Assembly (NCBI RefSeq): GCF_002128425.1
Contig: NZ_NESS01000019.1
Location: 1 to 55,593, forward strand
Direction of reading: 5' to 3'
From: Gottfriedia acidiceleris
Lineage (GTDB): Bacteria; Bacillota; Bacilli; Bacillales; Bacillaceae_G
Length of the DNA stretch: 55,593 nt
The notes under the pieces were generated by a model. That model ran no database searches and had not been told where the DNA came from. It saw only the letters and a program-made list of their open reading frames with translations. Positions 1 to 55,593 of this stretch are shown here, piece after piece; within the stretch, counting starts at the first letter, position 1, and every line of letters starts with the position of its first letter. Made by a program: the position numbers and the translations under genes.

Positions 1-1538
<1,538 letters not shown>

Positions 1539-1567
1539 TAAGTGTGAATAGATTTTTAGACTAATCC

Positions 1568-1622
1568 CCCCATATAATAGACAGTTAGAATAGATTTATA
1601 CTGTCTGTTATATGGGGTTTTT
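1568..1622 (+). terminator. Intrinsic terminator of the collagen-like gene
   Basis: An 18-bp stem (1568-1585 with 1600-1617, one wobble pair) is followed by a T-rich run from 1618. Confidence 0.9.
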
Positions 1623-1743
1623 ATATTTAATGATAATTTATAAATAGATAAAGAAATGGTGTACGAGTTTAATATTCAACTAAAAGCATTTTATTTATTT
1701 TCACATACTTTAATAAAAGCAGAATATTAAGGATGTGGAGAAT

Positions 1744-2223
1744 TTGAATCGCTTTAATGGCCATCAAGTCGCTCAATTAAAATTCGATATTGAATATAGA
1801 ACCCAATTTACTTTTATAGTAAATGATGATACTTTAAGTTGCATTTTAAGAGATATTGCTAACGATTCTGTAAATATTGTTGGGATTTTACAAACAAAAA
1901 GTGGTGAAAACAATAATTTCGTTAGACTTGTACCTGGTACAACCGAATCGGAGAATAAACGAGATCTAAAAGTAGTTAGAAAAGTACTTGCAATTTTTAA
2001 TGTTAAATATAAAGAAGAAACAATTATCGCTATATTAAATATTCCACCTGGAATTCCTGGAGTATTTAGTAAATTTTACGCTAGCTTATGGTGTAAGGTT
2101 GGCGTGAAATCATTCTATATAGGAGAAAAAGATAGTATTTTTTTAAACGTATCAAATATAAAGAAAGCAACAGAAATTTTAAAGAATGATAACTTAGTAC
2201 AATGTGAAAATCATTGTGAATAA
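1744..2223 (+). CDS. ACT-like domain protein, function unknown
   Basis: A 159-residue soluble protein. The first half has a VNIVGILQTK segment and the second half the segment IPGVFSKFYASLWCKVGVKS followed by IFLNVSNIKKA. Both look like beta-alpha-beta ACT modules, so it may be a tandem ACT-like regulatory protein. No catalytic domain is attached. The TTG at 1744 is preferred because AAGGA (1729-1733) is ten bases upstream; a GTG at 1735 would give three more residues but sits almost on the Shine-Dalgarno. It stands alone between the collagen-like gene and a convergent DUF6429 gene. The ligand is unknown, and the ACT assignment rests on pattern recognition only. Confidence 0.7.
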   Translation: MNRFNGHQVAQLKFDIEYRTQFTFIVNDDTLSCILRDIANDSVNIVGILQTKSGENNNFVRLVPGTTESENKRDLKVVRKVLAIFNVKYKEETIIAILNIPPGIPGVFSKFYASLWCKVGVKSFYIGEKDSIFLNVSNIKKATEILKNDNLVQCENHCE

Positions 2224-2276
2224 CTTTGTTACAGTTTTTTTGTAGTTTTAAAACAGGTGTGTTAAATAAAATAAGC

Positions 2277-2522
2277 TTATTCATTATTTAGAATAGTATA
2301 TTTCTGCAATAATTTTTGACCTAATTTTATTCCATTTTCTGTTAAATAAACTGATTTTGCACGATTACTAAAAAATATGAGATTATTATCAGATAATTTA
2401 TTCAGTGTATCGAAAGGATATCCTTTCCAACTTCTGAGTGTAGTTTCACCTAATACCGTATTTTCTTCAAATGATGTTAAATATAAAAGCAATAAAGTTA
2501 ATTCATCTATCTGTTCTTGCAT
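2277..2522 (-). CDS. DUF6429-like small protein
   Basis: An 81-residue protein with the hallmarks of the DUF6429 family: an acidic IDELTLLLLYLTSFEE start, a central RSWKGYPFDTL motif, and a C-terminal KSVYLTENG segment that reads like the wing of a winged helix (PadR/MarR-like). The start is supported by AAAGGAA upstream on the minus strand (about 2531-2537). The family has no established function; the fold suggests a small DNA- or protein-binding module. It is convergent with the ACT-like gene and no clear terminator separates them. Confidence 0.75.
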   Translation of the reverse strand: MQEQIDELTLLLLYLTSFEENTVLGETTLRSWKGYPFDTLNKLSDNNLIFFSNRAKSVYLTENGIKLGQKLLQKYTILNNE

Positions 2523-2550
2523 TTTAAATAGTTCCTTTCGAATTTATATT

Positions 2551-2603
2551 AAAAAAAATAAGAGGAAAATTTTATTAGTAAAAGTTTTCCTCTTATTTTT
2601 TTT
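2551..2603 (-). terminator. Bidirectional hairpin terminator
   Basis: A perfect A/T-flanked stem (AATAAGAGGAAAA with its complement) is bordered by A8 on one side and T8 on the other. It lies just downstream of the minus-strand zinc-ribbon gene at 2655-2900 and can work in either direction. Confidence 0.8.
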
Positions 2604-2654
2604 AAATAAACTTATTATTAGTACAATTAGTTGTAAAAAAAGTAAATTAGTAAT

Positions 2655-2900
2655 TTAATCATTTATGATAGTCATTCGATCTCTATACCCACAAACGGGA
2701 CAAGTTACAAACCGTTCATTTACCTTACCGGTTTTAAATGCTAATGCAAAATTTAATTTAGATAATTTAAAACGACTGCTACAAAGAGGACAAACAAAAT
2801 GAGTAGTTCTTGTGCGAATTTCTGAATATTTATAGACAAACACAAATACTAAAATTAATATAAGAATCGATTGAAAAAGACCAGAAAAAAATTGATTCAT
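2655..2900 (-). CDS. Single-pass membrane protein with zinc ribbon
   Basis: An 81-residue protein: a hydrophobic N-terminal helix (about residues 8-24) followed by two CxxC pairs, CPLC and CPVC, about 30 residues apart, which should bind one zinc. The start is supported by AGAGGGG eight bases upstream on the minus strand. The architecture suggests a membrane-anchored zinc ribbon facing the cytoplasm, perhaps a bacterial membrane adaptor. No specific function can be assigned. The gene is monocistronic and ends at the hairpin at 2551-2603. Confidence 0.75.
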   Translation of the reverse strand: MNQFFSGLFQSILILILVFVFVYKYSEIRTRTTHFVCPLCSSRFKLSKLNFALAFKTGKVNERFVTCPVCGYRDRMTIIND

Positions 2901-3177
2901 ATTGTTATCCCCTCTTTCTTTTTTATTGATAAATCATACTCCTAAACCATAATGTTAAGCCATCATAGTAAATTTTAATATTATTTCTTATGTTTGCGAT
3001 TTATAGAATGTTACCTTTGTAGTTTTTGATTTCAAGTAGTAACTATAAATTACAATCTAAAATAATAAGTTAAAAAAGAAAAATTAAATTGAAGGAAATT
3101 CCAAAAATAGGAAACAATAGAAACTAATTAATAAAATACATAAATAAAAACTGAACTACATACGAAAGGAGAATTTT

Positions 3178-3603
3178 ATGAATATAAAATTCTTGTTTAT
3201 ATTAAATGATTATATACCTACAGAACCGGCTTATGTTGCCAATACTGGAAAATATATAGATGGGTCATTAAATATCTATTTAAATGATACTTTATTTTTT
3301 CATGATCCGAATTTAAATCTTACAGAGTTTGCAAGTCAATTAAGTGAATGGGTCCTAAAGGTACAAAATGGAGTAAGAGAAAACATGAATTATGAATCGA
3401 TTAATCATAATGAAGATCTTATGAATTTTCTTTATAAAGGAGACGATAAATGGGGAATTTATTCAGTGTGGCAAATGTTTAAACCCACGGAATACATTAA
3501 TACAGAGACATTAGTTAAATCTGTAAATAGTTTTCTTACTGCGTTAAATGATGGACTTATTGAAATTAATTATGATTTTACGCTCGATAAATTTAATCAG
3601 TAA
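3178..3603 (+). CDS. Conserved hypothetical protein, 141 aa
   Basis: A soluble acidic protein with no signal peptide or membrane segment. It has several aromatic-rich stretches, for example DDKWGIYSVWQMF, and a regular alternation of hydrophobic residues in the N-terminal half. An optimal AAAGGAG lies just upstream of the ATG. Size and composition resemble small orphan or immunity-type proteins of Bacillus, but no toxin gene is adjacent, so this is only a possibility. I do not recognise the family with certainty. Confidence 0.7.
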   Translation: MNIKFLFILNDYIPTEPAYVANTGKYIDGSLNIYLNDTLFFHDPNLNLTEFASQLSEWVLKVQNGVRENMNYESINHNEDLMNFLYKGDDKWGIYSVWQMFKPTEYINTETLVKSVNSFLTALNDGLIEINYDFTLDKFNQ

Positions 3604-3632
3604 TTTTTATTATAAATAAATGCTTTTTGACT

Positions 3633-3662
3633 AAAAAGAGTTGCATGAGTAACTCTTTTTTT
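3633..3662 (+). terminator. Intrinsic terminator
   Basis: A 10-bp stem AAAAAGAGTT/AACTCTTTTT with an 8-base loop (3633-3642 with 3651-3660), followed by T residues. It terminates the 141-aa gene. Confidence 0.85.
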
Positions 3663-3736
3663 AGTACTTTTGGTTCCCTTCTAAGTAACGATTTACAGCA
3701 ATAATAACCCATCATTTGTAAATTTAATCATAAAAA

Positions 3737-3849
3737 TGCATCCCTAATATTAGACTGTGTCTAACATTTGGGGTGCACTTCATATTTGTCCTTTTGTTTT
3801 TTTATAAATCTAATTAAAAAATCACTTTTATCATGATGATAAAAGTGAT
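3737..3849. repeat. Two orphan hairpins in a 495-bp gene-free gap
   Basis: The stretch 3604-4098 holds no convincing gene. It contains a 19-bp imperfect hairpin (3737-3755 with 3759-3777, 3-base loop) and a perfect 12-bp hairpin (3821-3832 with 3838-3849). The second hairpin is followed by a T-run when read on the minus strand, so it looks like a minus-strand terminator, but no minus-strand gene lies upstream of it. They may be relics of a lost gene or a mobile-element end. Confidence 0.6.
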
Positions 3850-4098
3850 GTGCACCTGTTTGCCAATGCCACCAAGAAAACAAGGTTAATACAGAGTATG
3901 TTATGAAATAGAAATAGTTCTTTTTTCTCATATGGTAATAATTTCCTTGTTAACTGAATGTGGAAACTGGTGAATATTTTTAAGGTTGAGGATTATGTTG
4001 GGCATTGAGATCATTATTTTTATCAAGTAAGTATCTAATTTTCTAACTTATCTGTTAAAATAATTAGTAAGATTAATCGCAAAAGGAGAAATCAACCT

Positions 4099-4278
4099 AT
4101 GATGAAAGTATTTTCTAAAAAGATCATACTATTAGTCACCTCATTGATGATTTTATTAATGATTAGTGGAGCGTTAATTTCTTTAACTTATATACCTCAA
4201 AAAGTCAAAGAAAACCAAGAGAAAAAGAAATTTATAGAAAGTCACGGATATAAGTTAAAAGAAGACAAATCATTTTAA
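4099..4278 (+). CDS. Small membrane protein, 59 aa
   Basis: A short gene with a strong AAAAGGAG (4081-4088) and an ATGATG start. The protein has a basic N-terminus, one hydrophobic segment (residues about 9-32, KIILLVTSLMILLMISGALI) and a highly charged, Lys/Glu-rich tail ending ESHGYKLKEDKSF. It is followed at once by a terminator, so it is a complete monocistronic unit. The topology suggests a single-span protein with a cytoplasmic or wall-side charged tail. No known family is recognised. Confidence 0.7.
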   Translation: MMKVFSKKIILLVTSLMILLMISGALISLTYIPQKVKENQEKKKFIESHGYKLKEDKSF

Positions 4279-4281
4279 ACT

Positions 4282-4306
4282 AAAAAGCTCTGATTCAGGG
4301 CTTTTT
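4282..4306 (+). terminator. Intrinsic terminator of the 59-aa gene
   Basis: The stem AAAAAGCTCTGA pairs with TCAGGGCTTTTT through one wobble pair; the stem begins three bases after the stop codon. Confidence 0.8.
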
Positions 4307-4368
4307 GTAATTTAGAAATTAAAATCATGTTACTAAGGACTTATTTAAATTGAAGCTGGAGGGAATTT

Positions 4369-5433
4369 ATGGTGAGTCAAAAAAGAATAAGAGATTATGG
4401 TGTTAATATTGGGTCCCTTGAAACAGGGGAACTTAATTCTATTACGGATGTTGAAGGGGTTACAGTAGGTCATGTTACGATCAGCGATCATGACATCCAA
4501 ACTGGTGTTACAGCAATATTTCCTCATCAAGGGAATCTATTTAAAGAAAAGTTAATTGCATCATCTCATGTCATTAATGGGTTTGGTAAGTCGATGGGAA
4601 CGATTCAGATTAATGAATTAGGAACAATCGAAACGCCAATTATATTAACAAATACGCTAAGTATTGGGACAGCTGCAGACGCTTTAATTGAATATATGTT
4701 AGAACATAACCCAGAAATAGGTCGTACGACAGGAACTGTTAACCCAGTGATATGTGAGTGTAATGACATGCTTTTAAATGATGTAAGAGCTAGATTTATA
4801 ACGAAGGATCATGTTTTTCAAGCATTAAGTAACGCTTCTTCAAATGTGAAAGAAGGTACTGTAGGAGCTGGAACGGGAATGCTTTGTTATTCTTTAAAAG
4901 GTGGAATCGGTACAGCTTCTCGAGTTATGAAAATAGAACATGGTACATATACAATGGGTGTTTTAGTATTATCTAACTTTGGAATTTTAAGCGATTTAAA
5001 GGTAGATGGAAAGCCTGTTGGAAAAGAATTGAGAGATTTTATTTTAAAGGAAAGAGACGAACAAGATAAAGGTTCAATTATTATGATTGTTGCAACCGAC
5101 CTTCCCGTATCTGAAAGGCAGCTAAATCGGATCATTAAAAGAACAGTTACTGGTTTATCAAGAACAGGCTCAATTATTACAACGGGAAGTGGCGAAGTGG
5201 TTATTGGCTTTTCAACTGCAACAAAAATACCCAATGAAAAAACATCGCACTGCATTATGGTTCCGACTATACATGAAGAAGATATTGATCTAGCATTTAG
5301 AGCAGTAGGAGAAGCAACTGAAGAAGCGGTTTTAAATTCGTTAGTAACAGCAACACATGTTGTTGGGAGAGATGGGAACGAAAGACCAGCTTTTAAAGAT
5401 TTGCTAAAGAAATATAATATTAGCTTAATATAG
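4369..5433 (+). CDS. P1 family (DmpA/BapA-type) aminopeptidase
   Basis: A 354-residue protein of the S58/P1 family, N-terminal-nucleophile-fold hydrolases that self-cleave into two chains and remove N-terminal residues (D-amino acids or beta-peptides in studied members). Family signatures visible are the N-terminal RIRDYGVNIG and TDVEGVTVGHVT, the Gly-rich EGTVGAGTGM, KGGIGTASRV close to the expected self-processing region, and the C-terminal VVGRDG. Length is normal for the family. GGAGGG seven bases upstream fixes the start. It stands alone, so the substrate is unknown. The exact nucleophile should be assigned by alignment, because the segment here reads G-T-A-S. Confidence 0.88.
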   Translation: MVSQKRIRDYGVNIGSLETGELNSITDVEGVTVGHVTISDHDIQTGVTAIFPHQGNLFKEKLIASSHVINGFGKSMGTIQINELGTIETPIILTNTLSIGTAADALIEYMLEHNPEIGRTTGTVNPVICECNDMLLNDVRARFITKDHVFQALSNASSNVKEGTVGAGTGMLCYSLKGGIGTASRVMKIEHGTYTMGVLVLSNFGILSDLKVDGKPVGKELRDFILKERDEQDKGSIIMIVATDLPVSERQLNRIIKRTVTGLSRTGSIITTGSGEVVIGFSTATKIPNEKTSHCIMVPTIHEEDIDLAFRAVGEATEEAVLNSLVTATHVVGRDGNERPAFKDLLKKYNISLI

Positions 5434-5549
5434 TTTATAGTTATAGAAAACTTGAAAGAATATAGTTATATAAAGTTCTATTATGGTAATAACTTTCATA
5501 AACTACTCTTAATCTTAAAGTTGGACAAGCATTAAGTTAGGAGGCTATT

Positions 5550-5801
5550 ATGAAAAAATTTGTATTTCTGATTTCTACATTTGTTATTTGTTTAGGTGTT
5601 AATTTTATGGCTTTTTATCAAATTAGTTTAAAAAAGACTAACTCAACACTAAAAGAAACTCAAAATAAAGTCATAGCTGATAAAAATATAAATATATTGA
5701 ATTTACCCCTGCCTCATACTGATCAAAGAAAATATAATGTGAAAAAATTACCGATCAATGGCAGTCAAAACGAAATTAAAAAATTAAATAATCTATTTTA
5801 A
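5550..5801 (+). CDS. Small membrane-anchored or secreted protein, 83 aa
   Basis: The ATG follows TTAGGAGG. Residues 4-26 form a hydrophobic N-terminal segment that is an uncleaved anchor or signal peptide without an obvious AXA site. The rest is hydrophilic, Lys/Asn-rich and low complexity (SLKKTNSTLKETQNK). It has its own terminator and no operon partner. The topology suggests an extracytoplasmic basic tail. No family is recognised. Confidence 0.65.
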   Translation: MKKFVFLISTFVICLGVNFMAFYQISLKKTNSTLKETQNKVIADKNINILNLPLPHTDQRKYNVKKLPINGSQNEIKKLNNLF

Positions 5802-5832
5802 TTACGTAATTGGTTATAGTGAAAATTAGTCA

Positions 5833-5875
5833 AAAAAATGACAGACCACAACACATTAATGGTCTGTCATTTTTT
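5833..5875 (+). terminator. Strong intrinsic terminator
   Basis: A 16-bp A/T-flanked stem around TGACAGACCA (5833-5848 with 5860-5875) ending in a T-run. Confidence 0.9.
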
Positions 5876-6033
5876 AATTAAATACTTTATTAAGATGCTT
5901 GGAATAAAATGGTTATATGCAGTACGGTTTTGATTACGTAACCTCTTTTGTTTCATTAAGGGAGGATTATTTAACATTCCTAATTCATCTATCGCATCTT
6001 ACTCCCATAGTAGTTACACAAGGAATTATTTAT

Positions 6034-6483
6034 TTATTTATTTATTAGGTCACCACCGATAGTAAAATGATGCTTTCCATCTAATTGATTTAAATAACCA
6101 ACTAATTGATAACTTGGATCATCAATTGCTAAAGAAGTTTTATCTAGTCCTTCATATGGCATATATACATTTAATATTCTAACTTCTCCTGGTTGAATGT
6201 CTAACTTGTTTCCCTTTGCCTCTACTTTATAATCGTTGCCTTTGTGTGCGTTTTGAGTTATTTCTATTGGAAATGAAACATATACATTATTTTGTTTAAT
6301 TATAAAATCACTCCCATTAATCAATTTAAGGGTATATAGTTTTCCTTCTTTTATAGTTTCTTCTTGTATTAATTCAACTTTTATTTTCTTTATATCACTG
6401 GTAGAAATCGTTAATTTAGTTTTACTACAACCTGGTACTAGAATAATCATTATTATAATTAAAGATAAAAATTTAATCCTCAT
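6034..6483 (-). CDS. Lipoprotein, 149 aa
   Basis: The N-terminus is a lipoprotein signal: a basic MRIK, a long hydrophobic core and a lipobox VPGC with the Cys at residue 19, followed by a Ser/Lys/Thr linker. The mature part, about 130 residues, is beta-rich with evenly spaced hydrophobic strands (SDIKKIKVELIQEE, YTLKLINGSDFIIKQNNVYV), resembling Ig-like substrate-binding or cell-envelope lipoproteins. AGGAAGG precedes the ATG on the minus strand. It is monocistronic and the function is unknown. Confidence 0.8.
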   Translation of the reverse strand: MRIKFLSLIIIMIILVPGCSKTKLTISTSDIKKIKVELIQEETIKEGKLYTLKLINGSDFIIKQNNVYVSFPIEITQNAHKGNDYKVEAKGNKLDIQPGEVRILNVYMPYEGLDKTSLAIDDPSYQLVGYLNQLDGKHHFTIGGDLINK

Positions 6484-6738
6484 ATAACACCCTTCCTACT
6501 TTGTTATTTTTTTCCATTTTATCATTTAATTTAATTATTTGATTCTTAAATCAAACTTTTTTATCACTTACTGTTCAAAAATTTAATAAAAAAACCTGAT
6601 TACTTAGCAACTCGTGATATTTATTGTATTAATTAAGAGGATAGTTTGGTTTTTATACTAGTCTGTGTACACAATTCATATACAGAAAATTTCAAATTAT
6701 GCTATGTTTGCATTAACTAATATAAGGAGTTTAAAAAA

Positions 6739-7683
6739 ATGAAAGAAAAGAGTATACATTTTAGAATGAATGAAAGTTTTTTAGAGCGATTTGAAGAAGC
6801 ACTAAAGTATGAAGGATTAACAAAAACAGAGGTATTAACTCATGCGATTCAAAATTTTTGTGTAGCTGTAGAATCACAGAAGATGAATGATATTAAAAGA
6901 CAATATGAGGTAAGTAGCCATTTACAAATCCGTATTGATACTCATGCAAAATATGAAGAAAAACGTGTAGATTTAGATAAGATGGTAATAGAAAAACTTC
7001 AATTAACAAAAAATGAAAAAATTCTCGATATAGGATGTGCAACGGGAGACTTTTTAATTTTTTTAAAGGAAAATGGTCATAATGGTCATCTGACTGGATA
7101 TGATCAGTCTACCGAGATGATATATGATGCAATAAAAATTTCAAAACAAAAGAATTTAACTATCGAATGGTTTGTTGGAGACGCAAGAAAACTTCCTTTT
7201 ACTACTAATGATTATGACTGGGTAGTTGCAAGGCATATGCTGTACCATGTACCAGAAGTAAAAAATACAATAAAAGGATTTAAGAAAGTTATCAAACCAG
7301 ATGGTGGTTTCATAGCTACCACAAATTCATGTTTTTCATTACCACGAATACAAGAACTTTGTAATAATATGCTAATAGAATTTGGTTTTCCTGAAAGAAC
7401 ATCTCCAGCTTCTCCGTTTTGTATAGAAAACGCAAAAGATATTTTAAGTACTACTTTTGAAAATATAGTTGAAGTAATTATCTCTAATGCATTGATCTTT
7501 CATCATCCAGAACCAATCGTTAGATATATCACTAGTATGTTCCCATCTTTAGATATACCTGACGATAAGGAACTATATTTAGATATGCAAAAATGGCTAC
7601 AAGTTGAGACTGAGAAGATAATATCTAATATAGGAGGAATATGGCGAGATCCAAAAAATGTAGGTATCTATCGATGTAACTAG
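6739..7683 (+). CDS. Ribbon-helix-helix / SAM-methyltransferase fusion
   Basis: A 314-residue protein with two parts. Residues 1-45 (KSIHFRMNESFLERFEEALK, then a TKTEVLTHAIQNF helix) look like a ribbon-helix-helix DNA-binding unit. From about residue 80 there is a class I SAM-dependent methyltransferase: motif I LDIGCATGDF at 96-105, an acidic motif II GYDQS, a GDARKLPF loop, the catalytic-region VVARHMLYHVPE, and a post-motif KPDGGF. AAGGAG lies upstream. The methyltransferase half resembles ubiE-like small-molecule enzymes, and the fusion suggests substrate-responsive regulation or a DNA-tethered enzyme. No neighbour hints at the substrate. Confidence 0.8.
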   Translation: MKEKSIHFRMNESFLERFEEALKYEGLTKTEVLTHAIQNFCVAVESQKMNDIKRQYEVSSHLQIRIDTHAKYEEKRVDLDKMVIEKLQLTKNEKILDIGCATGDFLIFLKENGHNGHLTGYDQSTEMIYDAIKISKQKNLTIEWFVGDARKLPFTTNDYDWVVARHMLYHVPEVKNTIKGFKKVIKPDGGFIATTNSCFSLPRIQELCNNMLIEFGFPERTSPASPFCIENAKDILSTTFENIVEVIISNALIFHHPEPIVRYITSMFPSLDIPDDKELYLDMQKWLQVETEKIISNIGGIWRDPKNVGIYRCN

Positions 7684-7872
7684 GTACCAAACTAACGCTG
7701 TGCTTTAGTTGAACAACTTGATCGGCTGTTTAGTCGATTTTTTTTATTCAACAAAATGGCAGTATAGTTTTAATGAAATGACTAATATCGAATAAATATA
7801 ATTCATAAAAAGGAAAAAATTATCTTTGAGTGGAATAGAAAGTAATGTATATAAAAACTAAAAGGAGATATT

Positions 7873-8049
7873 ATGATTAAATTTTTAGTAATCAGCTTAA
7901 TTTTTATTCCAATCGTCATCATCATTTGTAATCTGAATCCGGATAACTTGTGTGTTTGGATGTTGGTAATATTATCTTTACAAACCACTGTTTATACACT
8001 TTGGGACTATATTAAAAAAAGAAAAACTGATAAGACACAATACACTTAA
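7873..8049 (+). CDS. Small two-helix membrane protein, 58 aa
   Basis: The ATG at 7873 follows AAAGGAG (7861-7867). The protein has two hydrophobic segments, residues about 3-19 and 28-46, separated by NLNPDN, and a basic cytoplasmic tail YIKKRKTDKTQYT. The codon pattern is clean to the TAA at 8047-8049. It sits 80 bases upstream of the PspC-domain gene in the same direction, which may place the two in one transcript. No family is recognised. Confidence 0.65.
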   Translation: MIKFLVISLIFIPIVIIICNLNPDNLCVWMLVILSLQTTVYTLWDYIKKRKTDKTQYT

Positions 8050-8128
8050 CACATGCGTTAGATCTAAAACTAAAATTAAAATATTAAGTATGATCGTGGT
8101 ATGAATTTTTTTACAAGGGGGATTAGCA

Positions 8129-8314
8129 TTGAATAAGAATTTAAGAAAGTCTTCAAAAGATAAATCGATATCAGGGGTATGCGGTGGTATTGCTGAATAT
8201 TTCGATATCTCATCTTTTTTTATTAGAATTTTATTTATTCTTTTTTTACCTGCTAATTTAATTATATATATCATACTTGCTAATACTCTTCCTGATAGTC
8301 CTACATCTCTATGA
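8129..8314 (+). CDS. PspC domain protein
   Basis: A 61-residue single-domain PspC protein with the signature KDKSISGVCGGIAEYFDI followed by one membrane helix (FFIRILFILFLPANLIIYIILA). PspC proteins sit in the membrane and take part in phage-shock or envelope-stress responses in studied bacteria. It starts with TTG at 8129, seven bases after AAGGGGG. No pspA or regulator is adjacent. Confidence 0.9.
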   Translation: MNKNLRKSSKDKSISGVCGGIAEYFDISSFFIRILFILFLPANLIIYIILANTLPDSPTSL

Positions 8315-8391
8315 TTTTATTATTATCAATCAGTTTTCACAGGTGGAGTAGCTTACGTTTCTAATAGTGAATAGTAGAAGATAAGCAAAAT

Positions 8392-8414
8392 AAAAAAGCC
8401 GCATAATGCAGCTC
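8392..8414 (-). terminator. Terminator of the 208-aa minus-strand gene
   Basis: On the minus strand a short GAGCTGCAT/ATGCGGCTT stem is followed by T6. It lies 35 bases beyond the stop at 8448. Confidence 0.65.
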
Positions 8415-8447
8415 TTGTTCTTTAACTAATAGTTCAATAAGGAATTA

Positions 8448-9074
8448 TTACAATTCAGGTGGAATTTTATATGTAACTTTTCCCTCTCCATCTAAAAATT
8501 CCATACGGGGAATATCATTTTCATCGACTACCATTCTGATTCTAGGTTTTCCTTTACGATCAGATAATTGAACTGTTACTTCTCCATTTGAATTCTTTCC
8601 CATAAAGGCACGGGGGGTATTTCCTTCCCATATATTTTCTAACTCTTTATTAATTTCTTTATCGGCTAGTTCAGCGTTTTGTATTTTATGTGTTCTTTCT
8701 ACAAGATCTGGTAAAGGCGTATTAGGTCTATCATAAATTGAAATTCCGTAATTTCTTTGCCCGTTTTCATCAGTATAATGCATTTGTACGACTTGATCTT
8801 GTTTATACTGATCAAATGTTAATGATGCGTATGATTCATATTTTCCTAAATCATCTTTTTTACTTCCATATATAAGTCCTCCACACTCATCACCTTCTCC
8901 ATTATAAAACATTAATCCAGCAATAGGATCTTTCTGCCTATGACCTGGAAGAAAATCTTTTCCATCCATAATTGCTGGTGGAATGTTATCATTATTAAAA
9001 ATTCTCATTCGTACTGTTCCATCTTTATCAACAATATTTATATTTTCAACATTAATACTTTTGAATTCAGACAT
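8448..9074 (-). CDS. Conserved hypothetical protein with internal repeat, 208 aa
   Basis: A soluble protein without signal or membrane segments. A similar motif occurs at both ends: DKDGTVRMRIFNNDNIPPAI near residue 17, and DRKGKPRIRMVVDENDIPRM near residue 173, each followed by a DG(K/E)G-type turn. The middle is Gly/Asp/Tyr-rich with short beta strands (GLMFYNGEGDECGGLIYGSK). It looks like a beta-sandwich repeated unit in which the two ends pair. TAGGAGGAATT lies upstream of the ATG. I recognise a similar protein in other bacilli but no function. Confidence 0.75.
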   Translation of the reverse strand: MSEFKSINVENINIVDKDGTVRMRIFNNDNIPPAIMDGKDFLPGHRQKDPIAGLMFYNGEGDECGGLIYGSKKDDLGKYESYASLTFDQYKQDQVVQMHYTDENGQRNYGISIYDRPNTPLPDLVERTHKIQNAELADKEINKELENIWEGNTPRAFMGKNSNGEVTVQLSDRKGKPRIRMVVDENDIPRMEFLDGEGKVTYKIPPEL

Positions 9075-9294
9075 AAAAATTCCTCCTATATAGCTCTATA
9101 AAGGAGATTCTATATAAACCCATTATTTTCCTTTTACTAAACGTCTTTATAGAATCCATATGCAACTAATCTTTTAGTTAATGAAGATTAACAATCTACT
9201 TTAACAGAACCTATTTCTAAAAAAAGGTAGGATTATAATAAAACAAATAGAATAAGTATTTAAAAGGAATATAGAGTGTCGTGGAGGGAAAATA

Positions 9295-9780
9295 ATGAAA
9301 ATTGCTTTTCTTATTGTTGATATGCAAAAAATCTTTTTAGAGGATAAAAAAGAAACATTGAATGTAGAGGGTGCTTGTGAATATATTAACTATGTTGCTG
9401 ACAGTATCCGATCTAAAAATCATTTAGTCATACATGTTCAAGATATTGAAGGAGCAGATGAAATAAACACTGAGTTACTTTCTTTTATCCCGGAAATTAA
9501 AGTAGAAGAACAAGATATTTGTGTTTCTAAAGAACATTCAAATGCATTTTGGAATACTGAATTAGAGCAAATTTTGAAAGGGAATGACGTTGAGTTAGTT
9601 ATAATAGCAGGATTTGCAGCAGAACATTGTGTTCTATTTACTTATAATGGCGCTAGTGAAAGAGGATTCAAACCAGTCTTATTGCAAAATGGGATATTAA
9701 GCACAAAAAGTGATGTAATAACTCAAACATATCGTGATCGAAACATTATATCTTACAGCGTTCTCCCGTATATTATTTAG
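9295..9780 (+). CDS. Isochorismatase-fold cysteine hydrolase
   Basis: A 161-residue enzyme of the isochorismatase-like hydrolase family (nicotinamidase, ureidoacrylate amidase and related amidases). The expected catalytic triad is visible: Asp9 in LIVDMQ, Lys79 in CVSKEHSNAFW, and Cys112 in GFAAEHCVLFT, with the cis-peptide region just before the Cys. The protein is slightly shorter than typical family members. GGAGGG supports the start. It is monocistronic with a terminator directly after it, so the substrate cannot be inferred. Confidence 0.9.
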   Translation: MKIAFLIVDMQKIFLEDKKETLNVEGACEYINYVADSIRSKNHLVIHVQDIEGADEINTELLSFIPEIKVEEQDICVSKEHSNAFWNTELEQILKGNDVELVIIAGFAAEHCVLFTYNGASERGFKPVLLQNGILSTKSDVITQTYRDRNIISYSVLPYII

Positions 9781-9813
9781 AAATAACTTTTAGATAAATG
9801 GATTAATATCATA

Positions 9814-9852
9814 AAAAAGGTCTCATAAGTCATAGTACTTTGAGGTCTTTTT
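9814..9852 (+). terminator. Intrinsic terminator of the isochorismatase gene
   Basis: The stem AAAAAGGTCTCA pairs with TGAGGTCTTTTT through two wobble pairs, with a 15-base loop. Confidence 0.8.
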
Positions 9853-9955
9853 ATTAATTTTAAAAAAATATACAAAAAAACCACAAGGTAAAATTAATTA
9901 TCTTATGGTTCTAATCTTATCTATTGGAAATTTAGTCAACTTTCTTCATATTCTT

Positions 9956-10099
9956 CTAATGGATACGGATTAGTTCATAAATATCAGAGTCATATCGAAT
10001 TCTTGTATGCTTGGATTCAATACGTTCTATTTCTTCTATTTCTTCTCGTAACTCTCCAAACCACCAAAATTTGATTTCAGTTAATAGATTAGTAAGCAT
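9956..10099 (-). CDS. Small hypothetical protein, 47 aa
   Basis: A 47-codon frame on the minus strand from ATG at 10097-10099 to TAG at 9956-9958, with a GGGGGA Shine-Dalgarno upstream. The protein starts MLTNLLTEIKFWWFGELREE and continues with a charged amphipathic helix (IEEIERIESKHTRIRYDSD). The Trp-Trp-Phe cluster followed by an acidic helix suggests a small membrane-associated or partner-binding peptide. No family is recognised. Confidence rests on the ribosome binding site and codon pattern. Confidence 0.6.
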   Translation of the reverse strand: MLTNLLTEIKFWWFGELREEIEEIERIESKHTRIRYDSDIYELIRIH

Positions 10100-10334
10100 T
10101 TTATTCCCCCTAGTTTGAATAATGCCTTAACACTATTAGATTATAAATCCATTTTTTTAAGCCAAGATTAATCTGATGTAAAAGTTAGAAAAGTTTTTAC
10201 TTAGTAGTGTTTTAGATTTAATTTTAAATAAAGTTGAATTAATGTGAAGGAAAATTATGGATGGATATAGAATAGTAATCTATACCTCAAAGATTTATCC
10301 TTTAAGAATAAATCCCAAAAAGGAGTTGGTAGGC

Positions 10335-11288
10335 ATGTCTAAATTTAGATTAATTCCATACAAGCTGGAAGAAGTTAAAGATCGTACAAAGGAAGTACCA
10401 CCTGGAGTTCTTTTAATTGAAGCTAAGTCTATTTGGGAAAAAGGGTGTCAAGGGGAAGACGTGGTTGTTGCAGTTATTGATACAGGCTGTCAGACAGACC
10501 ACCCTGATTTACAAGAGCGAATTATTGGTGGATATAATTTTACTGAAGATTACGGCGGGGATCCTAACGTATTCTTAGATAATAATGGTCACGGTACACA
10601 TGTTTGTGGAACGATTGCAGCTTCTGAAAATGGAGAAGGGGTAGTAGGAGTAGCTCCAAAAGCAAAACTTCTCGTTCTAAAAGTGCTATCTGGTGCTGGG
10701 GAAGGAAGCATTGAATCAATTGTACAAGCTATTGATTATGCGACAAATTGGAAAGGCTCTAATGGGGAAACTGTTCGAGTGATTTCAATGTCATTAGGTG
10801 GTCCAGAGGATGATTCTTCGTTACATGAAGCGATTCAAAGAGCGGTTGAGCAAAATATAGCCGTCGTATGCGCAGCTGGTAATGAAGGTGACGGGGATGG
10901 ACGAACCAATGAATATAGTTATCCAGGTGCTTACGATGAAGTAATTGAAGTAGGTTCCGTAAATCTTGAAAAACGATTATCCAATTTTAGTAACACAAAT
11001 AATGAAATTGATTTAGTTGCTCCGGGTGAAAAGATTCTTTCAACGTATCCGAAAAATCAATATGCTGTTCTTTCTGGTACATCAATGGCAACGCCGCATG
11101 TTTCAGGGGCAATTGCATTGTTAATTCAACAATATGAGTCTGAGAATAATGAGAAAATCACTGAATCAGACTTGTTCGAACTTCTAATAAGTCATACAGT
11201 ACCACTCGGATACAGTACATTTGAAGAGGGGCATGGACTTTTAAATCTAGGCATAAATGTTCCCGCAAAATCTCAGAATATAATATAA
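10335..11288 (+). CDS. isp: Major intracellular serine protease (subtilisin family)
   Basis: A 317-residue S8 protease very close in layout to Bacillus subtilis IspA (about 319 aa). There is no signal peptide; the N-terminal propeptide carries the LIPY motif (residues 6-9) that blocks the active site in ISPs until cleavage. The catalytic triad is Asp49 (AVIDTGC), His86 (NGHGTH) and Ser250 (GTSMATPHVS). The ATG at 10335 is chosen because AAAAAGGAG (10317-10325) precedes it and the protein then starts like known ISPs; an upstream ATG at 10257 would add 26 unrelated residues. ISPs degrade cytoplasmic protein in stationary phase and sporulation. Confidence 0.92.
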   Translation: MSKFRLIPYKLEEVKDRTKEVPPGVLLIEAKSIWEKGCQGEDVVVAVIDTGCQTDHPDLQERIIGGYNFTEDYGGDPNVFLDNNGHGTHVCGTIAASENGEGVVGVAPKAKLLVLKVLSGAGEGSIESIVQAIDYATNWKGSNGETVRVISMSLGGPEDDSSLHEAIQRAVEQNIAVVCAAGNEGDGDGRTNEYSYPGAYDEVIEVGSVNLEKRLSNFSNTNNEIDLVAPGEKILSTYPKNQYAVLSGTSMATPHVSGAIALLIQQYESENNEKITESDLFELLISHTVPLGYSTFEEGHGLLNLGINVPAKSQNII

Positions 11289-11296
11289 TAATAGGT

Positions 11297-11338
11297 AAAG
11301 TCCCGATCGTGTTGCTAAACTAATCGGGACTTTTTTTA
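11297..11338 (+). terminator. Terminator of isp
   Basis: The stem AAAGTCCCGAT/ATCGGGACTTT (11297-11307 with 11323-11333) is followed by T residues. Confidence 0.9.
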
Positions 11339-11377
11339 GTGGGTAGAAAAAAGCTAAAAATAATAGAGGTGAAATTG

Positions 11378-12457
11378 ATGTTTAAAAATCAAATAACTGA
11401 ACTTTTAAATATAGAATATCCAATTATTCAAGCTCCTATGGCAGGTGGAATCACCACTTCAAATTTTGTAGCTCAAGTATCAAATTGTGGAGCTTTAGGT
11501 ACAATCGGAGCAGGCTATATGACTCCTTCACAAATACGTGAACAAATCAGAGAAATAAAAAAGTTAACTAATAATAGCTTCGGAATTAATTTATTTGTCC
11601 CAAATGAATTTATAGTTAACGAGAATGAAATTTCAAAAGCCAATGATTTATTACAACCTTTTAATGAAGAACTAAATATAGAACAAAATGGTCTTATACA
11701 AGTTCAAAATTTTAAAAGTTTTAATGATACATTTCATGAACAATTAAAAGTGATCATTGAAGAAGGTGTTCCTATTTGTTCATTTACATTCGGTATACCT
11801 TCAAAGGAACTGATAGAAGAGTTAAAGCTTCATAATATTATTTTGATTGGAACAGCAACTACTGTAAATGAAGCGATTGAAATTGAAAAATCTGGAATGG
11901 ATCTAGTTGTCGTTCAAGGTAGTGAAGCAGGTGGACATCGAGGTAATTTCTTAAGTGATAATGAAGAAAGTTTAATTGGATTAATGTCGCTAATTCCACA
12001 AGTAGTTGATCATGTAAGTATTCCTGTAATTGCGGCAGGAGGAATTATGGATGGACGAGGTTTAATGGCGTCTCTTTGTTTAGGGGCTAAAGCTGTTCAA
12101 TTAGGTACCGCTTTTTTAACATGTATCGAAAGTGGGGCTCATGAAGTACATAAAAATGCTATTTTAAATTCTACCGAGGACCAGTTAGTTTTGACCCGTG
12201 CATTTTCAGGGAAATGGGCAAGAGGAATCGAAAATAAATTTATTGTGGAAATGAAAAAGCATGAGGATGATTTACCACAGTTTCCTGTTCAAAATACGAT
12301 TACCCAAACGATGAGAAAAGCATCCTCCGTACAAAATAATAAAGAGTTTATGTCACTTTGGTCGGGACAAAGTCCTAGATTATCTAAAAAGGAATCTGTA
12401 GAAAACTTAATAAATGAAATAATGGAAGAAGCTAAAAAAACAATTCGCGAATTGTAG
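11378..12457 (+). CDS. Nitronate monooxygenase (2-nitropropane dioxygenase family)
   Basis: A 359-residue FMN-dependent TIM-barrel protein. Family landmarks are the N-terminal PIIQAPMAGG, the GTIGAGYMTP flavin-contact loop, the active-site His in QGSEAGGHRG, and the phosphate-binding AAGGIMDGRG and GAKAVQLGTAF segments. These enzymes oxidise alkyl nitronates such as propionate-3-nitronate; some relatives are enoyl reductases of the FabK type, but the GGHRG motif fits nitronate monooxygenase. The ATG at 11378 follows GAGGTGA; an upstream GTG at 11339 overlaps the isp terminator tail and lacks a binding site. Confidence 0.9.
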   Translation: MFKNQITELLNIEYPIIQAPMAGGITTSNFVAQVSNCGALGTIGAGYMTPSQIREQIREIKKLTNNSFGINLFVPNEFIVNENEISKANDLLQPFNEELNIEQNGLIQVQNFKSFNDTFHEQLKVIIEEGVPICSFTFGIPSKELIEELKLHNIILIGTATTVNEAIEIEKSGMDLVVVQGSEAGGHRGNFLSDNEESLIGLMSLIPQVVDHVSIPVIAAGGIMDGRGLMASLCLGAKAVQLGTAFLTCIESGAHEVHKNAILNSTEDQLVLTRAFSGKWARGIENKFIVEMKKHEDDLPQFPVQNTITQTMRKASSVQNNKEFMSLWSGQSPRLSKKESVENLINEIMEEAKKTIREL

Positions 12458-12548
12458 TAAAAAACTTATAAATTGTTTAAGAAAAAAGCTAATAACTAAA
12501 AATAGGAATGTAATATTTTAGTTGAACTCTAAATATTTAGGAGGATTT

Positions 12549-12992
12549 ATGAATTACTGTGAAAGTATGAGAGAAAAGATTGGAAATGCTCCTTTAATTA
12601 TTGTTCGTCCAAGCGTTGCCATCTTAAATTCTGAAGGTGAAATCTTACTTAATCGATACGGAGGAGGCAATTGGGGTATACCAGGCGGGATTTTACAATT
12701 AAACGAATCGGTTGAGGAATGCATTAAGCGATCTGTTTTCGAAGATATAGGGCTTAAGCTAAATTCATTATCAGTATTTGGTGTATATTCTGGTGCAGAA
12801 TTAATAAATAAAGTTGAGGGAAGCGGAGATGAATATCATACAGTAGCAATTGGTTATATTTGTACAGATTTCGAAAACGAAATTAGTCCGGATCAAAATC
12901 AATCGATTAAAGCGCAATTCTTTCATTTAAATCAACTGCCTGAAGAAATTGATCCTTTTATAAAAAGTCAGTTAAAAAAATTAAAATTTTAG
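12549..12992 (+). CDS. Nudix-fold protein with degenerate Nudix box
   Basis: A 147-residue Nudix-domain protein. The fold is clear: VAILNSEGEILLNRYGGGNW followed by IPGG. The box itself is altered: Gly47-x5-Glu53 is intact, but the usual R-E-U-x-E-E is Arg61-Ser62-Val-Phe-Glu65-Asp66. The first metal-binding Glu is therefore Ser and the last is Asp. The enzyme may be weak, use other ligands, or have become a binding protein. The ATG at 12549 follows AGGAGG (12539-12544); the TTG at 12522 lacks one. The gene ends at a strong bidirectional terminator. Confidence 0.85.
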   Translation: MNYCESMREKIGNAPLIIVRPSVAILNSEGEILLNRYGGGNWGIPGGILQLNESVEECIKRSVFEDIGLKLNSLSVFGVYSGAELINKVEGSGDEYHTVAIGYICTDFENEISPDQNQSIKAQFFHLNQLPEEIDPFIKSQLKKLKF

Positions 12993-13000
12993 ACAAGCAA

Positions 13001-13048
13001 AAAAGGTTCTAATAAGGTTTTTTTGAAACCTATAAGAACCTTTTATTT
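13001..13048. terminator. Bidirectional terminator between Nudix and RraA-like genes
   Basis: A long, nearly perfect stem (13001-13020 with 13025-13044) with A- and T-runs at both ends, between convergent genes. Confidence 0.9.
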
Positions 13049-13073
13049 GTATAGTTAAATAAAAATTACTCAG

Positions 13074-13706
13074 TTACTTTAAAAGCATACGATCAATATA
13101 CGATTTTATAGCTTCAATATTACCAGATACTTGTTCTTCTCTAAGTTCATCTTTTTTTATTTTATCTAATGATTTTTCCAAAATCGTTTTTGATTCCGAT
13201 TGAGGGATTACAACTACTCCATCTGCATCACCAACAATGATATCACCAGGGTTAACCGATGTACCTCCACAGGATATTGGAACATTTATTTCGCCTACTC
13301 CAATTTTTCCACTTGCAGCTACAGTTGTTCCTTTACAGAATACTGGGAAATTTAATTTTTTCGTACCGCTTATATCACGGATTACCCCATCAACAACTAT
13401 TGCACAAACACCCATTGTTTGAGCCATTCCAACAATAAAGTCTCCTGCAATTGCCCGGTATTGATCTCCTTTTGCATCAATTACGATGACATCGCCTGGA
13501 TTTGCTTCACGTATTGCCTTCAATACTGCTAAGTTATCACCAACAGGGATTTTAACAGTCAGTGCTCTTCCAGCAAATCTATATTCTTCCTTTAAAGGCT
13601 TTATGGACGGATCCATATTATTTAGTCCATCCATTACATCTGAAATACAAGTTGTTGGTATATTTTTAAATTGATTAATAATAGAAATCACTCCCTTATA
13701 AATCAT
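13074..13706 (-). CDS. RraA-like aldolase/decarboxylase family protein
   Basis: A 210-residue RraA-like protein, a family that includes RNase E regulators in proteobacteria and, more often, 4-hydroxy-4-methyl-2-oxoglutarate aldolase/oxaloacetate decarboxylases. Motifs include PTTCISDVMDG, GDVIVIDAKGD, GGDFIVGMA-type glycine loops and the Mg2+/substrate motif VDGVIRD, which fits the aldolase branch. The start is unclear: the ATG at 13706 and a GTG at 13691 have no properly spaced Shine-Dalgarno. The only good one, AAGGGAG, sits about eight bases before ATT at about 13682. The gene is monocistronic, and RNase E is absent from most Bacillaceae, so an RNA-decay role is unlikely. Confidence 0.85.
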   Translation of the reverse strand: MIYKGVISIINQFKNIPTTCISDVMDGLNNMDPSIKPLKEEYRFAGRALTVKIPVGDNLAVLKAIREANPGDVIVIDAKGDQYRAIAGDFIVGMAQTMGVCAIVVDGVIRDISGTKKLNFPVFCKGTTVAASGKIGVGEINVPISCGGTSVNPGDIIVGDADGVVVIPQSESKTILEKSLDKIKKDELREEQVSGNIEAIKSYIDRMLLK

Positions 13707-14074
13707 TTATTTAAAGATATTATATAAATAATTTGTTCACATGAGAATTTCGAAAAAATTATTAAGCTTGATAAAAAATAATTATTGAATTAGAAAGGTA
13801 GCAATCGATTAATATCGAATAAAATAAGTTGATAATAAAAAATAGTGTAATCTTTTAATATCTTGTAAATAACGATTTGATTTAAGTAATAATAAAGTTA
13901 CTTTCATAAACAGTTTATGAAGACAATAAAAATTAATATTTTACATTAGAAAATTTATAGACTAGTCCTATTTCAATTAAGAGAAAATGTCAAACAATGT
14001 AACAAGATTGACTTTATTATTTAATACATAGATTTAGCCTTGTATAGTAACATTTAATTAAGGAGTTGAGGTGC
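13707..14074. other. AT-rich intergenic gap, no gene seen
   Basis: Very AT-rich spacer between the divergent RraA-like and RHH/J-domain genes. No open frame with a ribosome binding site and no strong hairpin was found. It presumably carries the two divergent promoters. Confidence 0.5.
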
Positions 14075-14686
14075 TTGAGAAACAAAACTAAATATGTCTA
14101 TTTAACTCACAAGGTTAAAATAGAATCCACTGAAAAACTGGAAAAGCTATCCCAACTTACAGGGAAAACTAGTGCAGAATTAATCGAAACAATGATAGAA
14201 GAGATGTATGACCTTCATATAAATCCAATAGGAAATGAAGAAGATCTTAATGAAGTTCTTAACGACGAAAATTTATTTGAAGAAATTACAGACCAAGAAA
14301 TAAGAGATGCAGAGCAAAGATGGCGAAACTCAAAAGAAGGTATTAAAGATTTCAGTCAAAGAATGGAAGATTGGAAGAAGGAAGAAAAAAGGAAAAATGC
14401 TGAGAAAGCAAAAGAATATAAAAAGAAAATAGTTGATTGGGCTAGAGTCTGGGAAGAATATTTAAGAAATTACTCTACTTCTATTAAGAAAAATAAAAAA
14501 CATAATTTCAAGTATTTCAATCCTAATGATAGTGCTGAAGAATGGAAGAAACAAATGAGGGAATATACAAAGCTTTGGCACCCCGATTATGCACCGGACC
14601 ATGGAAATCCTCAAAAATTTGGAGAAATGAAAGCGGAATACGATATATTAAAAGGCAAAATTCCGACTGAAGAATATAGTCTATAA
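14075..14686 (+). CDS. Protein with RHH-like N-terminus and J-domain-like C-terminus
   Basis: A 203-residue protein. Residues 6-50 (KYVYLTHKVKIESTEKLEKL, then a GKTSAELIETMIEEM helix) look like a ribbon-helix-helix unit. The middle (75-145) is a very charged, probably helical or coiled-coil stretch with many Lys/Glu. The C-terminus has YTKLWHPDYAPDHGNPQKF, that is the His-Pro-Asp triad of J domains (169-171) preceded by a helix and followed by an EMKAEYDIL helix, as in DnaJ helices II and III. The TTG at 14075 is nine bases after AAGGAG. The layout suggests a DNA- or protein-tethered Hsp70 co-chaperone; the partner is unknown. Confidence 0.75.
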   Translation: MRNKTKYVYLTHKVKIESTEKLEKLSQLTGKTSAELIETMIEEMYDLHINPIGNEEDLNEVLNDENLFEEITDQEIRDAEQRWRNSKEGIKDFSQRMEDWKKEEKRKNAEKAKEYKKKIVDWARVWEEYLRNYSTSIKKNKKHNFKYFNPNDSAEEWKKQMREYTKLWHPDYAPDHGNPQKFGEMKAEYDILKGKIPTEEYSL

Positions 14687-14742
14687 ATTTATCGATAATA
14701 CATAAAAAGTAAGTTCGGTTCGATCTGATAAAAATACTAAAT

Positions 14743-14769
14743 GTAGTGGAACTAATTTCGTTCCACTAC
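14743..14769. terminator. Hairpin between convergent genes
   Basis: A perfect 10-bp stem GTAGTGGAAC/GTTCCACTAC with a 7-base loop. The following sequence is only moderately T-rich, so termination strength is uncertain. Confidence 0.6.
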
Positions 14770-14787
14770 TCACTTTATCTACTGTAT

Positions 14788-14976
14788 CTATTCTTCTTTT
14801 GCACTATCCTCAGCAATCACTCTTAGTTCTTGATAAAAAAGGTCATGATTACATTCTGGATTTTCAGCTTGTTTATATTTGTCCACTATTTCAAGTAATT
14901 CACCAGTATCACCTTTTGCATTGATAATTTCTAATATTTGATTCATATCATCAGTATATTCATCTTCTTTTTTCAT
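14788..14976 (-). CDS. Small acidic protein, 62 aa
   Basis: A strongly acidic protein (MKKEDEYTDDMNQILEIINA start, VIAEDSAKEE end), predicted all-helical with no membrane segment. GGAGGG precedes the ATG on the minus strand. It is convergent with the J-domain-like gene. No family is recognised. Confidence 0.65.
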   Translation of the reverse strand: MKKEDEYTDDMNQILEIINAKGDTGELLEIVDKYKQAENPECNHDLFYQELRVIAEDSAKEE

Positions 14977-15097
14977 AATTTACCCTCCATTCGCAATTAG
15001 ATGGTAATTATTATTCGCAAGCTTTATGAAAAAAATAGATTAATTTTTGAAATATATTTCTTTAATAAAGGATACTTTGAATGTTTATCCTTAAATT

Positions 15098-15541
15098 TCA
15101 ATTATTTGTAGTTTCTAATATTCTTTTAATAGCTCTTAAATCTTTCATATTTGCTCTTTTCATCATCATGGACATAAAAGGGGTAACAACTTTAGAGAAT
15201 CCTTTTGGAATTCCTTTGTTTCTCAAAGTCATTAGAGTAGAATAATCGTTTACCTTTGACCATGTGTATGTGGTTTCCATTGGAAAAGGACCAGTAGCTG
15301 TTTTCATTACTAGTTTTTGCCCTGAAGCATATTCAATGATCTCATATATATATTCTAGTTCTTTACTTAAAAACTGTGCTTTAAAAGCAATCTTTGAACC
15401 GACTCGTAAAGGTTTTTCCGTTTTCCATTCTACTAAATTAATATTTACATACCATTTTGAAGCGTTGTCTGGATTCGATGCATACTCGGATACTTTTTCT
15501 AAAGGGCAATTAATTGTAATTTCAGTTTGTACATCTACCAT
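15098..15541 (-). CDS. SRPBCC (START/Bet v 1-like) family protein
   Basis: A 147-residue polyketide cyclase/dehydrase-like SRPBCC protein. It opens with the typical EITINCPLEKVSEYASNPDNASKW and has the beta-sheet core of the helix-grip fold, ending in a long C-terminal helix (MMKRANMKDLRAIKRIL). Such proteins bind hydrophobic ligands. It is the last gene of a four-gene operon behind an ArsR-type regulator, eight bases after its neighbour. The ligand is not predictable. Confidence 0.85.
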   Translation of the reverse strand: MVDVQTEITINCPLEKVSEYASNPDNASKWYVNINLVEWKTEKPLRVGSKIAFKAQFLSKELEYIYEIIEYASGQKLVMKTATGPFPMETTYTWSKVNDYSTLMTLRNKGIPKGFSKVVTPFMSMMMKRANMKDLRAIKRILETTNN

Positions 15542-15549
15542 TCTTTATG

Positions 15550-15978
15550 TTAACCTTGATGCCAAACAGCAGGATTTTTACCTTCAACATATTGTTTTAA
15601 AATATACATTAAAGTACCCCACGTGGTATTAATCATTGCATAAGGACCTTCCATTGATTCAAATCCAGAATGATTAAAATTTAATACTGTTGCACCATTT
15701 TCATTCATATTTAATTCAAAACGAATTTTTGTGCCTTTCCAAGCAGGCATATCATGTTTTGCGCTCCACTCTAATAATTTCCCAGGTTCAAAATGATCAA
15801 CTTGTAATTGGAACACAGCTTGACGATTATAAAAAGCGACTTCGGTAGTACTGCCTAATTGTGGCTCAGCCTTCGCATCCGTTGACCACCAAGATTTGAT
15901 ACCTTCAGTTGTTGTAATTGCTTCAAATACTTTCTCTGGAATTTCATTAATTGTAATTTGATGTGGCATATTTACCAT
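15550..15978 (-). CDS. SRPBCC family protein (AHSA1-like)
   Basis: A 142-residue AHSA1-like SRPBCC protein: PEKVFEAITTTEGIKSWWST start, GTKIRFELN strand and a long terminal helix. It is the third gene of the ArsR operon, 15 bases after the previous gene and eight before the next. GAGG upstream supports the ATG. AHSA1-like proteins of this size are widespread in Bacillus and usually accompany an ArsR regulator. The function is unknown. Confidence 0.87.
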   Translation of the reverse strand: MVNMPHQITINEIPEKVFEAITTTEGIKSWWSTDAKAEPQLGSTTEVAFYNRQAVFQLQVDHFEPGKLLEWSAKHDMPAWKGTKIRFELNMNENGATVLNFNHSGFESMEGPYAMINTTWGTLMYILKQYVEGKNPAVWHQG

Positions 15979-15993
15979 TTTATATTCCTCTTT

Positions 15994-16455
15994 TCATTTT
16001 TGTTTATTATTTAAAAAACTCGTAAGCTTCTCCTCTAAGAAACTTGTCCAACCATGTGTATGATTTTTTGCCTCTTCTTCATTCGGAAGATTTGTATGAG
16101 TTACGATTACTTCAGTTTTTCCATCTTTCTCAAGAAAATCGACAGTTACATTTGTAACAGGAAAATCAGCTTGTTGTTCCCATTGCCATGTGAAAACTAA
16201 TTTTTCATTTGATAAAATTTCTACATATTGTCCATATACAATATGTTCAATTCCATTTGGTGATTTCATAATGAATTTATAATTACCGTGTACTTCAACA
16301 TTCATTTCTACTATTTTTGTTGTATAGTCTTGTGGACCCCACCATTTTTCTAATAGCTCTGGTTTAGTCCATGCTGCAAATACTTTTTCTTTCTTTACAG
16401 GATAAACATGATTAAGTTTTAAAGTGAAGTTTTGTGGATTATTCATCGTGATCAT
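15994..16455 (-). CDS. SRPBCC family protein (AHSA1-like), regulator-coupled
   Basis: A 153-residue AHSA1-like protein with the KEKVFAAWTKPELLEKWWGP signature and a C-terminal FLEEKLTSFL helix. Three consecutive ATG codons lie at the start; the third (16455) is seven bases from GGAGGT and is chosen, while the longest reading starts at 16470. The start overlaps the end of the arsR gene by 17 bases, pointing to translational coupling. ArsR-AHSA1 pairs are common in Bacillaceae and the protein probably acts with or downstream of the regulator. Confidence 0.87.
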   Translation of the reverse strand: MITMNNPQNFTLKLNHVYPVKKEKVFAAWTKPELLEKWWGPQDYTTKIVEMNVEVHGNYKFIMKSPNGIEHIVYGQYVEILSNEKLVFTWQWEQQADFPVTNVTVDFLEKDGKTEVIVTHTNLPNEEEAKNHTHGWTSFLEEKLTSFLNNKQK

Positions 16456-16798
16456 CATCATTACCTCCATTTTCTTCAGATAATAAAAATTGCTCCAAAC
16501 TTGATAGCTGTTGCTCCCATAAGGACTTTAATTCATTTAGCCAATTAGATGCAGATGAAATTGCACTTGGATGAAGATAATAATACTTAAATCTCCCAAC
16601 TTTCTTAAAAGAAACCAAACCAGCATTTTCTAAAACCTTCATATGCTTTGAAAAAGCAGGCAAAGACATATCAAATGGTTCAGCTAATTTTTTAACTGTA
16701 TTCTCTCCTTTAGATAGCTCTTGGATGATTGCTCTCCGTGTTGGATCTGATAAAACTGAAAATACTTGATCAAGATTGTCATTATAATAGTTAACCAT
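16439..16798 (-). CDS. ArsR-family transcriptional regulator
   Basis: A 119-residue winged-helix repressor: VFSVLSDPTRRAIIQELSKG, a VKKLAEPFDMSLPAFSKHMK recognition helix, and a FKKVGRFKYYYLH wing. It has no metal-binding Cys/His pattern of ArsR/SmtB, as is usual for regulators of AHSA1 operons. The ATG at 16798 is chosen; the reading could be extended upstream to a TTG at 16834, but neither has a Shine-Dalgarno. An 18-bp palindrome covers the start codon, so the gene is probably autoregulated and perhaps leaderless. Confidence 0.85.
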   Translation of the reverse strand: MVNYYNDNLDQVFSVLSDPTRRAIIQELSKGENTVKKLAEPFDMSLPAFSKHMKVLENAGLVSFKKVGRFKYYYLHPSAISSASNWLNELKSLWEQQLSSLEQFLLSEENGGNDDDHDE

Positions 16799-16807
16799 GT
16801 GGTTAAC
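16790..16807. promoter_or_regulatory. Operator palindrome over the arsR start codon
   Basis: GTTAACCA (16790-16797), two bases, TGGTTAAC (16800-16807): perfect 8-bp arms. The initiating CAT (ATG on the minus strand) lies inside it. Its position and symmetry fit an autoregulatory ArsR site. Confidence 0.75.
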
Positions 16808-17043
16808 TATAAAATAAAAATTTATTAAAATCAAGCACTTGTATTATTCATTTTTTTCCAATTGATTATTAATGATTTAGTTGCTTCGTACATTAAAAGT
16901 CTTATTTTTAATTGAATTTTCTAGCGGAATAGTATAATTTGGATATAAATTATGTTTACGAAAATACTATTGATTAACTATATACCAGAATATAAATAGT
17001 AAAATCTTAAGCGTAAATGATCGAAAATGGTGGGGGAATTAAA

Positions 17044-18222
17044 ATGAACTTTAACTTTTCTGAAGAACATAATAGAAAAAATACTAATAGTACTAAGTGG
17101 GATTCACTTAATCGAGTATTTGGATGTACGGATGTACTACCTTTATGGGTTGCCGATATGGACTTTGCTTGTGCGCCTGGGATTATAGAGGCTATAACGA
17201 AACGAGCACAACATCCTATTTATGGATATGGACATATTCCAGAAGAATTTTTTACATCTGCAATGAATTGGGCAAGTAAACGTTATAATACATCGATAAA
17301 AAGAGAATGGTTAACAAATGTACCGGGTGTGGTCCCAGCCTTGAATTTAGCAATTGATGCATTCACAAAACCTGGTGATGATATCATCATCCAGCCACCA
17401 GTATACTTTCCTTTTTTCAGTACAATTAAAAATAATGGAAGAAATATAATTGAAAATTCTTTAATTGAAGAAGATGGTTATTATTATATGGATTTAGAAG
17501 ATTTAGAAAATAAAATTACTTCTAAAACTAAAATGATAATTCTTTGTAGCCCTGCAAATCCTGTAGGAAGAGTCTGGACGAAAGAAGAATTATCAGGTTT
17601 GATGGAAATATGTAAAAAGAATAAAATTGTTGTAATCGCAGATGAAATTCATGCTGATTTAGTTTACAAGAAAGGTACTCACACACCTTTTTATTCTATA
17701 AGTGAAGATGCAGCAAATATGAGTATTACATTTATGTCGCCAAGTAAAACATTCAATATCGCAGGCTTATTTTCGTCACTTGCTGTTATTCCAAATCAGG
17801 ATTTGTTTACAGAGTTTTCTCATGCGATTGCACGTTCGAGTTTAGAAAACTTAAATATTTTTGGAATTGAGGCAGTTATAGCAGCTTATAATGAAGGTGA
17901 AAAATGGCTTGATGAATTATTAATTTATTTAAAAGGAAACGCGGAGTTTATACATAATTACTTAAAAACAAATATTCCGGAAGTAAAAATGAGAGTTACA
18001 GAAGCGACCTACTTAGGATGGCTTGATTTTAGAGATTTAGGCTTAAGAGGTGACCAATTAAACGAATTTATGATTAATGATGCGAAATTAGGTTTAAATG
18101 AAGGTCGCGGTTTTGGGATCGATGGAGATGGTTTTATGAGATTGAATTACGCATGCACACGTAAAACATTAGAAGAAGCCATGTCACGTTTAGAGAAGGC
18201 TGTAAAAGCTATTAAGAAATAG
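17044..18222 (+). CDS. patB: PatB/MalY-type PLP-dependent C-S lyase / aminotransferase
   Basis: A 392-residue fold-type I PLP enzyme close in length and sequence to B. subtilis PatB (cystathionine beta-lyase). Features seen: LPLWVADMDF near residue 35, PGVVPALNLAI, QPPVYFPFF, NPVGRVW, DEIHADL, and the Schiff-base Lys in SPSKTFNIAG. It converts cystathionine or cysteine-S-conjugates to homocysteine or thiol plus pyruvate and ammonia. The ATG at 17044 follows GTGGGGGA; the longer reading from 17017 lacks a site. The VOC gene follows 18 bases later, probably in one operon. Confidence 0.9.
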   Translation: MNFNFSEEHNRKNTNSTKWDSLNRVFGCTDVLPLWVADMDFACAPGIIEAITKRAQHPIYGYGHIPEEFFTSAMNWASKRYNTSIKREWLTNVPGVVPALNLAIDAFTKPGDDIIIQPPVYFPFFSTIKNNGRNIIENSLIEEDGYYYMDLEDLENKITSKTKMIILCSPANPVGRVWTKEELSGLMEICKKNKIVVIADEIHADLVYKKGTHTPFYSISEDAANMSITFMSPSKTFNIAGLFSSLAVIPNQDLFTEFSHAIARSSLENLNIFGIEAVIAAYNEGEKWLDELLIYLKGNAEFIHNYLKTNIPEVKMRVTEATYLGWLDFRDLGLRGDQLNEFMINDAKLGLNEGRGFGIDGDGFMRLNYACTRKTLEEAMSRLEKAVKAIKK

Positions 18223-18240
18223 ATAAGGGAGATGGCATTT

Positions 18241-18684
18241 ATGACGTTAAAAATTACACCATGTATTGTTATGAGTGGGAATGCTAAAGAAGCAGTTCAT
18301 TTTTATGAAAGAGAACTTGAAGCAGAGGTTCTTAATTTACAAACATACAAAGAAATGCCAATTCCTTGTCCTGAAGCATTAAAAAATAGTGTTGCAAATG
18401 CAATTTTAAAAATCGGAGAAAGTGATCTTATGTTATTTGATGCGCCAATTCAATCGAATCCGAACAAAGACTTTCAACAAAATACACCTAATTATGAAAA
18501 TAAAAAAGTAGAGGTCACGATTAATCTTTCGATCGATAGCATAGAACAAACAAAGCGCATTTTTAGCTCATTACAACAAGATGGACATGTCATCGCACCA
18601 TTAGAAGCGGTGCCATTTAGTCCTGCCTTTGGAACTGTTACAGATAAGTTCGGCGTTACGTTTATATTGATTACCGAAAAGTAA
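18241..18684 (+). CDS. VOC superfamily protein (PhnB/glyoxalase-like)
   Basis: A 147-residue vicinal-oxygen-chelate protein of the PhnB-like group: TPCIVMSGNAKEAVHFYERE opening, and a second half starting VEVTINLSID with FGTVTDKFGVTFIL at the end. Metal-binding residues of true glyoxalases are not all evident, so it may bind rather than turn over a ligand. The ATG at 18241 is nine bases after AAGGGAG; the ATG at 18232 abuts it. It follows patB by 18 bases and precedes an APH-like gene by 46 bases, so the three may be co-transcribed. Confidence 0.85.
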   Translation: MTLKITPCIVMSGNAKEAVHFYERELEAEVLNLQTYKEMPIPCPEALKNSVANAILKIGESDLMLFDAPIQSNPNKDFQQNTPNYENKKVEVTINLSIDSIEQTKRIFSSLQQDGHVIAPLEAVPFSPAFGTVTDKFGVTFILITEK

Positions 18685-18730
18685 AATACAAATAATTTAT
18701 TAGTTTGATAGCAAAAATTAGGGAGATTAA

Positions 18731-19609
18731 ATGGATAAAATAAATGTTGAATTAGTAAAACAATTAATTATTGAACAATTTCCAATTTGGTCTGACTTAG
18801 AAATAAAGCCTGTAAAATTAAGTGGTAATGATAACAGAACGTTCCATTTAGGGGATAATATGAGTGTAAGATTACCAAGTGCGGAATGCTATGTTCCTCA
18901 AGTTGAAAAAGAGCATAAATGGTTACCCATATTAGCTAATAAACTAAGTTTACCAGTTTCTAAACCGATAGCAAAGGGAAGTCCTAATAAATACTATCCA
19001 TGGCCGTGGACGATCAATGAATGGATTGATGGAGAGTCATCAAGTAAAGAAAATATAAGTGATTTAAGTCAATTTGCAAAAGATTTAGGGCAGTTTTTAA
19101 AAGAGTTCCAGTCAATTAATGTTAGCGGTGGGCCGCTTGCAGGAAAGCATAATTTCTTTAGAGGTGGGGACTTAACAGTCTACGACAAAGAAACTAGAGA
19201 TTCAATAAATCAAACGAAAGAGTTTTTTAACAAGGATTTACTTACAGATATTTGGCAACTAGCTCTTAGTTCCAAATGGGAGCGAGAACCAGTATGGGTA
19301 CATGGCGACATTGCTCCAGGAAACTTACTTGTTAAAAATGGAAAGCTATGTGCAGTCATTGATTTTGGAATCCTTGGAGTAGGTGATCCATCATGTGATG
19401 CTGCAATGGCATGGACATTTTTCGATACCAATAGTAGAAACGTTTTTAAAAATGTTTTAAACTTTGATGAAAATACTTGGCATAGAGCAAGAGGCTGGGC
19501 TTTATGGAAGGCTTTAATTACATTTAATGCGAATAAAGAATATGATACAAAGATAAGAGAAGAATCGTTTAATACGATTAATGTAATCATGAACGATTTC
19601 AAATCTTAA
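18731..19609 (+). CDS. Aminoglycoside phosphotransferase-like kinase
   Basis: A 292-residue APH/choline-kinase-fold protein. Visible motifs: an N-terminal KLSGNDNRTFHLGDNMSVRL glycine-poor loop, the catalytic HGDIAPGNLLV (Brenner) motif, and the metal-binding IDFGILGVGDPSCDAAMAW. These families phosphorylate hydroxyls of aminoglycosides, macrolides, sugars or amino alcohols; the substrate of this one is not predictable. GGGAG lies upstream of the ATG. It is the last gene of the patB group, with a terminator after it. Confidence 0.87.
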   Translation: MDKINVELVKQLIIEQFPIWSDLEIKPVKLSGNDNRTFHLGDNMSVRLPSAECYVPQVEKEHKWLPILANKLSLPVSKPIAKGSPNKYYPWPWTINEWIDGESSSKENISDLSQFAKDLGQFLKEFQSINVSGGPLAGKHNFFRGGDLTVYDKETRDSINQTKEFFNKDLLTDIWQLALSSKWEREPVWVHGDIAPGNLLVKNGKLCAVIDFGILGVGDPSCDAAMAWTFFDTNSRNVFKNVLNFDENTWHRARGWALWKALITFNANKEYDTKIREESFNTINVIMNDFKS

Positions 19610-19624
19610 AATAAATAAAAAATT

Positions 19625-19656
19625 TACGAGTTGCTTACTTGCGGCTCGTATTTTTT
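19625..19656 (+). terminator. Terminator of the patB-VOC-APH group
   Basis: The stem TACGAGTTGC/GCGGCTCGTA (two wobble pairs, 6-base loop) is followed by T6. Confidence 0.85.
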
Positions 19657-19677
19657 GTATTTTAGTACTTTAGTGAG

Positions 19678-19748
19678 AGTGCAAATAACAAAACCGCAAT
19701 TTTAAAAGTGAAATCCGCAATTAAAAAAGTGTATTCCACAAATAAGGC
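19678..19748. repeat. Short degenerate tandem repeat (CCGCAATT units)
   Basis: About 20-bp units: CCGCAATTTTAAAAGTGAAA from 19694, CCGCAATTAAAAAAGTG from 19715, and weaker copies GTGCAAATAAC before and CCACAAATAAG after. It lies in a 378-bp gene-free stretch (19610-19987). It is probably a member of a dispersed intergenic repeat family. Confidence 0.5.
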
Positions 19749-19846
19749 TACCAATTATGAATAAATAGAGTGAAAAACACAAAAATAATAATAACAAAAT
19801 AGATTTTAAAATCGATCAGAACAATCAAATATACAAAAAAATAGCT

Positions 19847-19877
19847 TAGAGAAGCCTAGAAGTCCTTCTCTATTTTT
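19847..19877 (+). terminator. Orphan terminator upstream of vanW-like gene
   Basis: Perfect TAGAGAAG/CTTCTCTA stem with a 10-base loop followed by T5. There is no gene between it and the previous terminator, so it may be a remnant or a leader attenuator. Confidence 0.65.
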
Positions 19878-19987
19878 ATGTAGTTAAAAAAATATCAAAA
19901 AATAAAATAGCACTTGTGATTGATTTATTAGGGAAAAACATGAAAGTACTGAATCTTGTTCATACTAATGTTGGGAGGAATCCAACT

Positions 19988-20965
19988 ATGTTTCAAAAAT
20001 TACTAGCTAGTTTTTTATTATTGACACAATCGGTTGAACTACCAGATAGCTTAACTGTTAATCAACAAGGTCACCCGATTGCCGTAGTTAATCGCGAAGA
20101 TTTTACTATATCACTTCCGGGTACACCAATGATAAACGAAAAAAAATTTAATCAATTTATTGAAAAACTTGATCAACAAATTTACCGTAATCCAATAAAT
20201 GCGACAATCAATGAACAAGGTAGGATTGTACCAGGTCAAGTAGGTTACAGGCTTTATAAAAAAGAGTTCAAGGATAAATTTACTACTTATTTTTATAGTA
20301 AAGGTCCATCTAAAATTGAAGTACCAGAGTTGGATATTTATCCAAAAGTTGATAGTGAATTATTAGCTCACATTAGAATTCAACAAATTGGACAATATGT
20401 AACCTACTTTAATTCAAATAATAAAAGTCGAGTACATAATATTTCACTCGCAGCAAAAGCAATTGATAATTACGTAGTTTTTCCAAATGAAGTTTTTTCC
20501 TTTAATAAGGTAGTAGGAGAGAGAAGTGGGGCAAAGGGATATAAACGTGCACCGATCATTGTAAGGGGGGAATTGTCTGAAGGAGTTGGAGGAGGAATAT
20601 GTCAAGTCTCTTCTACACTATTTAATGCAGTAGATCGAGCTGGTCTAAAAATTATTGAAAGATATTCCCATAGTAGACGAGTACCATATGTACCAGCAGG
20701 ACGAGATGCTACTGTTAGTTGGTATGGTCCAGACTTCCGTTTTCAAAATAAATATAATCAGCCAATTTTAATTCGAGCAAAACAATATGGTGGAAGTATG
20801 ATTGTCACGCTTCATTCTTCTGATGTAATCAATTATGAAGTGAAAAATGTCCCTATAGCGCCAACTCGTTTACCAGAAGAAATAAATACAGAAGATGACA
20901 AACATTCTTCAAACCCTTCTAGAAAAGGAAAAATTGTACCACCCCATAAGACTGTAGGGGATTAA
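19988..20965 (+). CDS. VanW family protein, secreted or anchored
   Basis: A 325-residue VanW-family protein of the YoaR type. It has a short hydrophobic N-terminus (MFQKLLASFLLLTQSVELPD), a beta-rich linker and the VanW domain with NEVFSFNKVVGER, the conserved EGVGGGICQVSSTLFNA segment and a HSRRVPYVPAGRDATVSWYG core. VanW was named from vancomycin resistance clusters, but stand-alone forms are envelope proteins of unknown biochemical role. The ATG at 19988 follows GGGAGG; the longer frame from 19916 has no site and adds 24 non-family residues. Confidence 0.85.
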   Translation: MFQKLLASFLLLTQSVELPDSLTVNQQGHPIAVVNREDFTISLPGTPMINEKKFNQFIEKLDQQIYRNPINATINEQGRIVPGQVGYRLYKKEFKDKFTTYFYSKGPSKIEVPELDIYPKVDSELLAHIRIQQIGQYVTYFNSNNKSRVHNISLAAKAIDNYVVFPNEVFSFNKVVGERSGAKGYKRAPIIVRGELSEGVGGGICQVSSTLFNAVDRAGLKIIERYSHSRRVPYVPAGRDATVSWYGPDFRFQNKYNQPILIRAKQYGGSMIVTLHSSDVINYEVKNVPIAPTRLPEEINTEDDKHSSNPSRKGKIVPPHKTVGD

Positions 20966-20981
20966 ATAATACATACAAAGT

Positions 20982-21022
20982 AAACCCCACAAGGAAAATA
21001 ATGATCCTTGTGGGGTTTTTTG
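20982..21022 (+). terminator. Terminator of the vanW-like gene
   Basis: Perfect 14-bp stem around ACCCCACAAGGA (20982-20995 with 21005-21018) plus T-run. Confidence 0.95.
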
Positions 21023-21154
21023 TGTTTTTCATGAATTAGGATCATTATGAAACAATTTCTAAAAAATAATCAAAGTCTAATCTTTTCAGCACTAGACTTA
21101 TAGAAACTAAGGATTTAGAATTATAAGAAAGATTTGAAGACAAAGGAGAATTGC

Positions 21155-22429
21155 ATGACAAAAACAACTGTTTTATTTGATTCGAAGGATATGGAACGCA
21201 ATACATTACCTTATTACTACGATTACGGAAAGATCATTTCAACTATTCAAAATAAGCTATTTGAGTCATTTGGGGTAGATTTCCAAATGTACTCAGATGA
21301 AGATACTACAAATGAAATCTGGGAAATTCTAGAAGAAGATCTGAAAGAAGAATCGATTGAGGTCCAATTAATCAGCCATATTTATAATGAGCTTGAAACA
21401 AAAACTATTTCTTCGAATCACACTGATAAAAAAATGGAACTCATCATTAAACCAAGGGTTGAAAATGGATTATATTATTATCCGAATTATGGAGTAGCTT
21501 TATCTAAAGCGATGATATTTGAAGCGGATAATCAATATAATAGAGACCTGATTTTTGCTAAAAATGATTCATGTCTTTCATCCTTTTTTCAATACGTACT
21601 GAAAAGAAAACGAGATTATATTAAAAATTATGTAACAGTCTATACAGATACTGATGACGGTGTCGAAACATCAATTGAAAATATAACAAAAATGGTTAAT
21701 AGAGAAGATGTATTTTTAGAGGAATCATTAAAAAGAGAAATTTATCGATCAATTGACCATTTCTTTAATGAAGGTCGAGATTTTTTTAAAACATATGATA
21801 TCCCATATAAACGTGGATTTTTATTATATGGAAATCCGGGAAATGGTAAAACAACATTAGTAAAATCAATTGCAAGTAGTATTAACGCACCGGTTGCATA
21901 TTGGCAAATTACTGAATATACATCAAGTTACACAATTAAAGAAGTCTTTAGTTCAGTATTAAAATTAACACCAATGGTATTAGTTATCGAGGATATTGAC
22001 AGTATGCCTGCTTCAGTTCGCTCAGTATTCCTAAATACAATAGATGGTGCAACTTCTAAAGAAGGTTTATTTTTAATTGGAACGACTAATTATCCTGAAA
22101 GAATCGATCCGGCTTTAATGAATCGCTCTGGTCGATTTGATCGTGCATATGAAATTAAGCAACCAACAAAAGAAATGCGTTCTGACTATTTACTGAAGAA
22201 AAGATTAAATCGAATTTTAAATAATCAAGAATTACAACTTTTAATCGATTCAACAAATGACTTCTCCTATGCTCAATTAAATGAGTTATATATTTCAATC
22301 ATAATTGAGTGGGATTGTGAACAAAAAGTAGATATCATTCGACTATGTGACGAAATGAGATCAATTTTACGTAAACAAAAAAAGCAAAAGTGGGAAAAGG
22401 AACAAACTGTGGGATTTTCTTTTGAATAA
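21155..22429 (+). CDS. BCS1-like AAA+ ATPase
   Basis: A 424-residue AAA protein with an N-terminal alpha/beta domain of about 200 residues and one AAA module: Walker A GNPGNGKTTL, Walker B VLVIEDIDSM, a GTTNYPERIDPALMNR sensor/arginine-finger stretch and SGRFDRAYEI. Order and motifs match BCS1-type ATPases, which move folded proteins in mitochondria; bacterial relatives are uncharacterised. The ATG at 21155 follows AAAGGAG; a TTG at 21134 lies before the ribosome site. It stands alone and ends at a strong terminator. An N-terminal membrane segment of eukaryotic BCS1 is missing. Confidence 0.85.
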   Translation: MTKTTVLFDSKDMERNTLPYYYDYGKIISTIQNKLFESFGVDFQMYSDEDTTNEIWEILEEDLKEESIEVQLISHIYNELETKTISSNHTDKKMELIIKPRVENGLYYYPNYGVALSKAMIFEADNQYNRDLIFAKNDSCLSSFFQYVLKRKRDYIKNYVTVYTDTDDGVETSIENITKMVNREDVFLEESLKREIYRSIDHFFNEGRDFFKTYDIPYKRGFLLYGNPGNGKTTLVKSIASSINAPVAYWQITEYTSSYTIKEVFSSVLKLTPMVLVIEDIDSMPASVRSVFLNTIDGATSKEGLFLIGTTNYPERIDPALMNRSGRFDRAYEIKQPTKEMRSDYLLKKRLNRILNNQELQLLIDSTNDFSYAQLNELYISIIIEWDCEQKVDIIRLCDEMRSILRKQKKQKWEKEQTVGFSFE

Positions 22430-22532
22430 TTGAGTTTATTTTTTCATGTACTAGTTATGAGTAAGTTACTTTCAAACTTTTGGTAGTTTAGATCCTAAAG
22501 AGCTAGATAGAATATCCATCATTATAGCTCTG

Positions 22533-22566
22533 AAAAGATAGAAGCAAGGGCTTCTATCTTTTTTCT
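22533..22566 (+). terminator. Terminator of the AAA ATPase gene
   Basis: Perfect AAAAGATAGAAG/CTTCTATCTTTT stem with a 6-base loop and T-run. Confidence 0.93.
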
Positions 22567-22693
22567 TTTTGGCTCTGTTAAAATAGATTGTTGAGTTCCT
22601 TATTCAAGTAAATGGCTGAATAGTGCAATAATGAATAAGTAAAAAACAGTAGACAAATAAGACAGAAAAGTTATAATAATATAAAAATAAATT

Positions 22694-22970
22694 AAAAAAC
22701 TTTGAAGAGAAGAGTAAATAGAATTCATTCATCTTAGAGAACTCCAGTTGCTGAAAAGGAGTATGAATGATCCATTGAAGCAAGACTCTGAGTTTCATAT
22801 CGGAACCAATAATGGCGATGGTATGACAGGCGCTCCTGTTATAGAGCATGAGTATATTTAAAATGTACTTAATGAGGTTAATGTGATGACATATTAACAA
22901 ACTGGGGTGGCACCACGAAACGATAGGTAAACTCGTCCCCAAGACTACGGTCTTGGAGGGCGAGTTTTTT
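22694..22970 (+). promoter_or_regulatory. T-box leader RNA
   Basis: A tRNA-sensing T-box leader. Stem I has the AGTA-type motif (AGAGTAAAT near 22711) and the distal GTTGCTGAAAAG loop between CTCC and GGAG. The specifier strand is TTGAAGCAAGACTCT near 22775-22789. The conserved T-box GGGGTGGCACCACG is at 22904-22917, and the terminator stem (22929-22945 with 22950-22966, then T6) closes it. The bulge reads UGGC, which should pair with a tRNA having G73, for example tRNA-Ser. The specifier is readable as AGC (Ser) or GCA (Ala), one base apart. It controls the MFS gene at 23010. Confidence 0.93.
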
Positions 22971-23009
22971 TATTTGTACAAATTAAAAATATTAATTTCG
23001 AGGTGTAAA

Positions 23010-24248
23010 ATGAAAAAAAATAAGATGTATATTACTTGGAAAAACCCTTTGCTTTTACTATTTGGAATAGGCGTTTCAAATATTGGAGATTGGATTTATT
23101 TAATCGCACTAAATCTAATTATTTTTGATATGACGAAATCTGTTTTGGCTGTATCCACTCTTTATGTCTTGAAACCTCTTGCAACACTCCTTACTAACTT
23201 ATGGGCAGGTAGTTTAATTGACAGATTTAACAAAAGGAATTTAATGGTACTTTTGGATTTTTTGAGAGGATTATTAATATTCTTATTACCAAGTATATCA
23301 TCCGTCTATCTGATCTTTGTCATCGTATTTATCGTTAATATGGGAAGTTCAATGTTTTATCCAACATCAACAACTTATTTAACTAAATTAATTCCACAGA
23401 ATCAGAGGATTCGCTTTAATGCTTTGCGTAGTTTAGTTCAATCTGGAGGATTCCTAACTGGACCGGCGATTGCAGGTCTACTTTTTATGATTGGCACACC
23501 TATGTTCGCTATTAATATTAATGCGATCTCGTTTATTATTTCAGGAGTTGTAACAGCTTGTTTGCCTAATTTGGATAAGGTAGCAGTGCGAAATGTAAAA
23601 TATGAGAAGCTCTCTATCAAACTAATTAAGAAAGATTTTACAGAGGTTTTAAAATTCAGCCGTAAATCAAGTTACGTTATAATAATTTATTTTTTGTTTA
23701 ATAGTATATTAGTTTTAACGGCTGCTGTTGATTCATTAGAAGCAGTATTTTCAAAGAGCGTACTTCATTTGAGTAATACAGAATATGGTGTTCTAGTAAG
23801 TATTGCTGGTGCAGGAATTGGTATAGGTGCAATTATTAATACAATTTTTGCAAAAAGACTACATCCTTCTTGGCTTATGGGGATTGGAACAATTTTTCTA
23901 TCATTAGGATATATCGTATATTCATTTTCTAATTCTTTTTCAATGGCTGGGTTCGGATTTTTCTTATTATCATTTGCGTTGTCTTTTGCAAATACGGGAT
24001 TTGATACATTTTACCAATCCAACATAGATGTTAAGATAATGGGAAGAGTTGGAAGTATCTATGGTTTTGTTGAGGCAATATTAGTGATAGTTTCAACTAT
24101 GCTAATCGGATTTTCTACTCACTATGTATCGGTTAAAATGTCAGTGATTGCTGGTAGTTTTATTATGCTATTTTTAGCGCTATTTTTAAGTGTATTTATT
24201 ATCCGACCTTCAAGCGAAAACTATTTCAGAAGCATTGGATATAAATAA
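23010..24248 (+). CDS. MFS transporter, macrolide-efflux-like, under T-box control
   Basis: A 412-residue major facilitator protein with about 12 hydrophobic segments and the loop 2-3 motif AGSLIDRFNKRNLM. Sequence style (NIGDWIYLIALNLIIFDMTK, the long QNQRIRFNALRSLVQSGG stretch) places it with MefA-type drug exporters; the second MFS at 27402 has the same layout and is a paralog. The ATG at 23010 follows GAGGTG. The T-box leader directly upstream implies induction when a particular tRNA is uncharged, which is unusual for an efflux pump. Substrate might be an amino acid, a peptide or a tRNA-synthetase inhibitor; this is inference. Confidence 0.88.
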   Translation: MKKNKMYITWKNPLLLLFGIGVSNIGDWIYLIALNLIIFDMTKSVLAVSTLYVLKPLATLLTNLWAGSLIDRFNKRNLMVLLDFLRGLLIFLLPSISSVYLIFVIVFIVNMGSSMFYPTSTTYLTKLIPQNQRIRFNALRSLVQSGGFLTGPAIAGLLFMIGTPMFAININAISFIISGVVTACLPNLDKVAVRNVKYEKLSIKLIKKDFTEVLKFSRKSSYVIIIYFLFNSILVLTAAVDSLEAVFSKSVLHLSNTEYGVLVSIAGAGIGIGAIINTIFAKRLHPSWLMGIGTIFLSLGYIVYSFSNSFSMAGFGFFLLSFALSFANTGFDTFYQSNIDVKIMGRVGSIYGFVEAILVIVSTMLIGFSTHYVSVKMSVIAGSFIMLFLALFLSVFIIRPSSENYFRSIGYK

Positions 24249-24465
24249 AATTTTTAGAATTTAGTAAAATATTTTCGTTCTTTTTTCAACCAACGCAATG
24301 TAATGCGTTAGTTTAAGATCTTGAGTCGCTAAATGTGGCTCGTTTTTATTCAACATAATGACTGGATAGTTCAATAAAATGAATTTTATGCCTAAAAAGG
24401 GTTAATCACTCTAAACATTTAATATCTTTATACTAGGACTAATGTTGGAAGGTGTGTTCATAATT

Positions 24466-24759
24466 ATGGCTGTAATTGAAAAGAAAAAGGGAACCAGTTT
24501 TACAGTTCTTTTCATATCTATAATTTTTATTATTGGGATTATAGCTGTATGTTTTCCTACAATTCAAAATACATATAACAAAATTAGGATTAAAAAGACA
24601 AAGATAGAGACCAGCGTTACTAAAACACTAACTAAAGATGAGATTTATAAACTCGAACGGAAGCAAAGAAAATCAGCTAATAAATACAAGAAAAATAACG
24701 AATGGTTATGTAAAGAAATCAAAAAAGGAGCAACGATGATAGAGTTAATATGTAGGTGA
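24466..24759 (+). CDS. Small membrane protein, 97 aa
   Basis: One N-terminal transmembrane helix (FTVLFISIIFIIGIIAVCFP) after a basic MAVIEKKKGTS start, then a Lys-rich coiled region ending in YKKNNEWLCKEIKKGATMIE. The ATG at 24466 follows GGAAGGTG; a longer reading starts at 24442. It opens a run of five tiny genes (24466-25621) in the same direction. No family is recognised. Confidence 0.6.
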   Translation: MAVIEKKKGTSFTVLFISIIFIIGIIAVCFPTIQNTYNKIRIKKTKIETSVTKTLTKDEIYKLERKQRKSANKYKKNNEWLCKEIKKGATMIELICR

Positions 24760-24764
24760 AATCT

Positions 24765-24994
24765 ATGGAAAGAACGCACGAAACAGAAACGCCTGAAAAC
24801 AATGTTTGCACGAATAAACAGAAAGTATTTTCACCAATAGAGGATCTTCAAAAAATGGAAGGCACTAAACCTTTTAATAGAGGCAGTTTAGACGTAAGTA
24901 GAAAGCCAAAATTAATAAGAAGTTAGGATATTTTTTTATAGCATTTATCGTAATTACAATGGTATTTGGTTTAGCTGCAAGTTTCTATGACTAA
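24765..24994 (+). pseudogene. Frameshifted small membrane protein gene
   Basis: The frame from ATG 24765 gives 53 residues ending GTKPFNRGSLDVSRKPKLIRS. One extra base in the A4 run near 24913 would continue the reading as KINKKLGYFFIAFIVITMVF, a membrane helix that ends at a TAA at 24992-24994. The conserved-looking GTKPFNRGSLDV segment followed by a helix suggests the intact gene is an approximately 76-aa single-span protein. It is either a true frameshift, programmed slippage or an assembly error. Confidence 0.55.
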
Positions 24995-25022
24995 ATAAAT
25001 ATTAAATTTAGGGAGATGCAAA

Positions 25023-25262
25023 ATGAAAAATCTTATTTTTGGTGCAATAGGCGTTTTAGCTAGTATTCTCTTGTTTGGATCAACACTCATTTCAGCATCA
25101 ATTTATACATTTTATTTATCTAAACCAGGCGGAGCTGGATGGGATTCGAATTTAGGAGTTTTTGGAACAGCTTTATTTAACATTGGAACCATCCCATTAC
25201 TAATTAGTCTAGTATTCTTCTTCGTTGGTGCAAGTTACGTATATAAAGGGATGAAAGATTAA
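25023..25262 (+). CDS. Two-helix small membrane protein, 79 aa
   Basis: Two hydrophobic helices (residues about 5-30 and 50-72) separated by a Gly-rich loop LSKPGGAGWDSNLGVFG, with a short basic tail. TAGGGAG precedes the ATG. It belongs to the run of small membrane genes at 24.5-25.6 kb. Function is unknown. Confidence 0.7.
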   Translation: MKNLIFGAIGVLASILLFGSTLISASIYTFYLSKPGGAGWDSNLGVFGTALFNIGTIPLLISLVFFFVGASYVYKGMKD

Positions 25263-25283
25263 CAAACATAAGAAGGAGTTAAA

Positions 25284-25388
25284 TTGGAAAACCTATTGTT
25301 ATTTACCCCAATAATTGTTTGGTTACTAATCTTTGCTACTATGGTCTATGGAGTCTACTTTTTTGCAAAAAAAATATTGAAAATGTAA
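25284..25388 (+). CDS. Tiny membrane protein, 34 aa
   Basis: A TTG start at 25284 four bases after AAGGAG leads to MENLLLFTPIIVWLLIFATM followed by VYGVYFFAKKILKM and TAA. It is one membrane helix with a basic end. It starts 21 bases after the 79-aa gene and is probably co-transcribed with it. Confidence 0.55.
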   Translation: MENLLLFTPIIVWLLIFATMVYGVYFFAKKILKM

Positions 25389-25428
25389 GCTGTTTTTACT
25401 TTGAAAAGTTTTTTGGAGGGCTTCATAT

Positions 25429-25621
25429 ATGTTCATAGGAATATTACTCCTGATATTTGGAGTTTTTCTAATAGTGAATCCTGAAGCATTTTGGGTTGTG
25501 ACAGAAAGCTGGATATCCGATGGTCAACAGAACCATCTTCTTTTTATAAATGGAGCAAACGCTTTGGAGGAACAATGTGCGTTTAGTTGGCACTACTAGT
25601 ATCATCGTGTCAACGCTATAA
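25429..25621 (+). pseudogene. Broken DUF6199-like membrane protein gene
   Basis: The ATG after GGAGGG starts a helix followed by VNPEAFWVVTESW, the signature of DUF6199-like proteins. The expected continuation is split over two other frames: EPSSFYKWSKRFGGTMC in one and LVGTTSIIVSTL (TAA at 25619) in the next, so two indels are needed to rebuild the approximately 64-aa protein. The literal frame ends at 25599. The assignment rests on the NPE-W and KWSKRFGG patterns. Confidence 0.55.
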
Positions 25622-25634
25622 TACAAGCAGTACA

Positions 25635-25659
25635 GATCACAAATATTGTGGTCTTTTTT
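25635..25659 (+). terminator. Terminator of the small-membrane-gene run
   Basis: GATCACAA/TTGTGGTC stem with a 3-base loop followed by T6. Confidence 0.75.
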
Positions 25660-25783
25660 GTGCAAATAAAAAAGAATGAGGTTTTAATCCTCATTCTAGA
25701 AAAATAGGAATCTATTAGTTCTGATTTCCCTTTAGACATATGTATTGGTATGATCCAAAGTTATTTAAACTTATTACTTTGGA

Positions 25784-26935
25784 TTAAAAAAAATTTTGAT
25801 ATTTCATCGTAAAATAATAAACAAAAGTTAAGAGAGCTAAAATCGAAAAGTTATAAAAGCTAAACCTTATAAGGTACATTTTACTATTTTGTGGATCTCT
25901 CTTTATAAAAAGTTTAAATGAAATTACACTTGCGAGGGAAGCAACAATCGTACCAAGTCCACCTAAATTCACACCTACTAATAAAGGCTGCCAATTCGCG
26001 GAGAATTTTGATAAAAAGATCGCAGCGGGTACATTGCTTATCAATTGGCTTAAAATTATGGAACTGAAAAAGATTGATGTGGGACCTTTGAGATTTTCGC
26101 TGGCAAATGTGTGTACTACCTTTAATTCCGATATGTTTCCTATAAATATAAAAAAACATATAAAAGTAATAAGCAATAAATAATCAATTTTCTTCAATAA
26201 TTTTATATCAAGTATACTTGCGGTTCCTAATGCAATGATAAACGCAAGTTTGTAGTTTAAAACCCCTAGTATGGATGCAGATATGATGCCAAATAGTATT
26301 CCCCATACTGTTGCACTTTTTTTATTTTTTATAGGAATATACGGAAGTTCCATTTCCAATGTTTTACTATTCAATCTTTGATTAAAAAAGAACAACAGAA
26401 CAATTCCCAAAACCACTAATAGAAGAATTGTTGTGAAAAATTGTATAGGCCTTATTCCGTAATTAGTAAATATGAAAAGATTTTGTGGATTTCCCATTGG
26501 AGTTAGGCTGCTTCCAATGTTAGCTGCAATTGTCTCTAGTATAATAGTATCTAACATAGAAGTTTGTATAATCTTACTAATTATAAGTGTTAATGGTACA
26601 AATGTTATTAATGCCACATCATTCGTTACAAGCATGGAACTAAAAAAGCATAATAAAATTAGGATTGCTGAAACGCTTTTACTATTATGACATTTACTCA
26701 GTATAGCAATGGCGAACTTATCCAATAGTTTAAGATCTTCCAGAGCCTTAACTACGAGCATAAGATTAAATAAACTGACTAATACTTTAAAATTTATATA
26801 ATCTAGTTTCGGTGCATGGAATAAACAGCTTCCTATTGCTAACAAGAGTGATATGGTAAGTACAATGTCTTTTTTTAAAATTCCAAATTTCAATTTGATT
26901 TTTTTTTCGTTTTCCACATAAATATATTCTTTCAT
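25784..26935 (-). CDS. Anion permease of the SLC13/ArsB (ion transporter) superfamily
   Basis: A 383-residue protein with 10-11 membrane helices. The two family hairpin motifs are visible: TNDVALITFVPLTL and NIGSSLTPMGNPQNLFIF, and a second hairpin region SQLISNVPAAIFLSKF. These belong to the citrate/arsenite-type transporters (CitMHS/ArsB/YbiR-like). The substrate is not predictable. The ATG at 26935 follows GGAGGGG; the longer frame to 27016 lacks a site. It is monocistronic. Confidence 0.85.
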   Translation of the reverse strand: MKEYIYVENEKKIKLKFGILKKDIVLTISLLLAIGSCLFHAPKLDYINFKVLVSLFNLMLVVKALEDLKLLDKFAIAILSKCHNSKSVSAILILLCFFSSMLVTNDVALITFVPLTLIISKIIQTSMLDTIILETIAANIGSSLTPMGNPQNLFIFTNYGIRPIQFFTTILLLVVLGIVLLFFFNQRLNSKTLEMELPYIPIKNKKSATVWGILFGIISASILGVLNYKLAFIIALGTASILDIKLLKKIDYLLLITFICFFIFIGNISELKVVHTFASENLKGPTSIFFSSIILSQLISNVPAAIFLSKFSANWQPLLVGVNLGGLGTIVASLASVISFKLFIKRDPQNSKMYLIRFSFYNFSILALLTFVYYFTMKYQNFF

Positions 26936-27327
26936 CAATTCCCCTCCAGTACTTTCTATTCTACAACACACCTCTGATTCTTGCATTTGAAACTTCAATG
27001 CACTAAAAAATACCATAATCCCATTAAATCACAGAAAAAATGGCGTTTTTTCGTTATGAGGGTAATGATTTGTCTTAACTTGATAGGTATATGGCGCTAT
27101 CAATTAACTAGTTGAATAAGTGTTCAAAAATCAACATTTTAATTTACAGAGCCTTCTTTTTATTTAATCTGCTCCCAATAATTTTCTTGTATATTACGGA
27201 TTCCACTTAGCTTTTTAATTTCAATCAATTAATTAAGTGAAGGTAATAAATCAAAAATTTTAATACTTTTAATTCCATTTTTGAATAAAGTTAAACGAGG
27301 AAAATAGTTAATTTTCAGAAAAAACAA

Positions 27328-27381
27328 TTGAAAAACGACACTAGTGTCGTTATAATGAAATAAAAACGACATCAGTGTCGG
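27328..27381 (+). promoter_or_regulatory. Promoter with two TetR operators
   Basis: A near-consensus promoter: -35 TTGAAA (27328-27333), 17-bp spacer, -10 TATAAT (27351-27356). The spacer is filled by the perfect 16-bp palindrome ACGACACTAGTGTCGT (27335-27350). A second site, CGACATCAGTGTCG, lies just downstream (27367-27380), about where transcription would start. The layout fits repression by the TetR protein encoded at 28624. Confidence 0.85.
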
Positions 27382-27401
27382 TTTTAAGGGGGTTAAGCAA
27401 G

Positions 27402-28670
27402 ATGAAGGGTCTAAGGAATAATAAAGGTTTTTTTACATTAATGGTTGCACAAGCGATTTCAAATATTGGTGATTGGCTAAGTATTGTCGCAATCATTACG
27501 CTAGTAGGGATAAAATGGAATGCGTCGCCAATTGAAGTATCATTTATTATTTTATGTCTTGCGGTTCCGATGGCTTTATTAGGTCCTGTTGCAGGGACGA
27601 TAGCAGATCGGTTCAGTAGAAAGCAATTGATGGTTTTATCTGACATTGTTCGTGCTGGTTTATTTGTTTTGCTTGCATTAGCAAATACTTTATGGATGGT
27701 CTATATTTGTTTGTTTACGATTGGACTGTTTTCTGCTGTTTTTAATCCTTCAAAAAATGGCAAGTTAAAAGAACTAGTTCCGAATGATGAAATCAAGAGC
27801 GCTATGTCAATTACAACTATGATTGACTCAGCTACAAAAATTTTTGGACCGATTTTGAGTGGGATCCTAGTATCGGCAGCTGGAACAACGCCAGTATTTT
27901 ATATTAATTCAGTATCATTTATTATCTCTGCGATCTTAATTTTCTTATTACCAAAAGTTGCAGAGCAAATTAAAGAAGAAAAAGTGAAAGATAAAGCTAA
28001 ATCTTCCTATAAAACTGAATTTATGGAAGGCGTTACATTTATTAAATCCAATACTCAAATTTTAGTAGGTATGTTATTTTTAGGTTTTAGTCTCTTAATC
28101 TTGCAGTTATCAGATTCGCAAATTATAGTTTTAATAAGGGAACTTAAACATGCATCACCAGGTTTATTTGGCTATTTAGTAACTGGATCTGGAGTAGGAA
28201 TGTTTTTTTCAAGTTTAATATTAGCTAAAAAAACTAATTATCGTGCCTATAATTTAATGCTAATTGGAGTTTGTGGAATTGGAATTGGTTTTGGTATGAT
28301 GGCTTTATTCACACATATGAATCTTGATGTTTCAATTGTTTGGGCACCATTATTAGGGTTGTTTGCAGGATTTGCAGCAGGCTTAGTATTTGTTCCATTC
28401 CAGGCATCTGTTCAAGTCGAAACGCCTGTTGAATTAACTGGTAGAGTATTTGGTGTAATAGGAAGCGTTACCACAACTGCAACGATTATCGGACCTTTAT
28501 TAGGTGGATGGCTATCAACAGTAATAGGTGTTATTCCAACATTTATTATATCTGCATCACTTTTAGTATTTGTATCACTTATAGGATTCCTAACAAAAAA
28601 TAGAGTAGAGCGGGGGAAGAAAGATGTCTCCGAAAGTCAGCAAGGAGCACCAACAGCAACGTCGAACTAA
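27402..28670 (+). CDS. MFS efflux transporter controlled by TetR
   Basis: A 422-residue MFS exporter with 12 predicted helices and the AGTIADRFSRKQLMVLSD loop motif A. The N-terminal NIGDWLSIVAIITLVG matches the MefA-type group and its paralog at 23010. The ATG at 27402 follows AAGGGGG; the GTG at 27375 lies inside the second operator. Its 3' end overlaps the tetR gene by 47 bases, so the two are one transcription unit and the pump is induced when the repressor binds its ligand, most likely an exported drug. Confidence 0.9.
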   Translation: MKGLRNNKGFFTLMVAQAISNIGDWLSIVAIITLVGIKWNASPIEVSFIILCLAVPMALLGPVAGTIADRFSRKQLMVLSDIVRAGLFVLLALANTLWMVYICLFTIGLFSAVFNPSKNGKLKELVPNDEIKSAMSITTMIDSATKIFGPILSGILVSAAGTTPVFYINSVSFIISAILIFLLPKVAEQIKEEKVKDKAKSSYKTEFMEGVTFIKSNTQILVGMLFLGFSLLILQLSDSQIIVLIRELKHASPGLFGYLVTGSGVGMFFSSLILAKKTNYRAYNLMLIGVCGIGIGFGMMALFTHMNLDVSIVWAPLLGLFAGFAAGLVFVPFQASVQVETPVELTGRVFGVIGSVTTTATIIGPLLGGWLSTVIGVIPTFIISASLLVFVSLIGFLTKNRVERGKKDVSESQQGAPTATSN

Positions 28671-29241
28671 AATATTAGAAGCAGCAAAACAAGTGTTTAT
28701 CGAAAATGGGTATGAGAGAACGACAATGAAGCATGTGATGGACGCATCGAATGTTAGTAGAGGTGGCTTATATCAATATTTTGCTAATAAAGAAGAAGTG
28801 TTTGAAGCACTTTTATCTGAATCGCTATCGAGAGTGTCTCATGAAACAAGTGAATTATTGAATCAAAATGTTGATTCGTATTGGGAATTACTTTTATTAA
28901 GGATGTTCGGTGAAAAAAGAGTGCCAAACGATCGAATGGATCCTTTGGCACCAGTTACTTTAGAGTTTTTCATTACAGGTAGGAACGATGACAGAAGAAA
29001 AAAGTATGGAAAAGAACGGTATTATTATGGTATTAAAATCTTTTCTGATGTTATTAAAGAAGGTCAAAAAAACAAAGAATTTAGTAATAAGTATGATAGT
29101 GAAATTTTAGCAAGAATGATTGTTTCTTTTATTGATGGACTTGCATTAGACTATGCAATACTTTCAGGAAAAGAAATAATGATAAAAGAACAATCGATTT
29201 TGTTCGTACAGTTTTTAAAATTTGCTCTAGAGGTTGAATAA
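28624..29241 (+). CDS. TetR family transcriptional repressor
   Basis: A 205-residue TetR regulator: N-terminal helix-turn-helix RTKILEAAKQVFIENGYERT, then VSRGGLYQYFANKEEVFEAL, and an all-helical ligand domain with a WELLLLRMFGE core. A GGGGGAAG site lies inside the upstream MFS gene. The probable operators are the 16-bp palindrome in the MFS promoter and its second copy. C-terminal ligand-binding residues cannot be assigned. Confidence 0.92.
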   Translation: MSPKVSKEHQQQRRTKILEAAKQVFIENGYERTTMKHVMDASNVSRGGLYQYFANKEEVFEALLSESLSRVSHETSELLNQNVDSYWELLLLRMFGEKRVPNDRMDPLAPVTLEFFITGRNDDRRKKYGKERYYYGIKIFSDVIKEGQKNKEFSNKYDSEILARMIVSFIDGLALDYAILSGKEIMIKEQSILFVQFLKFALEVE

Positions 29242-29287
29242 GAATTCCGGATTGTTATGGAATGAACAACACGATTAAATAAGCTGA

Positions 29288-30062
29288 TTATTTATTTAAC
29301 ATATTCCAAGTCTTTTCTCCAACAATCCCGTCCGGTGTTAAACCATTATTTTGTTGAAATAGTTTTACGGCATTTGCAGTCTGAGTACCGAAATGACCGT
29401 CTGGCGTAATGGCTAAAAGTTGTTGAATGGTAATGACATAAATGTTTGAATCTCCCAGTTTAATAACATGACCAGGGTATTTTAATGAGTGATACAATAA
29501 ATGCCCTACATTTGTTTTGAAATGATCAAAAATCTCCCTATATTTTACAAACGGGTATGGACACGGTTTTCTAGTAACATCATAATGGCGTACGACATCT
29601 TTTGGATTTAAATTAAACATTGAACACAAATCATTCACAACCATTACTGTTCGAATAATCGTCGTATATGAAATACGATTATTCTTTTCAACACACATTT
29701 CAACTGAAATTGATAACAAATTGGCATTTGGCTTTAATGCTTCAACTCCACGAAATGGCACATCATTCACATAAGTATACTTTTCATTTGCATGAAATGT
29801 GACCTCATTTAAAGGTATAATACAAATAGCCTCTTTTGGATCCACAAAAATATGTGCCGATGCATAAGTTGGTTTACGCCACTGACTAACTGCTTCCGAA
29901 TTTTTTAGCGGGCAGAACCTCACTGAAATATTGGTAATGACCGTTAGCAGTCGCAACCGGGATTTGCAGTCCAATGTATGACGATTTTTTAACTCCATTT
30001 AATTTTTGCCCTGATCTTGTATATTGATTAATCGGTATGAATTTATTCTTCCAGCTTGCCAT
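29288..30062 (-). pseudogene. Frameshifted N-acetylmuramoyl-L-alanine amidase
   Basis: Reading from ATG 30062 (behind AGGAGG) gives FIPINQYTRSGQKLNGVKK, which is the start of a phage-type amidase_2. Three one-base indels are needed to stay on the family sequence: one missing A in the A6 run (near 29983) to read IVIHWTANPG, one extra T near 29947, and one extra A near 29905 to reach SEAVSQWRKPTYASAHIFVD. Downstream the domain is intact (HYDVTRKPCPYPF zinc motif) with a C-terminal peptidoglycan-binding repeat (TPDGHFGTQTANAVKLFQ). Either a decayed prophage-type lysin or homopolymer errors. Confidence 0.75.
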
Positions 30063-30301
30063 GAAACAACCTCCTTTTAAGAACAAATTAAGGAGTTGTT
30101 TAAGGTGTTAAATACCATAAATCACTAATATAAAATTATGACTCTTAAAATTTTTCATGTGGAGAATAAATAAATTATTTGGGAGTTTGGAATGAGTTCT
30201 CGGTACGAGCCTTGGAAGGTTATGAAATTGGATTCTTTACATGACATAAAATTGAAAACTAATAATATGGCTATACTAGTACTGAACAAAGGAGTGATTA
30301 T

Positions 30302-30520
30302 ATGAATTTTCGAACGAAGGAACAAATTTTAACGGAACAGCCATCAATAGAAAGAAAAATAGAATTTAGAGGGAATAAATACAAATTAGTTGATACAGTT
30401 CATGATGTTTCACACGGTGGGTTTAATGACCTTACATGTTATACATACCGAAATGAAACAGAAAACGCAGAATTATTCCTTTATGTACAAAAAGGAAAAA
30501 TCGTAATTGTTGGACCTTAA
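30302..30520 (+). CDS. Small soluble protein, 72 aa
   Basis: AAAGGAG precedes the ATG. The protein is charged, with a beta-rich middle (KLVDTVHDVSHGGFNDLTCY) and a C-terminal ELFLYVQKGKIVIVGP. No signal or membrane segment and no recognised family. It is monocistronic with a terminator after it. Confidence 0.7.
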   Translation: MNFRTKEQILTEQPSIERKIEFRGNKYKLVDTVHDVSHGGFNDLTCYTYRNETENAELFLYVQKGKIVIVGP

Positions 30521-30530
30521 GAATAAGTTT

Positions 30531-30560
30531 AAAGACTGTCTTATACTACAGGCAGTTTTT
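30531..30560 (+). terminator. Terminator of the 72-aa gene
   Basis: AAAGACTGTCT/AGGCAGTTTTT stem with an 8-base loop. Confidence 0.75.
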
Positions 30561-30644
30561 ATTTATTTTAAGATAATATGAAGAAATTAAGAGATATGTA
30601 GCAAAATAAAGCGATAGATTTCAAAAAATGAGGTGGCATATGGA

Positions 30645-31154
30645 TTGAAAAAAATTATTCTTTTATTCTCAATTATTTTCTTAACTGCTTGTTCGCATAA
30701 CGGTGCAGTTGAATCATTAAAAAAAGAATATCCAAAAACTATAAAACAAGTAGTAGATCAATTACCTAAAGATGTCCAAAATGAACTAGTTGTACCAGAA
30801 AAGATACCGTTTAGAGCAAATGAGGTCTCGATGGATATAAAAAAAAATCAAGGAAATGGAACTATTAATGCTACCTCGTTTAATTACTCAAATGAAGAAA
30901 GAGAGGTAGAGATGTTTGTCATCACTTATCATAATAAAAAACCCACCTTCTCTGATGTTCAACAACCATTAAAAACAACCAAATTAAATGATGGTACAAA
31001 AGTCTTGATTGTTGCTGATGATGATAATACGAAAACAATTCGCTGGAAGAAAGATGGGCTTTATCATTCAATCTCAATCCTTTTTTCAGAGGAAACTGGT
31101 AAACAATACTCTATTAGAGATTTAGTAAAAACTGCAAATTCGATGAGTAAATAA
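30645..31154 (+). CDS. Lipoprotein, 169 aa
   Basis: A TTG start eight bases after AGGTGG gives MKKIILLFSIIFLTACSHNG, a lipoprotein signal with lipobox LTAC (Cys16). A GTG at 30633 would add four residues. The mature protein is Lys/Asp-rich with beta-strand segments (NEVSMDIKKNQGNGTINATS) and a DGLYHSISILFSEE strand, resembling small Bacillus lipoproteins of unknown function. It is monocistronic and followed by a strong terminator. Confidence 0.8.
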   Translation: MKKIILLFSIIFLTACSHNGAVESLKKEYPKTIKQVVDQLPKDVQNELVVPEKIPFRANEVSMDIKKNQGNGTINATSFNYSNEEREVEMFVITYHNKKPTFSDVQQPLKTTKLNDGTKVLIVADDDNTKTIRWKKDGLYHSISILFSEETGKQYSIRDLVKTANSMSK

Positions 31155-31171
31155 CATTTTTATTGTTAATA

Positions 31172-31206
31172 AAAAATGAGACCGTCAAAAAGATGACGGT
31201 CATTTT
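31172..31206 (+). terminator. Terminator of the lipoprotein gene
   Basis: GACCGTCA/TGACGGTC stem (31180-31187 with 31194-31201), flanked by an A-run and T5. Confidence 0.88.
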
Positions 31207-31281
31207 TGGCATATGAAAGTATAAATTGGCGGAGAAGAAATTTCAAACTTCCTCAAAGCCTTGCCAATTGGAGAGTTTTCT

Positions 31282-31422
31282 TTATTGATTTTTAACTTCA
31301 TTAAGAGCTTCAGTATTTGATTTACTTGGAGCAAAATAACCTTCTGAATTAACTGCAGCAGGTATAGGTTGCCCTTTATTTTTGTTTTTCTTTTTAACAT
31401 GTGGATTTTGATTATGACCCAT
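31282..31422 (-). CDS. Small basic protein, 46 aa
   Basis: On the minus strand, ATG at 31422 follows GGAGGTGATATTG. The protein starts MGHNQNPHVKKKNKNKGQPI and is Lys/Asn-rich, with a hydrophilic C-terminal half. Composition resembles small spore or ribosome-associated basic proteins of Bacillus, but I do not recognise it. The reading frame and ribosome binding site are good. Confidence 0.65.
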   Translation of the reverse strand: MGHNQNPHVKKKNKNKGQPIPAAVNSEGYFAPSKSNTEALNEVKNQ

Positions 31423-31505
31423 CAATATCACCTCCAAATTTAGTATGTGCTACAATTCAAACTTACTTTCGAAATTGTTATTAACAATAAGTGGGAAGAA
31501 TTTTG

Positions 31506-33005
31506 CTATGCAATTTTCTTCTCTTTTTGGCTATTCCTTTTAGACCGGTTTAGAATTAGTAAAGCTAAAATTGAAAAGAAGATTGGACCTGCTATCATCC
31601 AGATTGTTGAGTTATAATCACCTTCAATAGCCGGTTGAATAATCGTAAAAAAGTTTGCAAATCCAACTACTAAAATAACGAGAATGCTCGCAAATAAAGC
31701 AGATGAATTTGACTTTAAAATTTGAAATGGCTTATCGACTTGATCATTTCTTTTAAACATTGGATACGCAATACCTAAAAATATATAAGGTAAAGTCATT
31801 GAAACATTCGTCATTAAAGTTATTTTATTAAAAAATGATGATGCTCCTTCACCGCCGAATGACGTTAGGACAATAATGATTGAAACAATTGAGAATTGTA
31901 CCCACATTGCATTTACAGGCATACCTTTTTCATTTGTGTCTGAGAATTTAGTCGGCCATAAGTATTTTGGTGTGCCTTTAATGATTGTTTTTAATGGTGC
32001 ATAAATTAATGTGAAAAATGCTCCTGTGTAAGCAAGAAACATTGATAAACCAGTAATTCTTGCAAACCAAATACCTATTTGATCGGCAGTATGTGCCGAT
32101 GAATTAAAAGCTTTTCCAAGCTCTAATCCTAAATTGTACATAAGTACATATGTTATGTTCCCTAAATTAGTTGTGCTAGCACTTAAATCATTTGACCAGT
32201 TAATAAAAATACCTACTAAAAAAATACCTAACGAATAGCCTACTGAAATAATAATTGCTGAAATTGTAATTCCCTTTGGAAAGTTTCGTTCAGCGTTTTC
32301 TGTTTGATCTACTAACCCGCCGATTGCTTCTAATCCGCCATATGCAAAGATTGCGAATACAACAAATGACAATATTGCAAGGGTAGTAAGATAATTTGGA
32401 TTTGGTGAGTGAGCAAATGCTGATGAAAAACTTTTAATTGGCTGTGCAAATTTTCCTCCATTAAATATAAAAATAATGATACTGGTAATTAGTAACACTA
32501 TATTTAATGAGAAAACAGTAACCCCTCCAATGGTTGTAACTTTGCTAATACTTTCAATTCCCTTTGAAGCAAAATATGTCACGACTAACATCCAAAGTAA
32601 TGCTAATAAACCAATCGATTGAGTAGAAGAAAGTCCAAATAATGAAAGGGATTGTGTTTTATCTCTACCAAAAATAAATGTTGATAGTGGAATCCAAACC
32701 TTTGAAGAGACACTAACCATATAAATTACATAGGATGAGAACCACATAAATGTACCGATGAAAGCGAATTTAGGTCCAACTGAATCGGCCATCCATGTAT
32801 AAATTCCACCTTCAGAATGCTTATAGGCAGCTCCGAACTCAGCCATCATAAAAGCAAAAGGAATAAAAAACGTAATAGCTGAGAGTAAATACCATGGAAT
32901 CGCACTATATCCCATTAAATAAAAAGCGGTAGGTATATTTCCGAAACCATATACAGTTGTAAATACCATTAATATTAATCCAACAAGTGAAAGTTTTTTA
33001 CTCAA
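31506..33005 (-). CDS. yjeM: Amino acid permease of the YjeM type (APC superfamily)
   Basis: A 499-residue APC-superfamily transporter with 12 or more helices. It matches E. coli YjeM along its length: GLILMVFTTVYGFGN start, FIPFAFMMAEFGAAYKHSEG, and the conserved AIFAYGGLEAIGGLVDQTEN and FFTLIYAPLKTIIKGTPKYLW. Physiological substrates of YjeM are uncertain; glutamate/GABA-type antiport is suggested for the family. The TTG at 33005 is about eight bases after GAGGTG; a GTG at 33011 is the alternative. It is monocistronic. Confidence 0.85.
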   Translation of the reverse strand: MSKKLSLVGLILMVFTTVYGFGNIPTAFYLMGYSAIPWYLLSAITFFIPFAFMMAEFGAAYKHSEGGIYTWMADSVGPKFAFIGTFMWFSSYVIYMVSVSSKVWIPLSTFIFGRDKTQSLSLFGLSSTQSIGLLALLWMLVVTYFASKGIESISKVTTIGGVTVFSLNIVLLITSIIIFIFNGGKFAQPIKSFSSAFAHSPNPNYLTTLAILSFVVFAIFAYGGLEAIGGLVDQTENAERNFPKGITISAIIISVGYSLGIFLVGIFINWSNDLSASTTNLGNITYVLMYNLGLELGKAFNSSAHTADQIGIWFARITGLSMFLAYTGAFFTLIYAPLKTIIKGTPKYLWPTKFSDTNEKGMPVNAMWVQFSIVSIIIVLTSFGGEGASSFFNKITLMTNVSMTLPYIFLGIAYPMFKRNDQVDKPFQILKSNSSALFASILVILVVGFANFFTIIQPAIEGDYNSTIWMIAGPIFFSILALLILNRSKRNSQKEKKIA

Positions 33006-33210
33006 AATCACACCTCATTAAATAGTCGATTATATATGAATATAAATATTTTCTTCAATAATCGCCGAAATTATTAGGGCATAACAAACGGTCTTTAGTT
33101 TTACTAATTTTTTAGAAATAATATGGAATAGTTTCATTCAATTTTTCAAACGCTAAGTTGATTATTAAATACTAAAAAATGGTTTGCTTGAAAGAGAAAG
33201 GATGAAATAA

Positions 33211-33909
33211 ATGAGCTTTAATGAAGTAGCATTAAGAGTTATATGCTCATTTTTTGTTTTATTTATATTAACGAGATTAATGGGGAAGAAGGAGATTAGT
33301 CAATTAGATGTTTTTACATTTATAACGGCCATTACAATAGGGAATATAGCCGCATCAATTTCGGCAGATAAAACATTAGATATTGAGGATGGGATTATTG
33401 GATTAGTTGGCTGGGCAGTTTTAACGATTATAATGGGGTATTTAAGTTTAAAATCTAAGACTGCACGAAAGATTATACTTGGGGAACCAATTATTTTAAT
33501 TAGACAAGGAAAAATTATGGAAAATGCCTTAAAAAAAGCTAGATTAGATACAGAGCAATTTCAAGGAATGCTTCGTAATGAAAATATCTATTCGTTGAAA
33601 GATGTAGAATATGCTATTTTTGAAATTGATGGCAGCCTATCTATAATGGAAACAAAAGATGTTAAAACGAAAAAAAATAAAACATGGAAAAAAACTTTAT
33701 TATTTCCAACTTCAACAGCAGTGGTATCTGACGGGGAAGTAAATGAAGATGCATTATCAAATTTAAACTTAGATAAAAAATGGTTAATGGCTCAACTCGA
33801 AAAGGTAGGTATAAAATCAATTTCTGATGTGTTTTTTGTTGAAGTACAAACCGATGGGACATTATATATCGATCTCCAAGATGATCATTTCAATGAAGAA
33901 GAAAGTTAA
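33211..33909 (+). CDS. DUF421 membrane protein (YetF-like)
   Basis: A 232-residue protein with three N-terminal helices including the family motif FILTRLMGKKEISQL and DVFTFITAITIGNIAA. It continues into a soluble DUF421 C-terminal domain (GEPIILIRQGKIMENALKKA, LRNENIYSLKDVEYAIFEID). B. subtilis has several such proteins (YetF, YdfS, YrbG) of unknown biochemical role; some are linked to spore germination or envelope function. AAAGGATG precedes the ATG. The stop lies inside a bidirectional terminator. Confidence 0.9.
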   Translation: MSFNEVALRVICSFFVLFILTRLMGKKEISQLDVFTFITAITIGNIAASISADKTLDIEDGIIGLVGWAVLTIIMGYLSLKSKTARKIILGEPIILIRQGKIMENALKKARLDTEQFQGMLRNENIYSLKDVEYAIFEIDGSLSIMETKDVKTKKNKTWKKTLLFPTSTAVVSDGEVNEDALSNLNLDKKWLMAQLEKVGIKSISDVFFVEVQTDGTLYIDLQDDHFNEEES

Positions 33910-33953
33910 TTGACTCACATCCTAAAGTGGATATGAATCAATTAACTTTTTTT
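33905..33953. terminator. Bidirectional terminator between DUF421 gene and mtnD
   Basis: An 18-bp stem (33905-33922 with 33929-33946, wobble pairs) plus T7. It overlaps the DUF421 stop codon and also faces the end of mtnD. Confidence 0.88.
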
Positions 33954-33958
33954 AAAAA

Positions 33959-34471
33959 TTATTCGTAAATAGGTACCCAGCCCTCTGTAGTAACAAACAA
34001 TCGAACTGCTACTACTTTACGATCCTCTGCTAATGTGAAGTAGTGGCGTACATTAGGTGGTACAGAAATTAAATCACCAGGATTCAAATTAACATGGAAA
34101 AAGCCTTCATTTCCTTCGATAATAAACGTACCGTGACCACTAACTATGAAGCGAACTTCGTCATCTGTATGGTGATGCTCACGGTTGAAGTTTTTAAGTA
34201 ATTCATCAAGATTTGGAGTTGCTTCTGAAAGAGTAATAATATCACTCGCTAAATAGCCACGTCTTGATGAAATACTGTCGATTTCAGCTTTAAATGTTTC
34301 AAGAATCGCTGCTTTTTCATCATCTGATAAAATAAATTTTTCTTGCAACGAACTATGTAATTGTTCGATATTCCAATTTTCATAAATTACACCTTGTTCT
34401 TCTAAATATGCTTTTACTTCAGCATCACTTGTAATATGAAAATCCTTTTTTTCTACCCAAATTGTTGCCAT
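33959..34471 (-). CDS. mtnD: Acireductone dioxygenase
   Basis: A 170-residue cupin that oxidises the acireductone of methionine salvage to 2-keto-4-methylthiobutyrate and formate (Fe form). Metal ligands are visible in HHHTDDEVRFIVSG (His, His, Glu) and the final His in VPPNVRHYF. The ATG at 34471 follows AGGAGG by nine bases; a TTG at 34477 is an alternative. It is the last gene of the mtnW-X-B-D operon, 16 bases after mtnB. Confidence 0.95.
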   Translation of the reverse strand: MATIWVEKKDFHITSDAEVKAYLEEQGVIYENWNIEQLHSSLQEKFILSDDEKAAILETFKAEIDSISSRRGYLASDIITLSEATPNLDELLKNFNREHHHTDDEVRFIVSGHGTFIIEGNEGFFHVNLNPGDLISVPPNVRHYFTLAEDRKVVAVRLFVTTEGWVPIYE

Positions 34472-34487
34472 TCTCAATTCCTCCTAA

Positions 34488-35114
34488 TTAATTTTTTATA
34501 AATAAATTTTTTGGTATACTTTGTAATGCGTATTGAAATAGAAACTCATAAGCTTCTAAATGTTTTTTAGCCTCAAACGCTGATTCGGCCCATACTGTTA
34601 TACCATGATTATGAATTAAAACAGCACCATGATCATTCTTAATATGTGGAAGAAATTCGTTTGCAAGTGTAGGGATATGCGCATGATTTTTTATGATTGG
34701 AATTGTAATTTCTGCATCTTCTTCCCATAGCCCTAGAGCTTTTATAATTTCAATACCTGAAAAAGATAACTCATCCTCGTATGGAAAATCCTTTGTAATA
34801 AAGTTATTTGCTAAAGTGTGGACGTGAAGAACGCATTTTGCATTTGTGTGTTGATAAATTAGACGATGTAAAATGGCTTCAGCTGATGGTTTTTTTGATT
34901 CATCCCAGACAGATTGGTCAAATTCATTAACGAGTAAAAAATCGTCATAAGTATGTTTCGTTTTATCTTTACCACTTGTTGTAACTAAAAAGTTTAAAGG
35001 TTCATCATTTACTTTAATTGATAAATTTCCGCTAGTTCCTAAAAACCAATCACGATCAGCAAGTACTTTTTTTACTTCACGGATTTCATCATAATGTTTG
35101 AAAAAGTCCTTCAT
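34488..35114 (-). CDS. mtnB: Methylthioribulose-1-phosphate dehydratase
   Basis: A 208-residue class II aldolase-fold enzyme that dehydrates 5-methylthioribulose-1-phosphate. GTSGNLSIKV (phosphate loop), HVHTLANNF and HNHGITVWA (zinc His) are present. The gene starts in an ATGA overlap with mtnX, indicating translational coupling; AGAAGGAGG precedes it. Length and order match B. subtilis mtnB. Confidence 0.95.
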   Translation of the reverse strand: MKDFFKHYDEIREVKKVLADRDWFLGTSGNLSIKVNDEPLNFLVTTSGKDKTKHTYDDFLLVNEFDQSVWDESKKPSAEAILHRLIYQHTNAKCVLHVHTLANNFITKDFPYEDELSFSGIEIIKALGLWEEDAEITIPIIKNHAHIPTLANEFLPHIKNDHGAVLIHNHGITVWAESAFEAKKHLEAYEFLFQYALQSIPKNLFIKN

Positions 35115-35764
35115 ACTAGCACCTCCTTCTCTAATGAAGCTCGAATATCATAGAAATTTTCAAAAGGAATGTAAGGTAAAGATAGTTCTTCGCATTTATC
35201 TTTTAAGAAATCTCGAGCAAAAATTAAGTTGGCTTCTTTTGCAATTTGTAAGTCAGTAATTGAATCGCCAATGACAATAATAAAATCATTTGCTTCACTA
35301 AACTTTCTTTTAACTGATGGCTTACACATTCCACAATCATTCGTACAGTTTTCATCACAAGAGTGATCCCAATGAATTTTTACAGTTTGACCTGTAAAGT
35401 CAGTACGATTACATAAAATATCTGCAGGTGGTAAGTAATCTGCTAATATAGGATGAACGAAAAAATCTAGTCCGCCACTTACAACTTTTAACTCATATTG
35501 TTGACCACTTACAAATTGAATAAAATCGCTAAAACCTTCTCGAATGACAGTACGATCGATGACAAAATCGGTCATTTCCTGTTTTTTCGTTGAAAGAATT
35601 GTAGCAAACATTTTCTCTACACCTTCTCGAATTGATATCTTGCCGTTTAATACGTCACTTGTTAATTCACTTACTGAAGGAGGAGCAAATTCTTTAATTA
35701 AATTAACGATATTGTCTCCCTCGGTAATTGTTCCATCAAAATCACAAAAAATCTTTATTGCCAT
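35111..35764 (-). CDS. mtnX: 2-hydroxy-3-keto-5-methylthiopentenyl-1-phosphate phosphatase
   Basis: A 217-residue HAD phosphatase: nucleophile loop FCDFDGTITEGDN, Ser/Thr motif KVVSGG, and GDSITDLQIAKEA. A Cys-rich DENCTNDCGMCK insert is present as in other Bacillus MtnX proteins. It removes phosphate from the MtnW product. GGGGGT lies upstream of the ATG. It sits six bases after mtnW and overlaps mtnB by four bases. Confidence 0.93.
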   Translation of the reverse strand: MAIKIFCDFDGTITEGDNIVNLIKEFAPPSVSELTSDVLNGKISIREGVEKMFATILSTKKQEMTDFVIDRTVIREGFSDFIQFVSGQQYELKVVSGGLDFFVHPILADYLPPADILCNRTDFTGQTVKIHWDHSCDENCTNDCGMCKPSVKRKFSEANDFIIVIGDSITDLQIAKEANLIFARDFLKDKCEELSLPYIPFENFYDIRASLEKEVLV

Positions 35765-35770
35765 TGTTGT

Positions 35771-36991
35771 TTACCCCCAAAGTTGTAGTGCTTTTTGTAG
35801 TGATGTATTTGGAAGTGCGTAGTCATTTAGCTCAACTCCAGACAATGTTGCTGAAATTGCTTCTCTAAATGCATTACCTCCACCAATTGGTCCATCCGGA
35901 TGACCATGAACACCACCGCCAGCGTTGATGACTTGCTCAATTCCAAAATCTTGAATTAGTTGAGGCACTAGTCCTGGATGAATTCCAGCAGAAGGTACTG
36001 GGAATGTCTCTTTTAATCCATTTGATACGGTTAAATTTTCAGCGATTTTTAAAGTTGTCTCTTTTTGTAATGCAACTGAACCATATGGTGAAGGGAAAAG
36101 ACTAAAATCTGCACCCGCAATTCGTAAAAGTTTACCTAGTAATAATCCTGCGTCAATTCCATAAATTGGAGAGGATGTAAATGCACCCGAAACAGCAGGA
36201 TGAGCCATAATTGGAACATTAATTGATGGGTCTTCTACCAAACCTTGTAGTACATCAATTCCATAAGAAAACACATTTAATAAAAATACATCAGCACCAG
36301 CTTCAGCAGCACGTAATGCTTTTTCTTTTAACTCATATGTACGGCCAGTTAAATTCACGGCGTATAATGTTTTGTGTCCTGTTTTCTCATAAACTTGGTT
36401 CAAAATATTTTTTCCGTGAGTAACACGATCTGTAATAGATGTAATCGTGTCAAAAAGAATCTCGTCATCTTTTATTAAATCGACCCCACCTAAAGCTTGC
36501 TTTTTTAATTCCTCTGAAATGTATTGAATATCTCTGCCGATAATTGATTTAAAAATGCTCATTAATAAAGGTCGATCATATACATCCAATTTCTCTCGAA
36601 TGCCTTTAATACCAAATTTTGGACCGGCAAATAGAGCTAAAATGTCATCTGTAAAGTTTAAATCGATTAGTTTAATTTCACCATCAAGTGATAGCTTTCC
36701 AAAGACAGTTGTTAAAATAGCTGGAAGATCAGCTGAAAAATTTAAGCTAGGATAATAGATTTCAATAATCCCTTTTGTTGGTTTATACTCTAAAAAGTTA
36801 ACGATATTTTCTTCACATTCTATTTCACGAACTGAAAGAACTTTGCCCTTATGCTTTTGTAATTGAATTTGATCATTTTGCGGTAAAGATGTCCATGAAC
36901 CAACCGTTAAACCTAGAGCAATTGACTCTGCTTTTTTTTCTAAATGATGATTTTTATCATAAACTTGGTAAGTTGCTATTACTCCACTCAT
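35771..36991 (-). CDS. mtnW: 2,3-diketo-5-methylthiopentyl-1-phosphate enolase (RuBisCO-like)
   Basis: A 406-residue RuBisCO-like protein of the YkrW class. The carbamylated-Lys motif [10 protein letters not shown] is present, along with the [10 protein letters not shown] and [13 protein letters not shown] loops. RuBisCO residues needed for CO2 fixation are replaced, as is typical for the enolase. It is the first gene of mtnW-X-B-D and lies 31 bases downstream of the S-box terminator. GGAGG precedes the ATG. Confidence 0.95.
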
Positions 36992-37021
36992 TTAAAAAAC
37001 CTCCAATAGTTTTAATCAAAC

Positions 37022-37158
37022 AAAAAACCTCTCCACTAAGGAGAGGTTTACCTACACCTTATCTGTCAGCAAAATGCTGCGAGAATTAGCACCGTACTAG
37101 TTAACTAGCCGGTTGCCGGGTTTCATCGGGCTCGGTCCCTCCACCTACTCTGAATAAA
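37022..37158 (-). promoter_or_regulatory. SAM-I riboswitch of mtnWXBD
   Basis: On the minus strand the S-box consensus is clear: TCAGAGTAGGTGGAGGGACC, CCCGATGAAACCCGGCAACC, GGTGCTAATTCTC and a closing AGATAAGG. It is followed by an AACCTCTCC/GGAGAGGTT terminator and T6 (37022-37049). SAM binding should favour termination and switch off mtnWXBD. Confidence 0.97.
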
Positions 37159-37218
37159 GTTAATATTTAATTTTGAATAGTTAATATAATCGCATTATTT
37201 CATGAACAATCACAATTG

Positions 37219-38397
37219 TCAAACATTAAATTTAGAAAATATTTCAATCTCTTTTAATCTAGCGACAGCTTCTTTGAGTCTATCAGTACCTGACAATAGG
37301 CCGACTCTTACATAACCTTCACCATGCTCTCCAAATCCATTTCCAGGAGCGACTGCAATATGTGCTTTTTCTAGTAATAGATCAGCAAATTCCTGAGATG
37401 TAAATCCTGCTGGAATTTTCAACCATGCAAAAAAAGAACCTGCAGGTGCAGTTACGTCCCATCCGATTTCGTGACAACCGCTAATAAATACATTTCTACG
37501 CTCTTCATATAGTGCTAATAATTGTTTTACACTTTCTTGGGATTTGGTTAATGCAACAGCGGCAGCTTCTTGAACAGCAGGGAAGATGCTAACGTAAAGA
37601 TGATCCTGTAATAGATTAATTGCTGCAATGGCTTCTTTATTTCCAACTGCAAAACCGATTCTCCAACCAGCCATATTATAAGTTTTAGAAAGGGTATAAA
37701 TTTCAATACCGCATTCCTTTGCTCCAGGCGTTTGAAGATAACTTAAAGGTTTTTTGCCATCAAAACCAAATGCGCCGTAAGCAAAATCATGACAAACTGT
37801 AATATCATTATTTTTTGCAAGCTCAACAGTTTCTTTAAAAAATTCTTCTGTTGCTACAGCCCCTGTAGGATTATTTGGATAATTAATAAATAATATTTTA
37901 CTAGCATCCAATACATCTTGAGGAATTAATTTATAATCTGGTAAAAACTGATTTTGTTCAAGTAAAGGGAGCGTATATGGTATTGTTTTTGAAAGGGATA
38001 TACCAGATAAATAGTCTGGATATCCTGGGTCTGGAACTAAAATTGTATCTCCCGCGTCACATAAACAAAGTGGTAGCTCAACTAATCCAGCTTTTCCACC
38101 GAATAAAATTGCTACTTCTTCCTCTGCGTCTAAATCAACATCATACTCTCGTTTATAAAATTCTACAACTGCATTTTTTAAAGAGCTCATCCCTCTAAAC
38201 GGAGAATAACGATGAGTTAAAGGGTTTTCAACAGATTGTTGTAATGCTTTTATAATATGGTCGGGTGTAGGCTGATCTGGATTTCCTTGACCAAGATTAA
38301 TAACATCATGACCATCACCTATCGACTGATTCACTTTTTGAACTAGTGAAGCAAAAAATTGTTTTGGTAGATTGTTTAATAGTTTACTATGATTCAA
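37219..38397 (-). CDS. mtnE: Methionine-salvage aminotransferase (2-keto-4-methylthiobutyrate to methionine)
   Basis: A 392-residue fold-type I PLP aminotransferase closely matching B. subtilis MtnE (YkrV). It has NLGQGNPDQPTPDHI, NYPNNPTGAV, the Schiff-base Lys in YTLSKTYNMAGWRIGF, and the substrate loop GNGFGEHGEGYVRVG. It makes methionine by transamination, in B. subtilis with glutamine as favoured donor. The TTG at 38397 is eight bases from GGAG; GTG 38406 is the longer option. It is divergent from mtnU, which supplies the partner omega-amidase. Confidence 0.93.
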   Translation of the reverse strand: MNHSKLLNNLPKQFFASLVQKVNQSIGDGHDVINLGQGNPDQPTPDHIIKALQQSVENPLTHRYSPFRGMSSLKNAVVEFYKREYDVDLDAEEEVAILFGGKAGLVELPLCLCDAGDTILVPDPGYPDYLSGISLSKTIPYTLPLLEQNQFLPDYKLIPQDVLDASKILFINYPNNPTGAVATEEFFKETVELAKNNDITVCHDFAYGAFGFDGKKPLSYLQTPGAKECGIEIYTLSKTYNMAGWRIGFAVGNKEAIAAINLLQDHLYVSIFPAVQEAAAVALTKSQESVKQLLALYEERRNVFISGCHEIGWDVTAPAGSFFAWLKIPAGFTSQEFADLLLEKAHIAVAPGNGFGEHGEGYVRVGLLSGTDRLKEAVARLKEIEIFSKFNV

Positions 38398-38546
38398 GTT
38401 AATCACTCCAAAAATATAATGAATTTAAGTTGATTAGATCGTTTCTTATTCGAATGATTTTTATGAACGACTGTTGCAATAACTTTCACCATCATATATG
38501 CTCGATTTAAAAATGTCTATAAAATTTAGAATAGGGTGAATAAATT

Positions 38547-39332
38547 GTGATTAAAATTGCGTGTATTCAATCAGACGTTATTTTAGGTGAATCTAAGTCT
38601 AATTTAGAGAAAATGAAAGCTCAAATAAACAAAGCTGTCAAAGAAAATATTCATGTAATCGTATTACCGGAGTTATGGACAACAGGTTATTGTTTAGAAG
38701 AAATTGGCTTGCACACTGGTGAACAAGAAGCGGTTATTTCTGAACTTCAGTCGATCGCAAAATCAAATAACGTAACTTTAATTGCTGGTTCATTCCCAAT
38801 CGCAAGAGAAAATGGTGTTACGAATACGTTAATTGTTATTAGCAATACTGGCGAATTAGTAAAAACTTATGATAAAGTGCATTTGTTCCAGCTAATGAAC
38901 GAACATCACTATCTTCAAGCAGGGGAAACAGATGGACTTTTTGAAATCGATGGATTAACTGCTGCAGGTTTTGTTTGCTATGATTTGCGTTTTCCTGAAT
39001 GGATTGGTGCTCATTCTCAAAAAAATGCAAAAGTTTTATTTTTTGTTGCCCAGTGGCCAATTCAAAGAATGAATCACTGGGAAATCTTATTAAAAGCAAG
39101 AGCTATTGAAAATCAATGTTATGTTGTTGCTTGTAATCGAGTAGGGAAGGATTTAGCTAATACATTTGGTGGTGGATCATTGATCATTGACCCTTGGGGT
39201 GAAGTAATTTCGAAAGGCAGCACAAATGAAGAAATCGTGATTGGCGAAATTGATCCGAAAAAAGTTGATGAAATACGTGGTACGATCCCTATTTTTGAAG
39301 ACAGAAAAGAAGAAATTTACAAAAAATTTTAA
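38547..39332 (+). CDS. mtnU: Omega-amidase-type carbon-nitrogen hydrolase
   Basis: A 261-residue nitrilase-superfamily protein with the Glu-Lys-Cys triad visible in VLPELWTTGY, YDKVHLF and GFVCYDLRFPEW. The B. subtilis equivalent MtnU hydrolyses 2-oxoglutaramate, pulling forward the glutamine-dependent MtnE reaction. It starts with GTG behind AGGGTGA. It is divergent from mtnE and upstream of the mtnKA riboswitch, as in other bacilli. Confidence 0.92.
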   Translation: MIKIACIQSDVILGESKSNLEKMKAQINKAVKENIHVIVLPELWTTGYCLEEIGLHTGEQEAVISELQSIAKSNNVTLIAGSFPIARENGVTNTLIVISNTGELVKTYDKVHLFQLMNEHHYLQAGETDGLFEIDGLTAAGFVCYDLRFPEWIGAHSQKNAKVLFFVAQWPIQRMNHWEILLKARAIENQCYVVACNRVGKDLANTFGGGSLIIDPWGEVISKGSTNEEIVIGEIDPKKVDEIRGTIPIFEDRKEEIYKKF

Positions 39333-39395
39333 AAAAGTAATTGACAAATTAAAAATCTATAAACTAAAATACGATTATAAAATCAAATATGCGAA

Positions 39396-39605
39396 CTCTT
39401 ATTTTGAGTAGGCGGAGGGATTTGGCCCGACGATGCCCAGCAACCGACCGTAATACCATTGTGAAATGGGGCGTATTGTACGCCTGAGCTTAAATGCTCA
39501 GTAAGGCACGGTGCTAATTCCAACAGAAAAGAAATTTTCTGGTAGATAAGAGACGAAAGCCAATTAGTATTGCCTCTTTTCGTCTCGGAAAAGAGGCTTT
39601 TTATT
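39396..39605 (+). promoter_or_regulatory. SAM-I riboswitch of mtnKA
   Basis: An S-box aptamer: CTTATTTTGAGTAGGCGGAG, GGCCCGACGATGCCCAGCAA, GGTGCTAATTCC and AGATAAGAG. The antiterminator pairs GAGACGAAA (39550-39558) with TTTCGTCTC (39578-39586). The competing terminator is GCCTCTTTTC with GAAAAGAGGC (39572-39597) plus T5. Confidence 0.97.
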
Positions 39606-39633
39606 TTGTGAAAAATCAAGGGAGATGAATAGA

Positions 39634-40800
39634 ATGACTGTTATTGAACGAAAAGAATATAGACCATTAACAGAAGCAACTGCCATTACATATATACAAA
39701 AACTTGGATATTTTAAGAATGAACTATGTGAATGTGTAGAAATCGGGGATGGAAATTTAAATTTAGTGTTTAAAATTAATCCAGTGGGAAGCGAGAAGGG
39801 GTTAATTATAAAACAGGCTCTACCATATGCAAAAGTTGTCGGTGAAAGCTGGCCACTTACATTAAATCGAGCAACGATCGAGAGTAATGCGACAAAAATA
39901 TACAATGAGTTAATCCCATTACATTCGCCAAAAATTTTAGAACATGACGAAGATCAAGCTGTAACTGTAATGGAGGATCTTTCTCACTTACAAATATTAC
40001 GAAAAGGTCTCATAGAGAAAAAAAGTTATCCGTTTTTAGCTGAGCATATTGGTGAATTTTTAGCAAAATCATTATTCTTCACTTCGGACTTTGGAACTTC
40101 ACCAGCTAAGAAAAAAGAGTTAGAGTATCTTTTTAATAATCCAGACTTATGTGATATAACAGAAAATCTTGTTTATACAGATCCATTTTTTAACAGTGAA
40201 ACAAATAGTTTTGAAGAAGAATTAACAGATGAAATTCAAGAGCTTTGGAATGATGCAGATCTACAAATTGAGGTTGCGAAACTAAAATTAGATTTTTTAT
40301 CGAAAAAAGAAGCTTTATTACACGGTGATTTACATACGGGAAGTATTTTCGTATCTGCAACAGAAACAAAAATAATTGACCCAGAATTTGCATTTGTAGG
40401 ACCAATCGGATTTGATTTAGGTCAAATTCAGGCAAATTTACTTTTTCAACTTTTCAGCCGTACTGAACTAAAAGACGAAATTATCGAACACATTTTAAAC
40501 GTTGAAAAAGTTTTTAATGAAACATTTATTCGACTATGGGAAGAACACAGTGTTAGACCGTTTAATCAATTAGCACTAATTAAAGAAAAACTAGAAGGCT
40601 ATTGGGTGGATGCTATTGGGGTTATAGGATGTGAATTAATCCGTAGAAGTATCGGTCTTGCTCATGTTGAAGATATTGATGCACTGGAACATAACCAAAA
40701 AATTGAAGCGAAGAAAAAAGTCTTAAAATTCGGAGTTTATTGTATAAAAAATAGATTTACTATTGGGAATATTGGGAATTTAATTAGTGGATTGGAGTAA
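39634..40800 (+). CDS. mtnK: S-methyl-5-thioribose kinase
   Basis: A 388-residue APH-fold kinase that phosphorylates methylthioribose at position 1. Motifs: EIGDGNLNLVFKI-type start, IIKQALPYAKVVGESWPL, HGDLHTGSIF and IDPEFAFVGPIGFDLG. The length matches B. subtilis MtnK. The ATG at 39634 is nine bases after AAGGGAG; the ATG at 39625 abuts it. It is the first gene of mtnK-mtnA under the second S-box. Confidence 0.95.
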   Translation: MTVIERKEYRPLTEATAITYIQKLGYFKNELCECVEIGDGNLNLVFKINPVGSEKGLIIKQALPYAKVVGESWPLTLNRATIESNATKIYNELIPLHSPKILEHDEDQAVTVMEDLSHLQILRKGLIEKKSYPFLAEHIGEFLAKSLFFTSDFGTSPAKKKELEYLFNNPDLCDITENLVYTDPFFNSETNSFEEELTDEIQELWNDADLQIEVAKLKLDFLSKKEALLHGDLHTGSIFVSATETKIIDPEFAFVGPIGFDLGQIQANLLFQLFSRTELKDEIIEHILNVEKVFNETFIRLWEEHSVRPFNQLALIKEKLEGYWVDAIGVIGCELIRRSIGLAHVEDIDALEHNQKIEAKKKVLKFGVYCIKNRFTIGNIGNLISGLE

Positions 40801-40806
40801 TAATCG

Positions 40807-41856
40807 ATGACTACATTACAGCAAATACCTGAATCATTACAATGGAACGGTGAAAGTTTAAAAATTTTAGACCAAACTAAATTACCAACTGAAATACACT
40901 ATTTTGTTGCAACGACATTAGTAGATGTACGTGAAGCAATCGTAAAATTACAAGTAAGAGGAGCACCAGCGATTGGTCTAGCAGCTGCATATGGACTTTA
41001 TTTAGGTGTTCGAGAAATTGAAACCAAACAGATTGACGAATTTCATCATCAAGCAAGAATCTTAGCGGATGAACTAATTAGTGCTAGACCCACTGCAGTA
41101 AATTTAGCATGGGCAGTACAAAAGCTAATTACTTCTAGTAAAGAAGCAAAGACAGTAACCGAAGCTAAATTAATTATCATGGAAGAAGCGATTAAATTAC
41201 ATGTAGCAGATGAATCAACTTGCAAAGAAATCGGTGAAAACGCCTTAACATTATTACACGATGGTGCTGCCATATTAACTCATTGCAATGCAGGTAGTAT
41301 TGCAACAAGTCGATACGGAACAGCATTAGCTCCACTTCACTTAGCAAAAGAAAAAGGCTGGGAAATTTCAGCTTATGCAACAGAAACAAGACCAGTATTT
41401 CAAGGTGCAAGACTAACATCTTGGGAATTAAACCAAAGTGGTATCCCGGTTACATTATTAACTGATAATATGGTCGGTTACTTATTACAAAACAAAAAAG
41501 TTGATGCAGTTATTGTTGGAGCCGATCGCATTACTGCAAATGGGGACACTGCAAATAAAATTGGAACATTGCAATTAGCGATTTTAGCTAACTTTTATCA
41601 AATTCCATTCTATGTAGCTGCTCCTTTATCAACAATCGACTTATCAATCGAATCAGGAAATGAAATTGTAATTGAACAACGCGATCGTTCTGAAGTAACG
41701 CATATCGGAAATGTTCAAATTGCCCCTGAAGGAATCGATGTACTAAACCCAGCGTTTGACGTGACGCCGAATGAATTAATAACGGCGATTATTACAGAAA
41801 AAGGAATTGTTTCTAGTGATTTTAAAGAAACGTTTGAAAGTTGGGGGCAAGAGTAA
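40807..41856 (+). CDS. mtnA: S-methyl-5-thioribose-1-phosphate isomerase
   Basis: A 349-residue member of the eIF2B-alpha-like isomerase family. Signatures: QVRGAPAIGLAAAYGLYLG, THCNAGSIATSRYGTAL, GADRITANGDTANKIGT. It opens the ribose ring to methylthioribulose-1-phosphate, feeding MtnB. The gene starts six bases after mtnK, with GGAG inside the end of mtnK. A terminator follows. Confidence 0.95.
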   Translation: MTTLQQIPESLQWNGESLKILDQTKLPTEIHYFVATTLVDVREAIVKLQVRGAPAIGLAAAYGLYLGVREIETKQIDEFHHQARILADELISARPTAVNLAWAVQKLITSSKEAKTVTEAKLIIMEEAIKLHVADESTCKEIGENALTLLHDGAAILTHCNAGSIATSRYGTALAPLHLAKEKGWEISAYATETRPVFQGARLTSWELNQSGIPVTLLTDNMVGYLLQNKKVDAVIVGADRITANGDTANKIGTLQLAILANFYQIPFYVAAPLSTIDLSIESGNEIVIEQRDRSEVTHIGNVQIAPEGIDVLNPAFDVTPNELITAIITEKGIVSSDFKETFESWGQE

Positions 41857-41890
41857 TTGAATTGAACTAAAATAAACATTCTTCTATAGC

Positions 41891-41926
41891 AAAAGTCCCT
41901 CAATAAAAAGTTGAGGGACTTTTAGT
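41891..41926 (+). terminator. Terminator of mtnKA
   Basis: A 13-bp stem AAAAGTCCCTCAA/TTGAGGGACTTTT with a 7-base loop. Confidence 0.95.
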
Positions 41927-42181
41927 TGAAAAAGTTTACTTCTTCCCTAGGAAATAGTTAAAAAGAGCAATTTTTCTTATACGATTTTAAAAAGTAAGTT
42001 GAGGGTCTATGTACTCGCTTTCCAGTTTTGAAATATTCGTTTAAGTAAATCGTAACCTACTATTAATATAGAAATAAATAAAAATGAGCTTCTCGTCATT
42101 TACTTGAATTAAAATATATGAAAACTTGTTTAGTTATAATATTTTTGAAAAGATTGAAAGCAAATGAGTTAATAATAGAAG

Positions 42182-42218
42182 AAAAAACATCTTGTAGGAA
42201 AATATAGGATGTTTTTTT
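42182..42218 (+). terminator. Orphan terminator in a 450-bp gap
   Basis: AAAAAACATC/GATGTTTTTT stem with T-run inside the gene-free stretch 41857-42307. No gene precedes it in that stretch, so it may guard the nucleoside hydrolase gene or be a relic. Confidence 0.65.
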
Positions 42219-42307
42219 ATACTTTTCAAATACATAACAACATAGCATTATATCAAAGAAATAATAAAGGAATTACATCAAAGTTTTGATATAAAGGAGC
42301 TAAGCAA

Positions 42308-43252
42308 ATGGGGAAGAAAGTGTTATTCTTCGGCGATGTAGGAATTGATGATGCGATTGCTTTGGTTTATGCACGATTAACAGAAGAGATTGATATAATT
42401 GGGATTGTGGCGGATTATGGGAATGTATCTAAAAAAGAAACGACTAGGAATGTTCGGTTTTTACTTAAAAGATCAGGAAAAGAATATATTAAAGTCTATG
42501 GAGGTGCCGAGAAGCCAATGACGGGAGAAATCCCAACCTATTACCTCGATATACATGGTCCGTTCGGTTTAGGTCCAATCGATCCAGGTTTAAAGTTAGA
42601 GAACTTAGAAAATTTTTGTGATGTGATCAATTTGATTGAGCAATATAAGGATGAACTAATTATTGTGAATACTGGGAGGTTAACCTCGCTAGCCACCTTG
42701 TTTATCTTATACGAGGATCTGATGAAAAGTGTGAATTCTTACTATATTATGGGCGGGGCCTTTTTATATCCTGGAAATGTTACACCAATTGCAGAAGCGA
42801 ATTTTCATGGAGATCCGATCGCAGCTAATATCGTAATGAAGTATGTAAAAGGTGCATATATTTTTCCGTTAAATGTAACGCAAAATGGCATAGTTACTCC
42901 TGCAATGGCCAATTATATTCACTCTAAAGGGAAAACCGATCTTGTAAAACCATTATTAGATTACTATTATTTCAACTTTTATCAAAAGAAGGTACCGGGC
43001 ATACAAGGGAGTCCAGTACATGATGCGGTAACACTCATGGCAGTCATTCGAAGCGATTTATTTACATTCTATCAATCTGCTGTTGTAATTGATTCAACCG
43101 ATGTGGCTAGAGGTCAAAGTATTGCAGATTTTCGAGTAACAGATACTCCTGAGAAATTTGATGGGAGACCACAACAACATATCGCAATAGGCTTAAATTA
43201 TGAAGGTTTTTATAAGGATTTTATGTCAATTATGACTGGTGAGAAATTTTAG
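42308..43252 (+). CDS. Nucleoside hydrolase (IUNH family), atypical active-site motif
   Basis: A 314-residue inosine-uridine nucleoside hydrolase-like protein: VLFFGDVGIDDAIALVYARL start, NTGRLTSLATLF, YIMGGAFLYPGNVTPIAEAN with the FHGDPIAANIV stretch, and SPVHDAVTLMAVI with the C-terminal Asp. The calcium motif DxDxGxDD lacks its first Asp: Phe occupies that position and only GDVGIDD remains. Similar variants occur in other bacilli. The usual reaction is ribonucleoside to base plus ribose; activity here is uncertain. AAGGAGC precedes the ATG. Monocistronic. Confidence 0.87.
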   Translation: MGKKVLFFGDVGIDDAIALVYARLTEEIDIIGIVADYGNVSKKETTRNVRFLLKRSGKEYIKVYGGAEKPMTGEIPTYYLDIHGPFGLGPIDPGLKLENLENFCDVINLIEQYKDELIIVNTGRLTSLATLFILYEDLMKSVNSYYIMGGAFLYPGNVTPIAEANFHGDPIAANIVMKYVKGAYIFPLNVTQNGIVTPAMANYIHSKGKTDLVKPLLDYYYFNFYQKKVPGIQGSPVHDAVTLMAVIRSDLFTFYQSAVVIDSTDVARGQSIADFRVTDTPEKFDGRPQQHIAIGLNYEGFYKDFMSIMTGEKF

Positions 43253-43473
43253 ATTAAAATGTATTAGAGAAAATATTCGAAATACGATTCATACTTTAGT
43301 GGTTAAAGCAATCGTTTAATTTAAATTTAGAGTTAAGATCGGATGGGACAGATATAATATATGAAGTGATTAATCAAAATAAGGACAAAAATGGTAAGAA
43401 AATGAAAAATACTTTGCTTCTATGTAATAAAATAGGTGTTTCCATTTTGAACGTTAATTGAATACAAACTGTC

Positions 43474-43507
43474 ATAATCTCCAAACTAAGGGAGATTATT
43501 TTTTTTT
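43474..43507 (+). terminator. Intrinsic terminator before the glnR promoter
   Basis: A perfect ATAATCTCC/GGAGATTAT stem with an 8-base loop and T9. It probably insulates the gln locus from upstream transcription, 220 bases after the nucleoside hydrolase stop. Confidence 0.85.
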
Positions 43508-43564
43508 AATAAACATAGTAGAATTTTAACTAATATTGCATAGAATAAAAAACAAATATTTTCA

Positions 43565-43615
43565 TGTTAGATTTTCTAACATCGTATTGACAGATTATCT
43601 AACATGAAATAAAAT
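43565..43615 (+). promoter_or_regulatory. glnR promoter with two GlnR/TnrA boxes
   Basis: Box 1 TGTTAGATTTTCTAACA (43565-43581) fits the TGTNAN7TNACA consensus. Box 2 TGACAGATTATCTAACA (43588-43604) is 23 bases downstream and overlaps the -35 TTGACA (43587-43592). With a 17-bp spacer the -10 is TAAAAT (43610-43615). The arrangement predicts autorepression of the glnR locus under nitrogen excess. Confidence 0.92.
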
Positions 43616-43644
43616 ACTTATAGATGAACGAAAGGAGCATTGCT

Positions 43645-44046
43645 ATGAATGATCAAGTAAGACGCTCAACGCCACTTTTCCCAATCGGAATAGTCATTTC
43701 GTTAACTGAATTATCTGCAAGACAAATTCGATATTATGAAGAGCATGATCTAATTCGACCAGCTCGTACAGAAGGTAATCGACGATTATTTTCTTTCAAT
43801 GATGTCGATCGCTTATTAGAGATAAAAACTTTTATAGAACAAGGCTTAAATTTAGCAGGAATCAAAGAAGTACTCAATTTAAAATCGTCAGAAAAATCCA
43901 AAGAAACAATTGTTCAACAAGTCATTGTTGAAAAATCAATATCAGATGAACAGCTTCGAAAAATGCTTCGTCAAGAGTTATATCAAAATGGTAAGTTAGG
44001 TAAAACTTCTTTACGCCAAGGAGATATGTCTCGATTCTTTCATTAA
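43645..44046 (+). CDS. glnR: Nitrogen regulator GlnR (MerR family)
   Basis: A 133-residue MerR-type repressor matching B. subtilis Gln[40 protein letters not shown], a variable helix and the C-terminal tail QGDMSRFFH, where feedback-inhibited glutamine synthetase relieves autoinhibition in B. subtilis. The ATG at 43645 follows AAAGGAG; a longer frame begins at 43624. It is the first gene of the locus and precedes two glutamine synthetase genes. Confidence 0.96.
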
Positions 44047-44103
44047 GTTATTGATTAAATCCGGATTATTCTAGCTTTTATATTTATATGGGGGGAAATA
44101 TAA

Positions 44104-45405
44104 ATGAAAAAGGAAACGATTTTAAATAGTGTAAAAGAACACTGTCTAGAGTTTGTACAGTTATTTTTTACAGATGTAGAAGGGGTATTCAAACATTTAG
44201 AACTACCAATCACACAAATTGAAAAAATACTTAATAATGAAACTATGTTTGATGGCTCTAGTATTAACGGTTTCACAAAAATTGAAGCAAGTGATATGAT
44301 GCTTTTCCCAGATTTGAATACTTGGAAAGTCGACACTAACGAAAAAGTTGGACTCTTCATTTGCGATGTTTATTATCCAAATGGCACACCTTTTGAAGGT
44401 GATCCAAGAAATGTGCTTAAACGAGCAATTGAAAAAGCGACTGACAAGGGATTTACTTCATTTAATGTAGGACCTGAACCTGAATTCTTCCTATTTACTA
44501 AAGAAGGAAATCAGCTAGTTCCAAATGACAATGGTGGATATTTTGATGTAGCCCCCCTAGATAAAACAGTTACAATTAGACGTGAAATTACGAAAGCACT
44601 TCAGGCGTTAGGGTTAGAAGTTGAGGCCCTGCATCACGAAGTTGCGATCGGTCAACATGAGATTGATTGGAAATACGCACCAGGATTACAAACAGCTGAT
44701 AATATTCAATTATTTAAATATACAGTTAAAACAATTGCTGAAAAAAATGGTTTAGTTGCTACATTTATGCCAAAACCAATTTTTGGAGAAAATGGCTCAG
44801 GTATGCATTGTCATATGAGTCTAGGAAATGATAATGGTAATGCCTTTTATGATCAGCATGATTCAATTGGATTATCTGAAACAGCACGACAATTTATTGC
44901 AGGTGTTTTAACACATGCTCGTGCAAATGCTTCAGTTACAAATCCGACAGTTAATTCATATAAGCGTTTAGTTCCAGGCTATGAGGCACCAGTTTATGTA
45001 GCTTGGTCACAAAGTAATCGTACTTGTACAATTCGTATACCGGCTGCAAGAGGTGCTGGTACAAGAATCGAAATACGAAATCCAGACCCATCTGCAAATC
45101 CTTATTTAGCTTTAGCTGTATTATTATCTGCAGGCTTGGATGGTATTGAAAGAAAATTAACACCACCGGTCGAACGTAGTGAAAACCTGTATTTGATGGA
45201 TGATGTAACTAGAAAAGCAGAAGGCATTGAAACATTGCCTGGAAGCTTACTTGAAGCAGTTACAGAACTTGAAAACAGTGAATTTTTACAGCAAGTTTTA
45301 GGGAAACACGTATTTTATTCATTCCTTCAAAACAAAAAAGAAGAATGGGATGCATATCGATTACGTGTATCAGAATGGGAGAAAGAAACATATTTAAACT
45401 GCTAA
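44104..45405 (+). CDS. Second, divergent type I glutamine synthetase
   Basis: A 433-residue GSI-alpha-like enzyme with all core motifs: [72 protein letters not shown]. It is about 11 residues shorter than GlnA. Where GlnA has the feedback residue Arg62 (GFVRIEESD), this copy has Lys59 (GFTKIEASD), so feedback control may differ. Codon usage is ordinary (many CGA/AGA Arg), unlike the highly biased glnA. GGGGGG precedes the ATG. It lies between glnR and glnA, and a terminator follows it. Confidence 0.92.
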   Translation: MKKETILNSVKEHCLEFVQLFFTDVEGVFKHLELPITQIEKILNNETMFDGSSINGFTKIEASDMMLFPDLNTWKVDTNEKVGLFICDVYYPNGTPFEGDPRNVLKRAIEKATDKGFTSFNVGPEPEFFLFTKEGNQLVPNDNGGYFDVAPLDKTVTIRREITKALQALGLEVEALHHEVAIGQHEIDWKYAPGLQTADNIQLFKYTVKTIAEKNGLVATFMPKPIFGENGSGMHCHMSLGNDNGNAFYDQHDSIGLSETARQFIAGVLTHARANASVTNPTVNSYKRLVPGYEAPVYVAWSQSNRTCTIRIPAARGAGTRIEIRNPDPSANPYLALAVLLSAGLDGIERKLTPPVERSENLYLMDDVTRKAEGIETLPGSLLEAVTELENSEFLQQVLGKHVFYSFLQNKKEEWDAYRLRVSEWEKETYLNC

Positions 45406-45424
45406 TCACTAAATTTAAAATAAA

Positions 45425-45466
45425 AAAATAGAAAAGTGGAGTGGAATAGTTCTACTTTTCTATTTT
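45425..45466 (+). terminator. Terminator/attenuator between the two glutamine synthetase genes
   Basis: A 16-bp stem AAAATAGAAAAGTGGA with TCTACTTTTCTATTTT (45425-45440, 45451-45466) and limited T-run. It could reduce read-through into glnA, implying a separate glnA promoter. Confidence 0.75.
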
Positions 45467-45518
45467 AAAGTGTGTTAGACTAATTTTGTTTGTTGCATAC
45501 GAAAGGGGAACTTTTATA

Positions 45519-46853
45519 ATGGCTAAGTTTACTAAAGAAGATATTTTCCGTATTTCAAAAGAACAAAACGTAAAGTACATACGTCTACAATTTACGGATT
45601 TACTAGGAATTATCAAAAACGTTGAAATTCCAGTAAGTCAGCTTGAAAAAGCTTTAGACAATAAAATGATGTTTGACGGTTCTTCAATTGAAGGATTCGT
45701 TCGTATCGAAGAATCAGATATGTACTTATTCCCTGATTTAGACACTTGGGTAGTATTCCCATGGACTGCTGAAAAAGGAAAAGTAGCTCGTTTAATCTGT
45801 GATATTTACAATGCAGATGGTACTCCATTTGAAGGAGATCCTCGTAATAACTTAAAACGTATGTTAAAAGAAATGGAAGCTTTAGGCTTCACAGATTTCA
45901 ACTTAGGACCTGAGCCAGAATTCTTCTTATTTAAATTAGATGAAAAAGGCGAACCAACACTTGAATTAAACGATAAAGGTGGTTACTTCGACTTAGCACC
46001 TACTGATTTAGGTGAAAACTGCCGTCGTGATATCGTACTTGAATTAGAAGAAATGGGCTTTGAAATTGAAGCTTCTCACCACGAAGTAGCTCCAGGACAA
46101 CATGAAATTGATTTCAAATATGCTGGTGCAATCAAAGCTTGTGATGACATTCAAACATTTAAATTAGTTGTAAAAACAATCGCTCGTAAACACGGTTTAC
46201 ACGCAACATTCATGCCAAAACCATTATTTGGTGTAAACGGTTCTGGAATGCACTGTAACTTATCATTATTTACAAATGGTAAAAACGCATTTTACGATGA
46301 GACTGGAGAGTTAGGTTTAAGCGAAACTGCACGTCACTTTATCGCAGGTATCTTAAAACACGCACCAAGCTTTACAGCTGTAACAAACCCAACTGTAAAC
46401 TCGTACAAGCGTTTAGTACCAGGCTATGAAGCTCCATGTTACGTTGCTTGGTCTGCAAGAAACCGTAGTCCACTAATTCGTATTCCTGCATCTCGTGGCT
46501 TAAGCACACGTGTAGAAGTACGTTCAGTTGACCCAGCTGCAAACCCATACTTAGCATTATCAGTACTATTAGCAGCAGGCTTAGACGGAATCAAAAACAA
46601 ATTAGAAGCTCCAGCTCCAGTAGACCGTAACATCTATGTTATGTCTAAAGAAGAGCGCGAAGAAGTTGGAATCATCGATTTACCAGCAACTTTAGCAGCT
46701 GCACTTGACTTATTAAAAACTGACGAAGTAATCGTAGGTGCTTTAGGATCACACTTATTCGAACACTTCGTTGAAGCAAAAGAAATTGAATGGGATATCT
46801 TCCGTACTCAAGTTCACCCTTGGGAAAGAGATCAATACATGTCAGTATATTAA
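45519..46853 (+). CDS. glnA: Glutamine synthetase type I (housekeeping)
   Basis: A 444-residue enzyme, the usual Bacillus length. It has [15 protein letters not shown] with Arg62, [22 protein letters not shown], the [17 protein letters not shown] flap with Glu, and the C-terminal [12 protein letters not shown]. It is the GSI-alpha class without adenylylation site. Codon usage is strongly biased (CGT, AAC, TTA, GAA), a sign of high expression. AAAGGGG precedes the ATG. Feedback-inhibited GlnA controls GlnR and TnrA in B. subtilis. Confidence 0.97.
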
Positions 46854-46954
46854 TCAAATCAACCCTTGACGCTATTTGCGTTGAGGGTTTTTTATTTATC
46901 GGGCATTTTTCGTATAATTTAAGATTTCTAAAAATGCCCGATAAATGCCCGGTA
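46839..46954. repeat. glnA 3'-end repeat copy A with attachment-site-like inverted repeat
   Basis: Bases 46839-46906 (last glnA codons, stop, terminator and ATCGGGCAT) recur with roughly 85% identity at 52984-53052. Just behind, TTATCGGGCATTTTT (46896-46910) is a perfect 15-bp inverted repeat of 46930-46944. ATGCCCG occurs again at 46945, giving AAATGCCCGATAAATGCCCG. This is the layout of a recombinase attachment site. Confidence 0.7.
46861..46895 (+). terminator. Terminator of glnA
   Basis: AACCCTTGACGC/GCGTTGAGGGTT stem with a 5-base loop and T6. A degenerate copy of this terminator recurs at 53003-53036. Confidence 0.92.
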
Positions 46955-46966
46955 AATTATTAAAAA

Positions 46967-47140
46967 TTAAAGTGAATTTTTTAAGTGCTCCTCAAATTTA
47001 TTCATTGAATCTATATCAATTTTTTTACTAACATGAGAGTAGACATCAGATCCAATTTCATTTTTATTAAAAAGTCCTGTCGTTTTTGTCAAAGAAACGC
47101 TGCTAAAGGACAGATGCAAAGTGTGTAATTCCAAAAAAGA
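46967..47140 (-). pseudogene. C-terminal remnant of a tyrosine recombinase (integrase)
   Basis: On the minus strand the frame ending at TAA (46967-46969) reads GSDVYSHVSKKIDIDSMNKF then EEHLKNSL, the catalytic-Tyr end of phage-type integrases (YSHVS with Tyr). Upstream, shifted pieces read ITHFASVL and AAVSL, matching the HTHASLLLEAGVSL segment before it. The gene is truncated, has lost the region between and is frameshifted. It lies 13 bases from the repeats at 46945, where integrase genes usually sit next to their att site. Confidence 0.65.
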
Positions 47141-47224
47141 AATGATACTAAATCATCTGAAATTTATAACAACATTAAATTTTAATTTTGTACTTGATTC
47201 ATTTAGGACAAAGGTGTATATTAA

Positions 47225-47291
47225 TTGACATATCAATGATTGACCTATCAATTATTGATATATCAATGATTATTAACAGTTAATAATCATT
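47225..47291 (+). promoter_or_regulatory. MarR operator cluster upstream of the marR-nitroreductase operon
   Basis: TATCAAT-type repeats: TATCAATGATTGACCTATCA, a perfect palindrome ATTGATATATCAAT (47254-47267), and AATGATTATTAA-CAG-TTAATAATCATT (47265-47291, perfect 12-bp arms). TTGACA at 47225-47230 may be a -35. The regulator probably binds here and represses itself. Confidence 0.7.
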
Positions 47292-47315
47292 AATCTTATT
47301 TTTTGGAGGTAGCGC

Positions 47316-47768
47316 GTGCCCAAAACAAAAGAAACAGAAGTATTATCACTATTAAAAGAATTAAAAGTTCAAATAGAAACAACATTTGAAAAATGTATGG
47401 GTATTAGTCAATCACGATTAGAAATTTTAAATCAATTGTTTGAGTACGGTGAAATTAGTCAATCTCAACTTCAAAAAACTTTAAAGATTGATAGTGCTGC
47501 AATTACTAGACATTTAAAACAACTTGAGTTAAATGGAAAAATCACTAGAAGAAAGTGTGAGACTGATAACAGAATAACCTTAGTTAGATTAACACAAATG
47601 GGACAAGATCAAATGTCTTGTTTATGGAAAGAAAAAGTAGAGTTTGTCGAGAACATGCTTATTGGCTTTTCAAATGAAGAAATTGACTTAACACTTGAAT
47701 ATTTAAACCGTATACAAATAAATATGAACCATATCAATTCAAATCGAGATAATCTAAAAGATAATTAA
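47316..47768 (+). CDS. MarR family regulator
   Basis: A 150-residue MarR protein: SRLEILNQLFEYGEISQSQL, a winged helix with DSAAITRHLKQLELNGKITR and wing NRITLVRLT. Three Cys (27, 81, 102) could allow thiol-based sensing of quinones or electrophiles, as in MhqR/YodB-type regulators, though family assignment is unsure. It starts with GTG seven bases after GGAGGT. It is followed at 26 bases by a nitroreductase and then an ABM monooxygenase. Confidence 0.88.
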   Translation: MPKTKETEVLSLLKELKVQIETTFEKCMGISQSRLEILNQLFEYGEISQSQLQKTLKIDSAAITRHLKQLELNGKITRRKCETDNRITLVRLTQMGQDQMSCLWKEKVEFVENMLIGFSNEEIDLTLEYLNRIQINMNHINSNRDNLKDN

Positions 47769-47794
47769 AAATTAGTAAAGAGGAGAATACAACA

Positions 47795-48433
47795 ATGACT
47801 ACGACAATATTAACTAATAATTTTAACGATATTTTAAAAGGAAGACGCTCAATCCGTAAATATGATACAAATCTTAAAATCCCAGTGGAGGAAATGCATG
47901 AAATAATAGAAACAGCTACTTTAGCTCCTTCTTCAGTAAACATGCAACCATGGAGATTTTTAGTAATTGAAAGTGATGAAGCAAAAGCTATATTAGCTCC
48001 ATTAGCTCGATTTAATCAATCACAAGTTGAAACTTCTTCTGCGATGATTGCCCTATTTGGGGACTTAAATAATTTTGACTATGCTGAAGAAATATATGGT
48101 CGTGCAGTTGAATTAGGTTATATGCCAGCAGACGTTAAAGAGAAGCAACTAGAAACACTTAGTGGTTTCTTTGCAAACAGTACAACAGAGCAAATGAAAG
48201 ATACTGTTTTAATTGATGGTGGATTGGTAGCAATGCAATTTATGCTAACTGCTCGTGCTTATGGTTATGACACTTGTCCAATCGGTGGCTTCGAAAAAGA
48301 CAAAATTGCAGAAGCATTCGGTATGGATAAAAACCGATATGTTCCTGTTATGTTGATATCAATTGGTAAAGCAGTTGATGCAGGATATCAATCTGTGCGT
48401 TTACCAGTTGAACGTGTAGCAGAGTGGAAATAA
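47795..48433 (+). CDS. Nitroreductase family protein
   Basis: A 212-residue FMN-dependent nitroreductase: FNDILKGRRSIRKYD start, ETATLAPSSVNMQPWRFLVI, GGLVAMQFMLTARAYGYDTC, PIGGFEKDKIAEAFG and VMLISIGKAV. Such enzymes reduce nitroaromatics or quinones with NAD(P)H. AGAGGAG precedes the ATG. Operon position behind a MarR regulator and before an ABM protein suggests a quinone or electrophile detoxification unit. Confidence 0.9.
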   Translation: MTTTILTNNFNDILKGRRSIRKYDTNLKIPVEEMHEIIETATLAPSSVNMQPWRFLVIESDEAKAILAPLARFNQSQVETSSAMIALFGDLNNFDYAEEIYGRAVELGYMPADVKEKQLETLSGFFANSTTEQMKDTVLIDGGLVAMQFMLTARAYGYDTCPIGGFEKDKIAEAFGMDKNRYVPVMLISIGKAVDAGYQSVRLPVERVAEWK

Positions 48434-48481
48434 AAAATAAAAATAATATATAAAAAACACAATGAAAAGAAGGTAAATATC

Positions 48482-48775
48482 ATGATTATTATCCATGCGA
48501 AAATGACGATTGATACAGCAAAAGAAACGTTATTTTTAGAGGGAATGACCTCGCTATTAGAATTATCAAGAGCAGAAGAAGGTAATCTTTCATACGATTT
48601 GACAAAACAAACGGATAGGGAAAATGAATACATCATGGTCGAAATTTGGCAAGATTTAAATGCTGTAACTGCACATAATACAAGTGCTCATTTTACAGCG
48701 TTTGCAAAAAAAGCTAAAGATTACCTTACAGCGCCTATTCAAATAAATATTTATGAAGCAAATAAAATAAAGTAA
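48482..48775 (+). CDS. Antibiotic biosynthesis monooxygenase (ABM) domain protein
   Basis: A 97-residue ABM/YgiN-like protein: MIIIHAKMTIDTAKETLFLE start, SRAEEGNLSYDLTKQTDREN, MVEIWQDLNAVTAHNTSAHF. Such dimeric alpha/beta barrels act on quinols or small aromatics in some cases. It follows the nitroreductase by 48 bases and is the last gene of the unit; GAAGG lies upstream. A terminator follows at 48903. Confidence 0.85.
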   Translation: MIIIHAKMTIDTAKETLFLEGMTSLLELSRAEEGNLSYDLTKQTDRENEYIMVEIWQDLNAVTAHNTSAHFTAFAKKAKDYLTAPIQINIYEANKIK

Positions 48776-48902
48776 TTTATCAAAAATAAAATTGTGTTAG
48801 AAAATATACAAGAAGAGAAAAATCTAGTTAAAACGTATAATTAATCTATAAGAGCCAGTAATAAATTAGGGTCGTAATGTAAATTAAACCTATCTTAAGT
48901 CT

Positions 48903-48935
48903 AGAGTGTTAATGACTAAACACTCTCTTTTTCAA
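48903..48935 (+). terminator. Terminator of the marR operon
   Basis: Perfect AGAGTGTT/AACACTCT stem with an 8-base loop and CTTTTT. Confidence 0.8.
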
Positions 48936-49265
48936 TCTTTTTTTAACAACATGTGCACCTATACCAACGTTTTATCGCTACCCTGGCTCATCTTTCTTGA
49001 ATTTGAAAATGAGGAAACTATTACCTTCTCTTTTGAAACTTCAAAGCCTTTCTAAAGATTTAAATTATCATCATAAAAATTAAACACGGCCCCAAAAATA
49101 AAGAGGGTTCCCCTATTTTTAGGACACCCTCCTATCTCTTTTTAGTAATTCGTAGTTTTCGCTAATTCTGAATGATTGGGTCAGCAACACGAGTTAAAAA
49201 GAAAATACCAAAATAACAAATATAATAATTAGATTAAATACACCTAAATGACCTGTAAGGAGTAT

Positions 49266-49409
49266 ATGACGAAAGACGTCAACGAAGCGTTTATTACGAT
49301 TATTAAAAATGAAGGTGCAATGATCTATGCAGCTGAAGCGTATCTTAAAGTTATGCAGAAGCAAGGGCGTTATCAACGTGATGTGTATGAATATAAAAAG
49401 GTTTTATAA
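49266..49409 (+). CDS. Small orphan protein, 47 aa
   Basis: A 48-codon frame from ATG 49266 (AAGGAG three bases before) to TAA 49407. The protein MTKDVNEAFITIIKNEGAMI then YAAEAYLKVMQKQGRYQRD is helical and basic at the end. It has its own terminator right after it. It may be the end of a longer truncated gene, since the spacing of AAGGAG is short. Within the 932-bp stretch 48776-49707 it and its terminator, plus the terminator at 48903, are the only features seen. Confidence 0.45.
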   Translation: MTKDVNEAFITIIKNEGAMIYAAEAYLKVMQKQGRYQRDVYEYKKVL

Positions 49410-49423
49410 ATATGGTATTTTGT

Positions 49424-49470
49424 AAAAAAGTAACCCTTCATTCCGGATGGTATTAAAGGTTACTTTTTTT
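49424..49470 (+). terminator. Intrinsic terminator
   Basis: AAAAAAGTAACC/GGTTACTTTTTT stem (49424-49435 with 49458-49469) extended by T residues. Confidence 0.88.
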
Positions 49471-49707
49471 ATATTATTAGCCGAAATATATTGGTTAACT
49501 GACCATAAACTACTGTTTTGATTCTAAAGTAAAAAATTAAATGTTTTTTCACATATTCAATCAACAACAAATCACATTTTTCAGTGCATATCTTAAATAA
49601 AAAAAGAATAAAAGTAAAACTGTAGAAATAAATAAATGTACGATTTGGGTAGCACATCATTTACTTTTTATAAGAGGAGAACGTTTTTAATTAAGGGGGG
49701 AGAAAAG

Positions 49708-50373
49708 TTGAGTTATATAGATTCATTAATAGATCGACAAGTATTTGTACTTTTATCTGGAGATATTGCTTTTGAAGGTATTTTAACAGATGCAGGACAA
49801 GACATACTTGTATTATATAATGGACAAAAATATTATTATATTCCTTGGATTCATGTTCATCGAGTACATTTATGTCAACATGTTAAAAATAAGGTAAATA
49901 CCCCTAATGAACCTTCAATTGCAAATGAAATTGAATCAATATCCTACAGAAAAATTTTAACAAATGCTAGAGGGATCTTCTCAGAAATATATGTTACGGG
50001 TAATTTAACATTTCATGGTTATATTACAAATGTTCTAAGTGACTATATCGTTTTTTATTCTCCTGTATTTAAAACGATGTATATCTCATTAGCTCATTTA
50101 AAGTGGCTCTCACCTTACCACGATAATGTGACACCATATTCAATTGATAATGCAAACTTTCCAATTAATCCATCGAATATATCCCCTGTGCGCTCATTTG
50201 AATCTCAATTAAAAAAAGCAGAAGGAAAGCTCGTTATTTTTGATGGTGGGAATGATCCAATGAAAATTGGTTTGCTTAATACGATTGAAAATAGTGTAAT
50301 TGAACTATCAGTTGCAAGTGGAGAAATCGTCTATTTAAGACTTAACCATGTAAAGTCCGTTCATTTACCTTAA
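49708..50373 (+). CDS. Triple-module DUF2642 protein (paralog 1)
   Basis: A 221-residue protein made of three Sm-like beta-barrel modules with DUF2642-type strands: QVFVLLSGDIAFEGILTDAG...YYIPWIHVHRVHL, EIYVTGNLTFHGYITNVLSD...ISLAHLKWL, and LVIFDGGNDPMKIGLLNTIE...LRLNHVKSVHL. The TTG at 49708 follows GGGGGGAG; the longer frame from 49636 lacks a site. Its sister at 52179 has exactly the same length. DUF2642 proteins are known mainly from spore-formers and have no established role. It precedes the ArsB-like permease. Confidence 0.85.
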   Translation: MSYIDSLIDRQVFVLLSGDIAFEGILTDAGQDILVLYNGQKYYYIPWIHVHRVHLCQHVKNKVNTPNEPSIANEIESISYRKILTNARGIFSEIYVTGNLTFHGYITNVLSDYIVFYSPVFKTMYISLAHLKWLSPYHDNVTPYSIDNANFPINPSNISPVRSFESQLKKAEGKLVIFDGGNDPMKIGLLNTIENSVIELSVASGEIVYLRLNHVKSVHLP

Positions 50374-50437
50374 CTAAAAAATATCAACGATTTGATCCAG
50401 AATGATTCAATGATATATGGATTTTACTGACATCTTT

Positions 50438-50471
50438 AAAGAGATGCTCTTTTCCTAGAGCTTCTCTTTTT
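50438..50471 (+). terminator. Terminator of DUF2642 paralog 1
   Basis: AAAGAGATGCTCT/AGAGCTTCTCTTT stem with one mismatch and T7. The rest of the 412-bp gap (50374-50786) holds only a 33-codon hydrophobic frame at 50568-50669 with no ribosome binding site. Confidence 0.85.
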
Positions 50472-50786
50472 TTATTTAATCGTCAAAGCATAATATAAAC
50501 TAAATAAAAAATTACTAGTTTAAACGACTAAAACTCAATGTCTTGCTCAATTAAGTTAACTCAAAAGTTGGTGGTATATCTTCTAATTACGATATTTGAT
50601 GTACCCTTACTAAGGGCAATTGTCATTATAGTCATTTATCTCTATGGGACATTTGTATTATATAGGTAAAACACCCATCTTTCATATTTTAATGAAATAA
50701 CCTAAAACATGATTGTTATATTTGAATAATAATATAACAAATGGACAAGTTTCATTGGAAAATATTTTATAAGAAGGTGAGTTTTA

Positions 50787-52142
50787 TTGAATTTCGAGAT
50801 TCTAATAAGTGCTAGTGTTTTTCTATTAACAATGGCGGTTATTTTTTGGAGACCAAAAGGTTTAAATGAAGCATGGCCTGCTGCAGTTGGAGCAGCCATT
50901 ATTTTAGTAACTGGGATCGTAACAAAAACTAATTTAATTGATATTGTGCACAAAATTGGTGAAGCTTCTATTACAATTATCGCAACGATTGTAATGGCGA
51001 TTATTTTAGAAAGTTTTGGGTTTTTCCATTGGTCTGCAGCTAGGCTAGCAAGTTTAGCAAAAGGGTCAGGGCGCAGATTATACTGGTATATTCAGCTTTT
51101 GTGCTTTTTGATGACACTGCTGTTTAATAATGATGGTAGTATCTTAATTACAACTCCGATTTTAATTCTCCTATTAAAAAATTTACGGTTAAAACCACAT
51201 CAACAAATCCCATATCTTCTCAGCGGAGCATTAATTGCTACAGCTTCCAGTGCACCGATCGGTGTAAGTAATATCGTAAACTTAATCGCATTAAAAATTG
51301 TTCATATGACTCTTTATATGCACACGGCTATGATGTTTGTCCCTGCAAGTACAGGATTACTTTTTATGTCATGGCTAATGTACATGGTATTAAAAAATAA
51401 ATTACCAGAACGATTGCCAGTGTCTACAGATGATATTGAAGAGTCATTTTTTATTAAAAACTTTCATCCTTTAAAAGGAAAAATGTCAGTAGAAACAAAA
51501 CAAAAAAGAACAAAATTTATGTTAAAGGTACTAGGATTTGTTTTCCTAATGCGCTGCTTATTATTCGTCGCTTCATTTCTTGGAATACCGATTCAATATG
51601 TAGCAGTTTTAGGTTCGCTCGCCTTATTAACTTGGAGATGGTATCACTTACGGACAAGCCCTGTTGATATATTGAAAAAGACGCCTTGGCATATTTTAGT
51701 CTTTGCATTTTCGATGTATGTGATTATATATGGTCTCCATAACGCTGGTTTAACTGCAGCCTTAGTAGAATTCTGTGAACCAATCGTTAATCAAGGGTTA
51801 TTACAAGCAAGTTTTATTATGGGTGGATTAGTTTCAATCCTATCTAATTTGTTTAATAATCATCCTGCTCTAATGGTTGGAACCATTACATTGACAGAAA
51901 TGGGGCTTGATCCAATTACATTAAAGACGATTTATCTAGCTAATATAATCGGTAGTGACATTGGATCACTATTACTTCCTGTAGGTACTTTAGCATCCCT
52001 AATTTGGATGCACATCTTAAAACAAAATAAAATTAAAGTAAAATGGAGGGATTATCTAAATGTATCATTAATCGTCATCCCATTAACAACAATCGTAACG
52101 CTATTTCTACTATTTTATTGGGTGCAATTAATTTTCGCCTAA
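50787..52142 (+). CDS. ArsB-family permease
   Basis: A 451-residue protein with about 11-12 membrane helices that aligns well with E. coli ArsB (429 aa): IFWRPKGLNEAWPAAVGAAI, FFHWSAARLASLAKGSGRRL, LLFNNDGSILITTPILI, SNLFNNHPALMVGTITLTE, YLANIIGSDIGSLLLPVGTLASLIW. ArsB exports arsenite/antimonite. No arsR, arsC or arsA is nearby, so the role may be different. The TTG at 50787 follows AAGGTGAG. It is flanked on both sides by DUF2642 paralogs on the same strand. Confidence 0.87.
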   Translation: MNFEILISASVFLLTMAVIFWRPKGLNEAWPAAVGAAIILVTGIVTKTNLIDIVHKIGEASITIIATIVMAIILESFGFFHWSAARLASLAKGSGRRLYWYIQLLCFLMTLLFNNDGSILITTPILILLLKNLRLKPHQQIPYLLSGALIATASSAPIGVSNIVNLIALKIVHMTLYMHTAMMFVPASTGLLFMSWLMYMVLKNKLPERLPVSTDDIEESFFIKNFHPLKGKMSVETKQKRTKFMLKVLGFVFLMRCLLFVASFLGIPIQYVAVLGSLALLTWRWYHLRTSPVDILKKTPWHILVFAFSMYVIIYGLHNAGLTAALVEFCEPIVNQGLLQASFIMGGLVSILSNLFNNHPALMVGTITLTEMGLDPITLKTIYLANIIGSDIGSLLLPVGTLASLIWMHILKQNKIKVKWRDYLNVSLIVIPLTTIVTLFLLFYWVQLIFA

Positions 52143-52178
52143 TAAACAATATCAATCTACTAGAAAGAGGAGATGCAG

Positions 52179-52844
52179 GTGAGTGATGTACAATCATTAC
52201 TTGGAGAAAAAATTTATGTGCAATTATCAGGTGGGAATTATTTTGAAGGGATTCTAACTGATTATGGTAAAGACGTCTTAGTTTTATACAATGGGCAAAA
52301 ATATTATTATATTCCATGGTTTCACGTCCATAGGGTTAATCTTAGTAACAACTTTAAAGATAAAATAGATGAGCCTATTACACCTTCAATTGCAGAAGAT
52401 ATTGGGACAGTATCTTATCGAAAAATATTAATGAATGCAAAAGGAATTTTTGCTGAAATTTATGTTTCTGGGAACATCACATTTCATGGGTATATTACAA
52501 ACGTATTAAGTGACTATATCGTGTTTTATTCACCAGTTTTTAAAATGTTATATATCCCATTAGCGCATTTAAAATGGCTAACACCATACGATCATAATGC
52601 ACATCCCTATAACTTAGAAATCGAATTATTACCAGTAAATCCATCTAATATGCCATTTTCACGTTTAATTGATTCACAATTAAAAAAAGAAGAGGGGAAA
52701 TTTATCGTATTTGATGGAGGGCTTGATCCAATGAAAATTGGATTGCTCAAGAGAGTGGAGGATGGTGTAATTGAATTAGTAGCTGCAAATGGAGAGATAA
52801 CATTATTGAGACTTAATCATATTAAATCTTATCACATACCATAG
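52179..52844 (+). CDS. Triple-module DUF2642 protein (paralog 2)
   Basis: A 221-residue protein with the same three-module order as paralog 1: KIYVQLSGGNYFEGILTDYG...IPWFHVHRV, EIYVSGNITFHGYITNVLSD...IPLAHLKWL, FIVFDGGLDPMKIGLLKRVE...LRLNHIKSY. By eye roughly two thirds of residues match paralog 1. The GTG at 52179 is six bases after AGAGGAG; the ATG at 52173 abuts it. It starts 36 bases after the permease, so it is probably in the same transcript. Confidence 0.85.
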   Translation: MSDVQSLLGEKIYVQLSGGNYFEGILTDYGKDVLVLYNGQKYYYIPWFHVHRVNLSNNFKDKIDEPITPSIAEDIGTVSYRKILMNAKGIFAEIYVSGNITFHGYITNVLSDYIVFYSPVFKMLYIPLAHLKWLTPYDHNAHPYNLEIELLPVNPSNMPFSRLIDSQLKKEEGKFIVFDGGLDPMKIGLLKRVEDGVIELVAANGEITLLRLNHIKSYHIP

Positions 52845-52847
52845 CCG

Positions 52848-53111
52848 ATGAATTTCGTAAAAAGATTTTTTATCTTCCACTTCATTGCCAATCTTCTTCC
52901 ATTAATTACACTGATGTTTCTTCCGGTTTTCATTATCACAAATGATGTGGATCTATTTGAAAAACTAATTTTTAGGAGAGTATATATGTCAGTATAGTAA
53001 TTAAATCGACCTTTGACGTTTTGGCGTTGAGGGTTTTTCTATTATCGGGCATGGTCCCGCTTGAATCAGAAATTGATTTACATTTTATTTAAGAAAATAG
53101 CCTTGAATTAG
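52848..53111 (+). CDS. Possible small membrane protein, disrupted by the repeat
   Basis: An 87-codon frame starting three bases after the DUF2642 stop. The first 46 residues (MNFVKRFFIFHFIANLLPLI, then FLPVFIITNDVDLFEKLIFR) look like a one- or two-span membrane protein. From about 52984 the frame reads through the glnA-tail repeat and loses protein character. No ribosome binding site, so coupling to the upstream gene would be needed. Probably the 5' part of a gene cut at the repeat boundary. Confidence 0.3.
52984..53052 (+). repeat. glnA 3'-end repeat copy B
   Basis: ATGTCAGTATAG matches the last glnA codons (Met-Ser-Val then TAG). It is followed by a copy of the glnA terminator (TTTGACG...GCGTTGAGGGTTTTT) and ends in ATTATCGGGCAT like copy A. 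Beyond it the similarity stops. Confidence 0.75.
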
Positions 53112-53817
53112 ATAAATGTACAACGGGAATTATGTTACGAAAAGAGGCTGTTTTGGCCATAACATGAGACGAAAATTATGAAACAAGGCTGGGCAAGTTA
53201 TTGGCATATAAGAATAATGCGTGAATTAAATCTTGATTCAAATGAAGCAATCGAATACGCAAAACTAAATGCAGGAGTAGTTCAACCTTCTAAAACAAGT
53301 ATTAACCCGTATTATTTAGGACTAAGAATGTTTGAAGATATTGAAGAGCGATATAATGATCCCACGAAAGAAATGAGAGAATTAGGTGTTAAACCTGGCA
53401 GCGGTAGAGAAAAAATGTTTGAAGTACGTGAGTTAGAGTCTGATAGTTCCTTTATACGAAACTACTTAACGAAAGACCTTGTCATGCGTGAAGATATGTA
53501 TCTATTCCAGCGACAAGGTAAGGAGTATAAAAGTTACTGATAAGGCATGGGAGAATGTACGAGATCAACTTGTAGTTAGTAGAGTAAATGGAGGATTCCC
53601 TTATATTGTATTTCAAGAAGGGGAGTATTTAAAAAATGGTGAGCTTTATTTGAAGCATTCCTATGAAACTATGGAGCTTGAGGTGAAGTACGTTGAGAAG
53701 GTAATGCCTTATATTCATCAGTTGTGGGGTAGAGGGGTTCATTTAGAGACGAATATTGAGAATAAGTCTGTGTTGTTTAGTTATGATGGAAAGAATATTC
53801 ATCGGAAGTATATTTGA
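53095..53817 (+). pseudogene. Truncated, frameshifted spoVR (stage V sporulation protein R)
   Basis: Only the C-terminal half of SpoVR is present. Fragments: LRKEA and FWP near 53137-53159, an in-frame TAA at 53160 where Gln is expected, then [20 protein letters not shown] and [20 protein letters not shown] (frame of 53178-53540). One extra A near 53533 shifts to [20 protein letters not shown] and the normal end NIHRKYI at 53817. The N-terminal roughly 250 residues are missing. It lies directly beyond repeat copy B. An intact spoVR probably exists elsewhere. Confidence 0.85.
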
Positions 53818-53818
53818 G

Positions 53819-53843
53819 ACCACCTTTTATAGGTGGTTTTCTT
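53819..53843 (+). terminator. Terminator of spoVR remnant
   Basis: ACCACC/GGTGGT stem with a 7-base loop and TTTTCTTT. Confidence 0.75.
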
Positions 53844-53996
53844 TATGGATTAGAAAGTATAGAATTCTTTTTCGGTAAGTGAACCTTATGTAACTACCAT
53901 GAAAAAACCTTACGGTATCCATGTGAAAAATTGCATAACTAAAGAAGACGTCTTAAAAGGCGTCTAGCAGTAAAAAATATATTAGTGGTTGATGGA

Positions 53997-55211
53997 TTAA
54001 GAGACTTCTTCGATCGATACAGAATACCCTAATTTTTCGAGTCTTCGAACTGAATAACGGACCATTGATGCTTCTTTTTGTTTGTCAAAATAATCTTCTC
54101 CTAAGTCTCTGTACATTTCTTTCCTGGTCAGAAGATAATAGGCGATTCTTAACATGGCATGTGCTACTACTATTCCTGCTCTTTTCCTACCTTTTCGTGC
54201 TGCTGTTCTTCGATACATTGCTCCAAGGTAGTTTTTGGATGCACCCACAGAATGTGCGGCTTCAGTTAAGGCTGCTTTAAAATACTTGTTGCCTTTTTTG
54301 GATTTAGTTGATTTCCTTTTACCAGCGCTTTCATTATGTCCAGGAACTAATGCTGCCCAGGAACATAATCGGGGTGCACTCCCAAACTGGTTCTCTAGAT
54401 CTGTTCCAATTTCGGCGAGTATCTGTTCAGCCATACGTGTAGCGATACCTGGAATTGAGTCCAGTCGTTCTATGTCTTCTTGATAAGAGCTTACTCTTTG
54501 GGTTACTTCTAAATCGAGTTTTTCAATTTGTTCAGTTAGAAAATCAATGTGAGTTAATATTGTTTTCAGCATCATACGTTGATGAGGATTAACATAACCT
54601 CGTAGAGCGAGCTCAAGTTCATCCTTTTTTCGTTTTAATGAGCGACGAGCCATACTTGCTAGTTTCGTAGGATCTTCTTCTCCATCTGCAATAGCGTAAA
54701 GCATTTCTTTAGATGAAACACCCATAATATCTGAAACAACAGAGCCCAGTTTAATATTCGCACCTTCCAGTACTTTTTGAATTCTATTAAGTTGTCTAGA
54801 GCGTTCTTCAATTATACTTCTACGATATCGAACTAGTTCTCTTAATTCGCGTTGTTGTCGATTGGGAATGAAGCTGGCTGTTAGTAACCCATGACGGAGA
54901 AGTTGGGCAATCCATTCTGCATCTTTTACGTCAGTTTTTCGTCCAGGAGCTTTCATATGTTGTGCATTGACGACAAAAACTTCTAAATCTTCAGCTTCAA
55001 CTAAATTAACAATGGGTTTCCAATACACACCTGTACTTTCCATTGCGACATGGGTACACCCATGTGATTTTATCCAATCCATCAATTTTATTAAAAATAT
55101 TGTTTTCGTTGAAAACGTTTGAATCTCCTTTCCTTCTGGTGTCATAATACAGGCAGTAATGTTGTCCTTGTGAACATCCATTCCGCAAACTCGTTCAATG
55201 ATAACTTCCAT
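53997..55211 (-). CDS. IS110-family transposase (DEDD recombinase)
   Basis: A 404-residue IS110 transposase. The N-terminal RuvC-like DEDD tetrad is visible: Asp12 (CGMDVHKD), Glu58 (AMESTGVYW), Asp94 and Asp97 (KTDVKDAEW). The C-terminal transposase_20 domain has LDSIPGIATRMAEQILAEIG and SWAALVPGHNESAGKRKSTK, including the likely catalytic Ser. The frame is intact. The ATG at 55211 is nine bases after AAGGAAGG; an ATG at 55220 abuts it. It lies on the minus strand beyond the spoVR remnant. Confidence 0.93.
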   Translation of the reverse strand: MEVIIERVCGMDVHKDNITACIMTPEGKEIQTFSTKTIFLIKLMDWIKSHGCTHVAMESTGVYWKPIVNLVEAEDLEVFVVNAQHMKAPGRKTDVKDAEWIAQLLRHGLLTASFIPNRQQRELRELVRYRRSIIEERSRQLNRIQKVLEGANIKLGSVVSDIMGVSSKEMLYAIADGEEDPTKLASMARRSLKRKKDELELALRGYVNPHQRMMLKTILTHIDFLTEQIEKLDLEVTQRVSSYQEDIERLDSIPGIATRMAEQILAEIGTDLENQFGSAPRLCSWAALVPGHNESAGKRKSTKSKKGNKYFKAALTEAAHSVGASKNYLGAMYRRTAARKGRKRAGIVVAHAMLRIAYYLLTRKEMYRDLGEDYFDKQKEASMVRYSVRRLEKLGYSVSIEEVS

Positions 55212-55214
55212 TGA

Positions 55215-55500
55215 ATTCATCCTTCCTTTGGCTTTAAAAGTAGGGGCTGGTGCAAAAATCAGAATAGGATTAATCTACCATGAGTGCTTCCCGTAAGGGA
55301 GCGACAGACTGTGATGCACCGTGATCGTTGGAGTCAGACTAAATGATGGGCTCTAATGGCACCATAGTTGATCGACCTTCCTCACCCAGCCATAGAAGCA
55401 GTATTGACGATTTTTATTCTTTTTCATTCGCTGTGGTGCAGCGCTTGCGCTGCATGGGTGGCTAAATGGCAGATTAGTTGTGCGAAATGTTTCTAGCTTA
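55215..55500 (-). ncRNA. Candidate IS110 bridge-RNA region (non-coding left end)
   Basis: The approximately 280 bases upstream of the transposase on its strand have no gene. They hold strong hairpins: TGCAGCGC-TT-GCGCTGCA (55437-55454, perfect) and TCCC-GTAA-GGGA (55289-55300). IS110-group elements encode a structured bridge RNA in this position that specifies target and donor. Exact ends are not determinable by eye. Confidence 0.6.
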
Positions 55501-55593
55501 AATAGAGAATGGTTACATTACTCTGGTAAAGGCTAGACAGTTCCTTTCGGAATTGAAGGATTATATCGAAGAATCAAATGATTGGGTAACGCC
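55501..55593. other. Window edge beyond the IS110 element, unassigned
   Basis: An open frame without a start reads ENGYITLVKARQFLSELKDY and continues off the window. It has no visible start codon with ribosome site and no recognisable family, so no gene is called. Confidence 0.4.

Follow-up and report, generated by a model that had tools for sequence, protein, structure and literature searches.

Lambda-type prophages integrate into the 3' end of a host gene and restore that gene. SPbeta uses a serine integrase. SPbeta is described as being inserted in spsM (PMC4191935). Titles and abstract openings of the open-access literature yielded nothing relevant on glnA as a phage attachment site or on the phage SPbetaL5 by name. 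In our comparisons, the integrase of Bacillus phage SPbetaL5 (OQ921345.1) ranked best in the phage collection, being 57.6% identical over 99% of the query. Read by eye, the attP of this phage consists of arm sites, the last 18 glnA codons with the stop codon, further arm sites and then the integrase gene; a profile of the glnA tail recovered the phage-borne codons with an E value of 1.5e-15. These limits agree with other loci, since among 14 loci that extend 1,000 bp or more past the integrase and lack a whole glnA, the similarity to GlnA starts at residue 425-429 in 12 (in L166 and L170 it starts before residue 425).

Integrated forms were found among bacteria. For this purpose 60 genomes were searched, and the DNA downstream of glnA was read in 12 relatives of the same genus and four genomes of other genera. 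Full elements with an intact integrase at glnA, which an earlier, sequence-only reading of the DNA studied here had suggested looking for, are present in three genomes of other genera (G058, G027 and G013): a minus-strand tyrosine integrase lies just after glnA and a second glnA tail about 40 kb away. The three G058 prophage proteins scanned against PHROGs were an integrase, a repressor and a portal protein, and several gene clusters of G058 recur in G027 and G013. Because G058 carries phage genes, a plasmid or ICE origin of the element appears unlikely. Inspection by eye located three tandem sites about 100-130 bp to the left of the right copy in G058, G027, G013, G057 and a decayed element of G012; the left copy is followed by sites of similar sequence, one of them inverted and two direct. 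By its sequence pattern, this arrangement corresponds to the P and P' arms of a lambda-type integrase, and in the three integrases scanned Pfam recognised an arm-binding, a SAM-like and a catalytic domain.

The glnA end and the left copy

The window, that is the whole stretch analysed, is contig NZ_NESS01000019.1 of Gottfriedia acidiceleris (RefSeq GCF_002128425.1), positions 1-55,593 of the forward strand. The sequence-only reading had reported a direct repeat of about 85% identity at 46839-46906 and 52984-53052, had placed an attachment site at the 3' end of glnA and had called for the copies to be aligned. The repeat is present. Aligned with each other, the copies are 85% identical over 72 bp, with an E value of 3.1e-15 in a search of the whole genome; the matching segments are 46835-46871 with 52982-53018 (86%) and 46875-46906 with 53021-53052 (88%). 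When 46780-46960 was compared with the whole genome, three matches were returned, namely the query itself, 52982-53052 and its own inverted repeat, and no further copy was found elsewhere in the genome. Local alignment of the repeat with 47200-55593 scored 90, compared with a maximum of 34 among 500 block shuffles, and a chance repeat was dropped on this basis. Mere similarity between terminators was also dropped, since the repeat spans codons and an arm site. The right copy was in addition recovered by the glnA-tail profile (E 5e-6).

The left copy begins within glnA, which is an intact open reading frame on the plus strand (45519-46853) whose codons were compared with phage-borne or displaced copies. 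Its last 18 codons and stop (46797-46853) are the part that phages carry in attP. An intrinsic terminator, contained in the left repeat, follows at 46863-46893 on the same strand; by eye, most relatives have their own version of a terminator 3' of the glnA stop, and a clear one is missing in a few (L163, L173, L177, L179 and L204). Next come three putative P'-arm sites, one inverted (TGCCCGAT, 46898-46905, minus strand) and two direct (TGCCCGAT and TGCCCGGT, 46935-46953, plus strand), the latter starting at 46935 and 46946 and thus 11 bp apart, as in relatives. The 55.6-kb window has just three exact matches to TGCCCGAT, at 46898(-), 46935(+) and 53044(-), two of them adjoining the left copy and one within the right copy; with one mismatch allowed there are 20 matches, which equals chance expectation. 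The TGCCCGAT-type sites are followed by the last 30 codons of an integrase gene on the opposite strand, whose stop codon (46967-46969) falls within the expected distance of about 90-190 bp from the glnA stop ending at 46853. Since the glnA tail, the geometry of the arm sites and the integrase C-terminus are all as in relatives, the left copy is, as read from its sequence, the attL of a prophage once integrated at glnA. On these points the earlier proposal was borne out: the glnA 3' end as attachment site by the integrase loci at glnA and the SPbetaL5 attP, and the attL anatomy with an adjoining tyrosine-integrase remnant by the layout in relatives.

The remnant itself comprises the last 30 codons and stop of a tyrosine integrase (46967-47059, minus strand), the rest of the gene being gone. 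Its codons (46970-47059) are 70% identical over 30 residues to the integrase of Bacillus sp. REN10 (L150), 63% to that of L142 and 57% to that of L140. It retains the tyrosine of DVYSH, presumably the integrase nucleophile. Pfam and PHROGs scans of the minus-strand frame found no family, so that the identification comes from direct comparison with relatives; PF00589, PF14659 and PF14657 are present in the three relatives' integrases scanned, and the last 30 residues kept in the window gave no HMM match. The sequence-only reading had taken the whole frame 46967-47140 as the remnant and had named a lack of integrase homology there as a ground against itself. Homology does exist in the last 30 codons, as the match to L150 demonstrates, and the rest of the frame is not integrase.

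Integrase homology at the DNA level stops at 47058 with G004, G012 and G057. When 80 integrase regions were aligned to the window, 43 alignments ended at or before 47058, seven at 47059-47070 and 30 beyond 47070, the last being gapped and of lower identity and reaching 47092 at the furthest. Homology to the DNA upstream of marR begins at 47059 with G011 (89%), at 47071 with G005 and at 47134 with G006, marking 47059-47315 as probable older chromosomal DNA. As integrase homology ends where marR-upstream homology starts, the remnant is fused to DNA that lies downstream of glnA in relatives. The sequences place the fusion point at about 47060 and not beyond 47092; the exact base is not fixed. Within this upstream region, 47224-47271 contains three copies of an 18-nt repeat (ATTGACATATCAATGATT type), 15 bp apart, which are possibly operator sites.

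The gene block and the right copy

Between the copies lie 6.1 kb, which the sequence-only reading had regarded as element cargo. The plus strand encodes a marR regulator, a nitroreductase and an ABM monooxygenase (47316-48775; family matches and gene order in relatives), a 53-codon remnant of an FAD/NAD-binding reductase gene (49248-49409; gap alignments and C-terminal similarity seen by eye), and a DUF2642-like gene, an arsB-like transporter gene and a second DUF2642-like gene (49709-52844; family matches and arsB in relatives). The reductase gene is whole in relatives, where its family was assigned by a domain scan; apart from the remnant, this gene and its neighbour are deleted in the window. 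The order marR, nitroreductase, ABM, at least two further genes, DUF2642, arsB and DUF2642 is found downstream of glnA in G005, G006 and G011, and G005 and G011 have two or three genes more than the window within an otherwise identical order. G012 has the same order on a contig that lacks glnA. At 95-97% identity, arsB is located downstream of glnA in G002, G005, G006, G007, G009 and G011. The region is not static, as the nitroreductase gene is located elsewhere in G002 and G009.

With the tail profile (E up to 0.05), no second glnA tail was detected in either G005 or G011 over the roughly 36 kb downstream of glnA. Cargo of a single element should be missing from relatives without a second tail, and the interior genes are present in both. 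This is the circumstance that the earlier reading had itself set against its proposal, ancestral synteny of these genes after glnA without the second repeat, and for the gene block it holds; the notion of cargo is accordingly not supported. These comparisons suggest that the block, from marR up to and including the second DUF2642 gene, is bacterial DNA of greater age that the left element did not bring in. Genes flanked by a pair of att-like repeats need not be cargo, and here relatives point to an older block.

The right copy (52982-53052, plus strand), identified by repeat searches and the tail profile, consists of a degenerate glnA tail, a terminator and one arm site on the minus strand (53044-53051), an exact TGCCCGAT match; it ends with the same ATCGGGCAT arm site as the left copy. 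Most of the coding core has been lost. No P-arm sites were found left of 52982 in the window by arm-site search and comparison. Among ten right copies compared by eye, five (G058, G027, G013, G057 and the G012 element) have three P-arm sites left of the second tail, and the window does not. Consequently, the two copies could not be upheld as attL and attR of one element, the integrase remnant being moreover fused to older DNA. In both the window and G006 the second DUF2642 gene is followed by the right copy, with part of the flank kept; owing to this shared position, the junction is not likely an assembly error. In G006 the 5' limit of the copy reaches near the att core limit. A single arm site on the right is as would be seen in an attL or an older scar, not in a fresh attB. 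The right copy is, to judge from its sequence, best read as an older glnA-tail scar and not as the partner of the left copy.

Beyond the right copy lies a fragment of the spoVR 3' end (53165-53830, plus strand; family match and comparison with relatives). In G003, G010 and G002 the glnA tail is followed by such a fragment within about 250 bp, with no block between. An empty site of the kind that had been proposed for comparison would look like this if the block had been inserted. Judged by eye, the upstream boundaries of the fragments suggest two classes, with the window's fragment grouping with those of G003, G010 and G002. Many genomes of the genus have, in addition to full spoVR genes, several such fragments of about 212 codons, some less than 20 kb from a full gene, and four dispersed copies that were aligned have a common 5' limit. 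A tree of the fragments, tried as a test of orthology, could not settle the matter, as they are multi-copy and poorly resolved. Near the contig end, 53997-55220 is a 407-codon minus-strand ORF, which we take to resemble an IS110-type transposase.

How the locus may have formed

The account that we consider probable combines a prophage attL at glnA, a later deletion that fused the integrase end to an older block, and a right copy that is an older scar. The attP would have contained the last 18 glnA codons and the stop between two sets of arm sites, and integration would exchange the glnA tail for the phage-supplied one, leaving the gene whole. A prophage with TGCCCGAT-type arms would have integrated at glnA in this manner, the left copy being its attL, and the glnA tail of this strain would hence be of phage origin. 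A later deletion, presumed to be a single one, would have run from inside the integrase gene to about 47060, removing the phage body together with its own attR, as well as some of the older region, and joining the last 30 integrase codons to DNA already downstream of glnA. The right copy would be an older glnA-tail scar beyond that region, presumably left by an earlier integration. Of these elements, comparison directly shows the attachment site and the phage attP, the anatomy of the attL, the point of fusion, and the presence of the same genes in relatives in which a second tail was not detected. Against the deletion account stand the unexplained position of the scar to the right of the DUF2642-arsB block and the resemblance of G002, G003 and G010 to an empty site.

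This resemblance is the best evidence for another explanation, which we regard as unlikely: the stretch running from glnA through the second DUF2642 gene, which measures about 28 kb in G006, would be one very old integrated island, the right copy its eroded attR and the left copy the mark of a later phage. The right copy lies at the same place in G006, reaching there about the 5' limit of the att core, and in G009 and G011 the right flank of the block is joined to the 3' end of a spoVR fragment, colinear with the window and without a tail. In addition, the distance between glnA and lexA is about 6 kb in G008, 13 kb in G004 and 31 kb in G001, compared with 49-69 kb in G005, G011, G006, G009 and G002 (in the other five of the 13 genomes they are on different contigs). 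The spread between 6-13 and 49-69 kb may mean that the block as a whole arrived at glnA, and a second tail may once have been present in G005 and G011 and then been lost; the species relations behind such comparisons rest on single-gene trees. However, P-arm sites are missing at the right copy, and the sequence that G002 and G007 have in common extends about 140 bp past the conserved DUF2642 flank and contains no tail; in this part G012 is weakly like G002. Moreover, the five proteins scanned from the G006 block were a transporter, a reductase, an amidohydrolase, a carrier and an S51 peptidase, with no phage protein among them.

An original single element of 6.1 kb, with the two copies as its attL and attR and retained cargo between, would account for the attL anatomy and the integrase remnant at the left, and would resemble the 7.4-kb element of G012, which is flanked by two glnA tails and has P-arm sites as well as an integrase remnant. 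Yet it is contradicted by G005 and G011, in which the block is present and a second tail was not detected, unless the right copy has disappeared from both; the fusion at about 47060 and the missing P arm also speak against it, and we give it very little credence. Even less credible is an origin of the right copy by duplication of the glnA tail, homologous or illegitimate, without site-specific recombination. The loss of most of the coding core from the window's right copy, together with its missing left-side arm sites, would suit such an event, but the right copy ends with the ATCGGGCAT arm site of the left copy, and the G006 copy has its 5' limit near that of the att core. The attL with a later deletion and an older scar remains our preferred reading.

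A glnA-targeting integrase clade and known systems

Genome contigs were scanned with an alignment of five integrases, yielding 63 loci. At an integrase identity of at least 49%, a distance of 88-191 bp separates the GlnA C-terminus from the point where the integrase match ends in 52 of 55 loci; at 38% or less, none of eight loci has a GlnA C-terminus nearby. The three exceptions at 49-70% identity, L144, L182 and L194, are not at glnA (by eye, L182 has a similar terminator without glnA codons). The hosts include Bacillus, Halobacillus, Domibacillus, Brevibacillus and Paenibacillus. A scan of viral sequences returned 80 loci, 60 of which had less than 60 bp beyond the integrase and were left out; 12 of the 20 testable loci have the GlnA end, and the other eight contigs stop within 142 bp of the integrase. 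A script found P' sites in 57 of 64 loci with a GlnA end; 53 of these 57 have a spacing of 11 bp between the direct sites, and in 49 the inverted site is 36-41 bp away. In Priestia abyssalis (L193) the integrase lies at a gene only 55% identical to GlnA; this gene is perhaps a GlnA paralogue, and the target range may extend beyond glnA itself. Judged by these comparisons, a clade of prophage tyrosine integrases across the Bacillales uses the glnA 3' end as its attB. The attachment site is protein-coding, being the end of the gene for glutamine synthetase, and this one clade uses it in Bacillaceae, Paenibacillaceae and one Caryophanaceae genome. Within the genus, extra glnA-tail copies were found downstream of glnA in G001, G002, G006, G009 and G012; that of G002 is partial (E 0.002) and, by eye, has a different arm-like sequence.

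Arm sites were studied in 65 integrases, the 64 matches and SPbetaL5. Labels were given by hand to 56, a few where a site had been lost, leaving nine unlabelled (near-copies or unclear sites), and ten of the 56 were dropped as not open or not full length, so that 46 were compared. The nearest neighbour by the N-terminal domain (residues 1-58) has the same arm type in 42 of 46, and by the core-binding or the catalytic domain in 33 of 46 each; label shuffles gave a mean of about 12.5 and a maximum of 26. These counts are inflated by near-copies, the short domain is noisy and the labels were made knowing the question. On the whole-protein tree the labels need 12 changes, the minimum being 6 and shuffles giving 22.9. 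The five integrases of the GCCCGA type, that of the window, form one supported group. As far as sequences indicate, integrases of this clade keep the glnA site and differ in arm sites, which track the N-terminal domain. We lean slightly towards a broader picture in which the glnA 3' end would be a fixed, order-wide attB, one clade would have retained its core target and switched arm sequence several times together with its N-terminal domain, and the glnA-lexA interval of the genus would be a stack of such scars. With a near-fixed core and arm geometry and differing arm sequences, the clade suits the study of how arm specificity of lambda-type integrases evolves.

Compared with described systems, the locus shares with SPbetaL5 a tyrosine integrase and an attP with 18 glnA codons and a stop flanked by arm sites on both sides. 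The phage has GACCAC-type arm sites instead of TGCCCGAT and a record of 127 kb, whereas the window retains 30 integrase codons only. The Heyndrickxia ginsengihumi prophage (G058; L140, a 100% integrase match) is alike in its minus-strand integrase after glnA, the tail about 40 kb away and three P-arm sites, and differs in its repressor and portal genes and its CACCCAC-type arm sites. Within the genus, the decayed 7.4-kb element of G012 likewise has a glnA tail on both sides and a 105-codon integrase remnant beside the left copy; however, its right copy keeps three P-arm sites, and its contents include RHS-repeat proteins (two in L057 1958-7028, one of them ending in a Pfam Bacterial toxin 8 domain). 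With lambda-type integration in general, the system has in common a core in a gene end, a 3' part supplied by the phage, arms on both sides and an N-terminal arm-binding domain (Pfam Arm-DNA-bind_4), the difference being that the target here is the glutamine synthetase gene.
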